64,000 nt of DNA, taken from contig NZ_JAENRR010000002.1 in the NCBI RefSeq assembly GCF_016612505.1, positions 1 to 64,000 of the forward strand. Direction: 5' to 3'. The first letter of the stretch is position 1; every line of letters begins with the position of its first letter. The notes under the pieces were generated by a model. The model was given only the letters and a program-made list of their open reading frames with translations. It was not told where the DNA came from and made no database searches. This DNA is from Carboxylicivirga marina (lineage in GTDB: Bacteria; Bacteroidota; Bacteroidia; Bacteroidales; Marinilabiliaceae). A program made the translations under genes and the position numbers. Of this stretch, positions 1 to 64,000 are shown piece by piece.

Positions 1-10
1 CTTTTATTCT

Positions 11-86
11 GAAGCATGATTCTTTTGTTAATATCGCACCATTAATATACTGATTATTAATGAATTAACAAAGCGAATCATGCTTC
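11..86. repeat. 12-bp perfect inverted repeat with a 52-nt spacer
   Basis: GAAGCATGATTC (11-22) is exactly complementary to GAATCATGCTTC (75-86). A T-run follows the right arm, so it could end transcription of a gene lying to the left of the window. The long loop makes a classical terminator less certain. Confidence 0.5.
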
Positions 87-282
87 TTTTTGCTTGACAT
101 TCAGCGTTTTAACTTACGTGGGAAACATCAGTGAGTAATATTAGATTAAATTTTTTACCAATTATTAATCAAGAGTTTGAATTAAATATCTATAGGAAAG
201 AGATTGAAGGAGCAATAGAGAAAAACTCTGGATTAAAATGGTATAGCCGAAGATTTTTTTGCTTGCGTTTTTTCATCTTTGA

Positions 283-359
283 AAAAATGAAGTCGGGGTT
301 TGGGGTTGAAAACCCCAGCATGATACTTAAAGCTATACCCACTATATACCATATAGAGC
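283..359. repeat. Dispersed repeat with TTGGGG/CCCC hairpin, copy 1
   Basis: About 77 bp, closely matched by 13279-13357. Both copies run from a short A-run and ATGAAG through TTTGGGGTTGAAAACCCC (a hairpin) to CTATACCCACTA and CATATAGAGC. Both lie upstream of a plus-strand gene, here BI-1 (29 bp away). A degenerate relative is at about 51800-51870. It does not code for protein. Confidence 0.7.
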
Positions 360-387
360 CATAAGTAATTACTAAGAAATAAATCAT

Positions 388-1092
388 ATGACTACAAATT
401 CGATTTCATATTCAAAAGAGCTTGAACTAGCAGCAGAGCAGCAACGATTCATGATTAAAGTATATGCATGGATGTCTTTTGCCTTAATAATAACAGGATT
501 AGTTGCAAAGTGGACCGCTTCAATACCAGCACTGGTGAATTTGATCTTTAGCAATGAAATTCTGTTTTATGGATTATTAATTTTAGAATTTATACTGGTT
601 GCCAGTTTAGTTTCTGTTGTCAAGAAAATATCAGCTCAACTAGCTACCCTTATATTTATTTTTTATGCGTTTCTAAATGGCGTGACCTTATCCGCCATTT
701 TTATAGCATTCACCGAAGAATCATTAGCAACTACTTTTTATATAACCGCAGGCACTTTTGGAATAATGAGTGCTTATGGCTACTTCACTAAATCAGATTT
801 AACAAAATTTGGTAATCTATTGTTAATGGGCTTAATCGGACTTATCGTTGCATCGGTGGTTAACCTGTTCTTTCATAATGAAATGTTGTACTGGATAACC
901 ACTTATATTGGGGTCTTAATTTTTGTAGGGCTTACAGCTTACGATACGCAAAAGATTAAGCAGATGAATATTATTGGTAATGAGGGAACAGATGAGGATA
1001 AGAAAGAAGCGATTATGGGTGCTTTAACTTTGTACCTCGATTTCATTAACCTATTTCTGTATTTGCTAAGGTTATTTGGCAGAAGAAAATAA
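388..1092 (+). CDS. Bax inhibitor-1 (BI-1/YccA/YbhL) family membrane protein
   Basis: The 234-residue protein is almost wholly hydrophobic, with about seven predicted membrane helices after a polar 25-residue N-terminus, the usual size and layout for bacterial BI-1 proteins. The ending, with a conserved ...LTAYDTQKIK... segment and a final helix around LYLDFINLFLYLLRLFG, is typical of the family. Relatives are pH-sensitive calcium-leak channels or partners of the FtsH protease system; which applies here is unknown. The gene stands alone. A dispersed repeat ends about 29 bp before the ATG, so its promoter must lie in or beyond that repeat. Confidence 0.92.
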   Translation: MTTNSISYSKELELAAEQQRFMIKVYAWMSFALIITGLVAKWTASIPALVNLIFSNEILFYGLLILEFILVASLVSVVKKISAQLATLIFIFYAFLNGVTLSAIFIAFTEESLATTFYITAGTFGIMSAYGYFTKSDLTKFGNLLLMGLIGLIVASVVNLFFHNEMLYWITTYIGVLIFVGLTAYDTQKIKQMNIIGNEGTDEDKKEAIMGALTLYLDFINLFLYLLRLFGRRK

Positions 1093-1239
1093 AGAACAAA
1101 GGCTTGACTAATTAAGAAAGTGAATCCCTGCTAGGGTAATTTACGTCGCAACTAACAAGTAGTTTGCAACCATTGATTATATCAAACGAATTGGTATAAT
1201 TCGGCTGGCATGGTAAAACAAACTAATAAAACAAACACT

Positions 1240-2037
1240 ATGAATCCAAAACAACTTGTTCGCCTTAGCAACCTTATTGGCATTATATCCATTGTACTGC
1301 TCATCTTATGGGTCTTTACTTTTATTACCATCGAAGTATTTGGGCTTAAGGTGTTCCGCGAAAACCTAACCGAGAGCTTTTACATGAGCATATTAGGTAT
1401 TCTGGCTTTGATGTCGGGCGCATTAATTATCAATATCATGTTTAACCTCACGCGCATAGCACAAAAACACAACCAGGACACTGAACTGGGCAAGCATAGT
1501 AAAAAATACGGCTGGATATTACTGGCAAGCTTTCCCGTTTTATTGCTGCTTCTTTTTGGAGGTGATTATCTAACATCGCGCAAGAAAGAGCAGGTATTGG
1601 TGCAGTCGGCCAAGTCAATTGTTGAAACCAATAGTAAAAAGAGGGCTCATCTGCTTAATTATAGCTTTGATATGGAGTGGATAAAGGAGACACAGGAGAT
1701 ACTGGATGTCTTATCTAAAACGGATGATAACTTTCCGCATGTGGCTATTCTGGTGAAGGACTCTATTTACGATGAACCGGCCTTTTTAGGCTTTACCGAT
1801 GATTACTACTATGGCATTCGCAAAGATAGTATTCCACCACACAAGCGTTCTTACATCAGAAAAACCACACAGCCCGAGCGTGACTACCTAAACAGTGTTT
1901 TTGAAGAAGGCAACGTGCATTATCGCTATAGTTCGCACGATGGTCGTTATGAGTTATTTTATCCTGTAATCAAAGGCGATCAGCGCATTGTTATCTATTT
2001 TTCGGAGTATCAGAGTTATGGGAAGATAGGGAGTTAG
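1240..2037 (+). CDS. Conserved membrane protein of unknown function
   Basis: I do not recognise this gene. From the preferred ATG at 1240 it encodes 265 residues; an in-frame ATG at 1210 would add ten polar residues. Three hydrophobic helices lie at about residues 9-34, 48-68 and 90-108, followed by a soluble domain of about 150 residues ending in IVIYFSEYQSYGKIGS. The tail has no metal or catalytic motif that I can name. It could be an anchored sensor-like domain on the inner membrane. It is 147 bp from BI-1 in the same direction, probably a separate unit. Confidence 0.75.
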   Translation: MNPKQLVRLSNLIGIISIVLLILWVFTFITIEVFGLKVFRENLTESFYMSILGILALMSGALIINIMFNLTRIAQKHNQDTELGKHSKKYGWILLASFPVLLLLLFGGDYLTSRKKEQVLVQSAKSIVETNSKKRAHLLNYSFDMEWIKETQEILDVLSKTDDNFPHVAILVKDSIYDEPAFLGFTDDYYYGIRKDSIPPHKRSYIRKTTQPERDYLNSVFEEGNVHYRYSSHDGRYELFYPVIKGDQRIVIYFSEYQSYGKIGS

Positions 2038-2102
2038 GAATGTTTATCTGCCAGATGATATAAAAAGGGAAATAACCACCAAAGAAACGGAATATACTTG
2101 AT

Positions 2103-2498
2103 ATGAAAAGAAGCAAAATTACGTATCTGCTATTGATAATCACTACCATTATCATTGGTTTAGCATCAAGATATTACGCCGAATACCTTCCGGATTTTAT
2201 TAATCTGGGTTTAGGAGATGCCTTATGGGCTTTGATGATGTATTGGATGATAGGTTTCATCTTTCCTCGGATTAGTCCTGTTAAATTGACAATTTTAAGT
2301 TTATGCATTTGCTTCCTGGTTGAATTTAGTCAGCTTTTACAAGCGGATTGGATTATTGCCATTCGAAATAATACTTTCGGTGCACTAATATTAGGAAAGG
2401 GATTTTTATGGAGTGATTTAATCGCATACACGTTGGGAGTAGGAACTGGTATGACAATTGAAAAATACCTTTTGCTCGCACGTGTGTCCTCACGATGA
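2103..2498 (+). CDS. DUF2809 family small membrane protein
   Basis: The 131-residue protein has about four membrane helices. The WALMMYWMIGF segment, the helix with FLVEFSQLLQADW and the motif FLWSDLIAYTLGVGTG match the DUF2809 family of small inner-membrane proteins, whose function is unknown. Length and topology are normal for the family. It follows the preceding gene by 65 bp on the same strand and may be cotranscribed. Confidence 0.8.
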   Translation: MKRSKITYLLLIITTIIIGLASRYYAEYLPDFINLGLGDALWALMMYWMIGFIFPRISPVKLTILSLCICFLVEFSQLLQADWIIAIRNNTFGALILGKGFLWSDLIAYTLGVGTGMTIEKYLLLARVSSR

Positions 2499-2840
2499 GT
2501 GTGAATAATGCATTCGTCAATATAATCAAAGCCACAAGAGGGAACTTCTATGATAATAACTGAGTTCTTTATCCTCGGATTACCGGCAATTATACCAATT
2601 GCATTTTAAAGTGAGACTTTAGCGAAACTTTAGAATTGCAATCGTTAATGCCGATAATAAACGAAAAAGTCTTTGGGAGTATGCGAACCAAAGGCTCATT
2701 TCGATATTCAATCGGTATTAGGTATAAAAATCTGTCTAATTGGTTTAAACACTGTAGGTCTAGTTTATAGCAATGCTGAACAATTATGACTTAAATGTTT
2801 TTATTAGCAGTAATAACGCTAGTGAACTAAATAACCAACC
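2499..2840. other. Intergenic region, nothing recognised
   Basis: These 342 bp contain no open frame with coding character, no strong hairpin and no clear TAnnTTTG promoter. They are AT-rich and separate the DUF2809 gene from the CBM6 lipoprotein gene. Confidence 0.6.
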
Positions 2841-3686
2841 ATGAGACTTTTATATTTAATTTGTATCATACCCTTGTTGCTTGCATGCGAAGGGGCACGT
2901 TTTGATTTAATATATGATAGTGCCAAACCAGACTGTTTGCTGAAAAAGGTAAAGGCAGACGAACCTTACAAAAGTCGTCTTCGTCGGATTGAAATACCTT
3001 CTCGTTATCATATCTTAGAAATAAGGCAAGGCATCACCAAAGATAAAATCATAGGTAATTTTGAGAGGCACCCCCTATTTGAAGAGAAAGGATTTAAGGG
3101 TTTACCATACATTTATGTTTTTAGTGCCGAAGGTTGTGAAGTTTATCTTGAACGGAAAGCTCGTGGCCCATATTGGCATGTAGTAGATGAAGCTCGTATT
3201 AAAGAGCTATACAATAAAAAGGTGGCGCAATTAGGTAATGAAGACACTAATGAACCGCACAAAATCCCCGGTAAAATTGAGGTGGAAAACTATTCTGATA
3301 TGTCAGGAATAGGGCCGATACAGGTTAGAGATACAGATGCCGGCATGGAAAGCCGACCTGTAGTTATGATGTTACGAAACAGCGATTGGGCCGAGTATAT
3401 GATAAAGTATGATGATGTGAGTTCATCATACAATACCCTTGAATTGAAGTTAAATATAAGATCGTTAGAACATGGGGCATTAAACATATTGTTAGATGGT
3501 AAGGAAGTAGAACAAATTGATATATCTGCCAAAACCAATAAAAAACCTTGGATGGATGTTTCTGCAAATATCCCAGTCACCTCCATAACAGATTCTATAC
3601 ACACTATTCGGGTGGAATTTAAATCCACTAAAAAATATAGTATATGCCGGATAAAACATCTTGCTTTTGAAGGATCAACAATTTAA
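2841..3686 (+). CDS. Lipoprotein with C-terminal CBM6-like carbohydrate-binding domain
   Basis: The signal peptide MRLLYLICIIPLLLACEG carries a lipobox (LLAC), so the protein is likely lipid-anchored. The N-terminal part (about 20-135) is unrecognised. Residues about 145-280 resemble family 6 carbohydrate-binding modules: KIEVENYSDMSGI at the start, a DTDAG turn, NSDWAEYMI (the CBM6 W-x-E-Y motif), then a beta-sandwich with ALNILLDGKEV and SIHTIRVEFKS. No catalytic domain is attached, so it may hold polysaccharide or glycan at the cell surface. It stands alone. The CBM6 call is a pattern match and not a search result. Confidence 0.75.
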   Translation: MRLLYLICIIPLLLACEGARFDLIYDSAKPDCLLKKVKADEPYKSRLRRIEIPSRYHILEIRQGITKDKIIGNFERHPLFEEKGFKGLPYIYVFSAEGCEVYLERKARGPYWHVVDEARIKELYNKKVAQLGNEDTNEPHKIPGKIEVENYSDMSGIGPIQVRDTDAGMESRPVVMMLRNSDWAEYMIKYDDVSSSYNTLELKLNIRSLEHGALNILLDGKEVEQIDISAKTNKKPWMDVSANIPVTSITDSIHTIRVEFKSTKKYSICRIKHLAFEGSTI

Positions 3687-3933
3687 TGCAATTAGCTTCT
3701 GTCAAAGTCTCGGGCTACCTTGTTATACCAACTCTATAACAAAATAAGCTTTAAATCATTTTATTGACCAAACGGTATTACTGCCAGTATCTTCTCGTGT
3801 AGTGGAGGTTATTTGTAATGTAAGAAGTCAACAAATCATTATTCCGCGATATTTGCAAAGAAGAATAAAGACTAATCACGCTTGATGACATAAGGAAACG
3901 GCAGGGCAATCTTATTTATTATTATCTTTCGAC

Positions 3934-4764
3934 ATGACTAAATTTCTTATTCTGACTGTTTTCATACTTTATTGTTTCTTAATTCAGGCACAAGAAACAA
4001 CTTATCAAACCAAAGAAAACATACCATACTATAACGAAACGCTTAACCAGTCCGATGACTATATCAATGAGCGTTGTGTCTTAGATGTGTATTACCCAAA
4101 CAATATGAAGTCGTTTGCTACTATCGTGTGGTTTCATGGTGGTGGCATACAAGCCGGTCATAAAGAAATTCCTGAAGCACTAAAGAACAAAGGAGTTGCT
4201 GTTGTAGCAGTTAACTATCGCTTGCATCCAAAAGTAAGCGCACCAGCCTATATTGAAGATGCTGCCGCGTCGGTAGCCTGGGTTTTTAATAACATCGAAC
4301 AGTATGGGGGCGATGCCTCTCTTATCTTTTTATCTGGCCATTCGGCAGGTGGATACCTGGCCAGCATGGTAGGCATGGATAAGCGCTGGCTTAACAAGCA
4401 TGCCATCGATGCCAACACTATTGCGGGCTTAATTCCCTTTAGCGGGCATACCATCACTCATTTTACGGTTCGCAAGGAGCGAGGTATTGAAGGCACGCAG
4501 CCAATTATTGATGATTTGGCTCCATTATACCACGTTAGGGTCGATGCACCACCATTGTTGTTAATTACTGGCGATCGTGAATTAGAACTACTGGGGCGAT
4601 ACGAAGAGAATGCCTATATGATGCGCATGATGAAAGTTGCGGGACATAATGATACGCGCATTATGGAGCTCGATGGCTACGACCATGGCATGACGGAGCC
4701 GGCTTTCCCTTTGTTGTTAAAAGAGGTGGAACGGATTGTGAAAAGGCATGGGAATCGCTTTTAA
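3934..4764 (+). CDS. Secreted alpha/beta hydrolase (BD-FAE/carboxylesterase-like)
   Basis: The 276-residue protein starts with a signal peptide (MTKFLILTVFILYCFLIQAQ), so it is probably periplasmic. The oxyanion motif HGGG starts at His68, the nucleophile elbow G-H-S-A-G-G places Ser137, and the terminal D-H-G-M-T gives His251. This is the layout of carboxylesterases and feruloyl esterases of the BD-FAE/Aes type. The substrate cannot be read; acetyl or feruloyl esters on plant or algal glycans are possible. Upstream TATCTTTC at about 3923-3930 is one base off the -7 consensus. It stands alone. Confidence 0.88.
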   Translation: MTKFLILTVFILYCFLIQAQETTYQTKENIPYYNETLNQSDDYINERCVLDVYYPNNMKSFATIVWFHGGGIQAGHKEIPEALKNKGVAVVAVNYRLHPKVSAPAYIEDAAASVAWVFNNIEQYGGDASLIFLSGHSAGGYLASMVGMDKRWLNKHAIDANTIAGLIPFSGHTITHFTVRKERGIEGTQPIIDDLAPLYHVRVDAPPLLLITGDRELELLGRYEENAYMMRMMKVAGHNDTRIMELDGYDHGMTEPAFPLLLKEVERIVKRHGNRF

Positions 4765-4769
4765 AACTT

Positions 4770-4905
4770 ATTATACCACCCCGCCTGTCGGCACCCCTTC
4801 CCGATAGAAATCGGGACAGGCTCTAAAATTCAGGAGGGGACGGTTTTTCATCATTCTCCTCCTTGTCAAGGAGGAGTACCACGAAGTGGGGAGGTGGTTA
4901 AAATG
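4770..4905. repeat. Intergenic palindromic repeat cluster with a nested palindrome
   Basis: The segment has GC-rich blocks: CCACCCCGCCTGTCGG, a palindrome TCCCGATAGAAATCGGGA (4799-4816), then TCTCCTCCTTGTCAAGGAGG and a GGGGAGGTGG block. Relatives of the last part lie at about 15695-15720, 32634-32672, 33829-33960 and 39672-39700. The TCCCGA...TCGGGA palindrome appears inserted in the larger repeat, and the same palindrome sits in tRNA remnants near 21 kb. It is non-coding. Confidence 0.7.
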
Positions 4906-4969
4906 TTTAAAAGCGATGTCCCTGAGTGAAAAGGAAGAAGTAGGCAATAATTGTACTTACTTTTAAAAA

Positions 4970-5779
4970 ATGGATATACTAACTCATACCATATCAGGAT
5001 TGGCTGCTGGTACTTTAGTTGCTGGCTTTTGCAAGGCACCCTATAGCAAGCAATTGTTAATTATCGCCATTGGTGGCCTGGCTGGTGCATTGCCCGATGT
5101 CGATGCGATTAGCCTATGGTCAGGGTTTGATGCGACGTTCGGAAAGCTGTTCGACCTAACTCATAGTGGTCGGGAAATTTATTCAGCCAAATTTTGGTAT
5201 TCACACCATGGGTTTATGCATTCGATAAGCGCCGCCCTTATAATTTCTACAATAGCTGGTGTAATAGCTTATCTTAATAATACACGATTCAAGCAGTTTC
5301 GCTTAACTGCGTTCATAAAGCATTTCAAAGTCAATCGATTCATGCATTTGGCTTTTATACTTGGTTTTCTAATACACTTATTGGAAGATATGCCAACACC
5401 AGCATCTAATTGGGGAGGGGTTAATTTGTTTTGGCCTTCAGAAACCTACATTGGCGGATTCGGGCATATATGGTGGTGGAACAACTATGATATATTTTTA
5501 ATTGTGTGTGGCGTTTTTTTATTGAACTTTTTATTGTTAGCACTCAGGTTTATTAATAATCGCGTAAAGAATATTGTTATAGCAGGTGTTTTCTGTATGG
5601 GCTTAATGCTTTCGGTAGTACAGGTTGGTTCAAGAGATTTTGATTTCGCCTATTCAGGGAGTACAAATTCCTATCATGCATTTGAAGCTAAATCGAAAGC
5701 ATTACAAAAGGAAATATTAGGAGAAGATATTTATAATTCGATGGTTACTTTCGATAATTTGCTGAGTATCTATTTTTGA
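4970..5779 (+). CDS. YdjM/DUF457-type membrane-bound metal-dependent hydrolase
   Basis: The 269-residue protein has about five membrane helices. The N-terminal MDILTHTISG and the segments GALPDVDAI, SHHGFMHSI and HLLEDMPTP supply the His and Asp residues typical of the YdjM/DUF457 family (putative LexA-regulated hydrolases in E. coli). The substrate is unknown; phospholipase-like activity is only assumed for the family. The SDR gene follows by 10 bp, so the two are probably cotranscribed. Confidence 0.85.
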   Translation: MDILTHTISGLAAGTLVAGFCKAPYSKQLLIIAIGGLAGALPDVDAISLWSGFDATFGKLFDLTHSGREIYSAKFWYSHHGFMHSISAALIISTIAGVIAYLNNTRFKQFRLTAFIKHFKVNRFMHLAFILGFLIHLLEDMPTPASNWGGVNLFWPSETYIGGFGHIWWWNNYDIFLIVCGVFLLNFLLLALRFINNRVKNIVIAGVFCMGLMLSVVQVGSRDFDFAYSGSTNSYHAFEAKSKALQKEILGEDIYNSMVTFDNLLSIYF

Positions 5780-5789
5780 AGTAAAAATC

Positions 5790-6648
5790 ATGAGCAATAA
5801 AAAAGTATTAGTAGCTGGTGCCACAGGCTATTTAGGACAATACCTGGTTAAAGAATTGAAGCAACGGGGGTATTGGGTAAGGGCCTTAATTCGTAAGGAA
5901 AGTCAAAGAGAATTATTTGATACGGTAGATGATTGTTTTATCGCTCAGCTTTCTGAGCCTGCATCGTTGAAAGGAATCACAAAAGATATCGATTGGGTTT
6001 TCTCGACCATTGGTATCACGCGTCAAAAGGATGGAATGACCTACATGGATGTCGATTACCAGGGTAATGCCAACCTATTAAATGAAGCTCTTCAGGATGG
6101 AGTGGAAGCTTTTCAATATGTTTCGGCTATAGGCGGAGATAAACTCAGACAGCTAAAAATTTTTGAAGCCAAAGAACGCTTTGTTGATGAATTAAAAGCT
6201 TCTGGTATTCAATATTCAGTGCTAAGACCCAATGGTTTTTCCTCCGATATGCGCGATTTTCTTGATATGGCCAAAGGCGGAAGGGTTTACCTGTTTGGTA
6301 ATGGTCAGTTACGATTAAATCCCATTCATGGTCAAGACCTGGCCAAAGTTTGTGTTGATACCATGCTAAGCGGCGACAAAGAAGTGACGGCCGGAGGAAA
6401 AGACATCCTGACCCATAACGAATTAGCTCAACTGGCACTGAAAGCCTGGGATAAACCCATTAAGATTAGTCATTTGCCCGATTGGATCCGACGATTTACC
6501 ATTTCCCTGGTGCGAACATTTACATCTGCCAAAACTTATGGCCCTATTGAGTTTTTTAACAGCCATGGCTTACGATAATGTTGCCCAACAATTTGGCGAA
6601 CATAGCCTTGAAGAATATTTTAATGATGAGGTGAAGAAGATGTCATAA
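5790..6648 (+). pseudogene. NAD(P)-binding SDR/NmrA-like protein with a 3-prime frameshift
   Basis: The N-terminus has a Rossmann motif GATGYLGQY (residues 10-18), and the protein resembles atypical SDRs of the NmrA/ycf39 type that bind NAD(P)H. The open frame ends early at 6578 with a non-homologous tail (NSHGLR). The next frame continues without interruption from about 6559 to a stop at 6646-6648, reading TAMAYDNVAQQFGEHSLEEY..., which looks like the normal family C-terminus. The shift coincides with a run of six T (6552-6557); five T restore one long frame. It is either a real frameshift that costs about 30 residues or a homopolymer sequencing error. The catalytic fold itself is intact. 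Confidence 0.8.
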
Positions 6649-6688
6649 GGACAATGACTATATTTAAATTCAATTAACCAATATCTTT

Positions 6689-7633
6689 ATGGATTCTACA
6701 GTATTCTTCTACATTATTATTGCTGCCTTTGCTTTTCTTTTCCTGTATTACGTGCCATGGTTATTATGGATAGTTACACTTGTTTCAGGTGTGAATATAA
6801 GCTTGACCGAAATGGTGCTAATGAGAATCCGAAAATCACCTATGAGCCAAATAGTGAAGGGATTAATTGAATCACACAAAGCGAACCTTGGGCTGAAAAG
6901 AGAAGAGCTCGAAGCTTTTGGTTTGGCGGATGGAAATATAGAAAACGTTGTACATGGTATGATTAAGGCTAAGCAATCAGGCTTAAAGCTATCTTTTCAG
7001 GAGGCTTGTCAGGCCGACCTGAATGGTGTTGATTTATTGCAGATGGTCAAAGAGAAACCGGTAAACACACAAGAGACCTTGTTGGCAACTGGTGAGACGA
7101 TGGAAGCACCGCAATTGGAAACACAGCGCTTTATTATTCGGGCAATAGAGCTTACCGACAAAGAAGCTCTTTTCGCCTACCGTTCCGATGCTATTACCAA
7201 TCAGTATCAGGGTTGGATTCCTAAAACACTTAGCGATGTAGAAGCATTTATTAGTAAAATATCCACCACATTTAATGTGCCTGATACCTGGTTTCAGTTA
7301 GCAATCATCGAGAAAGAAAGCGAACAGCTTATCGGAGACCTAGGCATTCATTTTATAGATGAAGAACAGCTTGAGTTTGGTTGCACACTTAGTAAAGATT
7401 TTCAAGGAAAAGGCTATGCCAGAGAGGCCATTCAAGTGTTAATTAATTACCTCTTTAAAGAACTTGATAAGCATCGAATAATAGCATCCATCGATCCGGC
7501 TAACAAAGCCTCAATCAAGCTGGTTGAGCACCTTGGTTTTCGCAAAGAGGCTCACTTTGTTGAAAGTATCTGCATAAATGGTCAATGGGTCGATGATGTG
7601 ATCTATGCCTTGTTGAAACGAGAATGGAGCTAA
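6689..7633 (+). CDS. FloA-like N-terminal membrane domain fused to a GNAT acetyltransferase
   Basis: The 314-residue protein is a fusion. Residues 1 to about 130 match the start of flotillin-like FloA: a membrane hairpin, VPWLLWIVTLVSGVNIS, MVLMRIRK, then the helical LIESHKANLGL, GNIENVVHGMIKAKQSGL, LSFQEACQADLNGVD and VNTQE segments. The SPFH beta core and coiled coil of FloA are missing. After a short linker, residues 144-312 form a RimJ/RimL-type GNAT domain: LETQRFIIR, the acetyl-CoA loop FQGKGYA (238-244), NKASIKLVEHLGF and a WVDDVIYALLKREW end. It is probably an acetyltransferase anchored to membrane domains. The acceptor is unknown. Confidence 0.85.
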   Translation: MDSTVFFYIIIAAFAFLFLYYVPWLLWIVTLVSGVNISLTEMVLMRIRKSPMSQIVKGLIESHKANLGLKREELEAFGLADGNIENVVHGMIKAKQSGLKLSFQEACQADLNGVDLLQMVKEKPVNTQETLLATGETMEAPQLETQRFIIRAIELTDKEALFAYRSDAITNQYQGWIPKTLSDVEAFISKISTTFNVPDTWFQLAIIEKESEQLIGDLGIHFIDEEQLEFGCTLSKDFQGKGYAREAIQVLINYLFKELDKHRIIASIDPANKASIKLVEHLGFRKEAHFVESICINGQWVDDVIYALLKREWS

Positions 7634-7685
7634 ACGATTGTCTGATTTATTGTAACTTAGACATCACTAATCTAAAATCAGCAAC

Positions 7686-8612
7686 ATGAAATCACTTCTG
7701 TATCTTTTTGTAATGAGTATTGGCTGTAGTTTCGCCATTCAATCGCAAAACAAAGTTGTGGGATACATTCCTCAACGCAGCGTAAAAGCCATCAACACCG
7801 AAACTTTTAAACGCATAACCGAAGCCATTTACTTTGGTTTGGATGTGGATGAAAATGGGAAACTTGACATTGAGAAATCAAGAGATGATTTGAATTACCT
7901 GGATTCGGTAAGGCAAATTCAGGCCGTTGATTTAAGCGTTTGCTTTGGCGGATGGGGACGTTCTGACTTTTTTGCTCCCGTATGTGCCTCGGATCAGATG
8001 CGTAGTGCTTTTTGTAAAAATGTACTTCAGTTATGCATGGATTATCAATTACAAGGCATTGATTTAGATTGGGAATATCCAAAGAATGAAGCGCAATTAA
8101 ATGATTATGTCTCTTTAGTGAAAGAATTACACGAAGTACTCCAGCCGCATGATATAGGAATTAGCATTGCCGTTGGATTCTGGGACAAACAAGCGGGTTT
8201 AGTATCGAGAATGGAGCCATACCTAAAAGGCATTAATCTCATGACCTACGACAATGTGAGTCCGTGTAAGGGACATGCATCCTATACTTTGGTTAAACGA
8301 GCAGTGAAGCGATTTATTAAGCATGGTATTCCGGCCGGGAAGTTATTTGTTGGTGTGCCTTTTTATGGGCGTCATCGCTGGCAACGACAAAAAACCATGG
8401 CCTACCGCGAAGTACCAGGTTTAGATAATTCAATCAGTAAAAAAGGACTTTACAAAGGCTATTTCTTTGATACCTCATTTACCTTAAAGCGTAAGCAGAC
8501 TTTTATAAAGGAAAATAGGCTGGGAGGTATAATGATATGGGAGTTGGGGCATGACATTGATTGTACCGAGCCTAATTCATTATTGAATGCCATTGATGAA
8601 TTTAATAAGTAA
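7686..8612 (+). CDS. Secreted glycoside hydrolase family 18 protein
   Basis: The 308-residue protein has a signal peptide (ending near SFAIQSQ) and a single GH18 barrel. The catalytic signature reads QGIDLDWEYP, with Asp126, Asp128 and the acid/base Glu130 present; the first position of the usual DGIDLDWE is Gln. SVCFGGWG fits strand 3 and GGIMIWELGHD the last strand. GH18 enzymes cut chitin or the chitobiose core of N-glycans (endo-beta-N-acetylglucosaminidase). No binding module is attached. A strong hairpin follows the stop. Confidence 0.9.
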   Translation: MKSLLYLFVMSIGCSFAIQSQNKVVGYIPQRSVKAINTETFKRITEAIYFGLDVDENGKLDIEKSRDDLNYLDSVRQIQAVDLSVCFGGWGRSDFFAPVCASDQMRSAFCKNVLQLCMDYQLQGIDLDWEYPKNEAQLNDYVSLVKELHEVLQPHDIGISIAVGFWDKQAGLVSRMEPYLKGINLMTYDNVSPCKGHASYTLVKRAVKRFIKHGIPAGKLFVGVPFYGRHRWQRQKTMAYREVPGLDNSISKKGLYKGYFFDTSFTLKRKQTFIKENRLGGIMIWELGHDIDCTEPNSLLNAIDEFNK

Positions 8613-8649
8613 TAACATCCACAATAAGAAAGGTGGCTTGTAAAAAAAT

Positions 8650-8688
8650 ACCACAAAGGAACTAAGAAAGCCTTAGTGCCTTTGTGGT
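8650..8688. terminator. Bidirectional hairpin between convergent genes
   Basis: ACCACAAAGGAACTAAG (8650-8666) pairs with CTTAGTGCCTTTGTGGT (8672-8688) with one mismatch. It lies between the GH18 gene (+) and the broken Ntn-hydrolase gene (-). The AAAGGCACTAAG core recurs at 23030-23077. Confidence 0.6.
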
Positions 8689-8790
8689 TACCATGTTGTA
8701 TTCTTAAGGTGTTGTATAGGTTTTGTGTGCAAGCTCGTTCAGCCAATTGTAGTACAAGGTAATTTCTTTTTTATCAGGATTTTGCTTGTG

Positions 8791-10080
8791 TCACTTCTTC
8801 AGTATTGAGTAGGTTCCGGTAAATATCTTTTGCTCAACCAACTCTAATTGCTGAATAATACCCGTTCCCTCCTGGTTAATTAATTCTGACACATTCAGGT
8901 ATTTATAACCTGCCGAACGCTTAATAGGATTGCAACGATCCTTCAGTTTCATGGCCCATTGGTTTAATGCACAGTTTTCATCGCCCTCGGCCACTAAAAC
9001 AGATGGCAGGTTTTTACCTCCTCTGACCCAAACTGGAATTGTCAAACATGTATTGGGAAAGCCAATCATGGTCCATATGGTCGATAAGTCAGGAGACTCG
9101 TCCTTGCTTACACCTTCAATTAGTATGGTTGATGATGAGCCATAACGTGTAATCATATCACCCGAGTTAACAAAGTTTTGTCCTTTTGGCACGCTACTGT
9201 ATTCTTTGCGATAGTCTACATCCATTACCGCATGTTTCAGGCAACGTGAGAAATCCTGAATGATGGTTTGACTATTAAGTTGCCCCATGGCATCGGCCTG
9301 ATAGAATAAGTTCTGAGCTGTTTGGTAGCGGATAAAACCGTAGCCAATATCCTTTTTTCCTGTGAAAGAGTAGTTGGTACAAATGATGTATCCATTGGGG
9401 GCTTCGGCCGGATCGTTGGCGTCAAACTTTGTGTAACGGCGATTATTTACCTCGTAGAAAGCCACATCTCCTTGTGCATCCAATACGCCAAAGTGCGCTG
9501 CCAGGCCTTTAGGTACCGGACGGTTTTCTATTAACTTCTCAAAATCGGCCAATGTTGCACATTTCATCAAGGCTTCTTTCATAAAAAAACCTTCCTGGTC
9601 TTTAAACGAAGTAGTGTCATCCATGTTAACATTAAACCCGGATTATGTATTAGAATGTCGTCATGAACATTGAAAGTGCAATAAAACAAGGTTTTATCGA
9701 AACGAGACATAGCACGGTTCTGATGAGTTGAGATGAAACAACGAAGTGACTTGTTTTGAAGCAATTTCAATGTGTAATAGATTTTCTAATACATATTGCG
9801 GGTTAAAGGAAGCACTATTCATAATAGCAAAACCGGCTGCATTGGAACCACCCCAAACTTGCTCACCATTGGCATCTTTGGAGTTAATCATGCCAATGTA
9901 ATCGTATTTGCCATCCCTGAAATAGCGCATTTTATTTTCAAAAGTTTCGGTGTCGCGAAGTTTCCAGATAATGGGGCGACTGTTGGCAGTGTACTTGCCC
10001 GAGATGACTGCTGTAGTGCAAGCTTCACTAAAAGGAATAGCAATTAGTAAAGCCAGAAGGGCTAAAAATAGATTTTTCAT
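8791..10080 (-). pseudogene. Secreted Ntn-hydrolase (C45/AAT-like) split by a MITE
   Basis: The N-terminal piece (10080 down to about 9807) has a signal peptide ending ...PFSEA followed by Cys21, then TTAVISGKYTANSRPIIWK, WGGSNAAGFAIMNSASFN. This is the exposed catalytic Cys and early strands of acyl-CoA:6-APA acyltransferase/carcinine hydrolase-type Ntn enzymes. The C-terminal piece (9624-8791) resumes with DDTTSFKDQEGFFMKEAL and runs to the normal end. Between them sit a 168-bp element and a 3-bp target duplication (171 bp in all). Removing them rejoins ASFN-VNMDDTT in frame and gives 372 residues. As it stands the protein stops inside the element at 9694. The original function was probably cutting or transferring a linear amide in the periplasm. 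Confidence 0.88.
9636..9803. mobile_element. MITE-like element, copy A, inserted in the Ntn-hydrolase gene
   Basis: The element is 168 bp. Its ends are near-perfect terminal inverted repeats (9636-9655 and 9784-9803) starting ACCCGGATTATGTATTAGAA, with two mismatches. It is flanked by direct TAA repeats at 9633-9635 and 9804-9806. It encodes no transposase. Copy B (53747-53985) is the same sequence with about 71 extra bp in the middle; copy C (12015-12081) is a short relative. TTA/TAA target duplication is known for the IS1031 group of IS5-family elements, so an IS5-like transposase in trans is a reasonable inference. Confidence 0.88.
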
Positions 10081-10171
10081 AGGTGTGTTGTATTTAAAAA
10101 GCAAGAAAGCTCTTTGCTTAGAAAAAAACAAAGAGCTTTGTCAGTATTTAAAAAAGATGAGGGATAGAATG

Positions 10172-11782
10172 TCAATGTTTGAGTAGCCAGAGTTTTAAAG
10201 GTTTCCAAACCCATTCGCTTGCCTGATATGCCATCCAAAGGTCAGCATGGCCAAAATCGGTTTCTGTATCCTGCTTCGGATCATTAATATTTAGCCATTC
10301 AATATCTTTACTTTTGGTAAGACTGGTGGTATAATTACCCATTGGTCCGGCGCCACCTTCAGCTGTTATAAAAAATATCGGCACTTTAATCTTATGTATG
10401 TAGTCATCAATATTCACATCTAAATCAGGACATCTAACAGCTACCATTTCATAAAATGCGAGACGTGGCATGTGAGGAGATAGTTGTGTGCCCAATCGGA
10501 CAAATCGCATTGGGTCGGTATATGTAAAGCCAAAAGGGTTGCCGCCATGGAAGTGCGTGCCATCATGTCCTGATCCGATGGCCATCATCATTTGAAGGTT
10601 AGTAAGACCTTCGAATCCTGAAATTGTTGACATATCATCAGGCGCTGCCATGGTCATACTTGCCAGTTGAATAAAGCCTACACCCCATGGGTAATGGTAC
10701 ATTCCATCATTAATCAATGCCATGTGACTAGCCGCAACAGAGCAAGCTGACTCATTATTTTTTGGATTTCCTTTAAACTCACTATCAACAGGTATAAGTC
10801 CTTTAATATCGCGGCAAATTCGATGTTGTTGCGTTTCCAATGAAGCAGCACCGTAGGCTACCGATACGCCATAACTAAAGCCAAGCAAGTTCATTTTTTT
10901 AAAACCTTGGCCTGTAAAGCCACGAATGAAACGCGCAAAGGTCATGGCTGTTAAGGTATGATGAATATCTCTGCTTACGCCCCATTCTTTCATAAAGCTG
11001 AAGTCAGAAGGCTCCATCGGTACTTTTGTCCAGGCAAGATCGATGCCCCAGACATCAATGCCATGTTGTGCCAGGTAATAAGGCGCTGATGTTTGTTCAT
11101 TTATCTCTAAAGCACCAGCTTTTAAGAAGATATCTTCAAAGTCCTGAATAGCACCGTGCACCATAAAAATATTGCCTTTGGTTTTGAGGGCTCTGTATGG
11201 TCGTTGTTCTTTAATCACCCTGTGAATTATCACTTTGTCGTATTCACCATATCCCATTTGTACATTAAAAGTGTAATGGTAAATATTGCCACCAAGATGT
11301 TTTCGATTCATCTTCATATGTGAGCGTCGGCCTTTTAAAGATTGACTGTTAAGTGATTCGATACTGACACCATCATTTGCAAATCCAGTTGGTTCAATAT
11401 TAATTACTTCAGTACTTTGATGACCTTTGATGGCAGTAATATGACTGCCTGGGTTTTGAAGTATTACTTTTTGATTATCGTTAAAAATGCCGATTAACTG
11501 AATGTTCTCTTTTTCAATCGTGAGTGCTTCGGAATAAGTGCCAGGTTCAATGTAAATGACATCACCACCATTGGCGACATTAATAGCTTCCTGAATTGAT
11601 TCACCGCTTTGTACAAAAATGGTGTTTCTGTCAAAATCGTAAAGCTCTGCTAATTCATACCATGGTTTAGTGCTCTGTTCATCATCTGATGGAAGAATAA
11701 AAGCATCTTGTTTATCACTACAGGCCATAGCCAGCAAGCATGATAACAGAATCAATGACACAGGTTGTTTCAACTGTTTCAT
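10172..11782 (-). CDS. Lipoprotein with beta-helix N-terminus and alpha/beta-hydrolase domain
   Basis: I start at 11782 because the sequence from there is a lipoprotein signal (MKQLKQPVSLILLSCLLAMAC); the longer frame to 11878 adds no plausible domain. The protein has 536 residues. Residues about 45-130 look like pectate-lyase/DUF1565-type beta-helix turns (IQEAINVANGGDVIYIEPGTY, IEKENIQLIG). From about 185 an alpha/beta hydrolase begins: VHGAIQDFED, the nucleophile elbow GFSYG, and a late DFGHADLW that supplies His. It may act on an esterified glycan at the cell surface; the substrate is not readable. It is 91 bp downstream of the broken Ntn-hydrolase start, same strand. Confidence 0.78.
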   Translation of the reverse strand: MKQLKQPVSLILLSCLLAMACSDKQDAFILPSDDEQSTKPWYELAELYDFDRNTIFVQSGESIQEAINVANGGDVIYIEPGTYSEALTIEKENIQLIGIFNDNQKVILQNPGSHITAIKGHQSTEVINIEPTGFANDGVSIESLNSQSLKGRRSHMKMNRKHLGGNIYHYTFNVQMGYGEYDKVIIHRVIKEQRPYRALKTKGNIFMVHGAIQDFEDIFLKAGALEINEQTSAPYYLAQHGIDVWGIDLAWTKVPMEPSDFSFMKEWGVSRDIHHTLTAMTFARFIRGFTGQGFKKMNLLGFSYGVSVAYGAASLETQQHRICRDIKGLIPVDSEFKGNPKNNESACSVAASHMALINDGMYHYPWGVGFIQLASMTMAAPDDMSTISGFEGLTNLQMMMAIGSGHDGTHFHGGNPFGFTYTDPMRFVRLGTQLSPHMPRLAFYEMVAVRCPDLDVNIDDYIHKIKVPIFFITAEGGAGPMGNYTTSLTKSKDIEWLNINDPKQDTETDFGHADLWMAYQASEWVWKPLKLWLLKH

Positions 11783-11967
11783 AATGACTAGATTAAAATT
11801 TAGTGGTTCTTTCTTAGGAGAAAGAACATTGAGAGGTAGAAAGGAAAATAATAGCCCTTTGACTAGTATGAGTGTCAAATACTATTTGTATTGCGGTACC
11901 TGAGAGGTAGAGGGAATAATTCTATTTGGTGCAAATGTACTCTAGTGAATAAGGACTGTCAACAATT

Positions 11968-12004
11968 TTTAAAAGCAACCTTATAAATTAAGATTGCTTT
12001 TAAA
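11968..12004 (-). terminator. Hairpin terminator of the mutarotase gene
   Basis: TTTAAAAGCAA (11968-11978) and TTGCTTTTAAA (11994-12004) are perfectly complementary. On the minus strand the stem follows the mutarotase stop (12088), with MITE copy C lying between gene and terminator. Confidence 0.6.
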
Positions 12005-12014
12005 TCGTTTTTTA

Positions 12015-12081
12015 ACCCGAATTATGCCTTAGGGCTTTCTGAAACGAGGCTAACTATAGTTCTGGTGAGTGAAATTCGGGT
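12015..12081. mobile_element. MITE-like element, copy C (short, degenerate)
   Basis: The 67-bp element has ends ACCCGAATT and AATTCGGGT and a direct TTA repeat on each side (12012-12014, 12082-12084). Its interior, GAAACGAGGCTAACTATAG then TTCTGGTGAGT, parallels GAAACGAGACATAGCACG then TTCTGATGAGT of copy A. It lies between the mutarotase stop and its terminator hairpin. Confidence 0.7.
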
Positions 12082-12087
12082 TTAAGT

Positions 12088-12960
12088 CTATCCAATTGTT
12101 GTAGACAGTGTATGTTGCTTACCGGCTTGAATAGTAATGGTGTCATCTAAGCTATTAGCCGCCTCAACACACAACATGTTTTTATAGCCATCTAATAAAT
12201 CAGGCATTTGCATCGCAAGTTCTTCTCCCGGATTCCAGACAACCGTAATGCCACTTCCGCCTTTGGTAACTTCAATGTTTCGATTGGCATCCTTAATGAT
12301 TGTTGTACCAACAGCTTTGTATCGTCGGTCGGCTCGCCGGCCAAAACGAAGCTCCTTTTCATGCTGGGTGCTATCGCAATTAGCAACATCATCCATATAT
12401 GTCATGCCTTCTAAACCTTCAAGTGCAACAGTATTAATATCGGAAATGTTGAAGTAGCTATGCAGTGCTGCACTAACATCGAATGGTTTATCATCTTTAT
12501 TGATAGTTGTGAGCTCAACTGTCAATTTATCATTTAAGCTAATTTTTAATCTGGCTTCAAATTGATAGGGCCACAATTTGATGGTATCGCTATTGGCTGA
12601 AAGGCCTAACTCTAATTGAACTCCATCATAACTGGTGTTTGTTGAAATAACCGACCATGTTGAAATGCGTGCGAAACCATGTGATGGCAATGATTTATCA
12701 AGCGGGTGTGCATTAAACCAGGGCCAGCAAATAGGAATACCTCCACGTATGGCTTTTCCTTCGTTATAAACAGCATGTGGGCTAACAAAAAGAACATCCT
12801 CCTCATTATTAGGTGTAAAACTTAATACATGAGCGCCATAAAGCGAGACGACTGCAGTGGCTTGTTCACTCTTAAGTGTAGCAATAGTGGTGTGTTCAAA
12901 AGCTTTAAATGAGATTTTGTTTTGAATTCCAAACTGTGTGTTTAATGTTTCCGGATTCAT
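12088..12960 (-). CDS. D-hexose-6-phosphate mutarotase (YeaD-type aldose 1-epimerase)
   Basis: I choose the ATG at 12960 (MNPETLNTQFGIQ, 290 residues) over the frame start at 13032, which adds a non-homologous hydrophobic stretch. The core shows YGAHVLSF, GGIPICWPWFNAHP, PSHGFAR with the conserved His, AALHSYFNI and the end LCVEAANS, which are hallmarks of YeaD/galactose mutarotase-like proteins. It interconverts anomers of glucose-6-phosphate and related sugars in the cytoplasm. It is a single gene with its own terminator. Confidence 0.93.
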   Translation of the reverse strand: MNPETLNTQFGIQNKISFKAFEHTTIATLKSEQATAVVSLYGAHVLSFTPNNEEDVLFVSPHAVYNEGKAIRGGIPICWPWFNAHPLDKSLPSHGFARISTWSVISTNTSYDGVQLELGLSANSDTIKLWPYQFEARLKISLNDKLTVELTTINKDDKPFDVSAALHSYFNISDINTVALEGLEGMTYMDDVANCDSTQHEKELRFGRRADRRYKAVGTTIIKDANRNIEVTKGGSGITVVWNPGEELAMQMPDLLDGYKNMLCVEAANSLDDTITIQAGKQHTLSTTIG

Positions 12961-13473
12961 CGTTTGTGTTTTGATTGACCACAAAAGTATTGAATAAGGA
13001 GCGATAACAAAAGCATATTTCGTATAAACCAAACAGGCACAAAGCTTACTTAAAGTATACCATAAAACATCGAAACAACTAAGAATTGATTATTCTTAGT
13101 TGCTTCAGTAGGAAGTTGTTATTAGGCTAGGCAAAGCATTGTCTAACAAACGATTTCGTCATGCAACCCTAGTTTTATGAGCGCAAGCAGGGTTCGCCGT
13201 TTTTTTCTGCTTCTGTTTTTTCATCATGGAAATTACTTAGTTATTCATGAGGGCATATAAAGACAAGCGCTTCCGAATAAAAAATGAAGGTGGAGTTTGG
13301 GGTTGAAAAACCCCAACACGAAAATGAAAACTATACCCACTAAATATCATATAGAGCAATCATTTTTAATTATCTTTAATCCCTGTGAGTCTGAATCGTC
13401 AGCAAAGCAGGATTAAAGAATGAGCTTCTGAAAAAGGGAGCGGCAAGGAAACACGCTAACCGACATGTAATTT
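12961..13473. other. Intergenic region with dispersed repeat copy 2
   Basis: There is no gene. The divergent promoters of the mutarotase (-) and the GH3 gene (+) must lie here, but no clear TAnnTTTG box is visible. Positions 13279-13357 hold the second copy of the dispersed repeat found before BI-1 (283-359), including its TTTGGGGTTGAAAAACCCC hairpin. Confidence 0.65.
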
Positions 13474-14985
13474 ATGCCCATAATAAGTTCTATTATATCA
13501 TTAGTAAATACCCGACGTCTTTCGCAGATTGAACATTTTAAGAATAACCCAGAGGATGTTCAAACGGGAGAGTTTGAAAAGTTAATTGATGCAGCAAAAC
13601 ATACCACCTTTGGTGAAGAGTATGATTTTAAGAGTATCAAAAACTATAAAACATTTGCAGAACGTGTTCCTGTGCGTGATTACGAAGGTGTACGGCCTTA
13701 TGTTGAACGTTTAAGAAAAGGCGAGAGTAACCTTCTTTGGCCGGGAGATATTAAATGGTTTGCCAAAAGCTCGGGCACAACGTCTACCAAAAGCAAGTTT
13801 ATTCCGGTTACTAAAGGCACACTAGAAGATTGTCATTTCAGGGGCGGAAAAGATGTTCTGGCTTTTTACCTTCAGAATAATCCTGAATCGGATATGTTTA
13901 GCGGTAAGTGCTTAACATTAGGCGGTAGTCACCAAATCAATAATTTTAGCAACGACAGTTATTATGGCGATTTGTCGGCCATCTTAATTGAGAACCTGCC
14001 TTTCTGGACACATTTTGCTCGCACGCCTGAGCAATCCATCGCCTTGATGGATGAGTGGGAGGCCAAGCTTGAAAAAATTACCGAAACAACCATAAATGAT
14101 AATGTGACTTCACTGGCAGGTGTACCAAGCTGGTTTATGGTCTTGATTAAGCATGTGCTGAATCAAACCGGTAAGTCAAACCTGTTGGAGATATGGCCCA
14201 ACCTGGAGTTATTTATGCATGGTGGCATCAATTTTACACCCTATCGCAAGCAGTATAAAGAGTTGATACCAACTGATAAAATGAATTACCAGGAAACCTA
14301 TAATGCATCAGAAGGCTTTTTTGGTATTCAGGACGATTTAACTGATCCGGGCATGCTGTTGATGCTGGATTATGGTATTTTTTACGAATTTATTCCTCTA
14401 AATGAAATCACGCATCCGCACCCGAATGCTAAAGCCATTGAAGATGTGGAAATGGGTGTTGATTATGCCATGGTTATTAGCACCAACAGCGGCTTGTGGC
14501 GTTATATGATTGGCGATACTGTTCGCTTCACTTCCTTGCGCCCGCATAAAATAATTATTACCGGTCGAACCAAACATTATATCAATGCTTTTGGTGAAGA
14601 GTTGATGATTGAAAATGCTGATCGGGCCCTTGAAAAAGCTTGCTCAACAACACATGCCGTTATTAAGGAATACACTGCTGCTCCGGTTTTTATGGATGAA
14701 AAGACCAAAGGTGCACATCAGTGGTTGATTGAATTTGATGAGATGCCTGATTCAATGGAGAATTTCACCGAATTATTAGATAAAACGCTTCAGGAAGTTA
14801 ATAGCGACTATGAAGCCAAACGTTATAAAGGCATCACCTTAGATGGCCCCGATGTTGTGGTGGCTCGCCATCATTTATTTATGGACTGGCTGAAGAGCAA
14901 AAATAAGCTGGGCGGACAGAATAAGATACCACGCCTGGCCAACAATCGTGAGTACATCGATGAATTATTGAAACTGAATAACTAG
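13474..14985 (+). CDS. GH3 auxin-responsive-promoter family acyl-adenylating protein
   Basis: The 503-residue protein matches bacterial members of the plant-type GH3 family, firefly-luciferase-fold enzymes that adenylate carboxylates and conjugate them. The ATP loop KSSGTTSTKSKFIPVT lies near residue 100; YNASEGFFG is the A5-like motif; WRYMIGDTVRF and IITGRTKHYINAFGEEL correspond to the A7/A8 hinge; Lys in LKSKNKLGGQNKIPRL is near the end. The length is normal. Substrates of the bacterial proteins are unknown. The deoxynucleoside kinase gene begins 11 bp downstream, so the two form an operon. Confidence 0.92.
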   Translation: MPIISSIISLVNTRRLSQIEHFKNNPEDVQTGEFEKLIDAAKHTTFGEEYDFKSIKNYKTFAERVPVRDYEGVRPYVERLRKGESNLLWPGDIKWFAKSSGTTSTKSKFIPVTKGTLEDCHFRGGKDVLAFYLQNNPESDMFSGKCLTLGGSHQINNFSNDSYYGDLSAILIENLPFWTHFARTPEQSIALMDEWEAKLEKITETTINDNVTSLAGVPSWFMVLIKHVLNQTGKSNLLEIWPNLELFMHGGINFTPYRKQYKELIPTDKMNYQETYNASEGFFGIQDDLTDPGMLLMLDYGIFYEFIPLNEITHPHPNAKAIEDVEMGVDYAMVISTNSGLWRYMIGDTVRFTSLRPHKIIITGRTKHYINAFGEELMIENADRALEKACSTTHAVIKEYTAAPVFMDEKTKGAHQWLIEFDEMPDSMENFTELLDKTLQEVNSDYEAKRYKGITLDGPDVVVARHHLFMDWLKSKNKLGGQNKIPRLANNREYIDELLKLNN

Positions 14986-14996
14986 AAAAGAAATAT

Positions 14997-15611
14997 ATGC
15001 ATATCGCCGTAGCAGGAAATATTGGTTCTGGAAAAACATCGTTAACCGAATTATTAGCGCATCATTTTGGGTGGGAAGCGCATTTTGAAGACGTGGAAGA
15101 TAATCCATATCTGGCCGATTTTTATGAAGATATGACACGTTGGTCATTTAACCTGCAAGTCTACTTCCTGAAGAGCCGATTTTCATCGGTACAGGAAATA
15201 CGGAATACGGGTAAAACAGTTATTCAGGATCGTACCATTTATGAAGATGCCTATATTTTTGCACCTAACTTGTTTGACATGGGGCTAATGAGCCGCCGCG
15301 ATTACGACAATTATGAATCGCTGTTTGAAGTGATGAGTAACATGGTGCAGCCGCCTGATTTATTGATTTACCTAAGGGCATCGATTCCTACTTTGGTGGA
15401 ACAGATTCAGATGCGAGGGCGCGATTACGAAAACAATATCCGACTGGATTACCTTAAGCGCCTCAACGAACGCTATGAAGCCTGGATTGATAAATATACC
15501 AAAGGCAAACTTCTCATTATCGATGCCAATAAAATTGACTTTATCAAAAACAAGAGCGACCTCAGTATGATAATTGACAAAGTGAATGCTGAGCTAAACG
15601 GTTTGTTCTAG
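14997..15611 (+). CDS. Deoxynucleoside kinase (dAdo/dGuo kinase family)
   Basis: The 204-residue protein has a P-loop GNIGSGKTS (residues 7-15), a QDRTIYED motif (the DRS-like substrate-binding and catalytic segment) and a lid-like RGRDYE. This fits deoxyadenosine/deoxyguanosine kinases that phosphorylate salvaged deoxynucleosides with ATP in the cytoplasm. The length is normal. It is 11 bp behind the GH3-family gene and probably translated from the same mRNA. Its exact base preference cannot be read. Confidence 0.93.
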   Translation: MHIAVAGNIGSGKTSLTELLAHHFGWEAHFEDVEDNPYLADFYEDMTRWSFNLQVYFLKSRFSSVQEIRNTGKTVIQDRTIYEDAYIFAPNLFDMGLMSRRDYDNYESLFEVMSNMVQPPDLLIYLRASIPTLVEQIQMRGRDYENNIRLDYLKRLNERYEAWIDKYTKGKLLIIDANKIDFIKNKSDLSMIIDKVNAELNGLF

Positions 15612-15749
15612 TAAAAGTATCGAGACTTAAGAAAATATGTTCTCCCTTTGATTATCATCGTTGAAGATAGAGGTGTGTACTAGTCTTCACCGTGGTAAAG
15701 TGCCGGTAGGCGATGGGGGAGTCTTAGCCTTTATTAAAGAAACAGGAGC

Positions 15750-16397
15750 TTACAATCCAAACAACAAACCAATGCCAATACTTATCTGATTCTGCTTTTC
15801 ATGCGGATTTTCGGTGTAATCGGGTTCAGCATCCGGATGATAAATCGCTTCCATATTGGCTATAATATCCATTTGCAGATGAATATCTAGCATAGTTTTT
15901 TTAGATAATTCAAAAAGTAAACCTAGTTGTGGGGCTAATCCAGGTTTCCATACTTTAGCTGTATATTCAATGGATTGATAATTTTGGGTTGCATTAAAGT
16001 CTATAGTGTTAATTAGGTAATATGCTCCGAAAGATACACCTATGTATGGACGTATGTCGTTTTGACTTAAATAATAAGTGCCATTCAATAGCAGTCTGAT
16101 GGTTTGGTACGATGCATTTTTAAATTCACCATAGTTGCCTACATCCCACTTATCTCCTGGTCCCTGATACTGGTATCCCAAATCGGTTCCTAATGACAAG
16201 GATTTGTTATAAAACCATTTTCCAAAGAAGGCTATTTGCCAGCCGTTATTTGCATATTTTGCAAATCCATTTTCTTTATCAGGATTGCCAATATTGGTTG
16301 GAAACGAATAGCCTACTTTTCCGCCTATAAAATAATCCTGGGCATTAGAAATGCCGGATAGAGAGCATAGCAATAGTAAAAGAATAAAGAATCGCAT
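15750..16397 (-). CDS. Outer-membrane beta-barrel protein
   Basis: The 215-residue protein has a signal peptide (MRFFILLLLLCSLSGISNAQ) and then alternating aromatic/hydrophobic strands (DYFIGGKVGYSFP, LSLGTDLGYQYQGPG, IRPYIGVSFGAYYLI, ISIGIGLLFGL), ending in a Leu after a typical terminal strand. This is the small OmpA/OmpW-like barrel type (PF13505) common in Bacteroidota. The function is unknown. The gene is convergent with the deoxynucleoside kinase gene. Confidence 0.85.
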   Translation of the reverse strand: MRFFILLLLLCSLSGISNAQDYFIGGKVGYSFPTNIGNPDKENGFAKYANNGWQIAFFGKWFYNKSLSLGTDLGYQYQGPGDKWDVGNYGEFKNASYQTIRLLLNGTYYLSQNDIRPYIGVSFGAYYLINTIDFNATQNYQSIEYTAKVWKPGLAPQLGLLFELSKKTMLDIHLQMDIIANMEAIYHPDAEPDYTENPHEKQNQISIGIGLLFGL

Positions 16398-16506
16398 ATA
16401 TGGGTTTTATTGTCACCTGTGAAAATAGAAAATGTTTATTAGTTTTGATGTACATCTAATGAATTTAACTAACTCCGACAATAATATTCGGACTAAACTT
16501 CAATCT

Positions 16507-16878
16507 ATGTCAATTATCGGAAATCTTATTTGGCTTTTATTTGGTGGACTGCTTACTGCCATCGAATACTTTATAGCCAGCTTGTTATTAATGCTCACCA
16601 TTATTGGTATACCCTTTGGCTTACAAACCATGAAGCTGGGAGTGTTGGCTCTTTGGCCATTTGGTTCTCAGGTGGTTGATAAGCCACAAGCCAGCGGCTG
16701 CCTGAATACTTTGATGAACGTGATTTGGATCTTCATCGGTGGCATCTGGATTTCTATCTCTCACCTGATTTTTGGAATTCTATTGGCCATTACCATTATT
16801 GGAATCCCTTTTGCCCGCCAACACTTTAAATTGGCGCATATTGCTTTGGTGCCGTTTGGAAAGGATGTACGTTCATAA
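16507..16878 (+). CDS. yccF: YccF domain-containing inner-membrane protein
   Basis: I start at 16507 (MSIIGNLIWLLFGG, 123 residues) because the YccF domain begins there; the open frame to 16432 adds polar unrelated residues. Two copies of the YccF domain are visible: NLIWLLFGGLLTAIEYF...TIIGIPFGLQ...LWPFG and NVIWIFIGGIWISISHL...TIIGIPFARQ...LVPFG. Four membrane helices follow from this. The function is unknown. Confidence 0.92.
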   Translation: MSIIGNLIWLLFGGLLTAIEYFIASLLLMLTIIGIPFGLQTMKLGVLALWPFGSQVVDKPQASGCLNTLMNVIWIFIGGIWISISHLIFGILLAITIIGIPFARQHFKLAHIALVPFGKDVRS

Positions 16879-17070
16879 AGGCATAAAAAAAGAGTAGCTC
16901 AATCGAACTGTTCTTAATGTTTTCTAACACGTACCAACGAGAAAGCTCTCTATTACCTTCAACTTAATCGCTAATCAAGAATGTAGCATTGCTTTATATG
17001 CAATAGCAATAGGCCTTTTATAAAGCGATATAGTGAGATGCTATGATGCACGTGAAAATTGGCTATATTA

Positions 17071-17466
17071 TCAAGTGCTGCTCTTGGGAGTTTTCAAGCT
17101 CTTTGCCTCAATGAACTCTTTTATAACAAAAGTAAAAATCCCACTAAAAATCCCAGCTAAAATATCCTTCCAATCAAATGTTCCATGCCATCTCATTAAT
17201 GCTATAAACTCCCATAGAAAGCTATAAATTATTGTAGAAGTAATTATGTGGATATTTTTACTCCTATTAGAATATTCTTTTAAACCCCAAATGAAAAAAC
17301 AATAACCAATAACAGAAATCAAACTGCCTATTGTATCTGCAAATCCAAAATCATTAATATTATTCGAATAAATATATGGACGATAGGTCTTCGTCAGAAG
17401 AATAGCAGATGAAACTATAATTACTGAAACTATAAGATAAGCTCTATTTTTAAACTCTACTTTCAT
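17071..17466 (-). CDS. Small membrane protein downstream of the GG-leader peptides
   Basis: The 131-residue protein has about four hydrophobic helices (near residues 8-26, 43-60, 72-90 and 100-116) and resembles VanZ-like or other small integral membrane proteins; I cannot assign a family firmly. It lies on the same strand as the two GG-leader peptide genes, 118 bp beyond the second, but a strong hairpin (17523-17566) stands between. Its position and topology fit a bacteriocin immunity protein; this is inference only. Confidence 0.65.
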   Translation of the reverse strand: MKVEFKNRAYLIVSVIIVSSAILLTKTYRPYIYSNNINDFGFADTIGSLISVIGYCFFIWGLKEYSNRSKNIHIITSTIIYSFLWEFIALMRWHGTFDWKDILAGIFSGIFTFVIKEFIEAKSLKTPKSST

Positions 17467-17522
17467 TAGTGCACTATAAAATAATAGTCATTAAATTATT
17501 ACTAAAACTTATTTTAAATTCG

Positions 17523-17566
17523 AATAAAACTCGTCCATCATTTTTTTTCGATGAACGAGTTTTATT
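17523..17566. terminator. Strong hairpin after the GG-leader peptide genes
   Basis: AATAAAACTCGTCCATC (17523-17539) pairs with GATGAACGAGTTTTATT (17550-17566) with one mismatch, with an A-tract (minus strand) in the loop. It ends or attenuates the peptide operon before the membrane-protein gene. Confidence 0.75.
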
Positions 17567-17584
17567 AAATATCATTTTAGTTAT

Positions 17585-17758
17585 CTACTTAGAACCGAAT
17601 GATACCCATGGAGCGGTCTCAGCATGAAACTTGTGCATGGCAAATAGTGTTCCAAATGAATCACCAATTGCCCTCCATATATCGTAAGCCCCACCATTTA
17701 CTTTTTTGCTCTCACAAACAGTAAGTTCTTCTAGTTTAGTTATTTCAATATATTTCAT
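17585..17758 (-). CDS. Double-glycine-leader peptide 2 (bacteriocin-like)
   Basis: A 57-codon gene starts at ATG 17758. The leader MKYIEITKLEELTVCESKKV ends in N-G-G (residues 21-23), the cut site used by C39-peptidase ABC exporters. The predicted mature part is 34 residues (AYDIWRAIGDSFG...) with a GDSFG (GxxxG) motif, aromatic residues and a basic end. GxxxG motifs mediate pairing in two-peptide class IIb bacteriocins. It lies 16 bp after the first GG peptide on the same strand. No exporter gene is in the window. I see no match to a named bacteriocin. Confidence 0.65.
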   Translation of the reverse strand: MKYIEITKLEELTVCESKKVNGGAYDIWRAIGDSFGTLFAMHKFHAETAPWVSFGSK

Positions 17759-17774
17759 AATTTCTAATTTTAGC

Positions 17775-17963
17775 TTAAAACCTATTCATTCCTCTTTCGA
17801 AACCCTCTGCCATTGCAGCATTACATTCTGAACTATTATTTAGATAGTCATATATCATACCTCCTGCAATAGCTCCAAGTACCCATAATACCACTCCTCC
17901 TACGGTACTATTTACTTCCTTAGCATCCATCTCCTGAACGCCTAATTCATTTAAGTTTTTCAT
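17775..17963 (-). CDS. Double-glycine-leader peptide 1 (bacteriocin-like)
   Basis: A 62-residue peptide starts at ATG 17963, not at the upstream frame start near 18101. Its leader MKNLNELGVQEMDAKEVNST ends V-G-G (21-23); the pattern of LNELGVQEM is the bacteriocin-type leader common in Bacteroidota. The mature part (39 residues, VVLWVLGAIAGGMIYDY...) has a hydrophobic helix with G-A-I-A-G (GxxxG) and one Cys. It is first in a two-gene unit. An unrelated Gly-Gly peptide such as a signalling peptide or exported pheromone is the alternative. Confidence 0.72.
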   Translation of the reverse strand: MKNLNELGVQEMDAKEVNSTVGGVVLWVLGAIAGGMIYDYLNNSSECNAAMAEGFERGMNRF

Positions 17964-18297
17964 TATCACAAAATTTAAGTTTAAAAAATAATTAATTTTG
18001 TGCCGGCTGTGGCCAGCGCCCCGGTGGTACAGTTTTGTTAGGACGTCCATCGGGGTGTATTGTAACGTTACATATGCAATAATAATATCTATCAGTCTCA
18101 AATTCTAAGACTGATCCTTAATAATGAAAATATTTATACATTACCTCACTGAGTAATATAGCTATTGAATGAGATTCACATTATCTGGCAAAACGCGTTA
18201 TACTATCTAGTAAATTGGAATATGACAAAATAAGTAATAGCAAATGGAGATATGAAATTTTTAAAGTATCATTAGTTGCGTTAGGTCTATTGAAACA
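17964..18297. promoter_or_regulatory. Leader region of the GG-peptide operon with a perfect palindrome
   Basis: No gene is seen between the peptide operon and the Kbl terminator. TGTAACGTTACA (18061-18072) is a 12-bp perfect palindrome about 100 bp upstream of the first peptide ATG and could be an operator. A GC-rich stretch at 18001-18056 differs from its AT-rich surroundings. No exact TAnnTTTG box was found. Confidence 0.4.
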
Positions 18298-18298
18298 A

Positions 18299-18326
18299 AA
18301 AGAGCAGCTCATACGAACTGCTCTTT
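18299..18326 (-). terminator. Terminator of kbl
   Basis: AAAGAGCAG (18299-18307) pairs with CTGCTCTTT (18318-18326). On the minus strand the stem is followed by a T-rich stretch and lies about 30 bp after the kbl stop. Confidence 0.75.
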
Positions 18327-18356
18327 ACTATTATCTAATGTCTATTAACTGTAGAC

Positions 18357-19544
18357 TTATTCTATCACTTTCAATTCTTTACCAATCTTAACGAAAGCAG
18401 CAATGGCTTTGTCTAAGTGGTGACGTTCGTGTGCCGCAGATAATTGAATACGGATACGAGCTTCTCCTTTTGGTACTACAGGGTAATAGAAACCTATTAC
18501 GTAAATACCTTCATCCAATAACTTGGCTGCAAACTCCTGCGATAGTTTGGCATCGTACAACATCAAAGCAGCAATGGCCGACTTGCTTGGTTTTAAGTCA
18601 AAACCGGCAGCTTCTAACTGAGCTCTGAAATAATCAGCATTATCCATTACTTTGTCGCGGTATTCAGTTGACTCTGTCAACATATCGAATATCTCTAATG
18701 ACGCACCGATAATTGCCGGAGCTAATGAATTAGAGAATAAATATGGACGTGAGCGCTGACGCAACATGTCAATAATTTCTTTCTTACCGGTTGTAAATCC
18801 ACCCAAGGCACCACCTAAAGCTTTACCAAGTGTACCAGTTATAATATCAACACGGCCCATCACATTGTTGTACTCGTGTGTTCCGCGACCTGTTTTACCA
18901 ATAAATCCTGCCGAATGACAGTCATCAACCATTACCAAAGCATCATACTTATCGGCCAAATCACAGATTTTATCCAATTTAGCAATGTCGCCGTCCATAG
19001 AGAATACGCCATCGGTTACGATGATGCGGAAACGTTGTTCCTGAGCTTTGATTAATTGCTCTTCCAAATCAGCCATGTCGGCATGCTTATAGCGATAACG
19101 AGCTGCCTTACATAAACGAACACCATCAATAATAGATGCATGGTTCAAAGCATCAGAAATAATAGCATCTTCAGCCGTAAACAACGGTTCAAAAACACCG
19201 CCATTGGCATCGAAACATGCTGCGTATAAAATAGTGTCTTCTGTTCCTACAAACTTTGCAATTTTAGCTTCAAGCTCTTTGTGAATATCTTGTGTTCCAC
19301 AAATAAAACGGACAGAAGATAAACCATAACCATGTGTGTCCATTGCTTTTTGAGCAGCCTTCACAACGCGTGGGTGTGATGACAAACCCAAGTAGTTATT
19401 GGCACAAAAGTTAAGAACCTGTTTTCCACCAACTTCTATCTCAGCTCCCTGAGCAGAAGTGATAACACGCTCATTTTTATAAAGACCAGACTCTTTAATG
19501 GCCTCGATTTCATTTACAAGAAAATCCTGAAATTTACCGTACAT
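18357..19544 (-). CDS. kbl: Glycine C-acetyltransferase (2-amino-3-ketobutyrate CoA ligase)
   Basis: The 395-residue PLP enzyme splits 2-amino-3-ketobutyrate with CoA into glycine and acetyl-CoA, the second step of threonine catabolism through threonine dehydrogenase. It shows [44 protein letters not shown] and the PLP lysine in [11 protein letters not shown] (Lys241). The length matches E. coli Kbl (398). No tdh gene is nearby. It has its own promoter (19583-19613) and terminator. Confidence 0.96.
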
Positions 19545-19582
19545 GACTATTGTTTTACAGTGTGATTAATCGAATTAATTCG

Positions 19583-19613
19583 CAAAAGTACGGTCATCAT
19601 CTATAAAGAACAA
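19583..19613 (-). promoter_or_regulatory. Bacteroidota-type promoter of kbl
   Basis: On the minus strand TACTTTTG (-7 box, 19590-19583) is preceded by TTG (19613-19611) with exactly 20 bp between. This fits the sigma-ABfr consensus TTG-N17-23-TAnnTTTG. It is about 40 bp upstream of the kbl ATG. Confidence 0.75.
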
Positions 19614-19643
19614 TGACGAAAAGCACATTTTGGTGCTAAGTGC

Positions 19644-20624
19644 TTAATTTAACTCAGTATTAATCTTTTCCTGAATGGCCGACCAGGTGTTTTTATTCAT
19701 TTTAGGGCCAACCACTTCAATAACATGGCCAGAAAGGATAGAACCAATCTTACCACATTTATCCAATGGTAAATCCTGAATTAAACCAAACAAGAAGCCT
19801 GCGGCATATAAATCACCGGCACCTGTTGTGTCAACACTTTTAGCTGGGATGATACCCACTTTTACCACTTCGTTAGCACGTTTAATCATTGAGCCTTCTT
19901 TGCCCAGTTTAAGAATCGCTACTTCGGTGCCTTCGGCTAATTGATGAAGTGCATCTTCTCCCTCTTTACCTGTATATGCTTTTGCTTCTTCTTCGTTGGC
20001 AAATACAATGTCCACATAATCGTGAATCAGCTTGGTTAAGAATTCCAGGTTATCTTCAACGACATTGAAGCTGGCCAAATCAATACTAGTGATCAAGCCA
20101 TTGGCTTTTGCCATTTTATAGGCTTTTTCAATGAGTGCTTTGTTTTGCACCAAATAGCCTTCAACATGGAAATATTTATAGTTGGTAAACAATTCATCGA
20201 TAATATCATCTTGTGATAATTCAACAGCAGCTCCCAGGAAAGTAGCAAATGTGCGCTCCGAGTCAGGACTGATTAAAGCATTTGCATGTCCGCTTTGTGT
20301 ATCAGATTCGAGTAGGTGAGGGGTAATGTTGTGTTCGGTCATGTCCGATTTAAATACCTGCCCTAGTTCATCTTTACCAATTTTACCAATAAAGCCGGTT
20401 TTAATGCCTAAGCTTGCCAATCCATGAATGGTGTTAGCAGCAGAACCACCACTTGCCAAATCTTTTTTAATATGAGAGGTGGCTTCCTTTACTTTTTGGG
20501 CCGCCGCTTCGTCAACTAATTGCATACTTCCCTTCGGTAAATTTAAATCTACAAGCATTTGGTCGCTTTCTAGCATTGCTAACACATCAACCAAGGCATT
20601 TCCTAATCCTAATACACTGCTCAT
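19644..20624 (-). CDS. PfkB-family adenosine kinase
   Basis: I use the ATG at 20624 (MSSVLGLGNALVDVLAMLES, 326 residues); the open frame to 20753 adds 43 unrelated residues. PfkB signature 1 is at SGGSAANTIHGLASLG and signature 2 is DTTGAGDLYAAGF, with the catalytic Asp. The sequence type is the adenosine kinase-like group of PfkB kinases widespread in Bacteroidota, which convert adenosine to AMP; ribokinase-like sugars cannot be fully excluded. TATCTTTG on the minus strand (20680-20673) is a probable -7 box. Confidence 0.9.
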   Translation of the reverse strand: MSSVLGLGNALVDVLAMLESDQMLVDLNLPKGSMQLVDEAAAQKVKEATSHIKKDLASGGSAANTIHGLASLGIKTGFIGKIGKDELGQVFKSDMTEHNITPHLLESDTQSGHANALISPDSERTFATFLGAAVELSQDDIIDELFTNYKYFHVEGYLVQNKALIEKAYKMAKANGLITSIDLASFNVVEDNLEFLTKLIHDYVDIVFANEEEAKAYTGKEGEDALHQLAEGTEVAILKLGKEGSMIKRANEVVKVGIIPAKSVDTTGAGDLYAAGFLFGLIQDLPLDKCGKIGSILSGHVIEVVGPKMNKNTWSAIQEKINTELN

Positions 20625-20783
20625 TTCTAATAGTTTAATATTTTGATGTAAATTTATTCTGAATTTTTTCGACAAAGATATTGGATCTTTTGAAGATTCC
20701 TTATAGTTTTGCAACGCATTTGACGAAAATGCCTCCTCAAATAAGGAGTTCAAGACATGTTGAAATACAAAATTCTCTAATAA

Positions 20784-20829
20784 AACAGTTGGTTAGAGCG
20801 GTCCCGAGACTTCGGGATTAATCCGTAGA
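20784..20829 (+). pseudogene. tRNA-Asn remnant 1 carrying a palindrome
   Basis: CAGTTGGTTAGAGCGG matches the D-arm of the two tRNA-Asn genes just downstream and TTAATCCGTAG matches the 3-prime half of their anticodon arm. Between them, the seven bases that carry the start of the anticodon arm are replaced by TCCCGAGACTTCGGGA (20802-20817). Acceptor and T arms are gone. It cannot be a working tRNA. Confidence 0.75.
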
Positions 20830-20861
20830 TAAACTCAACTCAATAATTTGAGAAAATAAAT

Positions 20862-20935
20862 TCCCTAGTAGCTCAGTTGGTTAGAGCGGCGGACTGTTAA
20901 TCCGTAGGTCGTAGGTTCAAGTCCTACCTGGGGAG
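20862..20935 (+). tRNA. tRNA-Asn (GTT), copy 1
   Basis: A 74-nt cloverleaf. The acceptor stem is TCCCTAG/CTGGGGA with one T-G wobble; the D-loop has AGTTGGTTA; the anticodon loop CTGTTAA has GTT at 20896-20898; the T-arm is GTAGGTTCAAGTCCTAC; the discriminator base is G. CCA is not encoded. Confidence 0.97.
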
Positions 20936-20980
20936 CTTTAAAAAGCTTAAACGAAAGCTTTTAAATTTTTGAAAATATTT

Positions 20981-21054
20981 TCCCTAGTAGCTCAGTTGGT
21001 TAGAGCGGCGGACTGTTAATCCGTAGGTCGTAGGTTCAAGTCCTACCTGGGGAG
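20981..21054 (+). tRNA. tRNA-Asn (GTT), copy 2
   Basis: Identical to copy 1 over all 74 nt, with anticodon GTT at 21015-21017. The spacer between the copies is 45 bp. A terminator hairpin follows at 21063-21092, so the pair is probably one transcript. Confidence 0.97.
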
Positions 21055-21062
21055 CTTTAGAA

Positions 21063-21092
21063 GCCATCACAATTTTTGTGGTGGCTTTTTTT
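21063..21092 (+). terminator. Terminator of the tRNA-Asn pair
   Basis: GCCATCACAA (21063-21072) pairs with TTGTGGTGGC (21076-21085), one mismatch, followed by seven T. A near copy of the same hairpin follows tRNA remnant 2 at 21300-21327, showing that gene and terminator were duplicated together. Confidence 0.85.
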
Positions 21093-21216
21093 GTTGTGTG
21101 CCATTTATGGTCAATAACTTGGTGGTGAAAGTCATAATAGTCGTCATTTTTTAGAATACTTAATTAAGAATAGTCATAATACTGTTTTAATCAATGTTCT
21201 AATCAAAAAGGTGCAA

Positions 21217-21292
21217 AGTTAGAGCGGTCCCGAGGCCTCGGGATTAATCCGTAGGTCGTATGTTCTCCCAATGCTTCGGGAACTTAGGGAGC
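21217..21292 (+). pseudogene. tRNA-Asn remnant 2 with two palindromes
   Basis: GTTAGAGCGG and TTAATCCGTAGGTCGTA match tRNA-Asn, with TCCCGAGGCCTCGGGA (21228-21243) between them in place of the start of the anticodon arm. A second, imperfect palindrome TCCCAATGCTTCGGGA (21266-21281) interrupts the T-arm. The final TTAGGGAGC corresponds to the acceptor 3-prime strand, and the tRNA terminator copy follows. It is a decayed third tRNA-Asn gene. Confidence 0.78.
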
Positions 21293-21366
21293 TTTTAAAG
21301 CCATCACAGTTTTTGTGGTGGTTTTTTATGTCTGGAAGTTTTGGAAAGAATTTCTAATTTAGGTAG

Positions 21367-21694
21367 ATGAACTACTATATCAATATACTTTTTTCTCAAA
21401 GTGCTAATAAATACTACGTTGGCTATTCTCCTAATCCTGAAAAACGCTTGTTAGTGCATAATTCGTATGAAAATAAATCCAAGTTCACTGCAAAATATCA
21501 ATCATGGGAATTAAAGGCTCAATTTATAGTTTCTCAAAATCTAGGAGAAGCACTGAAAGTAGAACGCTTTGTTAAACGCCAAAAAGAGTCGCCGTTTCCT
21601 AGAAGATCTAATAGAGAATCATCAAAGCAAAGATTATATCAACCGTCTAGTTGAAAGGGTGGTTGTTAGAGCAGTCCCGAGGCCTCGGGACTAA
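21367..21694 (+). pseudogene. GIY-YIG domain protein with a frameshift
   Basis: The start MNYYINILFSQSANKYYVGY has the GIY-YIG pair as Y-I-N / Y-V-G, followed by PEKRLLVHN, KFTAKYQSWELK and EALKVERFVKRQK, as in the short UvrC-like nuclease proteins (YhbQ type) common in Bacteroidota. In the open frame the end (ESPFPRRSNRESS) is out of register. Removing one A from the run at 21581-21585 gives KSRRFLEDLIENHQSKDYIN..., the normal C-terminus, open to 21692-21694. The restored frame runs into the palindrome of tRNA remnant 3. It is either a true frameshift or a homopolymer error. Confidence 0.8.
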
Positions 21695-21708
21695 CTCGTA
21701 AGTCGCAG
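21660..21708 (+). pseudogene. tRNA-Asn remnant 3 with a palindrome
   Basis: GTTAGAGCAG and a diverged CTAACTCGTAAGTCG flank TCCCGAGGCCTCGGGA (21675-21690), the same arrangement as remnants 1 and 2. It overlaps the 3-prime end of the frameshifted GIY-YIG gene and lies just before the convergent DJ-1-like gene. Confidence 0.6.
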
Positions 21709-21714
21709 TTTTCT

Positions 21715-22320
21715 TTAGTGCGCCTTTACCATATTAATAAAAGCCTGTGTCAATTCAGTTGTCCGATCTTTCCCCCTATTTTTATGTTCGGCCCACGGAC
21801 ACCCTCCTGAAGTTATTATATTTCCATCTTTTACCACACCTTTTCCTGCATAAACACTTCCCTCAAAAGCACTTTTTGCACTTTGATCAGAATACAGCGC
21901 ATATTTTTTCCCTTTGAGTGCACCGGCCTCAGCAAGTAAATATACCGAAGCTACCTGTGCTGCAATTGGCTTATTGCTTTTAACAACGTTTTTTACAAAA
22001 GAAACGGTCTCTTCTGCGGTTTTATCTACGATCATACATGGAATTATAAACCCATCGTAATCATCTATATTAACCTGGTTCAGCTTTAAATCAGGAATAA
22101 ATGAAACAGAACCGACATGAAGTCTCTTTCCTGTAACAGTAGCTGTAGTTACTTCAAAACCTGAATTCTCAAGCATTTCACTCATCTTAAGTGCTTCATT
22201 TTCCAGCATAAACTCTAACTGTGATGATTCTTCCTTTATTAGAATGAGCACCTTGTTAGCATCTTGAGAGTAAGAAGTATAGCAAGTTAAGAATGCGATA
22301 AAAAACAATGTGATTTTCAT
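21715..22320 (-). CDS. Exported DJ-1/PfpI-family protein lacking the nucleophile Cys
   Basis: I start at 22320, where a signal peptide begins (MKITLFFIAFLTCYTSYSQ); 201 residues. The DJ-1/PfpI fold is visible: KVLILIKEES, EMLENSGFEVTTATVTGK, DYDGFIIPC, KPIAAQVASVYLLAEAGALKGKKYALY and GNIITSGG. At the nucleophile elbow the usual A-x-C-H/G reads A-Q-V-A-S, so the reactive Cys is missing. Export of a DJ-1 domain is unusual. It may be a binding protein rather than an enzyme. It is a single gene. Confidence 0.82.
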   Translation of the reverse strand: MKITLFFIAFLTCYTSYSQDANKVLILIKEESSQLEFMLENEALKMSEMLENSGFEVTTATVTGKRLHVGSVSFIPDLKLNQVNIDDYDGFIIPCMIVDKTAEETVSFVKNVVKSNKPIAAQVASVYLLAEAGALKGKKYALYSDQSAKSAFEGSVYAGKGVVKDGNIITSGGCPWAEHKNRGKDRTTELTQAFINMVKAH

Positions 22321-22563
22321 GATAACTGATATAAATGAACAACAAATGTCACAAGGATTAGTAACAAAACCAATCATGATAAGGCATTGTTCACAATAAT
22401 TTAAAGAGTATTAGGCGAATGAATAAGGATGGGGGCAAGACAAAAGACTTTGGAAAGAAACCAGACATGGGCGTATCGTGATGCTTTCGAGAGGCTTATT
22501 TTCAGAGTTTTCTCAAAACAATTTTTTCTTGAATAAATAGAAATGAGAGATGTCATCTATGAT

Positions 22564-22968
22564 TTAAAAATCGCAGTCATCATCATAATAATCTGAAGGC
22601 TCATGGCTTTTCCAAATGAGAGAAAGATTTACTTCATCGTATTCAGAGCCGTATAATATCTTATGAAAATGGAAGGCGATCGGTCTTGTATCGCCAGTAC
22701 TCAGTGATGGTATTCTCACGTTCTGTTTTTCTATCATAACACCATCTTTACTCAACTCTGCTGTTGCCATTATATCATAAAGAACCAAATCACCCGTATT
22801 TTTAATTTTTGCATATATAACCGCTTTTCCCGGGGTAATTACTTGAAGGTTTGATTGTTCTATAAATATACAATTTGAACGATAGTCTTTTTCTAATAAA
22901 CTATCCAGTACACGGCAACATGAAGAAAGAATTAAAAGAATGATAAATAATAAGGTTCGGTGATTCAT
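22564..22968 (-). CDS. Small lipoprotein with an Ig-like/CARDB-type domain
   Basis: The 134-residue protein has a lipobox (ILSSCCRVL). The rest, with VITPGKAVIYAKIKNTGDLVLYDIMATAEL and a LSTGDTRPIAFHF strand, has the spacing of CARDB-like beta-sandwich domains. The end is acidic (YYDDDCDF). The function is unknown. It stands alone. Confidence 0.65.
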   Translation of the reverse strand: MNHRTLLFIILLILSSCCRVLDSLLEKDYRSNCIFIEQSNLQVITPGKAVIYAKIKNTGDLVLYDIMATAELSKDGVMIEKQNVRIPSLSTGDTRPIAFHFHKILYGSEYDEVNLSLIWKSHEPSDYYDDDCDF

Positions 22969-23029
22969 AATTTGGGCTTTATATTATGACATATCAATAA
23001 CATAAAACACTTAATAAAGATCGCAAAAT

Positions 23030-23077
23030 AAAGGCACTAAGCTCACAAAACGCTTGCTTTGTGTCCTTAGTGCCTTT
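23030..23077 (-). terminator. Terminator hairpin after the WG-repeat gene
   Basis: AAAGGCACTAAG (23030-23041) pairs with CTTAGTGCCTTT (23066-23077), with an inner CACAAA/TTTGTG stem (23044-23049, 23058-23063). It is 22 bp beyond the stop of the minus-strand WG-repeat gene. The core matches the hairpin at 8650-8688. Confidence 0.65.
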
Positions 23078-23098
23078 GGGGTATATCCTTTGCTCTTT

Positions 23099-24649
23099 TT
23101 ATATGTCCAGATATATACTCAAGCCCACCGATACCGGGTAAAGTTCAGGGCCTTTGTTCTCTTCAAACAAAGTTGAGAAATAGTAAGTGCCGTAAAGATT
23201 GATGGCACGGTAGCCCATTCGTACCATGGCACCATATCTGAATTTTTGTATGTTGTAGCTGCTCTTCTTCTTTTGCTTATGTGGCTCTTCGTTATCGTCG
23301 TAGATAATACGGTTATAGGAGTTGATTCGCATCCCTCCAATTCCTCCTGCTGAGAAATAGAATGAATTGCGATAGCGATGTGTTGGAATTTGAAATTCCA
23401 TAAGCAAAGGCACATTCAAATGCGTGGTAACCAACTTGTTTTTATCTAAGGGACGAGTGGCATCTTCATAGGTGATGTTACCATCGGCATCTTTGGCTAA
23501 AATAATCGGATTCGAAAAATGATAATTATTCCATTCAATGCCTAAGCCTGTTACTAATCCAATATTACCTCGTCGGTCGAGGGCAATGCTCCATTGCAGT
23601 GCATTTATGGCCCATGTATTTGACTTGCCTGCATTAAGCTCCATGTATGAATCAGCTGGAGGCAGGCTGGTGCTATTATCGTAAGTCACATAATTGTTAA
23701 AACCAAATTCTACACCCGTGTAATGACCTTTAAAACGTCGGTTACGATAGCGATTTCGCTCACGTTCTCTGGCGCCTATTTCAATGTATGTGTCGTTACC
23801 TTTTTCGTTTATAACAATATCGCCTCCTAATATTTTGATATGCGTTTTATTACCCTTATCGTCTTCAATAACCACTTCTTTTTCGCTATCTCCTTTTGTG
23901 GTCACTTTGGTAGATGAAGGCTCCTGGTATTCACTCGGAGGTACAGGTATGTCCAGGGGCTGGCCAGTTTCGTCTATCCACACCATTTGTCCTTCCAATA
24001 AAGCTTTGGCTTTACCATCTTCAAAGGCCCAAATATGGATATACATTGGAGGAATCACTTCATTTCCATAGTAATCGATGTAGCCAACCTTGCCATCTTT
24101 CAGTATACGGGCTTTACCATCTTCAAAGGTCCATATCTGTTGGTATTCGCATGGGATAACTTCGTGACCATATTGATCGATGTAACCAATTTTTCCACCT
24201 TTGAGCACTCGGGCTCGGTCATTATCAAAGGCCCATATCTGCTGATATTCACACGGTACCACCTGTTCGCCTTGTTTATTAAAATAACCAAGTTTACCTT
24301 GTTTCAGTACTTTGGCTAAATCGTTGTTGAATGGCCACACCTGGTCGTATTCGGCAGGGATGATAATTTGACCGCTGATATGAAAAATGCCAGCTTTGCC
24401 TGATTTTAATACGCGGAAAAAGCCGTTATCATCCAGATTCCAGACTTGATTGTATTCGCAAGGCACAATAATTTGCCCATTGGCATGTACAATACCTACT
24501 TTGCCATCTTGCATAACCCGGTAAATGCCCGACTGAATTTCCCAATGGCGTTCATACAGTGAAGCAATTTCAGGCTCAATGGTTTGCGCCATAGTACTCA
24601 TGCAAGTGATAAGTAAGGCAAATATGGAAGTGGAAAATATTTTAAACAT
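23099..24649 (-). CDS. WG-repeat domain fused to an outer-membrane beta-barrel
   Basis: The 516-residue protein has a signal peptide (ending CMSTMAQ), then about six WG-type repeats (residues about 40-230) built on K-x-G-K-x-G-Y/I-x(n)-G-x-x-V/I-I-P-x-x-Y-x-x-I/V-W. A linker with EEVVIEDDKGNKTHIKI follows, then a beta-barrel from about residue 300. The barrel is clearly paralogous to the whole upstream protein: shared FKGH..G...GFN.Y, RYGAMVRMGYR.INLY and GPELYP. The repeats probably face the periplasm or surface as a binding surface. The upstream paralogue ends 14 bp before it, so the two form an operon. Confidence 0.85.
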   Translation of the reverse strand: MFKIFSTSIFALLITCMSTMAQTIEPEIASLYERHWEIQSGIYRVMQDGKVGIVHANGQIIVPCEYNQVWNLDDNGFFRVLKSGKAGIFHISGQIIIPAEYDQVWPFNNDLAKVLKQGKLGYFNKQGEQVVPCEYQQIWAFDNDRARVLKGGKIGYIDQYGHEVIPCEYQQIWTFEDGKARILKDGKVGYIDYYGNEVIPPMYIHIWAFEDGKAKALLEGQMVWIDETGQPLDIPVPPSEYQEPSSTKVTTKGDSEKEVVIEDDKGNKTHIKILGGDIVINEKGNDTYIEIGARERERNRYRNRRFKGHYTGVEFGFNNYVTYDNSTSLPPADSYMELNAGKSNTWAINALQWSIALDRRGNIGLVTGLGIEWNNYHFSNPIILAKDADGNITYEDATRPLDKNKLVTTHLNVPLLMEFQIPTHRYRNSFYFSAGGIGGMRINSYNRIIYDDNEEPHKQKKKSSYNIQKFRYGAMVRMGYRAINLYGTYYFSTLFEENKGPELYPVSVGLSIYLDI

Positions 24650-24663
24650 GATAGTTTAGTTTT

Positions 24664-25578
24664 TTAAAATTGAACAAGTGATAATCCAATTGTAAAAGGA
24701 TACAGTTCAGGGCCTCTGTTCTCGGTATAAAATGTTGAGAAGTTATACGAGGCATATAGGTTGATAAAGCGGTAACCCAGTCGCACCATGGCACCATATT
24801 GAAACGGTGTAAGATTAATATCACCACGGCCTTTGTCTTTGCTGCGATCACCATCTTCTTTGTATACTATTTTGGTATGGCTGCCCAGCTTAAATCCACA
24901 ATAAGGTCCTGCTGAAATATAAAAACGGTGGAATGGTTCCGAAGCTGGTATTTGCCATTCAAACAATAGCGGAATATTAATAAACGATGCGGTTATTTTG
25001 TTTTTTTCAACGCTTCGTGCCGGATCTACAGGTACACCAATTGTCTCTCCGGTATTAGGATCGCGCTCAAAGGTATAAGGCAAATCGGTTCGGTAGTTAT
25101 AAAAAGTCCATCCGGCACCCAGTACCATTCCGAAATTATTTTTATGACGCTGTAATCCAATATTGTACTGTAAAAAATTAATACTGAAGGTAACCGATTT
25201 GGAGGCATTTAAATCCATCCAGTTATCTTCAGCGGGAATATCTGTTGAGAAATCAGCAGTGAGGTAGCCGTTAAAACCGATGTCGCAGCCTGCCCAGTGC
25301 CCTTTAAATTTTTCGCGAGGCACTCTTACCATACGAACGCGTGCCCGGTTGTAATCTTCGATTATTTCGAAGCGTCGTGTGCCTATCGTTATTTTGGTGA
25401 TGGTATCATTAAATTCATCCACTTCAACTTTTACACCAGGTGCCTTCACAATGCTTTTGCCATGCTTTTCTTCAACTGTAACAATGCTTTTTGTTTTCTC
25501 TTGTGCTAATATATTGCTTGTTGATAGAACGCAAATAATACTTAGGGTTATTATCGTAAATATCTTTTTCATAGCCAT
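24664..25578 (-). CDS. Outer-membrane beta-barrel protein, paralogue of the WG-repeat barrel
   Basis: The 304-residue protein has a signal peptide (MAMKKIFTIITLSIICVLSTSNILAQ; Met3 is an equally good start). A short periplasmic segment with IVTVEEKHGKSIVK and VEVDEFNDTITKITIG is followed by the barrel: GHWAGCDIGFNGYLT, NIGLQRHKNNFGMVLGAG, FHRFYISAGPYCGFKLG, FQYGAMVRLGYRFINLYASYNFSTFY and a terminal TIGLSLVQF. It is first in the two-gene minus-strand operon. I infer that a duplication produced the pair and that the second copy acquired WG repeats. Confidence 0.85.
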   Translation of the reverse strand: MAMKKIFTIITLSIICVLSTSNILAQEKTKSIVTVEEKHGKSIVKAPGVKVEVDEFNDTITKITIGTRRFEIIEDYNRARVRMVRVPREKFKGHWAGCDIGFNGYLTADFSTDIPAEDNWMDLNASKSVTFSINFLQYNIGLQRHKNNFGMVLGAGWTFYNYRTDLPYTFERDPNTGETIGVPVDPARSVEKNKITASFINIPLLFEWQIPASEPFHRFYISAGPYCGFKLGSHTKIVYKEDGDRSKDKGRGDINLTPFQYGAMVRLGYRFINLYASYNFSTFYTENRGPELYPFTIGLSLVQF

Positions 25579-25707
25579 AGTCTTTTATTTCATTTTCAGA
25601 AGTAGGACGCGCATCTTCGATTATTTGTTACAGCGAATTTTATCCTTTATAATGGATAAAGATTTAAAACATTAGTATCTTGTATGTTATAACTAAATTT
25701 TAACCTT

Positions 25708-26283
25708 ATGCATGTCGCTATATTTATAGGAAGTCCTCGAAGTAATGGAAATACTGCCACCATGGCCGGTACATTATCAAAACGTTTAAAGGGCAAAGGT
25801 GTCGAATGCAGAACCTATTTTCTTTATCATCATAAAATTCAACCTTGTCTCGATTGTAGAGACTGCAAGAGTGACGCCATGGAATGTTCACAAAAAGATG
25901 GCATGATGCTATTGTACAATACCATGGAATGGGCCGACGTTATTATTTTTGGAACACCTATCTACTGGTTTGGCCCTTCTGCGCAAACCAAACTGATGAT
26001 TGATCGATTCAGACCCTATTTTGCTAATAAAAAACTGTATGGTAAACGCGCGGGATTATTGCTTCCTGCTGGCTCTGGAGTGGGTGATTGTGATATGACC
26101 ATTGAGCAATTTAGACGCATATTTAAGGCTTTAGGAGTTGAGTTTATCGATGCTGTAACCGTTAAGGCATACGATGAAGATGAGGCCGAAGAACTAATTA
26201 AGCGGCACGATGTATTACGTGACTTTATCGATAAAATTTTGATGGAGGAATCTTATAAAAGTCCAATTCAACTAAAAAAATAG
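25708..26283 (+). CDS. NAD(P)H-dependent FMN reductase-like flavoprotein
   Basis: The 191-residue protein starts with the flavodoxin-like FMN loop GSPRSNGNTATM. CLDCRDCKSDAMEC supplies a Cys cluster of the iron-sulfur flavoprotein type, and TPIYWFGPSAQTKLMIDR is the second FMN-contact segment, as in the NADPH-dependent FMN reductase (PF03358) family. The Cys spacing (C-x2-C-x2-C) could bind a cluster; redox partners are unknown. It is divergent from the barrel operon. Confidence 0.88.
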   Translation: MHVAIFIGSPRSNGNTATMAGTLSKRLKGKGVECRTYFLYHHKIQPCLDCRDCKSDAMECSQKDGMMLLYNTMEWADVIIFGTPIYWFGPSAQTKLMIDRFRPYFANKKLYGKRAGLLLPAGSGVGDCDMTIEQFRRIFKALGVEFIDAVTVKAYDEDEAEELIKRHDVLRDFIDKILMEESYKSPIQLKK

Positions 26284-26293
26284 TGGAAAAGTT

Positions 26294-26341
26294 TTGAGAC
26301 TTATATTTTAGTCCTATATTTGAACTAACGTTTTAGTTGAA
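26294..26341 (+). promoter_or_regulatory. Promoter and BlaI-type operator
   Basis: TTG (26294-26296), 18 bp, TATATTTG (26315-26322) is a textbook Bacteroidota promoter. An inverted repeat TTGAACTAA (26320-26328) / TTAGTTGAA (26333-26341), one mismatch, covers the end of the -7 box and the start region just before the ATG at 26346. This is where a BlaI-family repressor would bind to control its own operon. Confidence 0.72.
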
Positions 26342-26345
26342 TAGA

Positions 26346-26720
26346 ATGAAAGAACTAACAAAAGCAGAAGAACAAGTGATGCAAAAACTTTGGGAATTGG
26401 GCAAAACCAATGTAAAAAGCATCATAGAACTCATGCCGGAACCCAAACCGGCATACAATACCGTATCTACCATTGTACGTATTCTCGAGAACAAAGGATT
26501 TGTCGACCATGAAAAGTTGGGCAAGGGGTATGAGTATTTTCCAATAGTCTCAAAGGAGATTTATAAAAAAGCCTTTATGAAGCGCTTTATGTCGAACTAT
26601 TTTCAGGATTCGTTTAAAAACATGGTGTCCTTTTTTGCCAAAGAAGACAAAATGGATATTGAGCAATTAGAGGAATTACTGAATGATGTAAAGAAAGATT
26701 TGGATAGGGAAAAGGAATGA
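26346..26720 (+). CDS. BlaI/MecI/CopY-family transcriptional repressor
   Basis: The ATG at 26346 gives 124 residues starting MKELTKAEEQVMQKLWELG; the open frame also has a TTG nine bases upstream, within the operator. The winged helix (residues 5-70) has the family signature KPAYNTVSTIVRILENKGFV and GKGYEYFPIV; the C-terminal helices dimerise and contain the region cut by BlaR1-type peptidases. It represses a promoter that it overlaps. The M56 peptidase gene follows 94 bp downstream and is the expected sensor. Confidence 0.95.
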   Translation: MKELTKAEEQVMQKLWELGKTNVKSIIELMPEPKPAYNTVSTIVRILENKGFVDHEKLGKGYEYFPIVSKEIYKKAFMKRFMSNYFQDSFKNMVSFFAKEDKMDIEQLEELLNDVKKDLDREKE

Positions 26721-26814
26721 TTTGATGATGTAGTGACGAAGTATACGATTACCTGACTCACTATAATTATCATCAATTCACAACTATTTCCCATCAACTT
26801 AAATAACTAGCGCT

Positions 26815-28281
26815 ATGGATCTAATCGTCAATTATTTATTTGAATCGGCTATTATACTTGGCTTACTAACGGCATTTTACCGTTTGGTTTTGCATGCCGA
26901 ACCAACATTTAAATTTAATCGTTTTTACCTGTTATTGTCCCTGTTGGTAGCAACAATTGCACCTATTCTGACATTTGTTGTCTATCGAACAATTGCTCCT
27001 GAAGGCGAAGTGTATGTTGGTAATGTGATTGAAGCCATTACTGTTTATGCCCAAAACACTAAGGCGGTTGTAGTGCCGGTTGTAGCCCAGTCATCGGCGT
27101 TTAAATGGTTATACATTGTTGGTTGTATTGGCTTACTAGTGCGCTTGCTTTTTGGCTTTATCCGATTGGGCGGATTGGCCGGTAAAGTAAAACTGGTTAG
27201 TTATGAGGGTTATAAAGTGGCTGACTTGCCCGGTCAGTTCAATCCTTTTTCATTCTTTCATGTGGTGTTTGTTAATCAGTCGCGCTACTCCGATAAGGAG
27301 CTGGAACAGATTATGATTCATGAACTCACACACGTTAAGCTAAAGCATAGTTGGGATGTGCTTTTGCTCGAAGTGCTGCTCATAGTTCAATGGTTCAACC
27401 CTTTTGCGTGGTTCTTGCGCAGTTTGTTAAAAGAGCTACACGAGTTTCAGGCTGATAAGCAGGTGCTCAAAAAAGGTTATTCAGCTAAAAGTTACAAAGA
27501 GTTGTTGTTGTTTCAGGCCACGGGTACCCGCCTGCTGCCGGTGAATAACTTCAACCAGTCGCTTACTAAAAAACGATTTACCATGATGAAGAAAGATAAA
27601 ATTCAAAAATTATTTAGTTTAAAATCGGTGTTTTCCATTGTTACTATATCCATGGTTGCGGTGTTATTTGCCTGCGAATTACGTGATGTAGAACCGGAAA
27701 TGACGCAAGAAGAAGCCGAAATTAAGGAAGCCATTGAAAATACCAATGCGCAGCTTAAGGCAAGTGGGCCTGTATTCTTTGTTGTTGAAGAAATGCCTGA
27801 ATTCCCCAAAGGTGAATTTGAAAAAGGCGAACAGGCACTTCGTATGTTTATTGCTACAGGAGTTAAGTATCCGTTAGAAGCACAAGCAGCCGGAGCATTC
27901 GGACGTGCATATATCTCATTTATAGTCGCTGATGATGGCTATGTAAGGGATGTAAAAGTGGCCCGTAGCAGTGGACATTCCATTTTGGATGATGAAGCCG
28001 TTCGTGTGGTATCATCAATGCCACAATGGATACCTGGCAAACAAAGAGGAAAAGCTGTAAATGTGAGTTATACTGTACCGATTAATTTCTCGTTAAATGG
28101 AGGTGATGATATTAAGCAACAAAGAGAGAAGAATAAAAAGAAATATACACCTGAAGAGCAAGCTCAAATGATAAAAGCTAACAAAGAAAAAGGTGTTGAT
28201 ATTATTTTTAATGACGATGGTTCAATTGCTTCAATTGTTGTTGATAAAAATGGCAAAGCTACTCCAGTAGCTTCAAACTAA
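26815..28281 (+). CDS. M56 BlaR1-like sensor peptidase with a C-terminal TonB domain
   Basis: The 488-residue protein has several N-terminal membrane helices and an inside metal site H-E-L-T-H (His169, Glu170, His173) followed by HSWDVLLLEVLLIVQWFNPF and the ELHEFQADKQVL segment. After another helix near residue 275 comes a TonB_C domain (about 335-430: GVKYPLEAQAAGAFGRAYISF, VKVARSSGHSILDDEAVRVV) instead of a penicillin-binding sensor. The pair with BlaI is common in Bacteroidota: the peptidase is thought to cut BlaI on an unknown envelope signal. A basic tail (KQQREKNKKK) follows TonB. Confidence 0.92.
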   Translation: MDLIVNYLFESAIILGLLTAFYRLVLHAEPTFKFNRFYLLLSLLVATIAPILTFVVYRTIAPEGEVYVGNVIEAITVYAQNTKAVVVPVVAQSSAFKWLYIVGCIGLLVRLLFGFIRLGGLAGKVKLVSYEGYKVADLPGQFNPFSFFHVVFVNQSRYSDKELEQIMIHELTHVKLKHSWDVLLLEVLLIVQWFNPFAWFLRSLLKELHEFQADKQVLKKGYSAKSYKELLLFQATGTRLLPVNNFNQSLTKKRFTMMKKDKIQKLFSLKSVFSIVTISMVAVLFACELRDVEPEMTQEEAEIKEAIENTNAQLKASGPVFFVVEEMPEFPKGEFEKGEQALRMFIATGVKYPLEAQAAGAFGRAYISFIVADDGYVRDVKVARSSGHSILDDEAVRVVSSMPQWIPGKQRGKAVNVSYTVPINFSLNGGDDIKQQREKNKKKYTPEEQAQMIKANKEKGVDIIFNDDGSIASIVVDKNGKATPVASN

Positions 28282-28394
28282 TAAATGTAAATACCTATAG
28301 TAACATGCGATTTATCAACTGATAGGTCGCATGTTCTGGTTTATGTCACTGATTTCTTAGCGAACATTGAGTCTTCGTGGATAATGATACCGCT

Positions 28395-30455
28395 TTATAA
28401 ATTCCGTGGACTTTCCACCGGTAACTCACATGTTTTATTTCTGCATTTGTAAATCAAAGTTACTCCTTCCTTGTAACGGTCTTTCAGTATTTCAAGCTCA
28501 GATGTTGCATCGACAGAGCCAGCATAAACCACACCTGGCCGTAGTTGCTTTTGCAGTTCTGTTCTGTAATGAATAGCCTGTTCACCAGTAATCACCATTT
28601 CCTGACGCTCATTTTGTAGGTGCGTTAATAAAGCCCATTGTGCATAGTATGTCGGATGTTCGGCAGCCAGCTTGTACATTTTTTGAATCAGTACATTGGC
28701 TATTTCTTCAAATTCGGGCAGGTGATACAATTGGTGTAATCGAATCAGATTATTGGCCATGGCACCCACCGATGAGGGAATCACATTATCCTGCACATCG
28801 GTTTTGCGGGCAATCAATTGTTCGCCACTCTTTGATGTGTAGTAAAACACTTGTGCTGTTGAGTTATAAAAGTTATCAATGGTATAGTGTGTCAGTTTTT
28901 GGGCTTCGTTGAGGTAAAATTCGTTAAAGGTCACTTCGTATAAACTGATGAGTGCTTCTATCATAAAGGCATAATCATCCAGAAAAGCATCAATTTTGCT
29001 AATGCCGTTTTTACTGGTTCGTAATAAATGACCATCATCTTGTTTGACTTGCTTGATCAGATATTGCATTGCTTTTTCTGCCATATGCAGATGTTTTTCT
29101 TCACCAAGAGCCTGGTAGGTATCACACAGACCTTTAATCATCAATGCGTTCCATGAGGTTAATGCTTTGTCATCTAATTCCGGTCTAATGCGGTTTTTAC
29201 GAACATCATAAAGCTTGTCAAGTGCTGCATCTATTTGTGTTTCGAAGATTTCACAGTCAAGCTGGTGTAGTTCGGCGTATTGGTTTCTGCTTATTTCACC
29301 ATGTAAGATGTTCTTGCCCATTTCCCAATTCCCATTTTCTTTGATGTTGAAATAGCTAAAGAAATGCTCGTCATCTCCAATAACTTCTTTTAATTCCAGA
29401 TATTTCCAAATGTAAAACTCACCCTCTTCACCTTCGCTGTCTGCGTCTAAGGCAGAGTAAAAAATGCCTTCGGGAGCTGTTAATTCTTGCTCAACAAATT
29501 GTATTGTTTCATCCACAATACGTTTGTATAATTCATTGCGACTTGTTTTATAGGCATTACTGTATAACGAAATGAGTTGAGCATTATCATACAACATCTT
29601 TTCGAAATGGGGAGCAAACCATCGTTCATCGACCGAATACCGTGCAAAGCCACCGCCAACCTGATCATATATTCCACCCGATGCCATGTGATCGAGTGTA
29701 AGGTAAAGGAATGACAACAGTTCAGAATCGTTTTGCAAGCTGCCAATTTGATGAATGAGATTAAGAGATACGGGCATCGGAAACTTCGGAGCTTCGCCAA
29801 AACCACCAAATTTTGTATCAAAGCGTTTACTGCTGTTTTGTATTGCTTTGTATATGTCAGGCGCATCCGTATTGTCAGCCAATGGCATCTCTAATTGTTG
29901 AATGCCTTGCATCAATGCATCTGCTTGTTGTTGCAATTTCTCTTTGCCGTTTTTATTTAGCTCAGCCAGTTGATTCAGCACTTGTAGCCATTGTTGTTTC
30001 TGAAAATATGTGCCTCCCCACACAGGTCGTCCATCGGGCAATGCAAAACAGTTAAGCGGCCAACCGCCTCTTCCGGTCAGCATTTGCACTGCCTCCATGT
30101 ATATTTTATCCACATCAGGTCGTTCTTCACGATCGACTTTTATGCAGATGAAGTGCTCATTCATAATTGATGCGACTTCTTCATTTTCAAACGATTCGTG
30201 TTCCATTACATGGCACCAATGGCAGGCCGAATAACCCACACTAATCAGCAATAATTTATTTTCGGTTTTGGCCTTTTGTAAGGCTTCTTCATTCCATGGA
30301 TACCAGTTAACCGGGTTGTGAGCATGTTGAAGCAAATAAGGGCTTGTTTCGTTGATTAAGGCGTTGGTGTGCATGTTTGATCTGTTTTGAGATGAGGTGC
30401 AGCTATAGCTTGTAATTAAGAATATTATCGTTACAAGTTTTGCAAGCTTTTTCAT
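28395..30455 (-). CDS. DUF255 thioredoxin-domain protein (YyaL/SSP411-like), lipoprotein
   Basis: The 686-residue protein starts with a lipoprotein signal ([19 protein letters not shown]). The DUF255/thioredoxin region (about 30-170) has [13 protein letters not shown], the C-x2-C motif [13 protein letters not shown] and [19 protein letters not shown]. The rest is an (alpha/alpha)6 toroid like N-acyl-glucosamine epimerases. SSP411/YyaL proteins are of uncertain function; sugar or thiol redox roles have been suggested. The length is normal. Lipidation is less usual for the family. It is convergent with the M56 gene. Confidence 0.9.
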
Positions 30456-30591
30456 AGTAGCACAACAGTGAAAGAATCTTGTAGTTCAGTAAATGCGCAA
30501 ATATTTTGTTACCTTACCAACTAAGCGGGCAATAATTTCGTCTTCCAATTGGTTTGATTAATAGCTCTCTTAGTTGTAAAAAGATATATCG

Positions 30592-31221
30592 ATGCTTCAA
30601 CGTTCATTAATATATTTACTAATTATCATTGGTATGTTGTCATGCACAAGTTTAGATGTTGATAAAATATCTGAAGAGCTTGAGTATAAGCCTAATCTGT
30701 CATTGCCTCTGGGTAAGTTGCTAGTACAATATGATGATGTCAATGATTTACCTATATCCTTGCCCAATCCGCTTGATGCTGAAGAAGTAAATTGGCATGA
30801 AACAGATACAGTATATTTTAATCTGCAGTCGTCGATTAGCGAACGAAAATATATTGTTACGCTGATGCTGCAGTTTGATATCACAAATCGTTATCCGGCT
30901 AATATGGCTGTGGAGCTGTTCTATATTGATCTGATGGGGTATGCTATTGCATTAACACCAGAGCCAATACATGTATTAGCGGCAGACATAGATGCAGATG
31001 GAAAAGTCACCAGAGAAAAGCATACGGATACTTATCCATACCAGTTATTCTTGAGTGATGAGCAGATTGATGAACTACTTTATGCTGAACAGTTAATAAT
31101 TAAAGCAGAGGTTAACGGTCTGTTATTAACCGACCCGGTTGTTAATAGCTTTGAAGAATATAGCATCAATACAGCCGTTGGGGTACAAGCACAAATTGAT
31201 TATAGCATTAATAATTTGTAG
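30592..31221 (+). CDS. Lipoprotein in operon with a DUF5723 protein
   Basis: The 209-residue protein has a lipobox (GMLSCTSLD). The rest, acidic and beta-rich, contains NLSLPLGKL near the N-terminus and a repeated Asp/Glu pattern. I do not recognise a named domain. The stop codon TAG (31219-31221) is followed directly by the ATG of the DUF5723 gene, so the two are translationally coupled and probably act together in the outer membrane. Confidence 0.75.
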   Translation: MLQRSLIYLLIIIGMLSCTSLDVDKISEELEYKPNLSLPLGKLLVQYDDVNDLPISLPNPLDAEEVNWHETDTVYFNLQSSISERKYIVTLMLQFDITNRYPANMAVELFYIDLMGYAIALTPEPIHVLAADIDADGKVTREKHTDTYPYQLFLSDEQIDELLYAEQLIIKAEVNGLLLTDPVVNSFEEYSINTAVGVQAQIDYSINNL

Positions 31222-32673
31222 ATGCAGAAAGCATACCAATATATCCTTCTCATAATGCTGCTTGTTTGTGTCAAGCCGATAATGGCACAACAAAACCTCA
31301 CGCTATTTTTAATGCACGATGTACCACAAGCCAACTATGTTAATCCTGCCGTTAGTTACCAATGTAAATGGATTGTTGGCTTTCCCGGGCTCTCATCGGT
31401 ACATGCTAATTATAACAACAGTGCTTTTTCGTTGAATGAAGGGTTGCGCTATGACAGCTCTGTTGATTCCAGCTATTTTAATTTCGATCAGATTATTGGC
31501 AATCTAAATAATACCGAGATTGTGCAATCAACAGTTCATTACACACCACTGTATGCTGGCTTTTGGGTAAAAAATAATTGGATAACACTATCTATCAGTG
31601 AAAAAGTAACATCATATAATACGGTTCCTAAAGCCGTGGCCGAACTGGCTTGGTATGGTAATACGCCGTTTGTTGGCCGAGAGGCTTCAATTGATGGTTT
31701 GCGTCTTAATGGTATGCATTTTAGAGAATACGCTTTAGGCATAGCTCGTTCGGTGTCTGATCGTCTGACTCTGGGTATGCATGCCAAATTGTTGTTCGGA
31801 AAAGGAAGCCTGTACACACCTCGTACACAAGGCGGGCTCTCGGCCAATGCCAATAATTTTGGTTTATTAATCGATTTAGATACAAAAATTAAAACTTCAT
31901 TACCCATAGATGTTGAGTTAGATGATGAAGGTTATGTCGAAAATGTTGAATTACGCGAAGACATTGACTGGATGCAATACATGATGAACAGCAAGAACCT
32001 GGGTGTAGGCTTCGATTTTGGCTTTATCTATCATTACGATGAAAAAACAACGTTCTCGGGAAGCCTGCTTAACTTAGGTTTAATAGGGTGGCGTACAGAA
32101 CTCAATACTTTTGTATCAGATGGCGTTTTTGAATTTACAGGTACCGATTCATCAACCGATTTTAATAGCGGTGATTATGCGCAGGAATTAAATGATAGCC
32201 TAAGGCACCAGTTTTTACCAATACCTGATGATGGAGGCTTTAGTACTAGGCTAACTCCGGAAATTTATTTGGGAGCAAGCCATAAACTGAATAATCATAT
32301 TAATGGCGGAGCAGTATTTTACAGCCGTATTCAGCGTAATAAAGTCATGCCAGCTTTTACGCTCTCAGCCAATACTTACGATTATAAAAGATTGAATGCT
32401 TCTGTTTCTTATACTGCTATTAATGGCGATTACTTTAATATTGGTGCTGGGCTGGGTGTTAAATTGGGAGCTGTTCATTTGCATGCAGCAGCTGATAATC
32501 TGTTTGGTTTTCTAAAGGTTGAGAATCAGCGAAATCTGAACCTGCGCTTTGGCGTGAGTTTTGTGCCACGTTGCAGCGAACGCAAAGTAAAAGAGCAGCA
32601 ATCGAAAAATGGCATCAGTGCCTTGCCATGTTACCACAGTCCGTACAAAGGGGAGGGAAGAAGAAAGAGGTGA
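31222..32673 (+). CDS. DUF5723-family outer-membrane protein
   Basis: The 483-residue protein has a signal peptide (ending KPIMAQ). The opening LTLFLMHDVPQANYVNPAV (hits on 'N-P-A' near 35-40), YALGIARSVSDRLTLGMHAKLLFGKG and later barrel strands (VGFDFGFIYHY, GGAVFYSRIQRNK, GVKLGAVHLHAAADNL, NLRFGVSFVP) match DUF5723/PorP-SprF-like barrels of Bacteroidota, often linked to surface or gliding machinery; here the partner is the coupled lipoprotein. After the last strand (about residue 450) there is an odd tail ending PYKGEGRRKR, encoded by a dispersed intergenic repeat, which suggests the original stop was lost or overwritten. Confidence 0.82.
   Translation: MQKAYQYILLIMLLVCVKPIMAQQNLTLFLMHDVPQANYVNPAVSYQCKWIVGFPGLSSVHANYNNSAFSLNEGLRYDSSVDSSYFNFDQIIGNLNNTEIVQSTVHYTPLYAGFWVKNNWITLSISEKVTSYNTVPKAVAELAWYGNTPFVGREASIDGLRLNGMHFREYALGIARSVSDRLTLGMHAKLLFGKGSLYTPRTQGGLSANANNFGLLIDLDTKIKTSLPIDVELDDEGYVENVELREDIDWMQYMMNSKNLGVGFDFGFIYHYDEKTTFSGSLLNLGLIGWRTELNTFVSDGVFEFTGTDSSTDFNSGDYAQELNDSLRHQFLPIPDDGGFSTRLTPEIYLGASHKLNNHINGGAVFYSRIQRNKVMPAFTLSANTYDYKRLNASVSYTAINGDYFNIGAGLGVKLGAVHLHAAADNLFGFLKVENQRNLNLRFGVSFVPRCSERKVKEQQSKNGISALPCYHSPYKGEGRRKR
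32634..32672. repeat. Dispersed GGGGAGG repeat forming the 3-prime end of a gene
   Basis: ACCACAGTCCGTACAAAGGG followed by a GGAGGG/GAAAGAGG stretch is a relative of the intergenic repeats at 4855-4902, 33829-33960 and 39672-39700. It supplies the last dozen codons and the stop of the DUF5723 gene. Confidence 0.5.
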
Positions 32674-32695
32674 GTTGAATCCTGAAGACACAAAA

Positions 32696-32728
32696 AAACC
32701 TGTCAGGACATAGAGACCTGACAGGTTT
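32696..32728. terminator. Bidirectional terminator
   Basis: AAACCTGTCAGG (32696-32707) and CCTGACAGGTTT (32717-32728) form a perfect 12-bp stem with a 9-nt loop and A/T tracts outside. It separates the DUF5723 gene (+) from the TPR lipoprotein gene (-). Confidence 0.85.
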
Positions 32729-32747
32729 GAAATATGTTTCAAAAAAA

Positions 32748-33623
32748 TTACTTAAGCAACTTATCCAACTGAGCTGCCTTGTCTTTTTGGTCTAGTCGCA
32801 AGTAAGTATTTTTTAAATATCTGATATACGATTTATTCGTTGGTTCCATCTTACGAAGCTTTAATAGTGTGTCGCGCGCAATACGGAAATCTGCCGATAC
32901 CTTTTTTAAATCCCGACGCAGATAAGCATAAGTAGTGGCGTTTTTGTTCTTGTTGTACTTTGCCATCTCATACTTGTATCGCTTCTCGGCTTTTTCATAA
33001 TAATACTTGGCTTTCCAGTCCAACGCGGCTTTATAATCCGGATTAGCTTTAATCAGTGCATTACAGGCTTTTACAGCAGCAGAACCTTTTTTAGAAGCTT
33101 CGAGAGCTTTAATGTATTCCAATTGTGCTTCTTTCGATAAGGTAGCATCGCCTTTATTGGTATACGCATCCATCACAGCTGCGTAATCCTCTTTCGATGA
33201 ATTAAGGAATACCAGACGCTCGGTTTTTAGCTTAGCCAGTTTGTTGTCAGTAATTCGTTCGGCATTATTGGTCCAAAGAGCAATTTCTTCATCTACTTTA
33301 GCATTGCTCTGCAGCATCTGTGCATACTCAGCAACTAATTTGATGTTGCCATCATCTTTTAAAAGTTCGCTATAAATACTGGCCGCTTCATCGACTTTGT
33401 CAAGTTGAGCACAGCTTTGCGCCTGTTTCAGATATAGTTCATTGCTCACTTCAACGCCATTTGCATTTGCCAGATTAATGTACTCGGAGTACATGGTGTA
33501 AGCGGTATTATAATCGGCCTGCTCAAAGGCAGCATCAGCACCAGTTTGAAGGCTTGGCAGTTTGGCTGTTGGGTTACAAGCTACCAATATGGCAGCTGTT
33601 AATATGATAATTACTTTTTTCAT
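32748..33623 (-). CDS. TPR-repeat lipoprotein
   Basis: The ATG at 33623 begins a lipoprotein signal (MKKVIIILTAAILVAC), giving 291 residues; the frame to 33665 is rejected. TPR-like helical pairs run through the protein (FEQADYNTAYTMYSEYINLA, LDKVDEAASIYSELL, AAVKACNALIKANPDYKAAL, ARDTLLKLRKMEPTNKSYIRY). It is probably an outer-membrane-facing scaffold; the partner is unknown. The codons are regular and Lys-rich. Confidence 0.88.
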   Translation of the reverse strand: MKKVIIILTAAILVACNPTAKLPSLQTGADAAFEQADYNTAYTMYSEYINLANANGVEVSNELYLKQAQSCAQLDKVDEAASIYSELLKDDGNIKLVAEYAQMLQSNAKVDEEIALWTNNAERITDNKLAKLKTERLVFLNSSKEDYAAVMDAYTNKGDATLSKEAQLEYIKALEASKKGSAAVKACNALIKANPDYKAALDWKAKYYYEKAEKRYKYEMAKYNKNKNATTYAYLRRDLKKVSADFRIARDTLLKLRKMEPTNKSYIRYLKNTYLRLDQKDKAAQLDKLLK

Positions 33624-33969
33624 CTTAATCGTGTTTTGGTGTTTAAAAGGCGAAGATACAATCAAAAGCTGTGCCGAACAATTTTATAAGACGCAAGACA
33701 TAAGATAGGAGATGAGTTGAAAGTGAAGTGAGTTTATTAGTTTAAATGTTGAGGATAAGAGTTTGGGTTTAGAGTTTATGAGTTGAGAATGAGTTGAAGG
33801 TTTACTGTTATATTAAGCTGTAAATCAAATCTTCTCCTTTTCAGGGGGAAGTGCCGAAGGCGATGGGGGAGTTTGTAGAAGAAGAGCTTTGGCTTACAAG
33901 CTGTATATCTTTCTTCACTTTTTTATAGGAGGAGAACTTCGCCAAGAAAAGAGAGGTGGTTATCAATTA
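33624..33969. other. Intergenic region with a heptamer array and palindromic repeat
   Basis: There is no gene. 33688-33715 has four 7-mers in phase (AAGACGC, AAGACAT, AAGATAG, GAGATGA), of the type flanking the four-helix-bundle cassettes; looser heptamer-like text (GAGTTTA and similar) follows to about 33800. 33829-33960 is a copy of the GGGGGAAGTGCC...GGCGATGGGGGAG repeat also seen at about 15695-15720. Confidence 0.6.
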
Positions 33970-34437
33970 TTAGCGCTTGGGTATTTGTTTAAGATGCAGC
34001 TTTTTAGAAAGATACGCAAAATCAACTGGTGTCTTAATATTAACAGAAAGTGTCATTAATGCTTGTAGCAACTCATCTTCATCAATCGGCTTATGCGCCT
34101 TTTCAATTCTTACCTCAGTAATGCCCTGATTAATAAAGTCAAGTTTATTGGCAGCTGTTTGGCTCACATCGATAATGCGACCTTTAATAAAAGGACCCCG
34201 GTCATTAATGGTGACAATAACCTGCTTGTTATTTGCCATATTGGTGACAACTAGCTTCGTTCCAAACGGGAGTGTTTTGTGAGCAGCTGTTAAACATGAG
34301 TTGCTAAAGGTGTCTCCATTGGCTGTGCGACGACCTTCAAACTTATCAGCGTAATAAGAAGCCTTGCCAATTTGTTCAAACTCCTGTGCATATAATTTAG
34401 AGGTTATAACAAGTAATATTATCAGGAGTAATCGCAT
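33970..34437 (-). CDS. RlpA-family septal ring lytic transglycosylase-like protein
   Basis: The 155-residue protein has a signal peptide (MRLLLIILLVITSKLYAQ) and a double-psi beta-barrel: IGKASYYADKFEGRRTANGD, AAHKTLPFGTKLVVTNM, VTINDRGPFIKGRIIDVSQTAA. This is the RlpA lytic transglycosylase core that cuts bare glycan strands at the septum. No SPOR domain is attached, so it is shorter than E. coli RlpA. Its ATG directly follows the stop of the DUF502 gene. Confidence 0.92.
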   Translation of the reverse strand: MRLLLIILLVITSKLYAQEFEQIGKASYYADKFEGRRTANGDTFSNSCLTAAHKTLPFGTKLVVTNMANNKQVIVTINDRGPFIKGRIIDVSQTAANKLDFINQGITEVRIEKAHKPIDEDELLQALMTLSVNIKTPVDFAYLSKKLHLKQIPKR

Positions 34438-35019
34438 CTATTTCACTTTTGTAACACCGCCTGAAACTATAAATTTCATCACATCAGCCGGATGTGCATC
34501 AATGGGTTTCACATGATCAGATGGAATAACATACAGTTCGCCCAATATACCATAAGAGCTAGGCAGATATACAGCAATTTTATCTTTAACGCCTAATTCA
34601 TTAAGGTCAGATGAGGTGATAAATCCAAGTCGCTGCAGAATGCCTTCCTTATCGAGTGTCACCAATACCGGCTTTTCAAACTTGCGCTCTTTACCAACAA
34701 AGGCTGAAAGTAAGTCTTTAACTGATGAATAGATAACTTTAATGAGGGGCGCTTTTTTTAATCCTCGCTCAAAGCGGTTTTCTATGGGAGCAGTTATCAG
34801 CTTCTGACCAATAAAGCCGATTAGTGTTATTAATAATAGAATAACTAATAATCCTAATCCCGGAAAGTTGAATTGTGCGTATGGCTCATGCTGAAATATT
34901 TCTAAGTCGAGCAACAAGCCATCGAGCCAAATAAATGCAAAGACAAGAACATAGATTGTAACGCCTAAAGGAACTACATATAATAATCCCTGGAAAAAGT
35001 ATTTAGCGAGTTTTTTCAT
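34438..35019 (-). CDS. DUF502-family membrane protein
   Basis: The 193-residue protein starts with a membrane helix (FFQGLLYVVPLGVTIYVLVFAF), a second helix (LGLLVILLLITLIGFIGQKL) and then the conserved FERGLKKAPLIKVIYSSVKDLLSAFVG region and PSSYGILGELYVIPSDHVKPID of DUF502. Function is unknown; plant COV proteins are distant relatives. It is directly joined to rlpA downstream and lies 46 bp after the four-helix-bundle gene (heptamer array between). Confidence 0.9.
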   Translation of the reverse strand: MKKLAKYFFQGLLYVVPLGVTIYVLVFAFIWLDGLLLDLEIFQHEPYAQFNFPGLGLLVILLLITLIGFIGQKLITAPIENRFERGLKKAPLIKVIYSSVKDLLSAFVGKERKFEKPVLVTLDKEGILQRLGFITSSDLNELGVKDKIAVYLPSSYGILGELYVIPSDHVKPIDAHPADVMKFIVSGGVTKVK

Positions 35020-35025
35020 TTAATT

Positions 35026-35060
35026 AAGATTAAAGACATAAGACGCAAGATAAAAGATAA
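35026..35060. repeat. Heptamer array (5 x 7 bp), left of cassette 1
   Basis: Five units in exact 7-bp phase: AAGATTA, AAGACAT, AAGACGC, AAGATAA, AAGATAA. The array lies 5 bp outside the four-helix-bundle stop (35066). Its partner on the other side is in the opposite orientation. Confidence 0.8.
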
Positions 35061-35065
35061 ACTTG

Positions 35066-35419
35066 TTATTGGCTTAGTCTTTCTCTTAATGCACTAATCA
35101 TTCTTTCTATCTCCTGAACTTTTATCTCAAGCTCATTGAATGTATCGTCAGTGATAAAGTCTAAATCAAAACAAAGCATTAATTGAGTTTCTAACTCATA
35201 CGCTGAACCTATAGCAATGTCAAGAAAACGCCCAAACTCCTTATCTGTTCTTCGCCCAGTTCCTTCCGCAATATTTGAAGGGATTGAAACCGAAGCTCGT
35301 CGCATTTGGCTAATAAGTCCAAACTTCTCTTCTTCTGGTAAATCTTTAGCTAGTAGATAAATGTCTTTAACAAGGTGTCTGGCTTTTTGCCAAACCTTAA
35401 GTTCTCTGAAATTATGCAT
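35066..35419 (-). CDS. Four-helix-bundle (S23-type) protein, cassette 1
   Basis: The 117-residue protein begins MHNFRELKVWQKARHLVKDI and continues with the family motifs FGLISQMRRASVSIPSNIAEG, then GRFLDIAIGSAYELETQL and a last helix with IERMISALR. It belongs to the S23 four-helix-bundle family first seen in 23S rRNA intervening sequences; the diversity-generating-retroelement accessory protein Avd shares the fold. The function of stand-alone copies is unknown. Both sides carry five-unit heptamer arrays. The paralogue at 42336 is about half identical and lies in mutAB. Confidence 0.93.
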   Translation of the reverse strand: MHNFRELKVWQKARHLVKDIYLLAKDLPEEEKFGLISQMRRASVSIPSNIAEGTGRRTDKEFGRFLDIAIGSAYELETQLMLCFDLDFITDDTFNELEIKVQEIERMISALRERLSQ

Positions 35420-35424
35420 TTTAA

Positions 35425-35459
35425 GTCTTTTATCTTATGTCTTTCGTCTCGTGTCTATA
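35425..35459. repeat. Heptamer array (5 x 7 bp), right of cassette 1
   Basis: Five units in 7-bp phase: GTCTTTT, ATCTTAT, GTCTTTC, GTCTCGT, GTCTATA. Read on the other strand these are AAGAC-type units, so the array is inverted with respect to 35026-35060. It runs into the 3-prime end of the MmcQ gene by a few bases (stop at 35455). Confidence 0.78.
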
Positions 35460-35805
35460 AGTCGTTTTCTTCCCTTACTTTCTTAGTCAAACTTTTAACG
35501 ATCAATTCATAAGAGTGATCAATCAATTCTCTGATGAGATCATCTTTTAATGTACCATCAGCATATACAGAGTTCCAGTGCTTTTTGTTCATGTGCCAAC
35601 CAGGTTTAATGGCCGTATGTTTTTCACGTAGTTCAATGGCACGTTCAGGTTCACACTTCAAATTCATATAAAACTCCTTATCCAGACTGGTGAGAGCAAA
35701 CATTTTTCCAGCAACTTTAAAAACCAATGTTACTTCATCAAACGGGAACTCTTCCGTTACAGCCGGTTTGGCAATGCAATACTCTCTAAATTCTTCGATA
35801 TTCAT
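35455..35805 (-). CDS. MmcQ/YjbR-family protein
   Basis: The ATG at 35805 gives 116 residues (MNIEEFREYCIAKPAVTEEF); the frame to 35892 adds a hydrophobic stretch with no homology. PFDEVTLVFKVAGKMFAL, FYMNLKCEPERAIELRE and PGWHMNKKHWNSVY are the CyaY-like fold motifs of MmcQ/YjbR proteins. Their role is unclear despite the old DNA-binding label. The stop overlaps the edge of the heptamer array. Confidence 0.92.
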   Translation of the reverse strand: MNIEEFREYCIAKPAVTEEFPFDEVTLVFKVAGKMFALTSLDKEFYMNLKCEPERAIELREKHTAIKPGWHMNKKHWNSVYADGTLKDDLIRELIDHSYELIVKSLTKKVREENDL

Positions 35806-35901
35806 ATGATTGTGATTTAATGGTTGGAAATATAGTGAAATAGTAGAGATGAGAGTTTGTTTTAATAGCAGAAGGTGAATTTCTATCTTCAAACTTTTGC
35901 C

Positions 35902-36264
35902 TTACAAACTCGGATGAAACGCCTCATCAATGTGTTCAATGTTCCAATCGTCTCCATCAGGAATTAGTGTTACCACATCAAAGCGCACTTCGTTTTCAAT
36001 GTCCATCTCATTGATGTAAGCCTCTGTTGCTTCAACAATAAAACGAATCTTACTGTTGGTTATGGCTTCTTTTGGGTTCTCCCAACCGTCTGTGGTTCGG
36101 GTTTTAACTTCGATCACCACCAGATAATCGTCATGCAGGGCAATCAGATCAATCTCTTTATGGTTGTATTGCCAGTTGCGTTCCAATATTTCAAAACCTT
36201 TTTGCTCCAGATAGTCGGCCGCAATGGCTTCACCCGTTTTGCCCAGTTCATTGTGGTCGGCCAT
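35902..36264 (-). CDS. YraN/UPF0102 family nuclease-fold protein
   Basis: The 120-residue protein has the PD-(D/E)XK core: GEAIAADYLEQKGFEIL, NWQYNHKEIDLIALHDD, LVVIEVKTR. These are the active-site Glu, Asp and Glu-x-Lys of YraN proteins, which are implied in DNA repair or replication-related cleavage. The stop of ldcA is 3 bp upstream of its start codon, so these genes are cotranscribed. Confidence 0.93.
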   Translation of the reverse strand: MADHNELGKTGEAIAADYLEQKGFEILERNWQYNHKEIDLIALHDDYLVVIEVKTRTTDGWENPKEAITNSKIRFIVEATEAYINEMDIENEVRFDVVTLIPDGDDWNIEHIDEAFHPSL

Positions 36265-36267
36265 GGT

Positions 36268-37170
36268 TTAGAAAGTTAATTGGCAACAATCAGATGCTAC
36301 TTTCATGCTTACTCGCTTACCAAATACCAATGGCAGGTTCAGATGGTCGTGCCCTGCCGGGAAGCCCATCATCACCGGATAATCATATTCAGCAACAGCC
36401 TCCTTAACAATTTCAAAAGCCGTTTGACCATAAGGATCATCATTGTCTTTCATATCTGTAAAATCTCCTACGATTATTCCGCTAAGTTCTTTTAAGAAAC
36501 CACTAAGTTTCAGGTTTTGCATCATTCGGTCCACACTATATAAGTATTCGCCAATGTCTTCAATGAAAAGGATTTTTCCATGCGGATTTGTATCCAGAGG
36601 TGTAGCACGCAAAGCATAAATAAGAGCTAAATTACCCCCTATCAATATTCCTTCAGCTTCACCATTGCGGTTATTCTCATTTGGTTTTATCGAATAATCG
36701 GGAAATTGGCCATGTAACAAATCAAAAAGTGCTTCCATATCTTCTTCATCATCTGCTTTGTCTGGGAAGTTTTTTGGCATGGGCCCATGGATGGAAGCAA
36801 CACCTGCTTTATTTTGAAGAGCTGCATGTAGCACGGTTATATCACTATAGCCCACAAGCCACTTAGGATATTCCAGGAAATGTGTAAAGTCAATCTGGTC
36901 GATAATACGAATAGTGCCATAACCGCCGCGAGCACAAAAAATAGCATCAATTTCAGGACTGTTCAACATGTGTTGTAGGTCGGCAGCACGGTGTTCGTCA
37001 TTACCGGCAAACTGATGAAACGAATTACACACATTTTCACCAAGTACCACTTTGTAAGCTCTTTTATGAAAGAACTTTTCAGCAAAATGAATGGTTTCAG
37101 CTTCTATCTTTCCTGCCGGAGCAACTATGCCTATTGTAGAGCCTTTTTCGAGAGATTTGGGGAATATCAT
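36268..37170 (-). CDS. ldcA: LD-carboxypeptidase (S66, murein tetrapeptide recycling)
   Basis: The 300-residue cytoplasmic protein shows the S66 triad: nucleophile Ser109 in VGYSDITVL, Glu204 in FIEDIGEYLYSVDRM and His274 in FPAGHDHLNLP. GTIGIVAPAG-like opening and CARGGYGTIRIID are typical. It removes the terminal D-Ala from recycled murein tetrapeptides. It leads the operon with yraN (3 bp gap). Confidence 0.92.
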   Translation of the reverse strand: MIFPKSLEKGSTIGIVAPAGKIEAETIHFAEKFFHKRAYKVVLGENVCNSFHQFAGNDEHRAADLQHMLNSPEIDAIFCARGGYGTIRIIDQIDFTHFLEYPKWLVGYSDITVLHAALQNKAGVASIHGPMPKNFPDKADDEEDMEALFDLLHGQFPDYSIKPNENNRNGEAEGILIGGNLALIYALRATPLDTNPHGKILFIEDIGEYLYSVDRMMQNLKLSGFLKELSGIIVGDFTDMKDNDDPYGQTAFEIVKEAVAEYDYPVMMGFPAGHDHLNLPLVFGKRVSMKVASDCCQLTF

Positions 37171-37175
37171 AACAG

Positions 37176-37210
37176 AAGTATCAAGATTTAAGATAAAAGT
37201 ATCAAGATAA
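37176..37210. repeat. Heptamer array (5 x 7 bp), left half of an empty pair
   Basis: Units AAGTATC, AAGATTT, AAGATAA, AAGTATC, AAGATAA in exact phase. An inverted five-unit array follows after 26 bp (37237-37271), with no gene between. It lies between ldcA and metG. Confidence 0.8.
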
Positions 37211-37236
37211 TCTCTAAAACGAAAATCGTGTTGTGC

Positions 37237-37271
37237 CTTGATGCTTAAATCTTATGTCTTTTATCGTACTT
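37237..37271. repeat. Heptamer array (5 x 7 bp), right half of an empty pair
   Basis: Units CTTGATG, CTTAAAT, CTTATGT, CTTTTAT, CGTACTT in exact phase, inverted with respect to the array at 37176-37210. The metG -7 box begins 21 bp downstream, so the array may also touch the promoter. Confidence 0.75.
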
Positions 37272-37291
37272 CTATAATAAATTACTTTGCA

Positions 37292-37299
37292 TATCTTTG
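37292..37299 (+). promoter_or_regulatory. Probable -7 box of metG
   Basis: TATCTTTG followed by CGC fits TAnnTTTG 63 bp before the ATG. No TTG lies at the expected upstream spacing, where the heptamer array ends. Confidence 0.5.
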
Positions 37300-37361
37300 C
37301 GCAATTAAAATAAACCATAGAATATCGGGTTCTCAACGAACCAAAAAATAATTCAAGCAGA

Positions 37362-39404
37362 ATGAAGCAAGCCGGAGATTTTAAAAGAACGTTGGTAACC
37401 ACTGCGTTGCCCTATGCCAATGGTCCTGTTCATATTGGTCACTTAGCGGGTGTATATGTCCCAGCTGATATTTATGTGCGTTACCTTCGATTAAAAAAGG
37501 AAGATGTTGTATTGATTGGAGGATCAGATGAGCATGGTGTACCCATTACATTAAAGGCTAAAAATGAAGGTATCACGCCACAAGATGTGGTGGATAAATT
37601 TCATGGCATCATCAAAGATTCTTTTGAGAAATTCGGTATCTCATTTGATGTGTATTCGCGCACCACAAGCAAAACACATTACGAAACAGCTTCAGAGTTT
37701 TTTAAGACCCTCTACGACAAAGGCGAGTTTATTGAGAAGGAATCGGAACAGTATTACGATGAAGAAGCTAAGCAGTTCTTGGCCGATCGCTACATTACTG
37801 GTACTTGCCCACATTGTAAAAGCGAAGGCGCTTATGGCGACCAGTGCGAAAGCTGTGGGACTTCATTAAATGCTACTGACTTGATTGACCCACGTTCGGT
37901 TGTTTCTGGTAGTAAGCCTGTTGTAAAATCAACGAAACACTGGTACCTACCTTTGGATAAGCACGAGCCATTTTTAAAAGAATGGATTCTCGACGGACAT
38001 AAAGAATGGAAATCGAATGTATACGGTCAGTGTAAGTCATGGATTGACCTTGGATTACAGCCACGTGCCGTAAGTCGTGATTTAGACTGGGGTGTGCCTG
38101 TTCCTGTTGAAGGTGCTGATGGCAAAGTGCTTTACGTATGGTTTGATGCGCCTATTGGTTATATTTCGGCTACAAAAGAATTAACGCCTGAGTGGGAAAA
38201 GTACTGGAAGAGTGAAGACTCGCGTATGTTACATTTTATTGGAAAAGATAACATCGTGTTCCACTGTATCGTGTTCCCATCGATGTTGAAGGCTGAGGGA
38301 AGCTACATCTTACCAGAGAATGTACCAGCTAACGAATTCTTAAACCTTGAAGGTGATAAGATTTCAACTTCACGTAACTGGGCTGTGTGGTTGCATGAGT
38401 ATTTGGTAGACTTTAAAGATAAGCAGGATGTATTGCGTTATACTTTAACGGCCAATGCACCTGAAACAAAAGACAACGATTTTACCTGGAAGGACTTTCA
38501 GGCACGTAACAACAACGAGTTAGTAGCTATTTTAGGTAACTTCGTCAATCGCGCCATTGTATTAACACACAAGTATTACGATGGAGCTGTTCCGGCACAG
38601 GGTGAATTAACCGACTACGACAAGGAAACCTTAAATGAGATTCCTGCTTTAGTTAAGAAAGTAGAAGATGCTTTAGACAACTTCAAGTTCCGTGAAGCTG
38701 TGAAAGAAGCCATCAATCTATCGCGTTTAGGTAATAAGTACCTGGCCGATATGGAGCCGTGGAAACTTATGAAGACCGACCCGGAGCGAGTGAAAACCAT
38801 TATGAATATTGCGCTACAGATTACGGCAAATGTTTCTATTTTGATTGAACCTTTCTTGCCATTTACCGCTAAGAAGATGCAGACCATGCTAAATCTGGGA
38901 GGCTTAACATGGGCCGATTCTGGTAAATTGGATTTCTTGGCTGAAGGTCACATGGTAAACAAACCTGAGTTGTTGTTCGAAAAAATCGAAGATGAAACCA
39001 TTCAGAGTCAATTGGATAAATTAGAGCAAACTAAGATTGATAATGAAGCAGCTAATAAAACTGCAGCTCCTGCCAAAGAAAACATTGAGTTTGATGATTT
39101 CGTGAAGATGGATATCCGTGTTGGAACCATTGTTGAGGCTGAGAAAGTGGCTAAGACGAAGAAGTTACTCCAGTTGAAAGTAGATACTGGTATCGATCAG
39201 CGCACTGTTGTATCGGGTATTGCCGAGTTCTTTAAACCTGAAGATATTATTGGCAAACAAGTGAGTATATTGGTGAATCTGGCTCCTCGTAAAATCCGTG
39301 GAATCGAATCACAAGGCATGATTTTAATGGCTGAAGATGCGACAGGGAAGTTAGAATTTGTTGCACCTGCTAATGCGGTTAAAGAAGGATCAGAAGTAAG
39401 GTAG
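37362..39404 (+). CDS. metG: Methionyl-tRNA synthetase
   Basis: The 680-residue enzyme charges tRNA-Met. The class I HIGH motif is at VHIGH near residue 22, the KMSKS loop reads DKISTSRNW, and a zinc knuckle is [18 protein letters not shown]. After the anticodon-binding helices (about 400-550) comes the C-terminal EMAP/tRNA-binding domain ([22 protein letters not shown] to the end), which dimerises the enzyme. Length and domain order are normal. Confidence 0.98.
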
Positions 39405-39761
39405 AGAAGACGTGTGACAGAGGACGGAAGGCGGATGATGAACGAAATATTTAGCACGAAGTTTGCAGTCCGAATAAAATATAGAATCGTATCTTTTTAG
39501 GTGCGATTTTTTTATTTGAACGCATAATCGCAAAGGCACCGAGTTTTATAAATGCAATTGAATTGATTGATATTCTACCAATTGCAATAAGGCCTTCAAC
39601 ACTTATATGAGGTTCTCTACAATAAAAAAAACTCTGCGTCTCAGCGTTAAGTTTAATTCGTCATGTAAATCAACTCACCTCTCTTGGCCCTTCTTAAATT
39701 AGCTTTGCGTCTCTGTGTTTATTCACGTAACTTGCACTGCGCAAAAAACAACCTGCATTAT
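39405..39761. other. Intergenic region with repeat fragments
   Basis: There is no gene. Fragments of dispersed text are seen: CGCAAAGGCACCGAG (39529-39543), ACTCTGCGTCTCAGCG (about 39631-39646), a CACCTCTCTTGGCCCTTCTT block (39677-39696, a relative of the GGGGAGG repeats) and TTTGCGTCTCTGTGTTTATT. These recur in Bacteroidota intergenic DNA; their role is not known. Confidence 0.5.
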
Positions 39762-40211
39762 ATGTATCTAAAATATATTCTTACTGGCATTGCATTAATA
39801 ATAGGTGGTTTATTGGCGGTGCAAGGCAGCATCAATTCGCAACTGGGTGGTATTTTAAAAAGTCCTACACAGGCTGCTTTTGTCAGTTTCTTCGTTGGCA
39901 CAATTACTTTGTTTGCATTAAACATAGTTATGCGAACCGAATTACCATCGAAAGCTTTGATTGCTGAAATGCCTTTATATCTTTTTATTGGCGGCATCAT
40001 AGGCGCCATCTATGTCAGTTCAGCCATTATCCTTATTCCTAAAATTGGAGTTGCAACCATGTTAGGTGCATCCATTGGTGGTCAGATGATTGTAGCTTCG
40101 GTCATTGATCATTACGGACTCTTTAATGTGGCCGTTCACGCAGTATCTCCAGGTCGAATTATTGGTATTGTTTTGTTGATTATTGGCGTTTTACTAGTCC
40201 AACGATTTTAA
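39762..40211 (+). CDS. DMT-superfamily YdcZ/DUF606-type membrane protein
   Basis: I start at 39762 (MYLKYILTGIALIIGG, 149 residues); the open frame to 39684 covers repeat DNA. The protein has about five helices, with GGLLAVQGSINSQLG near the start and PKIGVATMLGASIGGQM in the middle, as in the DUF606/YdcZ family of small drug/metabolite-type transporters. Half-size members are thought to dimerise. The substrate is unknown. Confidence 0.88.
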   Translation: MYLKYILTGIALIIGGLLAVQGSINSQLGGILKSPTQAAFVSFFVGTITLFALNIVMRTELPSKALIAEMPLYLFIGGIIGAIYVSSAIILIPKIGVATMLGASIGGQMIVASVIDHYGLFNVAVHAVSPGRIIGIVLLIIGVLLVQRF

Positions 40212-40371
40212 TTTATTAGAGAAATTTAGCGTTAATAACTAACTGAGTAAGTACAAGTTGGAGCATGTAATACATGTCATGCATGAAGATACTTGCATAT
40301 GTTATTGATTATCATGCTTTACAACACTATTAAAAACAGTTAAAATATCTATTTAATATCAACAAAAGGTT

Positions 40372-40379
40372 TATTTTTG
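40372..40379 (+). promoter_or_regulatory. Probable -7 box of mutA
   Basis: TATTTTTG followed by CGCC fits TAnnTTTG, 29 bp before the mutA ATG. No clear TTG is seen at -33. Confidence 0.5.
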
Positions 40380-40407
40380 CGCCTTGGAAAAAACAAACAG
40401 TTACATT

Positions 40408-42279
40408 ATGGCAGATAAAACAAATCAACTGTTATTTAGTGATTTTCCGAAAGTATCTACTCAAGAGTGGATGGATAAAATCACGGCAGACCTAAAGGGA
40501 GCAGACTTTGAGAAAAAGCTGGTATGGAGAACCAATGAAGGATTCAACGTACAGCCTTTCTATCGTTCTGAAGACCTTGAATCATTAACCTATCTTGAAA
40601 GCCAGCCTGGCGAGTTCCCGTATGTTCGCGGTAACAATGCTAAGTCGAACAAATGGTTCGTACGTCAGGATATCGTTGTAAAAGACGTAAAAGCGGCCAA
40701 CGAAAAAGCATTAACTGTCCTTACCAAAGGTGTTGACAGTATCGGATTTGTTATTGAAGACAAAGCGCTAATTTCAGAAGCTAACATTGAGGCTTTATTA
40801 AAGAACATTATTTCTGACGATGTAGAAATTAACTTCAACGCTTGTTGCGGAAACAAGGAGTTAGTGGATGCTGTTGTTGCTGTTCTTAACAAGATGAACC
40901 GTACACATGCTGAGGTTAAGGGTTCTATCAACTTTGACCCGATTGGTGATTTAACCATCAATGGAAAAGCATGTTGCGAAACTGAAAAAGCGCTAGACAA
41001 AGTTAAAGAAGTGGCCGAAGTAGCTAAGAACTTTCCACAGTTTAAAACTGTAGGTGTTAATGCTCGTCATTTCAACAACGCCGGTGCATCTATCGTGCAG
41101 GAGTTAGCTTTCGGCTTGGCTATGGGTAATGAGTACTTAACGCAGTTAACTGAGCGTGGCATGGCTATTAACGATGTAGCAGCCAACATTAAGTTTAACT
41201 TGGGTGTAAGTGGTAATTACTTTATGGAAATTGCTAAACTACGTGCTGGTCGTATGTTATGGGCTAAAATTGTTGAAGCTTATAAACCAACTGGTGTTGA
41301 GGTTTGCAAGATGCATGTTCATTCTGAAACTTCAGACTGGAACAAGACTATTTTCGATCCAAACGTAAACATGCTTCGTACTCAAACTGAGGCAATGTCT
41401 GCTACTTTAGGTGGAACGCAGTCGTTAACTGTTCAGCCATACGATACTTTATATAAAGAGTCGGATGATATTTCAGAGCGTATTGCACGTAACCAACAGT
41501 TATTGTTGAAAGAAGAATCTCACTTCGAAAAGATTGTAGACCCATCAGCGGGTTCATATTATATCGAAAACCTTACAAATAGCATGGCTGAGGAAGCTTG
41601 GGCATTATTTGTTGAGGTAGAAGACAAAGGTGGTTTTATTGCTGCAATGAAAGAAGGCTTTATTCAAGGTCTTGTGAAAGAAACAGCTGAAAAACGTCGT
41701 AAAGCCGTTGCTACTCGTCGCGAAAACCTATTAGGAACAAACCAGTTCCCTAATACAGGTGAAATTATCTCTGATGTTATCGATGCTAAGAAATTAGTTA
41801 AGTCGGCTTGTTGTTGTGGTGAAGGAAAAGAAGTTGAACCAATCAACTTGTTCCGCGGTGCTCAGGATTTTGAAGAGCTACGTTTAGCAACTGAGAATGC
41901 AACGAAGCGTCCAAAAGTATTTATGTTGACATACGGAAACTTAGCCATGCGTTTAGCACGCTCTCAGTTTTCGGGTAACTTCTTCGGATGTGCTGGTTAC
42001 GAAATTCAGGATAACCTAGGTTTCGAAACTATCGAGGCTGGTGTTGAAGCAGCTAAAGCAGCTAATGCCGACATCGTTGTACTTTGTAGTGCCGATGACG
42101 AATATGCTGAAGCAGCTCCAAAAGCTAAGGAATTATTAGGCGATACGCCATTAGTAATTGCAGGAGCTCCTGCTTGTGCCGATGAGCTAAAAGCGAAAGG
42201 TATCACCAACTTTGTGAATGTTCGTTCAAATGTATTGGAGACATTGCAAGGCTTTAACGAGATGGTTCTAGAAAAATAG
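40408..42279 (+). CDS. mutA: Methylmalonyl-CoA mutase small subunit
   Basis: The ATG at 40408 (MADKTNQLLFSDFPKVSTQEW, 623 residues) is preferred to a TTG 24 bases upstream. The TIM-barrel half has HSETSDWNKT, GGTQSLTVQPYD, ARNQQLLLKEESH and DPSAGSYYIE; the C-terminal cobalamin-like domain lacks DxHxxG, as in known small subunits, which do not bind B12. With MutB it interconverts succinyl-CoA and methylmalonyl-CoA. The large-subunit gene normally follows at once; here a four-helix-bundle gene and two heptamer arrays (463 bp) intervene. The stop TAG forms the first bases of the left array. Confidence 0.96.
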   Translation: MADKTNQLLFSDFPKVSTQEWMDKITADLKGADFEKKLVWRTNEGFNVQPFYRSEDLESLTYLESQPGEFPYVRGNNAKSNKWFVRQDIVVKDVKAANEKALTVLTKGVDSIGFVIEDKALISEANIEALLKNIISDDVEINFNACCGNKELVDAVVAVLNKMNRTHAEVKGSINFDPIGDLTINGKACCETEKALDKVKEVAEVAKNFPQFKTVGVNARHFNNAGASIVQELAFGLAMGNEYLTQLTERGMAINDVAANIKFNLGVSGNYFMEIAKLRAGRMLWAKIVEAYKPTGVEVCKMHVHSETSDWNKTIFDPNVNMLRTQTEAMSATLGGTQSLTVQPYDTLYKESDDISERIARNQQLLLKEESHFEKIVDPSAGSYYIENLTNSMAEEAWALFVEVEDKGGFIAAMKEGFIQGLVKETAEKRRKAVATRRENLLGTNQFPNTGEIISDVIDAKKLVKSACCCGEGKEVEPINLFRGAQDFEELRLATENATKRPKVFMLTYGNLAMRLARSQFSGNFFGCAGYEIQDNLGFETIEAGVEAAKAANADIVVLCSADDEYAEAAPKAKELLGDTPLVIAGAPACADELKAKGITNFVNVRSNVLETLQGFNEMVLEK

Positions 42280-42311
42280 ACTTTGAGACTATAGACTTTT
42301 AGACTTAAGAC
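42277..42311. repeat. Heptamer-like array, left of cassette 2
   Basis: AGAC recurs at 42278, 42286, 42293, 42301 and 42308 (7-8 bp steps): TAGACTT, TGAGACT, ATAGACT, TTTAGAC, TTAAGAC. It begins with the mutA stop codon. Confidence 0.7.
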
Positions 42312-42335
42312 CATTGAAAGAATAATTGATTAGCA

Positions 42336-42707
42336 ATGAAAAGGAAGCATAACTTTAAGGAATTACAGATTTGGCAGAAAGGTAGAGCTCTTGTGAAAGA
42401 CATCTATCAGCTTACATCTAAATTTCCTAAATCCGAACTGTATGGATTAGTGAGCCAAATGAGGCGTGCTTCAATATCAATTCCTTCTAATATTGCTGAA
42501 GGTTCTGGTAGGAAAACGAGTAAGGAGTTTAGTCGTTTCCTGGAGATTGCTTATAGTTCAGCTTTAGAGCTTGAAACACAGTTATATCTTTCTTTTGATC
42601 TTACGTTTATCTCAGAATCTACTTTAGATGAATATCTAAATAAAATTGATGAAGTTCAAAAGATGATTTCTTCATTTGACAGTAAAATTCTGGCAGATAA
42701 TATCTAA
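42336..42707 (+). CDS. Four-helix-bundle (S23-type) protein, cassette 2, inside mutAB
   Basis: The 123-residue protein begins MKRKHNFKELQIWQKGRAL and has YGLVSQMRRASISIPSNIAEG, FSRFLEIAYSSALELETQLY and a closing IDEVQKMISSF helix, the S23 four-helix-bundle signature. It is closely related to the copy at 35066. It sits between the two subunit genes of methylmalonyl-CoA mutase, in the same direction, with heptamer-like arrays on both sides in opposite orientation. It should be cotranscribed with mutA and mutB. No metabolic role is expected; insertion as a cassette is the simplest reading. Confidence 0.93.
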   Translation: MKRKHNFKELQIWQKGRALVKDIYQLTSKFPKSELYGLVSQMRRASISIPSNIAEGSGRKTSKEFSRFLEIAYSSALELETQLYLSFDLTFISESTLDEYLNKIDEVQKMISSFDSKILADNI

Positions 42708-42741
42708 TCGTCTATTGTCTAAACATCTAAAAATCTAAAAA
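42703..42741. repeat. Heptamer-like array, right of cassette 2
   Basis: TCTA recurs at 42703, 42711, 42718, 42726 and 42734 (7-8 bp steps). It overlaps the stop of the four-helix-bundle gene and ends at the mutB ATG. It is inverted relative to the left array (TAGA/TCTA). Confidence 0.7.
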
Positions 42742-44898
42742 ATGAGACCAAAATTTAATAACATAGATATTAAATCTAAGCCATGTGGTAGCAAGGATAC
42801 CAAGGCTTGGGAACAAAAACACGGGGTTAAAAAAGACTGGGTAACACCAGAGCAAATTCCTGTTAAACCAGTATATAGTAAGGACGATTTAGAAGGTATG
42901 GAGCATTTGAATTATGCTGCAGGTTTACCTCCGTATTTGCGCGGACCTTACTCAATGATGTATGCGATGCGTCCATGGACGGTTCGTCAGTATGCAGGAT
43001 TCTCTACTGCAGAGGAATCAAATGCATTTTACCGTCGTAACCTGGCTGCTGGTCAGAAAGGTTTATCTGTTGCCTTTGACTTGGCGACACACCGTGGTTA
43101 TGATTCAGACCACGAACGTGTAGAAGGTGATGTGGGTAAAGCTGGTGTAGCTATTGACTCTATCCTTGATATGAACGTGTTATTCGATGGAATTCCATTG
43201 GATAAAATGTCTGTATCCATGACTATGAACGGTGCTGTATTGCCGGTAATGGCATTCTACATCGTAGCTGGTTTAGAGCAAGGTGTTAAGCTGGAGCAGA
43301 TGGCTGGTACTATACAGAACGACATCTTGAAGGAGTTCATGGTGCGTAATACTTACATCTATCCACCTAAATTCTCGATGAAGGTCATTGCCGACATCTT
43401 TGAATATACTTCACAGAAGATGCCTAAGTTTAACTCAATTTCTATCTCAGGATACCACATGCAAGAAGCAGGTGCTACCGCTGATATTGAGTTAGCATAT
43501 ACTCTAGCCGATGGTTTAGAATACCTTCGTGCTGGTACTCAGGCAGGATTAGATATTGATGCTTTTGCACCTCGTTTATCATTCTTCTGGGCCATTGGTA
43601 TGAACCACTTTATGGAGATTGCCAAGATGCGTGCCGGTCGTATGCTATGGGCGAAGATTGTGAAGCAATTCAATCCTAAAAATCCTAAGTCTTTGGCGTT
43701 ACGTACGCACTCACAGACTTCAGGGTGGTCATTAACTGAGCAGGATCCGTTTAACAACGTTGGTCGTACTTGTGTTGAGGCAATGGGAGCTGCCCTTGGT
43801 CACACACAGTCGTTACACACCAATGCCTTAGATGAGGCAATTGCTTTGCCAACTGACTTCTCTGCTCGTATTGCTCGTAATACACAGATTTTCATTCAGG
43901 ATGAAACACAAATCTGTAAGGCTGTTGATCCATGGGCTGGTTCATACTACGTTGAGTCCTTGACTAACGAACTTGTAGAAAAGGCCTGGGCGCACATTCA
44001 GGAGATTGAGTCCTTAGGTGGTATGGCTAAGGCTATTGAGTCAGGTATTCCAAAGATGCGTATTGAAGAGGCTGCAGCTCGTACTCAGGCTAAAATCGAT
44101 GCAAAGACTCAAACCATCGTAGGTACTAACAAATATCGTCTGGAGAAAGAAGATCCTATTGACATCTTAGATGTGGATAACATGGAAGTACGTCGTTCAC
44201 AAATTGAGCGTTTAGGAGCTTTGCGTGCTAACCGTAATGAAGATGAAGTACAAGCTGCATTGGCTGCTATTACTAAAGCTGTTGAAACAGGTGAAGGTAA
44301 CTTACTTGAGTTAGCCGTTGATGCTGCTCAAAAACGTGCTTCATTAGGTGAAATCTCTGACGCTTGTGAGAAGATTGTAGGTAGATATAATGCAGTAATC
44401 AGATCAATTAAAGGAGTGTATAGCGCAGAAGCAGCAGACGACAAAGAGTTTGCAAAAGCCACAGAATTAGCGAAGCAATTTGCTGAAAAAGAAGGACGCC
44501 AGCCTCGTATTATGATTGCGAAGATGGGTCAGGATGGACACGACCGTGGTGCTAAAGTAGTAGCAACAGGTTATGCCGATATTGGTTTTGATGTAGATAT
44601 GGGACCATTGTTCCAAACCCCAGCTGAAGCCGCTAAGCAAGCTGTTGAAAATGATGTACACGTAGTAGGTGTATCGTCGTTAGCTGCCGGTCATAAGACT
44701 TTAGTTCCCCAAATTATTGCTGAATTGAAGGAGCTGGGTCGCGAGGATATTATGGTTATTTGTGGTGGTGTTATTCCGGCACAGGATTACGATTTCCTTT
44801 ATAACGCAGGTGCTGTTGCAATCTTCGGTCCTGGTACATCAGTTGCCAAAGCAGGTTCTGACATCTTGAACTTATTAATGGAGCAAGCTGCAGAATAA
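42742..44898 (+). CDS. mutB: Methylmalonyl-CoA mutase large (B12-binding) subunit
   Basis: The 718-residue catalytic subunit has the barrel with [48 protein letters not shown] and [10 protein letters not shown], then the cobalamin domain with D-G-H-D-R-G (His600 is the lower axial ligand), GPLFQTP and [26 protein letters not shown]. It rearranges methylmalonyl-CoA and succinyl-CoA by a B12 radical. Length is normal. The gene is first-base adjacent to a heptamer array, so its ribosome-binding region is made of repeat DNA. A terminator follows at 44949. Confidence 0.98.
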
Positions 44899-44948
44899 TG
44901 AAATGGTTATAGCGCATGGTGTATAGTGCACTGTGTATGGGATATAAG

Positions 44949-44980
44949 AAAGCCACCTCATTTTGGGGTGGCTTTTGTTT
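44949..44980 (+). terminator. Terminator of mutB (shared hairpin type, copy 1)
   Basis: AAAGCCACC (44949-44957) pairs with GGTGGCTTT (44967-44975), loop TCATTTTGG, then a T-rich tail. The same 27-nt hairpin, loop included, recurs at 49366 and 52680, with a variant at 55260. Confidence 0.85.
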
Positions 44981-45035
44981 TACCTCAAGCGCACTTCTTG
45001 TTGCTCTGTACCCAAAAATTATTTTTGCCCTCGAA

Positions 45036-45078
45036 AAAAGCATCTTGCATGTGATCAACTCACATACAAGATGCTTTT
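45036..45078. terminator. Strong 18-bp hairpin between mutB and the DUF3857 gene
   Basis: AAAAGCATCTTGCATGTG (45036-45053) pairs with CACATACAAGATGCTTTT (45061-45078) with one mismatch and a 7-nt loop. A- and T-tracts lie outside. It insulates the DUF3857 operon from mutB. Confidence 0.75.
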
Positions 45079-45167
45079 AATCCGTTTAGACATTAGCCTT
45101 AATTATGAAACATAAATAACCTGAGTGCGTATAGTTTTAAGCTAATTATTCATAATACCCATTCAGA

Positions 45168-47069
45168 ATGACTAAGAACTTTATAATACTGGCATTGATG
45201 GTGATGCATGTTGGTGTATTGGCACAAAAACGATACACTAACCCTGAGAAGGCAGAGCAACTAAAAACACTATATCCTGAAGCTAAGATTGTTTCTTCGG
45301 ATTATAATTCTCAGTATATATTTAACATCACGAGTATTGGCTTGCAAGTAGAACAAAAGGAACAAACAGATCTTATTTCACTAGAGAGCAATCTTAAATA
45401 CTATAAGAATGTGTATTACAACAATAATGTTGATCTTACACATGGATCAGCAAAGTATTCATCAGGGCGGGGAATACTGAAATACAATAAAGTATATGGT
45501 AATTATGAGGTAGACGATATCTTTTATTCTGATGCTAAGGTTGGTCATTTTAGTTTTGATATGTTGTATGAATCAACAGAAGTAACTTTCCGTTCTACTT
45601 GCCTTTATAAAGACCCTAAGTACCTCACTAAGGTGTTTATTCATGACTCAGAGCCAGTGCATAAACGAGAAATATCATTTCATATCCCTCATGGTGTTGA
45701 CGTTGAATTGATTGAAATGAACTTTGAAGGCTATAATATTACCCGCACAGAGGAAGATAAGGATGGAATCTCAGTGATTCGATTTAATTGTGAACAATTA
45801 AAGGAGTTGAAAGACGAAGATAGCTCTCAGGGTATTTTGTACCATGCTCCGCATATTGTTGTTGTGACCAAAAGCTATATGGCTGATGGTAACAAGAGGG
45901 CAGTTATTGGCAATGTTAATGATTTGTACAATTGGTATCATAGCCTTGCTCAACAAGTGGAAATTGATAATTCGCCATATAGCACTTTAGTTGAAAAATT
46001 AACAGCCGATGAAAAGAGTGAAGAGGAGAAGATTAAAAAGATCTACTATTGGGTGCAGGAAAATATAAAATACATTGCATTTGAAGATGGTATTGCGGGT
46101 TTTAAACCAGATACCCCTCAAAATGTATACAACAACCGCTATGGTGATTGCAAAGGAATGGCAATACTTACAAAGTCAATGTTGCAATTAGCAGGCATTG
46201 ATGCACGCTTGACATGGATAGGTACCAGTAAAATACCTTATAATTACGATATACCATCATTAGGAGTTGACAATCATATGATATGTACTGCTTTTGTGGG
46301 TGAGAAGATGTATGTATTGGATGCAACAGAAAAATATATTGCTTTAGGTAAAAATGCCGAACGAATTCAGGGGAAGGAGATGTTGATAGAAGATGGTGAG
46401 AACTTTTTACGCAGGCATGTTCCTATTCATAGTGCAGATAATAATTTGTTGCTGCGAACTGAAAGCATACGTATTGAAAGCAATAATCTTATAGGTAATG
46501 GTACTTTGCTTGTCAATGGAGAAACAAAAAAGGATATACTCTACCTCTCAAACAATACAAAAGTAGAAGATAAAAGTGATTTATTTGATTACTTGTCTGT
46601 TTCTGAATCCACTAATGAGGATATTGTGCAAATCAATAATACACCAGAATCAGATAGAGATAAGCCACTTGAGCTAAGTTATAACTATAATTTAGCGAAT
46701 AGAATTAGTGAGTTTGACAACGAATTATTTATTGGGCTCGACTGGGATCAACGAATGAGTGGAGCCAATATTGATAAAAATCGAAAAAGTACTTTCTCAT
46801 TTGGTAAAAAGGTTAAATCAAAAACCATTAAGACGCTTACTATACCCAAAGGCTATAAGTTGAGTTATCTGCCCGAAGAGGTCAAATTCTGTGATGGGGA
46901 AATATCGGTTAATGTTGGTATGCAATCAAATGGCAAAACAATAACCTATACAAATCAGGTAACGGTAAATAATGGTTTGATTTTACCTAATCAATTTGAG
47001 AAATGGAATACACTTGTAGAACAGCTCAATACATTCTATAACGACCAGATTATTCTTAAAAAACTATAA
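45168..47069 (+). CDS. DUF3857/transglutaminase-domain protein
   Basis: The 633-residue protein has a signal peptide (MTKNFIILALMVMHVGVLAQ). The N-terminal half is the DUF3857 beta-sandwich, followed by a transglutaminase-like domain with Cys in NRYGDCKGMA, His in VDNHMICTAFV and Asp in VLDATEKY, so the triad is intact. A C-terminal DUF3858-like part follows. These periplasmic proteins are common in Bacteroidota polysaccharide and surface loci; the substrate is unknown. A paralogue begins 10 bp downstream. Confidence 0.9.
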   Translation: MTKNFIILALMVMHVGVLAQKRYTNPEKAEQLKTLYPEAKIVSSDYNSQYIFNITSIGLQVEQKEQTDLISLESNLKYYKNVYYNNNVDLTHGSAKYSSGRGILKYNKVYGNYEVDDIFYSDAKVGHFSFDMLYESTEVTFRSTCLYKDPKYLTKVFIHDSEPVHKREISFHIPHGVDVELIEMNFEGYNITRTEEDKDGISVIRFNCEQLKELKDEDSSQGILYHAPHIVVVTKSYMADGNKRAVIGNVNDLYNWYHSLAQQVEIDNSPYSTLVEKLTADEKSEEEKIKKIYYWVQENIKYIAFEDGIAGFKPDTPQNVYNNRYGDCKGMAILTKSMLQLAGIDARLTWIGTSKIPYNYDIPSLGVDNHMICTAFVGEKMYVLDATEKYIALGKNAERIQGKEMLIEDGENFLRRHVPIHSADNNLLLRTESIRIESNNLIGNGTLLVNGETKKDILYLSNNTKVEDKSDLFDYLSVSESTNEDIVQINNTPESDRDKPLELSYNYNLANRISEFDNELFIGLDWDQRMSGANIDKNRKSTFSFGKKVKSKTIKTLTIPKGYKLSYLPEEVKFCDGEISVNVGMQSNGKTITYTNQVTVNNGLILPNQFEKWNTLVEQLNTFYNDQIILKKL

Positions 47070-47079
47070 ATACATCCCA

Positions 47080-49227
47080 ATGAAATTAAGATTACTGATT
47101 GTACTATTCATTGCCTCACTACAACTGATGAATGGCAATGAAAAGCGCGAAGAGATTAAGGCTGAGATGTGGAGCTCGGCCAATACAGCGTTTACGAATA
47201 CCACTATACCTGAAAAATGGAATAATAGTTCGGCTGTGATTTTAGCACAACTTAACCGATTTGAATATCGTAAACCTGCCCTTATAAAAGAACTGCAAGC
47301 CAATAGTTATTATCATGTTCGTATCAAGCTTAACGACAAAAATGCGTTAAATGAATATTCCGAAATAAGCTTTCCTTCTGAGCGCAGAGCTCTTTCTGTG
47401 TATACGGGATTTAAACTCATTAAATCGGATGGTCGTGAGTTAGTTATTGATCACTCAAAGGCTGTTGAGATGGAGATGAAAAATGGAGGAAGAACAAGAG
47501 CTTATAAAAAGTTGGCTATTCCTAATCTGGAGGAAGGTGATATCTTAGATTACTATATTTGTGAGGAAGAGACACTTCCTCTTTCATCAAATATGTATTA
47601 TTTCAGCCCTGTGCAGTATGACTTGCCACAGCAATATCCGGTAATCGAACAACGACTTGAATTTAAAGCACAGCGCCGATGTTTTATCTCGATGAATGCT
47701 GTAAACGGGGCACCGGAACTACAGCAAGAAGTAGACGAAAATACTGATGACGTTACCTATTATCTGATTGATAAAAACCGCGAAGGCATAAAGGATACAA
47801 GATGGTTTTACCCTTATCGTGAGTTGCCTACTATTAAATTCAGAGCTGCATATGCTTCGGGTAAGGCCGTCAGGAATAATGATGTCTTATTGGGAGAACC
47901 GGGTGTTGTAAAAAGTGAAGTAACAGAAAAGGAATTGACAGACTTTTTAACATACATCTTTGTAAATACATACTCCGACCCGAAGTCGATGATTAAGCAT
48001 GTCAAAAAAAATGTGGATAAGCATGCCAGTAACTTTGAAAAAGCCAAAGCTGGATTCTATTTCCGTCGTAATGAAGAGCTTACGTGGGAAGAGGTGCATA
48101 CAATAGCTGATAAAGATACTTGGAATCAAAGTTTGGCCATTTACAAAGATAATGCTTTTCAAAGCCTTGACCGCTTCGCAGTCTTTTTAGCCCAGCAAGA
48201 TATACCTCATGACATTGTGTTTGCCGTTCCGCGAGATGTCGCTTCAATTGATGATGTGTTATTAGAGCATGAATTAAAATACTTAATAAGGGTGAAGCAA
48301 GGTGATGAATTCTTATACCTGTCGCCTGTAGATAATTTCCGTATGCCAGGTGAGTTTGATGACGACTTAATGGGCACTGAAGCATACATTGTAGATGGAA
48401 ATGCCAACTTCGCAGACTGGAAAATTGAAAAAATAACGCTGCCCGTTATTAGTAAAGATGACAATAAAGAAACGAGTACATTAGATGTTATTCTAAGTAA
48501 CGATTTTAAATCGGCAACGATTGATATACATAGCACTCTGAGTGGTTCTCAGAAAACTTATGCACAATATTCATTACTTGATATTTATGACTATAAAAAG
48601 GAAGAAAGTGCAAAGTTTGAAATGAAACAGGATTTTGAAGGTACACTTTGGATGAAAAAGAAACTTCTAGGACTTCGTGAATCTTACCTAAAAACGAAGG
48701 AACAGTATCGTAATCAGACTCTAAAAGCCATAACAGATAATAGTTATGATTTTGAAATTGATACAGTTTCTGACTTCAAGCTTCTTCAAAGTGGTCGATT
48801 CGATACACTGCCTGAAATGAAATATCAATATACATTTGAAACCAAAGAACTGGTAAATAAGGCCGGACGTAACTATATGCTGAATATAGGTAAACTCATT
48901 CAGAACCAGACAAAAATCGACAAAGAAGAATTAGAACGTCAACAAGGCATTTATCAGTATAGTCCTCGAGCCTATTCTTACACCATTTGTGTTACTATTC
49001 CTGAAGGTTATACCGTACAAGGTGTTGATAAGCTAAATACCAAAATAGAGAATGAGCAAGGTGCTTTTATTACAACTGCGAAACTGGAAGAAAATCAGTT
49101 AATTGTTACTTCTGAAAAGTTCTATAATAACATATATGACAAAGCAGAAGCATGGCCAAATTATGTTGCCTTCTTAAATGCAGCAGCGACTTTCACTGAA
49201 AGTAAGGTGTTGTTGAGGAAGCAGTAG
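47080..49227 (+). CDS. DUF3857-type protein with a degenerate transglutaminase domain
   Basis: The 715-residue protein has a signal peptide (ending LQLMNG) and the same overall plan as its neighbour: beta-sandwich with SEISFPSERRALSVYTGFKLIKSDG and RTRAYKKLAIPNLEEGDILDY, then a transglutaminase-like middle. Where the neighbour has Y-G-D-C-K-G-M-A, this one reads AFQSLDRFAVFLAQQDIPHD, with no Cys, so catalysis is unlikely. The last 200 residues are beta-rich. It probably acts as a partner of the active protein. Terminator at 49366. Confidence 0.82.
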   Translation: MKLRLLIVLFIASLQLMNGNEKREEIKAEMWSSANTAFTNTTIPEKWNNSSAVILAQLNRFEYRKPALIKELQANSYYHVRIKLNDKNALNEYSEISFPSERRALSVYTGFKLIKSDGRELVIDHSKAVEMEMKNGGRTRAYKKLAIPNLEEGDILDYYICEEETLPLSSNMYYFSPVQYDLPQQYPVIEQRLEFKAQRRCFISMNAVNGAPELQQEVDENTDDVTYYLIDKNREGIKDTRWFYPYRELPTIKFRAAYASGKAVRNNDVLLGEPGVVKSEVTEKELTDFLTYIFVNTYSDPKSMIKHVKKNVDKHASNFEKAKAGFYFRRNEELTWEEVHTIADKDTWNQSLAIYKDNAFQSLDRFAVFLAQQDIPHDIVFAVPRDVASIDDVLLEHELKYLIRVKQGDEFLYLSPVDNFRMPGEFDDDLMGTEAYIVDGNANFADWKIEKITLPVISKDDNKETSTLDVILSNDFKSATIDIHSTLSGSQKTYAQYSLLDIYDYKKEESAKFEMKQDFEGTLWMKKKLLGLRESYLKTKEQYRNQTLKAITDNSYDFEIDTVSDFKLLQSGRFDTLPEMKYQYTFETKELVNKAGRNYMLNIGKLIQNQTKIDKEELERQQGIYQYSPRAYSYTICVTIPEGYTVQGVDKLNTKIENEQGAFITTAKLEENQLIVTSEKFYNNIYDKAEAWPNYVAFLNAAATFTESKVLLRKQ

Positions 49228-49365
49228 GGATGGAATTCTTTGGTTGTAAATATATAGTAGTTAACATGTATTAGAATTGTAGCAAGTATTCAATATCTGC
49301 TTTAATTAGTTGAAAATGATGTGCCAGTAATTGCACAAGACGATATATAGTTCTAAAAATATAAT

Positions 49366-49394
49366 AAAGCCACCTCATTTTGGGGTGGCTTTTG
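49366..49394 (+). terminator. Terminator of the DUF3857 operon (shared hairpin, copy 2)
   Basis: AAAGCCACC (49366-49374) pairs with GGTGGCTTT (49384-49392); stem and loop are identical to 44949. Confidence 0.85.
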
Positions 49395-49452
49395 TATTTT
49401 CATAAAGGCATATGATAAAAGTTTTCGAATACTGGGTAGGGATAATGATTAA

Positions 49453-49483
49453 TTGACATCTCTTTAGTTCGACAGTAAATTTG
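49453..49483 (+). promoter_or_regulatory. Promoter of the S8 peptidase gene
   Basis: TTG (49453-49455), 20 bp, TAAATTTG (49476-49483) fits the Bacteroidota consensus exactly. It lies 40 bp before the ATG at 49524. Confidence 0.78.
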
Positions 49484-49523
49484 CACATTAGAAAACACCC
49501 ATTTAAAAACTTAAATCAATGTT

Positions 49524-51434
49524 ATGAAGTCAATTATAATCTGTCTTGTTGCAACTCTTGCAGCACCGCTTTTTAGTGCTTTTGCGCAACAAAAAATTGT
49601 TGTTACAAAAGCAGAAGATCTTCCAAAGCATACCTACGAATTACAAATTAAAGATGCAGTAACTTTTATTCAGGATGAAAAGAATGTGTTGGACTTAGCT
49701 GCCCTTATAAAGCATGATTTGTTAAATGATCTTGATACTTATGAAATAAAAGATAAGTCCAGTTTAAATGGCATTTATTCTAAGCTTAGAGTTATTGCAG
49801 TATTAGAAAAAGACTATGTTGCTGCTCTGAAGTATATACAAAAAAGCAGAGTACAATCAGACAAGGAGTCGGATAAATTAATACGAGGATTAACGACTGA
49901 GGCCCTTGTAAATGCTTTTTCTAAATACGATGGAACAACTAGCACAAAAATAGGCAACGAAGTGTCTTCCTTCTTAGATGATTTTTTCAAAGTAGTTGAT
50001 TTTTCTCTTATTCAGGAAGATGTTGAGCAAACCAAAGGAATACTTGAAATATACAGTGAAAATCTGGTGATCGGACAGGTCAAAGGATCTACTCAAAAGA
50101 TGTTAGATAATAATAAGGGAAAAATACCCGGAGATATGGTTTACAGCTTAATTGGATCATACTTTGATCTAAACTTCTTTATGCCTTATAAAAATGATGT
50201 TTATGCATCATATGCCACTGCAATTGAATTATACGGTATCAAAACGGAGATGCTCGACATCTGGGAAGAGAGAGATTCGGTACTGCTTCAGCACAATTTG
50301 ACGAATGTTACAATAGGGGTTTGGGATTCAGGGATTGATATATCAGTATTGCCAGACAATCAAAGATGGAACAACAGAGAGGAAATCATCGATCAAAAAG
50401 ATAATGACCAAAATGGCTTTATTGATGATGTTAATGGAATTGCCTATACAAAAGAAGGTAAGAAAACATCTCAGATATTATTACCTGTTGAATATGATGA
50501 TAAACAAATGGATAGTATTAAAGAATCATCAAAAGGATTAATGGATTTGATTGCTAATATTCAATCGGATGAAGCCAAAGAATTGAAAAAATATCTTGCA
50601 GCATTTGAACCCGATGATTTTGATAGGTTTATTGAAAGGCTTGGACTATATGGGCTTTATGCACATGGTACACATGTGGCGGGTATTGTTGTTGATGGCA
50701 ATCCAAAGGCAAAAGTTTTGTGTGCCCGACTAACATTTGATCACCGGAATATCCCTGATGTACTAACTGTTGATAAGGCTCAAAATTGGGCTCAAATGTA
50801 TAAAGATGTGGTCACCTACTTTGACGATAACAGTGCCAGAGTGGTAAATATGAGCTGGTCGGTCGATTATGATTATGAATTTCTAAGGCCGCTCGAAATT
50901 AATGGTTATGGTAATGATGTAGAAGAACGCAAAGCCTTGGCGAAAAAACTATACGAAATTGAACGCATGGCTTTTATCGAGGCGGTAAGTTCGGCACCTG
51001 ATGTCTTATTTGTTTGTGCAGCCGGTAATGAAAATAATGACGCTGATTTCGCAGCCTTCTTCCCTGCCAGTCTTAATTACCCAAACCTCATTACTGTAGG
51101 TGCTGTTGACAAAGCCGGACGCAAAACTTCGTTTACTACCGAAGGTGAAAGTGTTGATGTATTTGCCAATGGATATGAGGTTGCCAGTTATGTGCCCGGA
51201 GGAAGTACCATTGCCTATTCAGGAACATCAATGGCTTCGCCTCAGGTGGCTAATCTGGCTGCCAAAATGTTGGCCGTTAATCCCATATTGTCGCCTTCGC
51301 AATTAGTTGATATAATTGTTTCTACTGCTACTAGAAGCGATGAAGATATTTTACTTATTCATCCGAAAAATGCCATTGAGAAAGCTAAGAATACCCGTCT
51401 GATGGAGTTTAGATGGGAAGAGGAAGAAGATTAG
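49524..51434 (+). CDS. Secreted subtilisin-like (S8) serine peptidase
   Basis: The 636-residue protein has a signal peptide (ending FSAFAQ), then an N-terminal region of about 240 residues without a recognised domain, then a subtilase domain: Asp268 in VWDSGID, His381 in AHGTHVAGIV and Ser569 in SGTSMASPQVA. All three catalytic residues are present. The Asp-His distance is larger than in subtilisin because of an insertion (about residues 290-370) with Lys/Asp-rich text. There is no C-terminal sorting domain. It is probably periplasmic or on the cell surface; the target is unknown. Confidence 0.93.
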   Translation: MKSIIICLVATLAAPLFSAFAQQKIVVTKAEDLPKHTYELQIKDAVTFIQDEKNVLDLAALIKHDLLNDLDTYEIKDKSSLNGIYSKLRVIAVLEKDYVAALKYIQKSRVQSDKESDKLIRGLTTEALVNAFSKYDGTTSTKIGNEVSSFLDDFFKVVDFSLIQEDVEQTKGILEIYSENLVIGQVKGSTQKMLDNNKGKIPGDMVYSLIGSYFDLNFFMPYKNDVYASYATAIELYGIKTEMLDIWEERDSVLLQHNLTNVTIGVWDSGIDISVLPDNQRWNNREEIIDQKDNDQNGFIDDVNGIAYTKEGKKTSQILLPVEYDDKQMDSIKESSKGLMDLIANIQSDEAKELKKYLAAFEPDDFDRFIERLGLYGLYAHGTHVAGIVVDGNPKAKVLCARLTFDHRNIPDVLTVDKAQNWAQMYKDVVTYFDDNSARVVNMSWSVDYDYEFLRPLEINGYGNDVEERKALAKKLYEIERMAFIEAVSSAPDVLFVCAAGNENNDADFAAFFPASLNYPNLITVGAVDKAGRKTSFTTEGESVDVFANGYEVASYVPGGSTIAYSGTSMASPQVANLAAKMLAVNPILSPSQLVDIIVSTATRSDEDILLIHPKNAIEKAKNTRLMEFRWEEEED

Positions 51435-52128
51435 GCTTAATTTCTCTCGGTTTCTGCTAGCAATTTGCTTTTAATTATAGAGCACTTGTTCATGATAAAT
51501 ATTTTTTATCTCTAAAAGCGAAACGAGGACTACTTACATAGCCAAGTGCCATATTGATAATATTTATGAGGTAGTTGATATGAAATTTATGGTTTGTTGC
51601 CAATAGCGTCCTAAACGATTTTATTCAAGGCTCTAAACATCATGTTACGAACCGGCCTCAGCCGGTAAACCAAAAAACAAGTTTGATTTGACGGTTAAGA
51701 ATCGATTTCTGCTTGAGACTTTTTGAGGAACGTAAAAAGTCGAGTTTAAAACAATTTCAGTCATCAACTGTAGTTTTTTGATCGAAGCTGGTGCAGCCTT
51801 GATGCTTTTTCCTTAGTTTTTGACATCAAGATCAAAAAGTAAGTCGGGTTTGGGCGGATAGCCCAATTTCAAAAAATAATTAGGACAATATTGGTTTGTT
51901 ACAAAGAAATCTTTTTCAAGGTTGGCTTTTGTTGAACCCTCAATTGTTCAAACGGTACCGGGCTATGATGATGTTACTACCCCAATACTTTTGCGTCTTA
52001 CGTTAGTAGGGATTTACCTATAAATGCACTATGGAGTTGGATTATGTTACTTTGGCTGCAACCATTTTTTTAATAACATGTATAGCCAATGAGAATAATC
52101 ATTATTAACAACTCATAGACATTCAAAA
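51435..52128. other. Long intergenic region with repeat relics
   Basis: I see no gene in these 694 bp. ACCGGCCTCAGCCGGT (51653-51668) is a small GC-rich hairpin. At about 51800-51870 TTTTGACATCAAGATCAAAA and AAGTCGGGTTTGGGCGG then GCCCAA resemble the dispersed repeat at 283-359 and 13279-13357 in degenerate form. The text at 51700-51790 (GACTTTTTGAGG, AAAAAGTCGAG) may be more of the same relic. Confidence 0.5.
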
Positions 52129-52650
52129 ATGAAAAATTTATTAAAACTAAGCTTAGGTCTTTTAGTATGTGTAGCATTATTTAGCTGTAGTAAAGATGAA
52201 GATGAAAAACCATCTGTTAATAGCGTACAGCTCGGAGAAGAATCTTTTAATGTTAATGGTGCTGTTTTGCAGGGCATTTTTGTAGGCGAAGAAAGTATTG
52301 CAAATATTAGCCTAATTAATGCAAGTGCTGAACAAACAAAAACACTAACAATTTCAATAGAGCCGTCTTCAGAAGAAACAATTCCTGGGACTTATTCATA
52401 TCCGCTTGCTGATGGAGACATGGTAATGGATAATTTCTTGACTAACTACACTGTTTTTGAAGGAGAAGGCGAAAGTGAAATGGCGATCGAAAGCACAAGC
52501 CTTGAATCAGGAACAGTTACCGTTACGCATAATGGCGGAGATAACTACTCTGTTGTAATGGACTTAACGATGGAAGACGAAACTGTGTTCTCAGGAGAGT
52601 ATACAGGAAAGTTTTTCGTTCAAATCCAGTCGGTAGAAATGCCTTTCTAA
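52129..52650 (+). CDS. Lipoprotein of unknown function
   Basis: The 173-residue protein has a lipobox in VCVALFSCSKDEDEK; the acidic run straight after Cys fits the Bacteroidota lipoprotein export signal, which sends lipoproteins to the cell surface. The rest is acidic and beta-rich (SGTVTVTHNGGDNYSVVMDL, FSGEYTGKFFV), of the kind seen in calycin-like small lipoproteins, but no family is certain. A terminator copy follows. Confidence 0.78.
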   Translation: MKNLLKLSLGLLVCVALFSCSKDEDEKPSVNSVQLGEESFNVNGAVLQGIFVGEESIANISLINASAEQTKTLTISIEPSSEETIPGTYSYPLADGDMVMDNFLTNYTVFEGEGESEMAIESTSLESGTVTVTHNGGDNYSVVMDLTMEDETVFSGEYTGKFFVQIQSVEMPF

Positions 52651-52679
52651 GAAAAGCCTATCAATGCAATAGATATATA

Positions 52680-52709
52680 AAAGCCACCTCATTTTGGGGT
52701 GGCTTTTTT
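52680..52709 (+). terminator. Terminator (shared hairpin, copy 3)
   Basis: AAAGCCACC (52680-52688) pairs with GGTGGCTTT (52698-52706); loop identical to the copies at 44949 and 49366, followed by a T-run. Confidence 0.85.
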
Positions 52710-52732
52710 GCGAATAATGCGATATAAGGGCA

Positions 52733-52891
52733 TTAATTCATATGCCTCAAAACTGTGTCAATTAGTTTATCTGAGTATTTATAAATATCATCAATCGTTT
52801 CTATATGAATTTGTTCTTCCTTTTCCAATTCATCAAATAATCCACTAATCAATAAAAACCCTCCTTTTATCATAAAATTCCCACCTTTCAT
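52733..52891 (-). CDS. Possible small ORF of 52 codons
   Basis: An ATG at 52891 opens MKGGNFMIKGGFLLISGLFD, followed by an acidic part ending TVLRHMN; a second ATG at 52873 follows a GGTGGG sequence. The composition looks coding (Glu/Asp/Ile-rich helix) but I know no family. It could be a remnant of a longer gene. It opposes both neighbours. Confidence 0.3.
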   Translation of the reverse strand: MKGGNFMIKGGFLLISGLFDELEKEEQIHIETIDDIYKYSDKLIDTVLRHMN

Positions 52892-53011
52892 CAACTAACG
52901 GAGTTGTACATGACGTTTCTTTCGCTTACTTAACAACACGTTAATAGTACATGTGCACATTAACCACCGGAACAATTGGTAACATTAATAAACTTTAAAA
53001 TTGAATTCAAG

Positions 53012-53323
53012 ATGAAAGAATCAACCAAACGCGACTTTGTAACCCAAATGATTGAATTGTTGCAAGATGAAAAGGAAACTTTAGTATTAAAAGGCTATAA
53101 AGCCGATGTGAAAATTACAGAACTTGGCGAAAGCAAAAAGGCCTGTGACCTGGCCGAGCTTCAGCAGCAAAAAGCACATGCTGCAGCTAAAGATGCCACC
53201 AAAGTGGCCAATGATACTTTAGATGTGGCCTATCGTGCAGCTTCCGATACAGCCGACCTCTTATCTGGTCTGCTTGGTAAAGACAACGAGATAGTTAAAA
53301 AAATGCGTAAGTTCAGAAACTAG
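53012..53323 (+). CDS. Small helical protein of unknown function
   Basis: The ATG at 53012 (MKESTKRDFVTQMIELLQDE) gives 103 residues; the TTG 36 bases upstream is not needed. The protein is charged and almost all helical (LAELQQQKAHAAAKDATKVA, ASDTADLLSGLLGKDNEIVKK), possibly a coiled coil. It has one Cys and no signal peptide or membrane segment. I do not recognise it. A terminator-like hairpin follows. Confidence 0.65.
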   Translation: MKESTKRDFVTQMIELLQDEKETLVLKGYKADVKITELGESKKACDLAELQQQKAHAAAKDATKVANDTLDVAYRAASDTADLLSGLLGKDNEIVKKMRKFRN

Positions 53324-53348
53324 AGATTCTGCCTTACTAATTGGGAGA

Positions 53349-53374
53349 AGCACTGCGTTCCGGCGGTGCTTTTT
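53349..53374 (+). terminator. Terminator after the small helical protein gene
   Basis: AGCAC (53349-53353) pairs with GTGCT (53366-53370) around GC-rich bases, followed by TTTT. Confidence 0.55.
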
Positions 53375-53403
53375 ATGTATCAAATTGTGACTTATAGCAA
53401 GGG

Positions 53404-53441
53404 AACCGATGTCATCGCTTTATGCGATGACATCGGTTTTT
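53404..53441. terminator. 15-bp perfect hairpin with a T-tract
   Basis: AACCGATGTCATCGC (53404-53418) and GCGATGACATCGGTT (53424-53438) are perfectly complementary with a TTTAT loop and T-tract. Its CGATGTC core recurs in the tandem array that starts 9 bp later, so it may be part of the same structure rather than a simple terminator. Confidence 0.65.
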
Positions 53442-53449
53442 AACGATAT

Positions 53450-53743
53450 CCAAGCTCTTCAACGGTACTTTTGAATGGTTCAGAGCTGTCACCAAGGCCC
53501 GCAAAGCTATCGCCAAACCATTCGGCGGCGTCTCTGGAATGTGCGTAGACAGCTACGAATGACGTAGAGATAGCTCTATGCTTCTCGGCGATGTCTTTGA
53601 ATAGTTTAGAACTGCCTTCGAGGCTTGCGAAACTGTCGCCGAATCATTCGGCGATACCTCTGAGCGATACAGAGCTACCTTTTTTCTCTACGGCGATGTC
53701 TCCAAATCATTTAGAACCACCTTCAGGTCTTCCGCCGATACCT
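53450..53743. repeat. Tandem array of fourteen degenerate 21-bp units
   Basis: The segment divides exactly into 14 units of 21 bp, most ending in a variant of GCGATGTCT or GAGCTACCT; examples are CCGAATCATTCGGCGATACC (first 20 bases of the unit at 53639) and CCAAATCATTTAGAACCACC (53702). Alternate units share GGCGAT or TTTAGAA text. The plus frame starting at 53450 stays open except for one TAG (in the unit at 53534), reading heptads such as KLSPNHS; the minus frame has two stops. No start codon or intact ORF exists. MITE copy B begins 3 bp after the array. Confidence 0.85.
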
Positions 53744-53746
53744 CTA

Positions 53747-53985
53747 ACCCGGATTATGTATTAGAATGTCGTCATGAACATTGAAAGTGCAATAATTGCG
53801 TAAGGCGAATACAAAGTCAAGTTTACTTGAACTGTGTTGAGCAAAGCAATAATCAGAACCTAATAAAACAAGGTTTTATCGAAGCGAGGCATAGCACCGT
53901 TCTGATGAGTTGAGATGAAACAACGAAGTGACTTGTTTTGAAGCAATTTCAATGTGTAATAGATTTTCTAATGCATATTGCGGGT
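53747..53985. mobile_element. MITE-like element, copy B (longest)
   Basis: The 239-bp element begins ACCCGGATTATGTATTAGAA and ends with its inverted partner (TTCTAATGCATATTGCGGGT). It matches copy A (9636-9803) except for about 71 bp in the middle, bounded in B by AATAA repeats, so A is an internally deleted form. There is no clean target duplication (CTA left, TTA right). No ORF is present. Confidence 0.85.
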
Positions 53986-54077
53986 TTAAGAGATTCACCC
54001 TTATCGCCACTTGTTTTCTTGTTTAAATCATTGCGTTTCTTATTTTTACAATATACTAATCAGTAATCTATGAAAAG

Positions 54078-55184
54078 ATGAAGAAACTATATGTAATACT
54101 CCTCTCAAGTATATTTTGTGTCAGTACGTTGCTGGCACAGCAAAATGCTAATAATATTGAATTGAGGATTAAGCAAACAGCACAACGCAAAAACATTCTG
54201 ATTCCAAACATCGAAGGTTATCAAACATTAAAGGGCGACTTTCATATTCACACTGTGTTTTCAGATGGATTGGTTTGGCCAACAATTAGAATCCAGGAGT
54301 GCTGGGCTGAAGGAATAGACGTGATGGCTATTACCGATCACCTGGAGTATCGTCCGCATAAAGCATATATGCAAAAGGGGCACAATCACTCTTATGAACT
54401 AGCCATAAATGAGGCAAAAAAACACAATATCTTACTAATTAAAGCTGCCGAAATAACTCGTGAGATGCCACCCGGACATTTAAATGCTTTGTTTATTAAT
54501 GATGCCGATGCACTTCATCACAAGAAGGTTGAAAAAACATTTGAAGAGGTAAAAGAACAGAATGCCTTATTGTTGTGGAACCACCCCGGATGGAAAGCGC
54601 AGCAGCCCGATACCTGTTTGATTTATGAAGTACATCAGAAGCTCATTAAGGAAGGACTGGTGCAGGGAATGGAAGTGATGAACTATAACGAATGGTATCC
54701 AATTGTCCTACAATGGTGTATTGATTATAATCTGGCTGTTTTTGCCAATAGCGATATACATGGTGTTACGGGTTATGTATATGATGTAAAGCATGCTCAT
54801 CGTCCAATGACTTTGTTATTTGCAAAAGAGAGAACACAAAAAGGGGTGCGAGAAGCGATTGAGTCAGCACGCACTATCGCCTGGTTTGATCAGCAATTAG
54901 CCGGGCCCGAAGAATTGATAAAGCAGTTATTTAAGGCTTCGGTGACGCTTAAACCAGCTTTTCATACTGATGATAAGCATGTGTATATGGAGCTAAGCAA
55001 TTCAAGCGATATGCAATTTGAATTTATCAATGAAACCAAAAGCAATGGAGCTCCAGCAAATTTTACGCTTCAGCCCCGCAAAACGATTGTTGTTCGTTTA
55101 GCTAAAAGTAGTAAAGCATTTAAGGTCACCCTTGATAATTGCCACATCGGAATGGATAAAAAACTACAAATAGATTTAATGTAA
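54078..55184 (+). CDS. Exported PHP-domain phosphoesterase (Sb-PDE-like)
   Basis: The 368-residue protein has a signal peptide (MKKLYVILLSSIFCVSTLLAQ). PHP metal-binding motifs are all there: GDFHIHTVFSDG, MAITDHLEY, the Glu in AAEIT, HLNALF, WNHPGW and NSDIHG. This is the exported Sb-PDE type phosphoesterase; the natural substrate (phosphodiester or phosphotriester) is unknown. Residues about 290-368 form a beta-rich C-terminal extension. A terminator follows at 55260. Confidence 0.9.
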   Translation: MKKLYVILLSSIFCVSTLLAQQNANNIELRIKQTAQRKNILIPNIEGYQTLKGDFHIHTVFSDGLVWPTIRIQECWAEGIDVMAITDHLEYRPHKAYMQKGHNHSYELAINEAKKHNILLIKAAEITREMPPGHLNALFINDADALHHKKVEKTFEEVKEQNALLLWNHPGWKAQQPDTCLIYEVHQKLIKEGLVQGMEVMNYNEWYPIVLQWCIDYNLAVFANSDIHGVTGYVYDVKHAHRPMTLLFAKERTQKGVREAIESARTIAWFDQQLAGPEELIKQLFKASVTLKPAFHTDDKHVYMELSNSSDMQFEFINETKSNGAPANFTLQPRKTIVVRLAKSSKAFKVTLDNCHIGMDKKLQIDLM

Positions 55185-55259
55185 AGTTAATTGGCAGTGT
55201 TTTGCTTCCATTGTTTAGAAATTTTTAGTGTTAATTATTAACTGCTTAAACTAAAATAG

Positions 55260-55290
55260 AAAGCCACCTTGCTTGCGGGTGGCTTTTGTA
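55260..55290. terminator. Terminator (shared hairpin, variant copy 4)
   Basis: AAAGCCACC (55260-55268) pairs with GGTGGCTTT (55278-55286); the stem matches copies 1-3 but the loop reads TTGCTTGCG. It lies between convergent genes. Confidence 0.8.
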
Positions 55291-55291
55291 C

Positions 55292-55741
55292 TTAAAAATG
55301 GCTCGTATGACCATGGGTTATAACCCAACCTCCTTTTTTATTTTCCATTATTAAGGTAGCAATCCAATTCACCACTGTTTCATCCTGATCTTTCATCTTT
55401 ACTTTCTCTGTACCTTCCCAAATACATATGGCATTGTATTGATTGATAGCATGAACAGTGTATGATTGACTGATTATTTTAACTTGTTCGCGGTTTTGGA
55501 AATAATCGCTGTAGACCTGTTTAAGTTCGGTGAAATTGAGTTGTTTTCCATCAGCGATATAGGTAAAGTCATCACTATCTGACCAAAACGACATAGACTT
55601 ATCGAGGTTTTTGTCCACTGAGTATTCAACGAGGGATTGGATTGTTTTTTCAACTTCTTTCTGTACTTGCGTGTTTTGTGCTTGCAGGCTTTGCAAAAGA
55701 AGCAGGCTAAGCATTGCCAGATAAATTGCTAATAATTTCAT
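55292..55741 (-). CDS. Exported SnoaL-like/NTF2-fold protein
   Basis: The ATG at 55741 starts a signal peptide (MKLLAIYLAMLSLLLLQSLQ); 149 residues. The remainder fits the DUF4440/SnoaL-3 type NTF2 fold: VEKTIQSLVEYSVDKNLDKS, MSFWSDSDDFTYI, LKQVYSDYFQNR, AICIWEGTEKV and GWVITHGHTSHF. Such domains bind small hydrophobic ligands or act as simple lyases. The partner and ligand are unknown. Confidence 0.82.
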   Translation of the reverse strand: MKLLAIYLAMLSLLLLQSLQAQNTQVQKEVEKTIQSLVEYSVDKNLDKSMSFWSDSDDFTYIADGKQLNFTELKQVYSDYFQNREQVKIISQSYTVHAINQYNAICIWEGTEKVKMKDQDETVVNWIATLIMENKKGGWVITHGHTSHF

Positions 55742-55826
55742 GATAAGTTGTTTATAGGTGAAAAAGCAAATATAATTCTGATAGTATGCTAATGTCAAAT
55801 ACGAAATGATTAGTTATTAAATAAAT

Positions 55827-55861
55827 AAACCCACCCGGAAACCATTTATCCGGATGGGTTT
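55827..55861 (-). terminator. Terminator of the carboxypeptidase-regulatory-like lipoprotein gene
   Basis: AAACCCACCCGGA (55827-55839) pairs with TCCGGATGGGTTT (55849-55861), one mismatch. On the minus strand it lies 21 bp after the stop at 55883. Confidence 0.75.
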
Positions 55862-55882
55862 ACTCATTATTAACCTAAACCT

Positions 55883-57172
55883 CTATTGTTGTTCTTTAAC
55901 TATAAACAGTCCCATTTGATCTTCACTAACCGAGATGAGTTTCCAAAGTGTTGGTTCTTTGGTATCGTCTTTACTGGCATATATCTTCCAGCGATAAACC
56001 ACATCGTATTCCAGGTTAGCAATACTAGCCATGCCATCTGAATTGTAAACAATGCTTGTTGCTTCGATACTTATGTTTTTAACAGGCAAGGCTCCGTCAT
56101 TATTAAACCCACCCCAAATAACATTACCATTGGCATCAGATACTTCTATCACATAATCACTGGTGCTTGAATAAGGTGTCCATTCAAAGGTTGGCGTAGT
56201 GCTAGAAATTTCAACAGGTACCGTTGTGCTAAGTTCATTTGTTGGCCTATTAAGTGTAACAGCACCGGTTAAGCTAAAATTAATCACTGAGGCACTACCG
56301 CTTGCGTTTAACATTGGTTCGCCGTTTTTTATGATCCAATCGGGGTCAACCACGTAAGTGTCATTTTCAAAGGAGGCCTTCACCAGGTATTCACCATTAG
56401 GTATGCCACTCATCGAATACGACATATTTTCCGACATATCAACTAAACCAGGTATTGGCTCTCCGGTAGCTGGATGTAATAAATTAACATTCACATCTTT
56501 TCCTTCAGTAGCCAGGAAGGTTAATGTACCACTTAAGCTGCTTGAGGCATCTGCCGTAAGAATGATGTCACCAACTGAATTGGTGTTGGCTGTAACGGTA
56601 ACACTTACAGGTGTTGCATTGTGGTCTACTATAAAAGCTGTTGTTGAGTATGTGCCTGCCGGAAGGTTGTATATAAAGTAATTACCGTCTTTATCGGTAG
56701 CAGCTGCATATCCCATGTCGCCCATAGAAGCAACCACATAGGCACCCATCACTCCATTGCCACCAACGCTTACCTTACCAGTGATAGAGCCACCATCAAC
56801 CACATCGCTTGGTTCCATTTTAAAATCATTCACCGATTCACTTCCTTCGCTAACTGTAATGTTTAATGGAGTTACACCTGCAGGCGGATTATTGTTATAC
56901 CCTTGTTTAAATAATTTCAGGTAAAACATGCCAGGCTCAAGAGTAACTGAGTATTTCCCTTCGGCATCAGTTTTTATGGTTGCGCCAACCGCTTCGTTGG
57001 TGGTAGCGTCAAAAAGCATAATACTTACATCGGGTAGTGCAGTGTTAGAATCAGCATCCGTCACCATGCCTTTTATTATACCGGTTGTTGGTCCATCATC
57101 ATCATCATCATCATCATTACAGCCTGAGAAAGCCACGACCAATACCAATAGAAGTCCAAAAATCTTTTTCAT
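55883..57172 (-). CDS. Surface lipoprotein with carboxypeptidase-regulatory-like repeats
   Basis: The ATG at 57172 begins a lipoprotein signal (MKKIFGLLLVLVVAFSGC), giving 429 residues. Straight after Cys comes N-D-D-D-D-D-D-D, encoded by an (ATC)n run at about 57099-57118; this acidic stretch is the lipoprotein export signal for surface display. Two or three CarboxypepD_reg/SdrD-B-like modules follow (IIKGMVTDADSNTALPDVSI, GKVSVGGNGVMGAYVVAS, LSGTLTFLATEGKDVNVNLL), then a fibronectin-like C-terminus with PTFEWTPYSSTSDYVIEV. It is probably adhesive or structural. Confidence 0.85.
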   Translation of the reverse strand: MKKIFGLLLVLVVAFSGCNDDDDDDDGPTTGIIKGMVTDADSNTALPDVSIMLFDATTNEAVGATIKTDAEGKYSVTLEPGMFYLKLFKQGYNNNPPAGVTPLNITVSEGSESVNDFKMEPSDVVDGGSITGKVSVGGNGVMGAYVVASMGDMGYAAATDKDGNYFIYNLPAGTYSTTAFIVDHNATPVSVTVTANTNSVGDIILTADASSSLSGTLTFLATEGKDVNVNLLHPATGEPIPGLVDMSENMSYSMSGIPNGEYLVKASFENDTYVVDPDWIIKNGEPMLNASGSASVINFSLTGAVTLNRPTNELSTTVPVEISSTTPTFEWTPYSSTSDYVIEVSDANGNVIWGGFNNDGALPVKNISIEATSIVYNSDGMASIANLEYDVVYRWKIYASKDDTKEPTLWKLISVSEDQMGLFIVKEQQ

Positions 57173-57469
57173 AATACAGCGTTTAGTAATTTGATTAGTA
57201 ATAAAAAACAATCTCTTTTTTTTAACGAAACAGCAAGTTAAGGCGAGCCATTTAAGATGGCAATAGCTAGTTAGATTTTTTTAATCTGTAGCTTTATGAA
57301 AGTAACATGGTCTGTAAAAAAAGGTTCATAAGGTAAAGGTTGACTAATTATTATTGTAATAATTGACTGCTAATAAGGTATTAATAAAGAACAGCCAAAG
57401 CGTGTATAAGCTCTTTATCTGGCTTTTCCCCAAAATACTCCCTAACTTATTTGAGCAGAAACCGGCAAG

Positions 57470-58294
57470 ATGCTTAACAAAAAATACCGACATAGTATTG
57501 TAATCGACAATCACGAAATGGTTTATTACCGTTGTGGCCAGGGTGACCCAATATTAATGGTGCACGGTATTACTACCTATTCGTTTATCTGGCGCAACCT
57601 ATTTCCGTATCTCGAAGATAAATATGAGTTAATTATTGTGGATCTGCTGGGCTGTGGAGATTCAGATAAGTCAATTGACATTGAGTTTTCATTAAAAAAT
57701 CATGCCCGCATTTTAGCTGAATTGCTTCGGGCGCTTCATATTCCTAAAGTTCATCTGGTTGGGCACGATGTGGGCGGAGGTATTTGTCAAATAATGGCGG
57801 TGCGCTATGCTGAGTTGGTATTTAGTTTGACAGTGATGAATACGGTGGCGTATGATTTTTGGCCTGTACAACCCATTATCACCATGCGAACCCCCATCAT
57901 CAGGCAACTGGCAATGGCTACTCTTGATTTGGGAGCTTTCAGGTTTATTGTCAAGCGGGGCTTGTATTATCAGGCCCGCTTAGATAAAGAACTGATGGAT
58001 TGCTTTTGGTACCCCATGAAAACCAGTGCCGGTCGAAAAGCCTTTTTGTATTTTGCTCATTGTTTAAACAATCAGGATCTACTTGAAATATCTGATGAAT
58101 TGGCTTGTTTAGAGATGCCTGTAATGATTATTAGAGGCGACAAGGATGTGTATTTAAGCCAGCAAATAGCCGAAAGGCTGCACAAGAATATTAAAACAAG
58201 TATGTTAAAAATAATCCCTACAGCAGGGCATTTTTTGCAAGAAGATGAACCTGCTTTGATTGCAAATTACTTACACACATTTATTAAGCGCTAG
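57470..58294 (+). CDS. Alpha/beta hydrolase coupled to a histidine kinase gene
   Basis: The 274-residue cytoplasmic protein has an oxyanion loop MVHGITTYSFIWRNL, a nucleophile elbow VGHDVGGG with Asp100 (the Asp-nucleophile form seen in haloalkane dehalogenases and epoxide hydrolases) and His254 in AGHFLQEDEP. It ends FIKR with stop TAG at 58292-58294, and the kinase ATG follows directly, so translation is coupled. The substrate is unknown. A role linked to the kinase, as in RsbQ-RsbP of Bacillus (an alpha/beta hydrolase with a PAS phosphatase), is an attractive analogy. Confidence 0.85.
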   Translation: MLNKKYRHSIVIDNHEMVYYRCGQGDPILMVHGITTYSFIWRNLFPYLEDKYELIIVDLLGCGDSDKSIDIEFSLKNHARILAELLRALHIPKVHLVGHDVGGGICQIMAVRYAELVFSLTVMNTVAYDFWPVQPIITMRTPIIRQLAMATLDLGAFRFIVKRGLYYQARLDKELMDCFWYPMKTSAGRKAFLYFAHCLNNQDLLEISDELACLEMPVMIIRGDKDVYLSQQIAERLHKNIKTSMLKIIPTAGHFLQEDEPALIANYLHTFIKR

Positions 58295-60040
58295 ATGAGT
58301 GATTATTTGGACAAAATACGAAGGCTTGAACAGCGAATAAAAGCTCTTGAAGAGGAGAATAATTCCCTTTCTAATCGGGTTGAGGAGATGTTGTTACTTA
58401 GCCTTATCAACGAGAGTTTTGAGTCTGTTTCTGATGAAAGAGTACTCTTGTTATCAGTGCTTGAGAAAATATCAATACTTAAAAACATCCCCTATTGCGC
58501 TTGTTTCGGATACGACACTAAGCACTGGAAACCTATCGTTCAATATTGCTCTTTATTTAGTAAAGAACCCTGTGAAGGAACCTTATTATTGTCGGAGGAT
58601 TTGGCGCATGAGTTTATAAGCGAATCAATAGTACGATTTTCAGTAGAAGACCGCCCCGATGCTTTTCAGTTAAGTGGATCATCACGCCTTTTTATCCCGA
58701 AGGAGTTTCTGGCCATCACTTTTCACACACGCACTCTCAAAAATGGGGTCTTCATTTTTATTAGTAATGGCAATACTAAAGATCCATTTTCTAAAGATCT
58801 TCATCCTTTTCATCAGGTTATCCAAATCGTGATTGATAAATGGGATCGCATTAGCTTGATGGATGAGTTACATGAGCTAAACCTACAACTTGAGTATCGC
58901 GTCAAAGACCGAACGCAACAGCTCGAACAGGAAGAAGAAAAGTATCGTCAACTGTTTAATCTGGCCAATGATGCCATCTTTTTATGGGAACTGCATAAGG
59001 AGGTGGTGCTTGGGTGCATTGAGATGAATGATGCAGCCATAAAAATGACAGGTTATCATGAAAAAGAGCTTATAAGGGCCAATCCCCTCACATTGCTTGA
59101 TGATGCGTATAGCCATGAGGAGAGGCAGCAGCTTGTAAGCTACTTTATGCAAGCCCGGTCGATTTATAAGGCCCGGATAAAAACCAAGAGAGGAATCTTG
59201 CCTCTGGAAGTTCATACACGACGATTTGGTGATGGTGACAAACAATACATTATAGCAGTAGCTCGTGATATATCGGAACAGTTGGCCTATGAGGCAAGTA
59301 TCGTCGAAGCCCTTAATAAAGCTGTGGAATCAGAAAAACTCAAATCAGCATTTTTGGCCAATATGAGTCATGAAATTCGTACACCTATGAATGCCATTGT
59401 TGGCTTTAGTGAGCTTTTAAGTGAAGATGTAATGACTGAGAGTGAAGTGAAAATGTATGCCGATATCATCTTTAAAAATAGTATGCATCTGCTAAACCTG
59501 ATAAACGATATTGTAGATTATTCAAAAATAGAAGCCAAACAGGTCAAGATTTTCAACAGTGCTGTTAGTATAAACGAATTAATTTCTGATTTGTCCATCA
59601 ATATGATATCTCTTCTTCATAAATCAGGAAAGAGCCACATTGATGTTTTAACACATTCACCACTAAACGATGCCGATGCCACAATAGAAGCCGATGGTAC
59701 ACACCTGCGACAGATTCTCTCAAATTTGGTAAACAACGCTATAAAATTTACTGATAAAGGTTTTGTTGAACTGGGGTATCAGTTGAGAGATGATCAAATA
59801 GAATTTTTTGTACGAGATACCGGAATGGGTATTAAAGCAATTGACCAGGATAAAATATTTGAACGGTTTGTGCAAATCAGAGACAAAGATGCGGTGAATG
59901 TAGGCGGTACTGGTTTAGGGCTGGCCATTTGCTCCAATCTGGTTCAAAAAATGAACGGACAAATGTGTTTGGATTCTACTCCTGGAGAAGGCTCGACTTT
60001 TTATTTTACGATACCATACACTAAAACTCAGTTGTCGTAG
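58295..60040 (+). CDS. PAS-domain sensor histidine kinase
   Basis: The 581-residue protein has no membrane helix. Order: coiled coil (1-35), a GAF-like region (about 40-190), coiled coil (200-215), PAS (about 218-335, EEKYRQLFNLANDAIFLWE), HisKA with phospho-acceptor His359 in ANMSHEIRTPMNAI, and HATPase with the N box in SNLVNNAIKFTDKG, G1 DTGMGI and G2 GGTGLGLAI. It probably senses a cytoplasmic signal. No receiver or regulator is encoded next to it. Its start overlaps nothing but adjoins the hydrolase stop. Confidence 0.93.
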   Translation: MSDYLDKIRRLEQRIKALEEENNSLSNRVEEMLLLSLINESFESVSDERVLLLSVLEKISILKNIPYCACFGYDTKHWKPIVQYCSLFSKEPCEGTLLLSEDLAHEFISESIVRFSVEDRPDAFQLSGSSRLFIPKEFLAITFHTRTLKNGVFIFISNGNTKDPFSKDLHPFHQVIQIVIDKWDRISLMDELHELNLQLEYRVKDRTQQLEQEEEKYRQLFNLANDAIFLWELHKEVVLGCIEMNDAAIKMTGYHEKELIRANPLTLLDDAYSHEERQQLVSYFMQARSIYKARIKTKRGILPLEVHTRRFGDGDKQYIIAVARDISEQLAYEASIVEALNKAVESEKLKSAFLANMSHEIRTPMNAIVGFSELLSEDVMTESEVKMYADIIFKNSMHLLNLINDIVDYSKIEAKQVKIFNSAVSINELISDLSINMISLLHKSGKSHIDVLTHSPLNDADATIEADGTHLRQILSNLVNNAIKFTDKGFVELGYQLRDDQIEFFVRDTGMGIKAIDQDKIFERFVQIRDKDAVNVGGTGLGLAICSNLVQKMNGQMCLDSTPGEGSTFYFTIPYTKTQLS

Positions 60041-60129
60041 AAAAAGATGGGACTGTAGATATTATCATGCTAAGTATTGCGTTATCATTTTTTTATTAGT
60101 TTTATTACGAGCTATTAACCAGTAAACCA

Positions 60130-62631
60130 TTGCCATTGAACGCTAGAAAATTATTATCAGTTGTAGTATGTGTCGTTGTATATGTCACGGCTTTCAGTAA
60201 TGATTCAGATCTTAAATTTCGTCACCTGACGGTTGATCACGGGCTCTCACACAATGGTGTAAAATCTATTATTAAAGACTCTCAAGGTTTTATCTGGATC
60301 GGTACATTTGCAGGTTTGAATCGTTATGACGGTTATGAATTTCAAAGCATCCATAGTTATGGCGACGGTGATTTATTACTAAGTAGCGATAATATAAATT
60401 GTTTGTATGAAGATTCGAAGAAGAATATATGGATTGGCACATTAGGAGGTGGCCTGAACAGATTAAACAGTATCAGGGACAGTATCAGCTATTTTTACCA
60501 TAAGCCAGGTAATAATAGTATAAGCTCAAATAATATTACTGATATACTTGAAGATGAGGCAGGCATTATATGGATTGCCACAAGAAACGGTTTAAACAAG
60601 TATGATCCAGAGAATAACACTTTCGAGGTTTTTAACACCTCTAATGGATTATCAAATGCATTCATTACATCCTTAGCGATCGAGAAAAATGTTATGTGGG
60701 TAGGTACTTATGGAGGAGGTGTAAATTTACTAAACATGGATTCCAATAGCATATTAAAGATAAGGCAATTGGATAATGTCTTGGGAGAAGAGGAAGTGCT
60801 GGATATTGTGATTGATCAAAATAAGTTTGTATGGATGGCAATACAGGATAAGGGTTTATGTCGGTTCAATCAGTATGATAAACAGTGTAAACAATTCTAC
60901 GGTAGTAATGATATTAAAGGTTTCCATGAAAATGATACTCCTAGAGACTTAGTCTTGGACAATAAAAATAGGATTTGGTTTACAAGTAATCGAAGTGGTC
61001 TCTTCTGTTATGATCAAACCATACCTTCTTTTTTTAATTACAAATTAAACCAATCTGAAAAGGTAGGTGTTAATTCATGTTCTTTATCAACTATTTTAAT
61101 TGATGATATTGATAATCTGTGGGTTGGTAGTTATAGGCAAGGTTTGTCTATTTGCAAAATGCAACAGGATAATATTATTCATCTGGATAGTGATGATTAT
61201 GGCAATAGTTCAATGCGAAATAATGATGTTAATTCAATATTCGAAGATTCAGATGGAGATATATGGCTTGCTACTGAAAATGGCTTGAGTCGACTGGATG
61301 GTGATTTTAACAACACTAGAACATATACGACGATAGATGGACTTGTTGATAATACTATAATGACAATTAGTGAAATCAATAATGAATTATGGTTGGGTAC
61401 ATATGCCGGTGGCATTAATATTTTTAATAAAGAGCTGAATGTTTTCCGAAGCTTTGAAACAAATCAGGATCAGCTACCATCTTTATCAAGTGATTTTGTT
61501 AGAACTATCTATAAAGATTCAAAAGGATTGATATGGATTGGAACCATTAGAGGAGGCATTAATGTATATAATCCAAAAACACAAGAGATTGTTGTTTATG
61601 CATACTCAAGCGATAAAATTAAACCTGTAAGTAGTAATAATATCTTTTCATTTATTGAGGATAAGGACGGGAGTATTTACGTTGCAACCAATGGAGGTGG
61701 TGTAATGAGGTATAACCGAAAGAAAGATGAATTTACAGCTTTTATGTTTAGACCATTTGATGACAATAGCTTATCGAATAATATGGTGAGGTGCCAGTTG
61801 ATTGATAGTAAAGGTGTTTATTGGGCTGGCTCTGATTATGGATTAAATGAGTTTAATCCCAATGGTGAAATATTTACATCGTATTACAAGGAAGATGGTT
61901 TAGCTAGTAATTCAATCGTTGGACTTACAGAAGATGATCACCAAAATCTTTGGATTACGACTCAGCATGGAATCTCAATTTTTAATTTAAACACAAGACT
62001 CTTTACTCACTTTTTTGTGGAAGATGGTTTACAAAGTAATGTCTTTAATTACAATGCCATCGTCAAGCTGAGAAATGGCAACATAGTTTGTGGAAGTGAT
62101 AATGGGATAGAAGTTATTGATGGAGATAATCAGCTAGAAGCCAAAAAACCGAAGCCAGTTGTAATAACAGGGTTGTCAATATTGAATCAAAAGATAAATC
62201 ATGGCATTGCTACCGATGGTCGCCAAATATACAAGGGAGAATTAAGCAAAACCAAACAACTGAATTTATCTCATAAAGATAAAATACTTGAATTAAGCTA
62301 TTCAAATCTTGAATATCTTAGTACTAAGCTCATAAATTATCAATACAAAATTGATGAGTTACATGATGAATGGATTGATCTTGGTAATAAAAACAGGATC
62401 TCCTTTCATAATTTGAAACCAGATGATTATACTTTAAAAATTAAATCGATTATTGCTAACAGAAATCTTGAAAGTGAGGAAACTGTTCTTTATATCAAAA
62501 TTAAGCCTCCTTTCTCAACATCTCCTTGGCTCTATGTCATCATTGTTTTAGCTGTAGTTTCCATTGCCTTCGTACTATATTTCTATGACAATCAAATCAA
62601 CCAAAAGTCAAAGAACGAAATCGAATCCTAA
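60130..62631 (+). CDS. Two-component-type propeller protein without kinase domains
   Basis: The 833-residue protein starts at TTG 60130; no ATG or GTG lies in frame before the signal peptide (LLSVVVCVVVYVTAFS), and a TAG precedes at 60097. About fourteen Reg_prop repeats (W-I-G-T-x-x-G-G-L-N-x-Y/F type) form two propellers, followed by a Y_Y_Y domain (about 710-795) and one membrane helix (PWLYVIIVLAVVSIAFVLYF). It ends 20 residues later, where hybrid two-component sensors would continue with kinase and regulator domains. It may work with a separate kinase. Its last 4 bp overlap radA. Confidence 0.88.
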   Translation: MPLNARKLLSVVVCVVVYVTAFSNDSDLKFRHLTVDHGLSHNGVKSIIKDSQGFIWIGTFAGLNRYDGYEFQSIHSYGDGDLLLSSDNINCLYEDSKKNIWIGTLGGGLNRLNSIRDSISYFYHKPGNNSISSNNITDILEDEAGIIWIATRNGLNKYDPENNTFEVFNTSNGLSNAFITSLAIEKNVMWVGTYGGGVNLLNMDSNSILKIRQLDNVLGEEEVLDIVIDQNKFVWMAIQDKGLCRFNQYDKQCKQFYGSNDIKGFHENDTPRDLVLDNKNRIWFTSNRSGLFCYDQTIPSFFNYKLNQSEKVGVNSCSLSTILIDDIDNLWVGSYRQGLSICKMQQDNIIHLDSDDYGNSSMRNNDVNSIFEDSDGDIWLATENGLSRLDGDFNNTRTYTTIDGLVDNTIMTISEINNELWLGTYAGGINIFNKELNVFRSFETNQDQLPSLSSDFVRTIYKDSKGLIWIGTIRGGINVYNPKTQEIVVYAYSSDKIKPVSSNNIFSFIEDKDGSIYVATNGGGVMRYNRKKDEFTAFMFRPFDDNSLSNNMVRCQLIDSKGVYWAGSDYGLNEFNPNGEIFTSYYKEDGLASNSIVGLTEDDHQNLWITTQHGISIFNLNTRLFTHFFVEDGLQSNVFNYNAIVKLRNGNIVCGSDNGIEVIDGDNQLEAKKPKPVVITGLSILNQKINHGIATDGRQIYKGELSKTKQLNLSHKDKILELSYSNLEYLSTKLINYQYKIDELHDEWIDLGNKNRISFHNLKPDDYTLKIKSIIANRNLESEETVLYIKIKPPFSTSPWLYVIIVLAVVSIAFVLYFYDNQINQKSKNEIES

Positions 62632-63995
62632 GCAAATAAAAATTTAAAAGCCTCTTCAATTTTATTGGCTTTGATTATTTGAATATCAAACTTACCGAGT
62701 TCAACGCCTTTTACATAGCTTGGTATTATAATGCTTTTAAACCCTAATTTGGCGGCTTCACCAATACGTTGATCCAATCGGGTAACTGGTCGAATTTCAC
62801 CAGATAAACCAACTTCACCCGTCATGCATATATCTGGCGATATGGTCATATCCATATTAGATGATAACACAGCGGTTATTACGGCTAAATCAATGGCCGG
62901 GTCGTTAACTTTCAGTCCGCCAGCAATGTTTAAGAACACATCTTTAGCGGCAAGTTTAAAGCCCGCACGTTTTTCCAGTACTGCCAGTAGCATGTTGAGG
63001 CGACGCAAATCAAAACCAGTGACCGAACGCTGTGGATTTTGATAAGCAGCTGTACTGGCCAGAGCCTGTACTTCAATTAAAAATGGACGAACGCCTTCCA
63101 ATGCTGCCGATATGGCCACGCCGCTCATTTGCTTTTGTTGTGTTGCCAAAAGTAGTTCTGATGGATTGCTCACTTCGCGAAGACCGGACCCCAGCATCTC
63201 AAAAATACCAATCTCATTGGTTGAGCCAAAGCGGTTTTTTATTGAGCGCAAAATACGATACATATGATGACGATCGCCCTCGAACTGGAGCACAACATCT
63301 ACCATATGTTCTAATACTTTTGGTCCAGCCAGACTGCCTTCTTTGGTGATGTGACCAATTAAAAATACAGGAATGTGTTTTTCCTTACAAACACGTAATA
63401 TGGTTGCTGTGCATTCCCGAATTTGCGAAACGCTGCCAGGAGCTGATTCTATTCGCTCAGTTTCCATGGTTTGAACCGAGTCAATTACAAGCACATCTGG
63501 CTTTTCATTATCAATGTGTTTGATAATGTGTTCCACCAACACTTCACTTACCACATGGCAATTATCAGCCGATGCACTTGAAATACGATCGGCGCGTAAT
63601 TTAATCTGTTGCGGACTTTCCTCACCAGAAACATAGAGTACTTTTACATTTGGTAAATTCAATGCCGTTTGCAACACTAGTGTTGATTTACCAATGCCAG
63701 GCTCACCGCCAATAAGCACCATGGCGCCTGGTACTAATCCTCCTCCTAAAACACGATCGAGTTCATCGTTTCCAGTGCTAAGTCGCGGCTGTTCTTCAAC
63801 TGATACTTTTGAAACCGGCATGGGTTTCGTTCGCTCGGCTATAACAGTTCCCGGCCGACTATTTTTAGCTTTGCCTGTTATCTTGGTTTCTTCAACAAAG
63901 GTATTCCACTCACCGCAGGCATAGCATTTGCCCTCCCATTTGGGCGATTCATTACCACAACTCTGACAAACAAAAACAGATTTGGATTTAGCCAT
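62628..63995 (-). CDS. radA: DNA repair protein RadA
   Basis: The 455-residue protein has the N-terminal zinc finger (CQSCGNESPKWEGKCYACGEW), a RecA-like core with Walker A GGEPGIGKSTLVL, the RadA KNRFG motif and a C-terminal Lon-like domain (GLKVNDPAIDLAVITAVLSS, GEVGLSGEIRPV). It promotes branch migration in recombination and repair. Length is normal. Start ATG at 63995 is 5 bp from the window edge. It overlaps the propeller gene tail by 4 bp, and no terminator lies between them. Confidence 0.97.
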   Translation of the reverse strand: MAKSKSVFVCQSCGNESPKWEGKCYACGEWNTFVEETKITGKAKNSRPGTVIAERTKPMPVSKVSVEEQPRLSTGNDELDRVLGGGLVPGAMVLIGGEPGIGKSTLVLQTALNLPNVKVLYVSGEESPQQIKLRADRISSASADNCHVVSEVLVEHIIKHIDNEKPDVLVIDSVQTMETERIESAPGSVSQIRECTATILRVCKEKHIPVFLIGHITKEGSLAGPKVLEHMVDVVLQFEGDRHHMYRILRSIKNRFGSTNEIGIFEMLGSGLREVSNPSELLLATQQKQMSGVAISAALEGVRPFLIEVQALASTAAYQNPQRSVTGFDLRRLNMLLAVLEKRAGFKLAAKDVFLNIAGGLKVNDPAIDLAVITAVLSSNMDMTISPDICMTGEVGLSGEIRPVTRLDQRIGEAAKLGFKSIIIPSYVKGVELGKFDIQIIKANKIEEAFKFLFA

Positions 63996-64000
63996 ATTAC

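Follow-up and report, generated by a model that had tools for sequence, protein, structure and literature searches.

One published rRNA intervening sequence that carries an S23 ORF has a terminal stem of 28 bp, is excised by RNase III, and contains tandem heptamers upstream of the ORF, according to the available portion of PMC4990558. REPINs are extragenic inverted hairpin doublets tied to RAYT genes (PMC3116915, in the sections accessible). The STRR of cyanobacteria are usually 7 bp long, form hairpins, have been reported between hupS and hupL, and have no stated function in the available text of PMC2670836; a title in a reference list places hairpin-forming cyanobacterial heptamer repeats in print since at least 1997. 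Heptamers of the sequence TAACTGA form intergenic arrays in Beggiatoaceae and also in some Bacteroidetes (PMC4679880, in excerpt). S23 proteins are common yet of unknown function in the literature, and cyanobacterial heptamer repeats are likewise without a known function. No paper linking S23 genes with flanking arrays was found in an open-access PMC library, and no such link is drawn in the accessible parts of PMC5524665 and PMC4748335. An earlier note on this DNA had known of no description of such a unit. For the union of S23 gene and arrays this holds within the open-access literature; heptamers beside an S23 ORF (PMC4990558) and 7-bp cyanobacterial hairpins (PMC2670836) were already in print, as the available text of each indicates.

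In the window (the whole stretch of 64,000 nucleotides of Carboxylicivirga marina DNA that was analyzed), an S23-type gene is bounded by two arrays (Table 1); its neighbors are a yjbR-like gene and a DUF502 gene. The protein is a member of the S23/IVP family PF05635, with 144.1 bits against a curated Pfam cut-off of 33.8; profile-search E values are 2e-42 for PF05635 and 5e-39 for TIGR02436. Its solved relatives, 2gsc and 2rld, have five chains in each. The focal protein shares a fold family with Avd of diversity-generating retroelements but falls below both Avd cut-offs, with 28.5 of 80 bits for DivGenRetAVD and 31 of 40 bits for bAvd.

Table 1. Positions of S23 genes and heptamer arrays in the window
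Feature	Position	Strand	Details
Array downstream of S23 gene	35026..35060	-	Five 7-bp units, GTCTT-type on coding (minus) strand
S23-type four-helix-bundle gene, 117 aa, PF05635/TIGR02436	35066..35419	-	Profile matches
Array upstream of S23 gene	35423..35457	-	Five 7-bp units, AAGAC-type on coding (minus) strand
Gene-less intergenic array with focal unit (AAGACGC AAGACAT AAGATAG)	33687..33713	+	Inverted-pair scan, pattern search
Less regular left array of mutA/mutB paralogue	42271..42312	+	Bounds by eye
Paralogous S23 gene between mutA and mutB	42336..42707	+	Profile matches
Right array of mutA/mutB paralogue, inverted relative to left	42708..42741	+	Bounds by eye

The units of the left array are AAGATTA AAGACAT AAGACGC AAGATAA AAGATAA, and those of the right array, read on the minus strand, are TAGACAC GAGACGA AAGACAT AAGATAA AAGACTT. 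The left array lies where the earlier note had placed it and the right array 2 bp from the 35425-35459 given there; the first unit of the right array contains the codon (35455-35457) with which the upstream yjbR-like ORF ends. The mirror-image layout of five units on each side, which that note had described, was borne out by an inverted alignment score of 17.0 for the 130-bp flanks. As 0 of 20,000 dinucleotide shuffles reached this score (best shuffle, 16.5), the inverted layout is not explained by chance. For the lag-7 score, 33 of 5000 shuffles did as well on one flank and 2 of 5000 on the other.

Like an insertion sequence, the focal element has terminal inverted repeats and an empty site; the framed ORF has no transposase profile match, and no target-site duplication was seen at the junction on inspection by eye. 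Carriage by phages was rejected, the focal protein having 0 matches at an E value of 1e-5 among 50,697 phage records. Like the 23S rRNA intervening sequence, it has an S23-family ORF framed by complementary termini, and in one published case heptamers precede the ORF there as well (PMC4990558, as far as its available text goes). In contrast to that system, the focal element has its complementary termini at a yjbR-like/DUF502 junction, not inside an rRNA gene, and the elements described here lie between protein genes, have a multi-unit array on each side, and show several units per genome as well as gene-less copies elsewhere. The likeness to REPIN/RAYT systems consists of extragenic repeats and linkage to one protein gene, and perhaps of inverted doublets (PMC3116915, in the sections accessible). 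However, the gene framed here is S23 rather than a RAYT (HUH) transposase, the unit is set by period instead of consensus, the ends are tandem arrays, and the gene-less copies are mostly single arrays.

Comparison of occupied and empty sites indicated how gene and arrays belong together. Both focal neighbor genes were found in 18 genomes, and S23 occupies the junction in the focal genome only, being absent from 17 of the 17 others; the gap is at most 111 bp in 14 of these, and short repeats at the junction in two same-genus genomes may be scars (by eye). The paralogue between mutA and mutB has a similar but less regular layout, as the earlier note had observed; period 8 fits it better than 7, and its inverted score of 10.5 is just under the threshold of 11.0. 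A MutB match in 36 genomes yielded loci from 30, of which 29 contain both genes. S23 was found at 9 of these 29 mutA/mutB loci and a PF13366 gene or fragment at 13, while 3 have apparent scars (gaps of 59-121 bp that resemble fused arrays minus the gene) and 4 are clean, with gaps of 14-19 bp and no arrays. Because the focal site is empty elsewhere, the clean mutA/mutB junctions lack arrays, and the units of related S23 genes tend to be alike at different loci, the behavior of gene and arrays as a single inserted unit is supported. This sustains the inserted-unit part of the mobile cassette proposed in the earlier note (focal-site S23 in 1 of 18 genomes, four clean mutA/mutB junctions, similar units at different loci); its movement we infer.

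The 13 inserts overlapping PF13366 are 264-731 bp long, with 8-bp repeats recognized by eye. These genes or fragments (GxxExxY, PD-(D/E)XK; L143, L145, L147, L153-L157, and L160-L164) lie at mutA/mutB, the site of S23 in other genomes, and G034 and G019 likewise have ACRCAGAG arrays, although in these two genomes the PF13366 match is weak or absent. That PF13366 and S23 occupy the same junction would be expected if the arrays were mobilized by a transposase or reverse transcriptase encoded elsewhere in the genome, with S23 as their cargo and PF13366 as another such cargo. PF13366 flanks are inverse-complementary in 20 of the 28 loci used (out of 30), a level in which 12% of mismatched pairs score as high, and their autocorrelation rises modestly to peaks at 8 bp and 10 bp. 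Nevertheless, both the period and the unit of the arrays vary with the cargo family and with the S23 lineage, which a common mobilizer would not predict. We consider cargo status distinctly improbable.

The arrangement is widespread and insertional. Five of the eight S23 genes in the focal genome passed the inverted test. Array scores (period 7 or 8) exceed the 95% level on both sides of seven of the eight and on one side of the remaining gene, L008; L002 and L005 have period 8. A pooled set was assembled from focal-genome, family, and named loci, the last being the best 80 of 587. From its 159 S23-like ORFs (137 loci), those with less than 130 bp on a side or with repeated flanks were removed, leaving 151 usable ORFs in 132 loci, a set that takes in broken or partial genes (L030, L129, and L031, whose two pieces are counted apart). 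The inverse complementarity of the flanks exceeded the 95th percentile for mismatched loci at 105 of 151 S23 ORFs and 8 of 215 control ORFs, and the 99th percentile at 66 of 151 and 4 of 215; when S23 flanks were compared in the same direction, the two levels were exceeded in 19/151 and 15/151. Equal frequency beside unrelated genes, which the earlier note would have taken as refuting its proposal, is thus not seen for inverted pairs, although gene-less arrays do occur there. The other such outcome, S23 ORFs lacking arrays, was encountered in part: of the 46 of 151 that failed the inverted test, three of them from the focal genome, 6 are flanked by arrays on both sides and 23 on a single side, and the remaining 17 have neither array nor inverted flanks at the thresholds used.

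The best period is 7 in 105 of the 151 S23 ORFs, 8 in 34, and another value in 12. The helical-phase recognition signal suggested in the earlier note was rejected on these periods, 7 bp not being the helical repeat. On each side of the gene the commonest array length is five units (71 scorable arrays per side), in a count whose scoring threshold hides short arrays, and the array begins a median of 3 nt past the upstream stop (quartiles -4 and 10.5; 91 loci). S23 proteins are present in 38 of 41 genomes sampled from the bacterial family of the host. In five unsaturated orthologue pairs S23 dN/dS is 0.05-0.08, indicating purifying selection, with dS at 1.7 and 3.0 in two of them; three further comparisons were saturated.

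The inverted-score threshold of 11.0 was set on the 151-ORF set and reused for PF13366, other-group, and plasmid loci. It was passed by 22 of 31 S23 ORFs (30 loci) in nine genomes labeled as other groups, labels that are possibly wrong because eight of these genomes are metagenome bins. Ten cyanobacterial plasmid loci were drawn from 29 plasmid records with an S23 match; seven passed the inverted test, and the best period is 7 in all ten. They can be likened, by the description of STRR, to the 7-bp intergenic tandem repeats of cyanobacteria; the STRR, in contrast, are published as repeats alone, with no link to S23 in the available text of PMC2670836. On two cyanobacterial plasmids (L417 and L422), cas6 and cas4 flank the S23 gene. 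The arrays of L417 are direct, not inverted.

S23 ORFs are co-directional with both neighbors in 135 of 151 cases, which would suit an element acting at the RNA level. On that account the arrays would pair within the polycistronic transcript, the S23 segment would be cut out or insulated by RNase III, S23 would bind RNA, and pairing would be under selection; the stem, RNase III cut, and tandem heptamers of the rRNA intervening sequence with its S23 ORF (the available portion of PMC4990558) provide a precedent. However, control triplets are co-directional at a high rate as well (275 of 354), and gene-less single arrays exist without an evident partner. Under RNA pairing, G.U mismatches should exceed A.C mismatches between the arms, and they do not (111 G.U against 141 A.C in 105 of the 151 loci), so that, on this test, the signature of an RNA stem under selection is missing and such a stem was rejected. 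We judge the RNA-level account unlikely. Inverted rather than direct orientation would fit recognition of double-stranded ends better than recognition of a single transcript.

The two arrays of one locus share a repeat unit, whereas units differ between loci. Unit-profile similarity is 0.787 within a locus (left against the reverse complement of right) and 0.381 between loci (69 loci), and among the six focal-genome S23 loci where a 7-bp unit could be scored, pairwise similarity ranges from 0.12 to 0.64. Since units vary in this way from locus to locus, a single fixed recognition sequence was rejected. Similar S23 proteins at different loci nevertheless tend to carry similar units. Among pairs from different contexts, mean unit similarity is 0.34 below 30% protein identity and 0.64 at 60-70%; the Spearman correlation between unit and protein similarity is 0.11 for 4960 different-context pairs and 0.37 for 711 same-context pairs, in neither case computed from independent pairs. 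From 26 different-context pairs of at least 60% identity, six were removed for common neighbors or a missing flank, and the remaining 20 have a mean unit similarity of 0.645 (range, 0.33-0.95) against 0.377 for all different-context pairs. The trend is concentrated at the top identities, where L072/L097 and L106/L108 are clear cases, and host relatedness may account for part of it. Periods 7 and 8 switch 14 times on the S23 tree, compared with 23-31 times in 100 shuffles; this was a quick tree with few columns and long branches, the period label being available for 128 of 143 rows.

Arrays with the focal unit also occur without a gene. The core AAGAYNN in three successive units gave 27 pattern matches at 16 places in the focal genome, 15 of them besides the focal site, and 2, 1, and 7 matches in three same-genus genomes, the 7 being mostly another subtype. 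The focal unit is in this respect a genome-specific, multicopy extragenic repeat, as REPINs are. At none of the 15 additional places is an S23 match adjacent. One of them (33,688) is separated from the focal gene by 1.3 kb, and two of the places are 250 bp apart. A gene-less heptamer stretch at 33687-33800 of the window, upstream of a TPR ORF, opens with the focal unit. In 11 of 13 gene-less regions inspected the arrays lie outside ORFs of at least 70 aa, and in the remaining two the array overlaps only ORFs of 84 and 95 aa; three of the 13 (L343, L345, and L347) have the core in both orientations. The gene-less focal-unit hairpin of L343 is missing from the matching junction of two relatives, where there are no arrays (L368 compared with L369 and L372, by eye). 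At the junction before a gene that by eye encodes a prephenate dehydrogenase-like protein, most of ten genomes have short inverted arrays with differing units, again by eye.

The AGCTANN core gave 17, 18, and 12 matches in G036, G027, and G009, each of which has an S23 bearing the AGCTANN unit (by place or by eye), and 0-2 matches in 13 other genomes; the 17 matches in G036 occupy 12 places, and about seven look by eye like one rRNA-operon spacer copied. In several copies of such rRNA-operon-like spacers (L351-L355, G036), AGCTA-type arrays flank an apparent tRNA (by eye). An apparent ilv/leu operon of G036 (L231, 9007-15498; names by eye) has three junctions, each with a related gene-less heptamer array. 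The exact AAGTATC core is commonest, among 41 genomes, in G038 (22 matches), where an S23 has that unit. It also has 6 matches in G001 and 9 in G002 without a known matching S23; G001, where a scorable array is present at only one of three S23 loci, has 19 AAGAY matches as well. One AAGTATC array occurs in G011, which has no S23 match. Of 17 sampled gene-less arrays, 3 matched resident units beyond chance (0.05), all among the seven of G000 and none among the five each of G036 and G001.

Three genomes with 8, 9, and 3 S23 matches had 15, 10, and 7 intergenic period-7 arrays in samples of 400, 400, and 360 kb. Two genomes, one with no S23 match and one with a single broken S23, had 1 and 0 such arrays per 400 kb, and these two constitute the S23-free end of the comparison. 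Random first-order sequences of whole-sample length gave 3-8 period-7 arrays (coding plus intergenic; intergenic, 12-22%), against which G000 shows a clear excess, and G036 and G001 a modest one. By script, 2/15, 0/10, and 1/7 of the sampled period-7 arrays are hairpin-like. Period 5 is as frequent as 7 in the G036 sample (10 each), periods 8 and 9 (18 and 11) outnumber 7 (7) in G001, and further raised periods are 11 in G000 and 9 and 11 in G003.

Heptamers were the most abundant class of short tandem repeat in most genomes of one study, for which slippage was proposed (PMC4679880, in excerpt), and repeats might be neutral here as well: slippage and hairpin-templated correction would make and homogenize 7-bp inverted intergenic arrays, in which S23 merely survives. 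The arm mismatches, 252 of transition type and 480 of transversion type, have the random-letter ratio and are consistent with this. The TAACTGA repeats of the same study resemble the S23 arrays in being intergenic heptamer arrays but have one fixed unit, are nearly all direct, and are described, in the available text, without a flanked gene family. Against neutrality, arrays are near absent in the two genomes without an intact S23, and period and unit follow the S23 protein, partly across different loci. In addition, a scan of the window and of 400 kb of S23-free sequence from one same-genus genome detected only the focal element and one further pairing, that of one focal arm with the solo array at 33.7 kb; it found no inverted array pair in the 400 kb, with a sensitivity that is limited because the mutA/mutB paralogue in the window was missed. 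We regard the neutral explanation as improbable.

The best reading, to which we give about an even chance, is an array-bounded insertion element in which an S23 ring reads the arrays, in a manner resembling REPIN/RAYT. An S23-driven mobile element is inferred here from distribution rather than from an observed event; no transposition event or intermediate was seen in the genomes compared. Such an element consists of an S23 ORF of about 350 bp between two short reverse-complement tandem arrays, mostly of 4-6 units of 7 bp, sometimes 8, and is placed mainly in gaps between co-directional genes, with the left array near the upstream stop codon. Its units vary by locus, unit and protein tending to travel together. 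Some junctions retain apparent fused arrays minus the gene, and gene-less arrays with a resident unit stand at other gene junctions, like REPs beside RAYTs. The S23 ring would recognize the arrays as DNA at both ends, and the chemistry would be supplied by a host polymerase or recombinase; S23 is not known to have a catalytic site.

A broader proposal, which we consider doubtful, is that S23 rings are catalysis-free mobility proteins that would read heptamers, perhaps at one unit per pentamer subunit (five units being the commonest array length on either side of the gene), and would synapse two inverted arrays. The rRNA intervening sequences, the cyanobacterial STRR hairpins, and the operon cassettes would then all be their products, and PF13366 nuclease-like genes would run a parallel 8-10-bp system. 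The layout of S23 genes points to a very small insertion element and to a possible origin of short repeats for which an explanation has long been missing. Should the S23 genes and the repeats be parts of one element whose protein and unit co-evolve, the functions of both could be addressed by bench experiments, and the code of the element would be unusual in that its period is fixed and its sequence free. Elsewhere in the window, at 20845-21059, there is a 119-bp tandem duplication whose unit resembles a tRNA gene plus spacer, the tRNA being recognized by eye.
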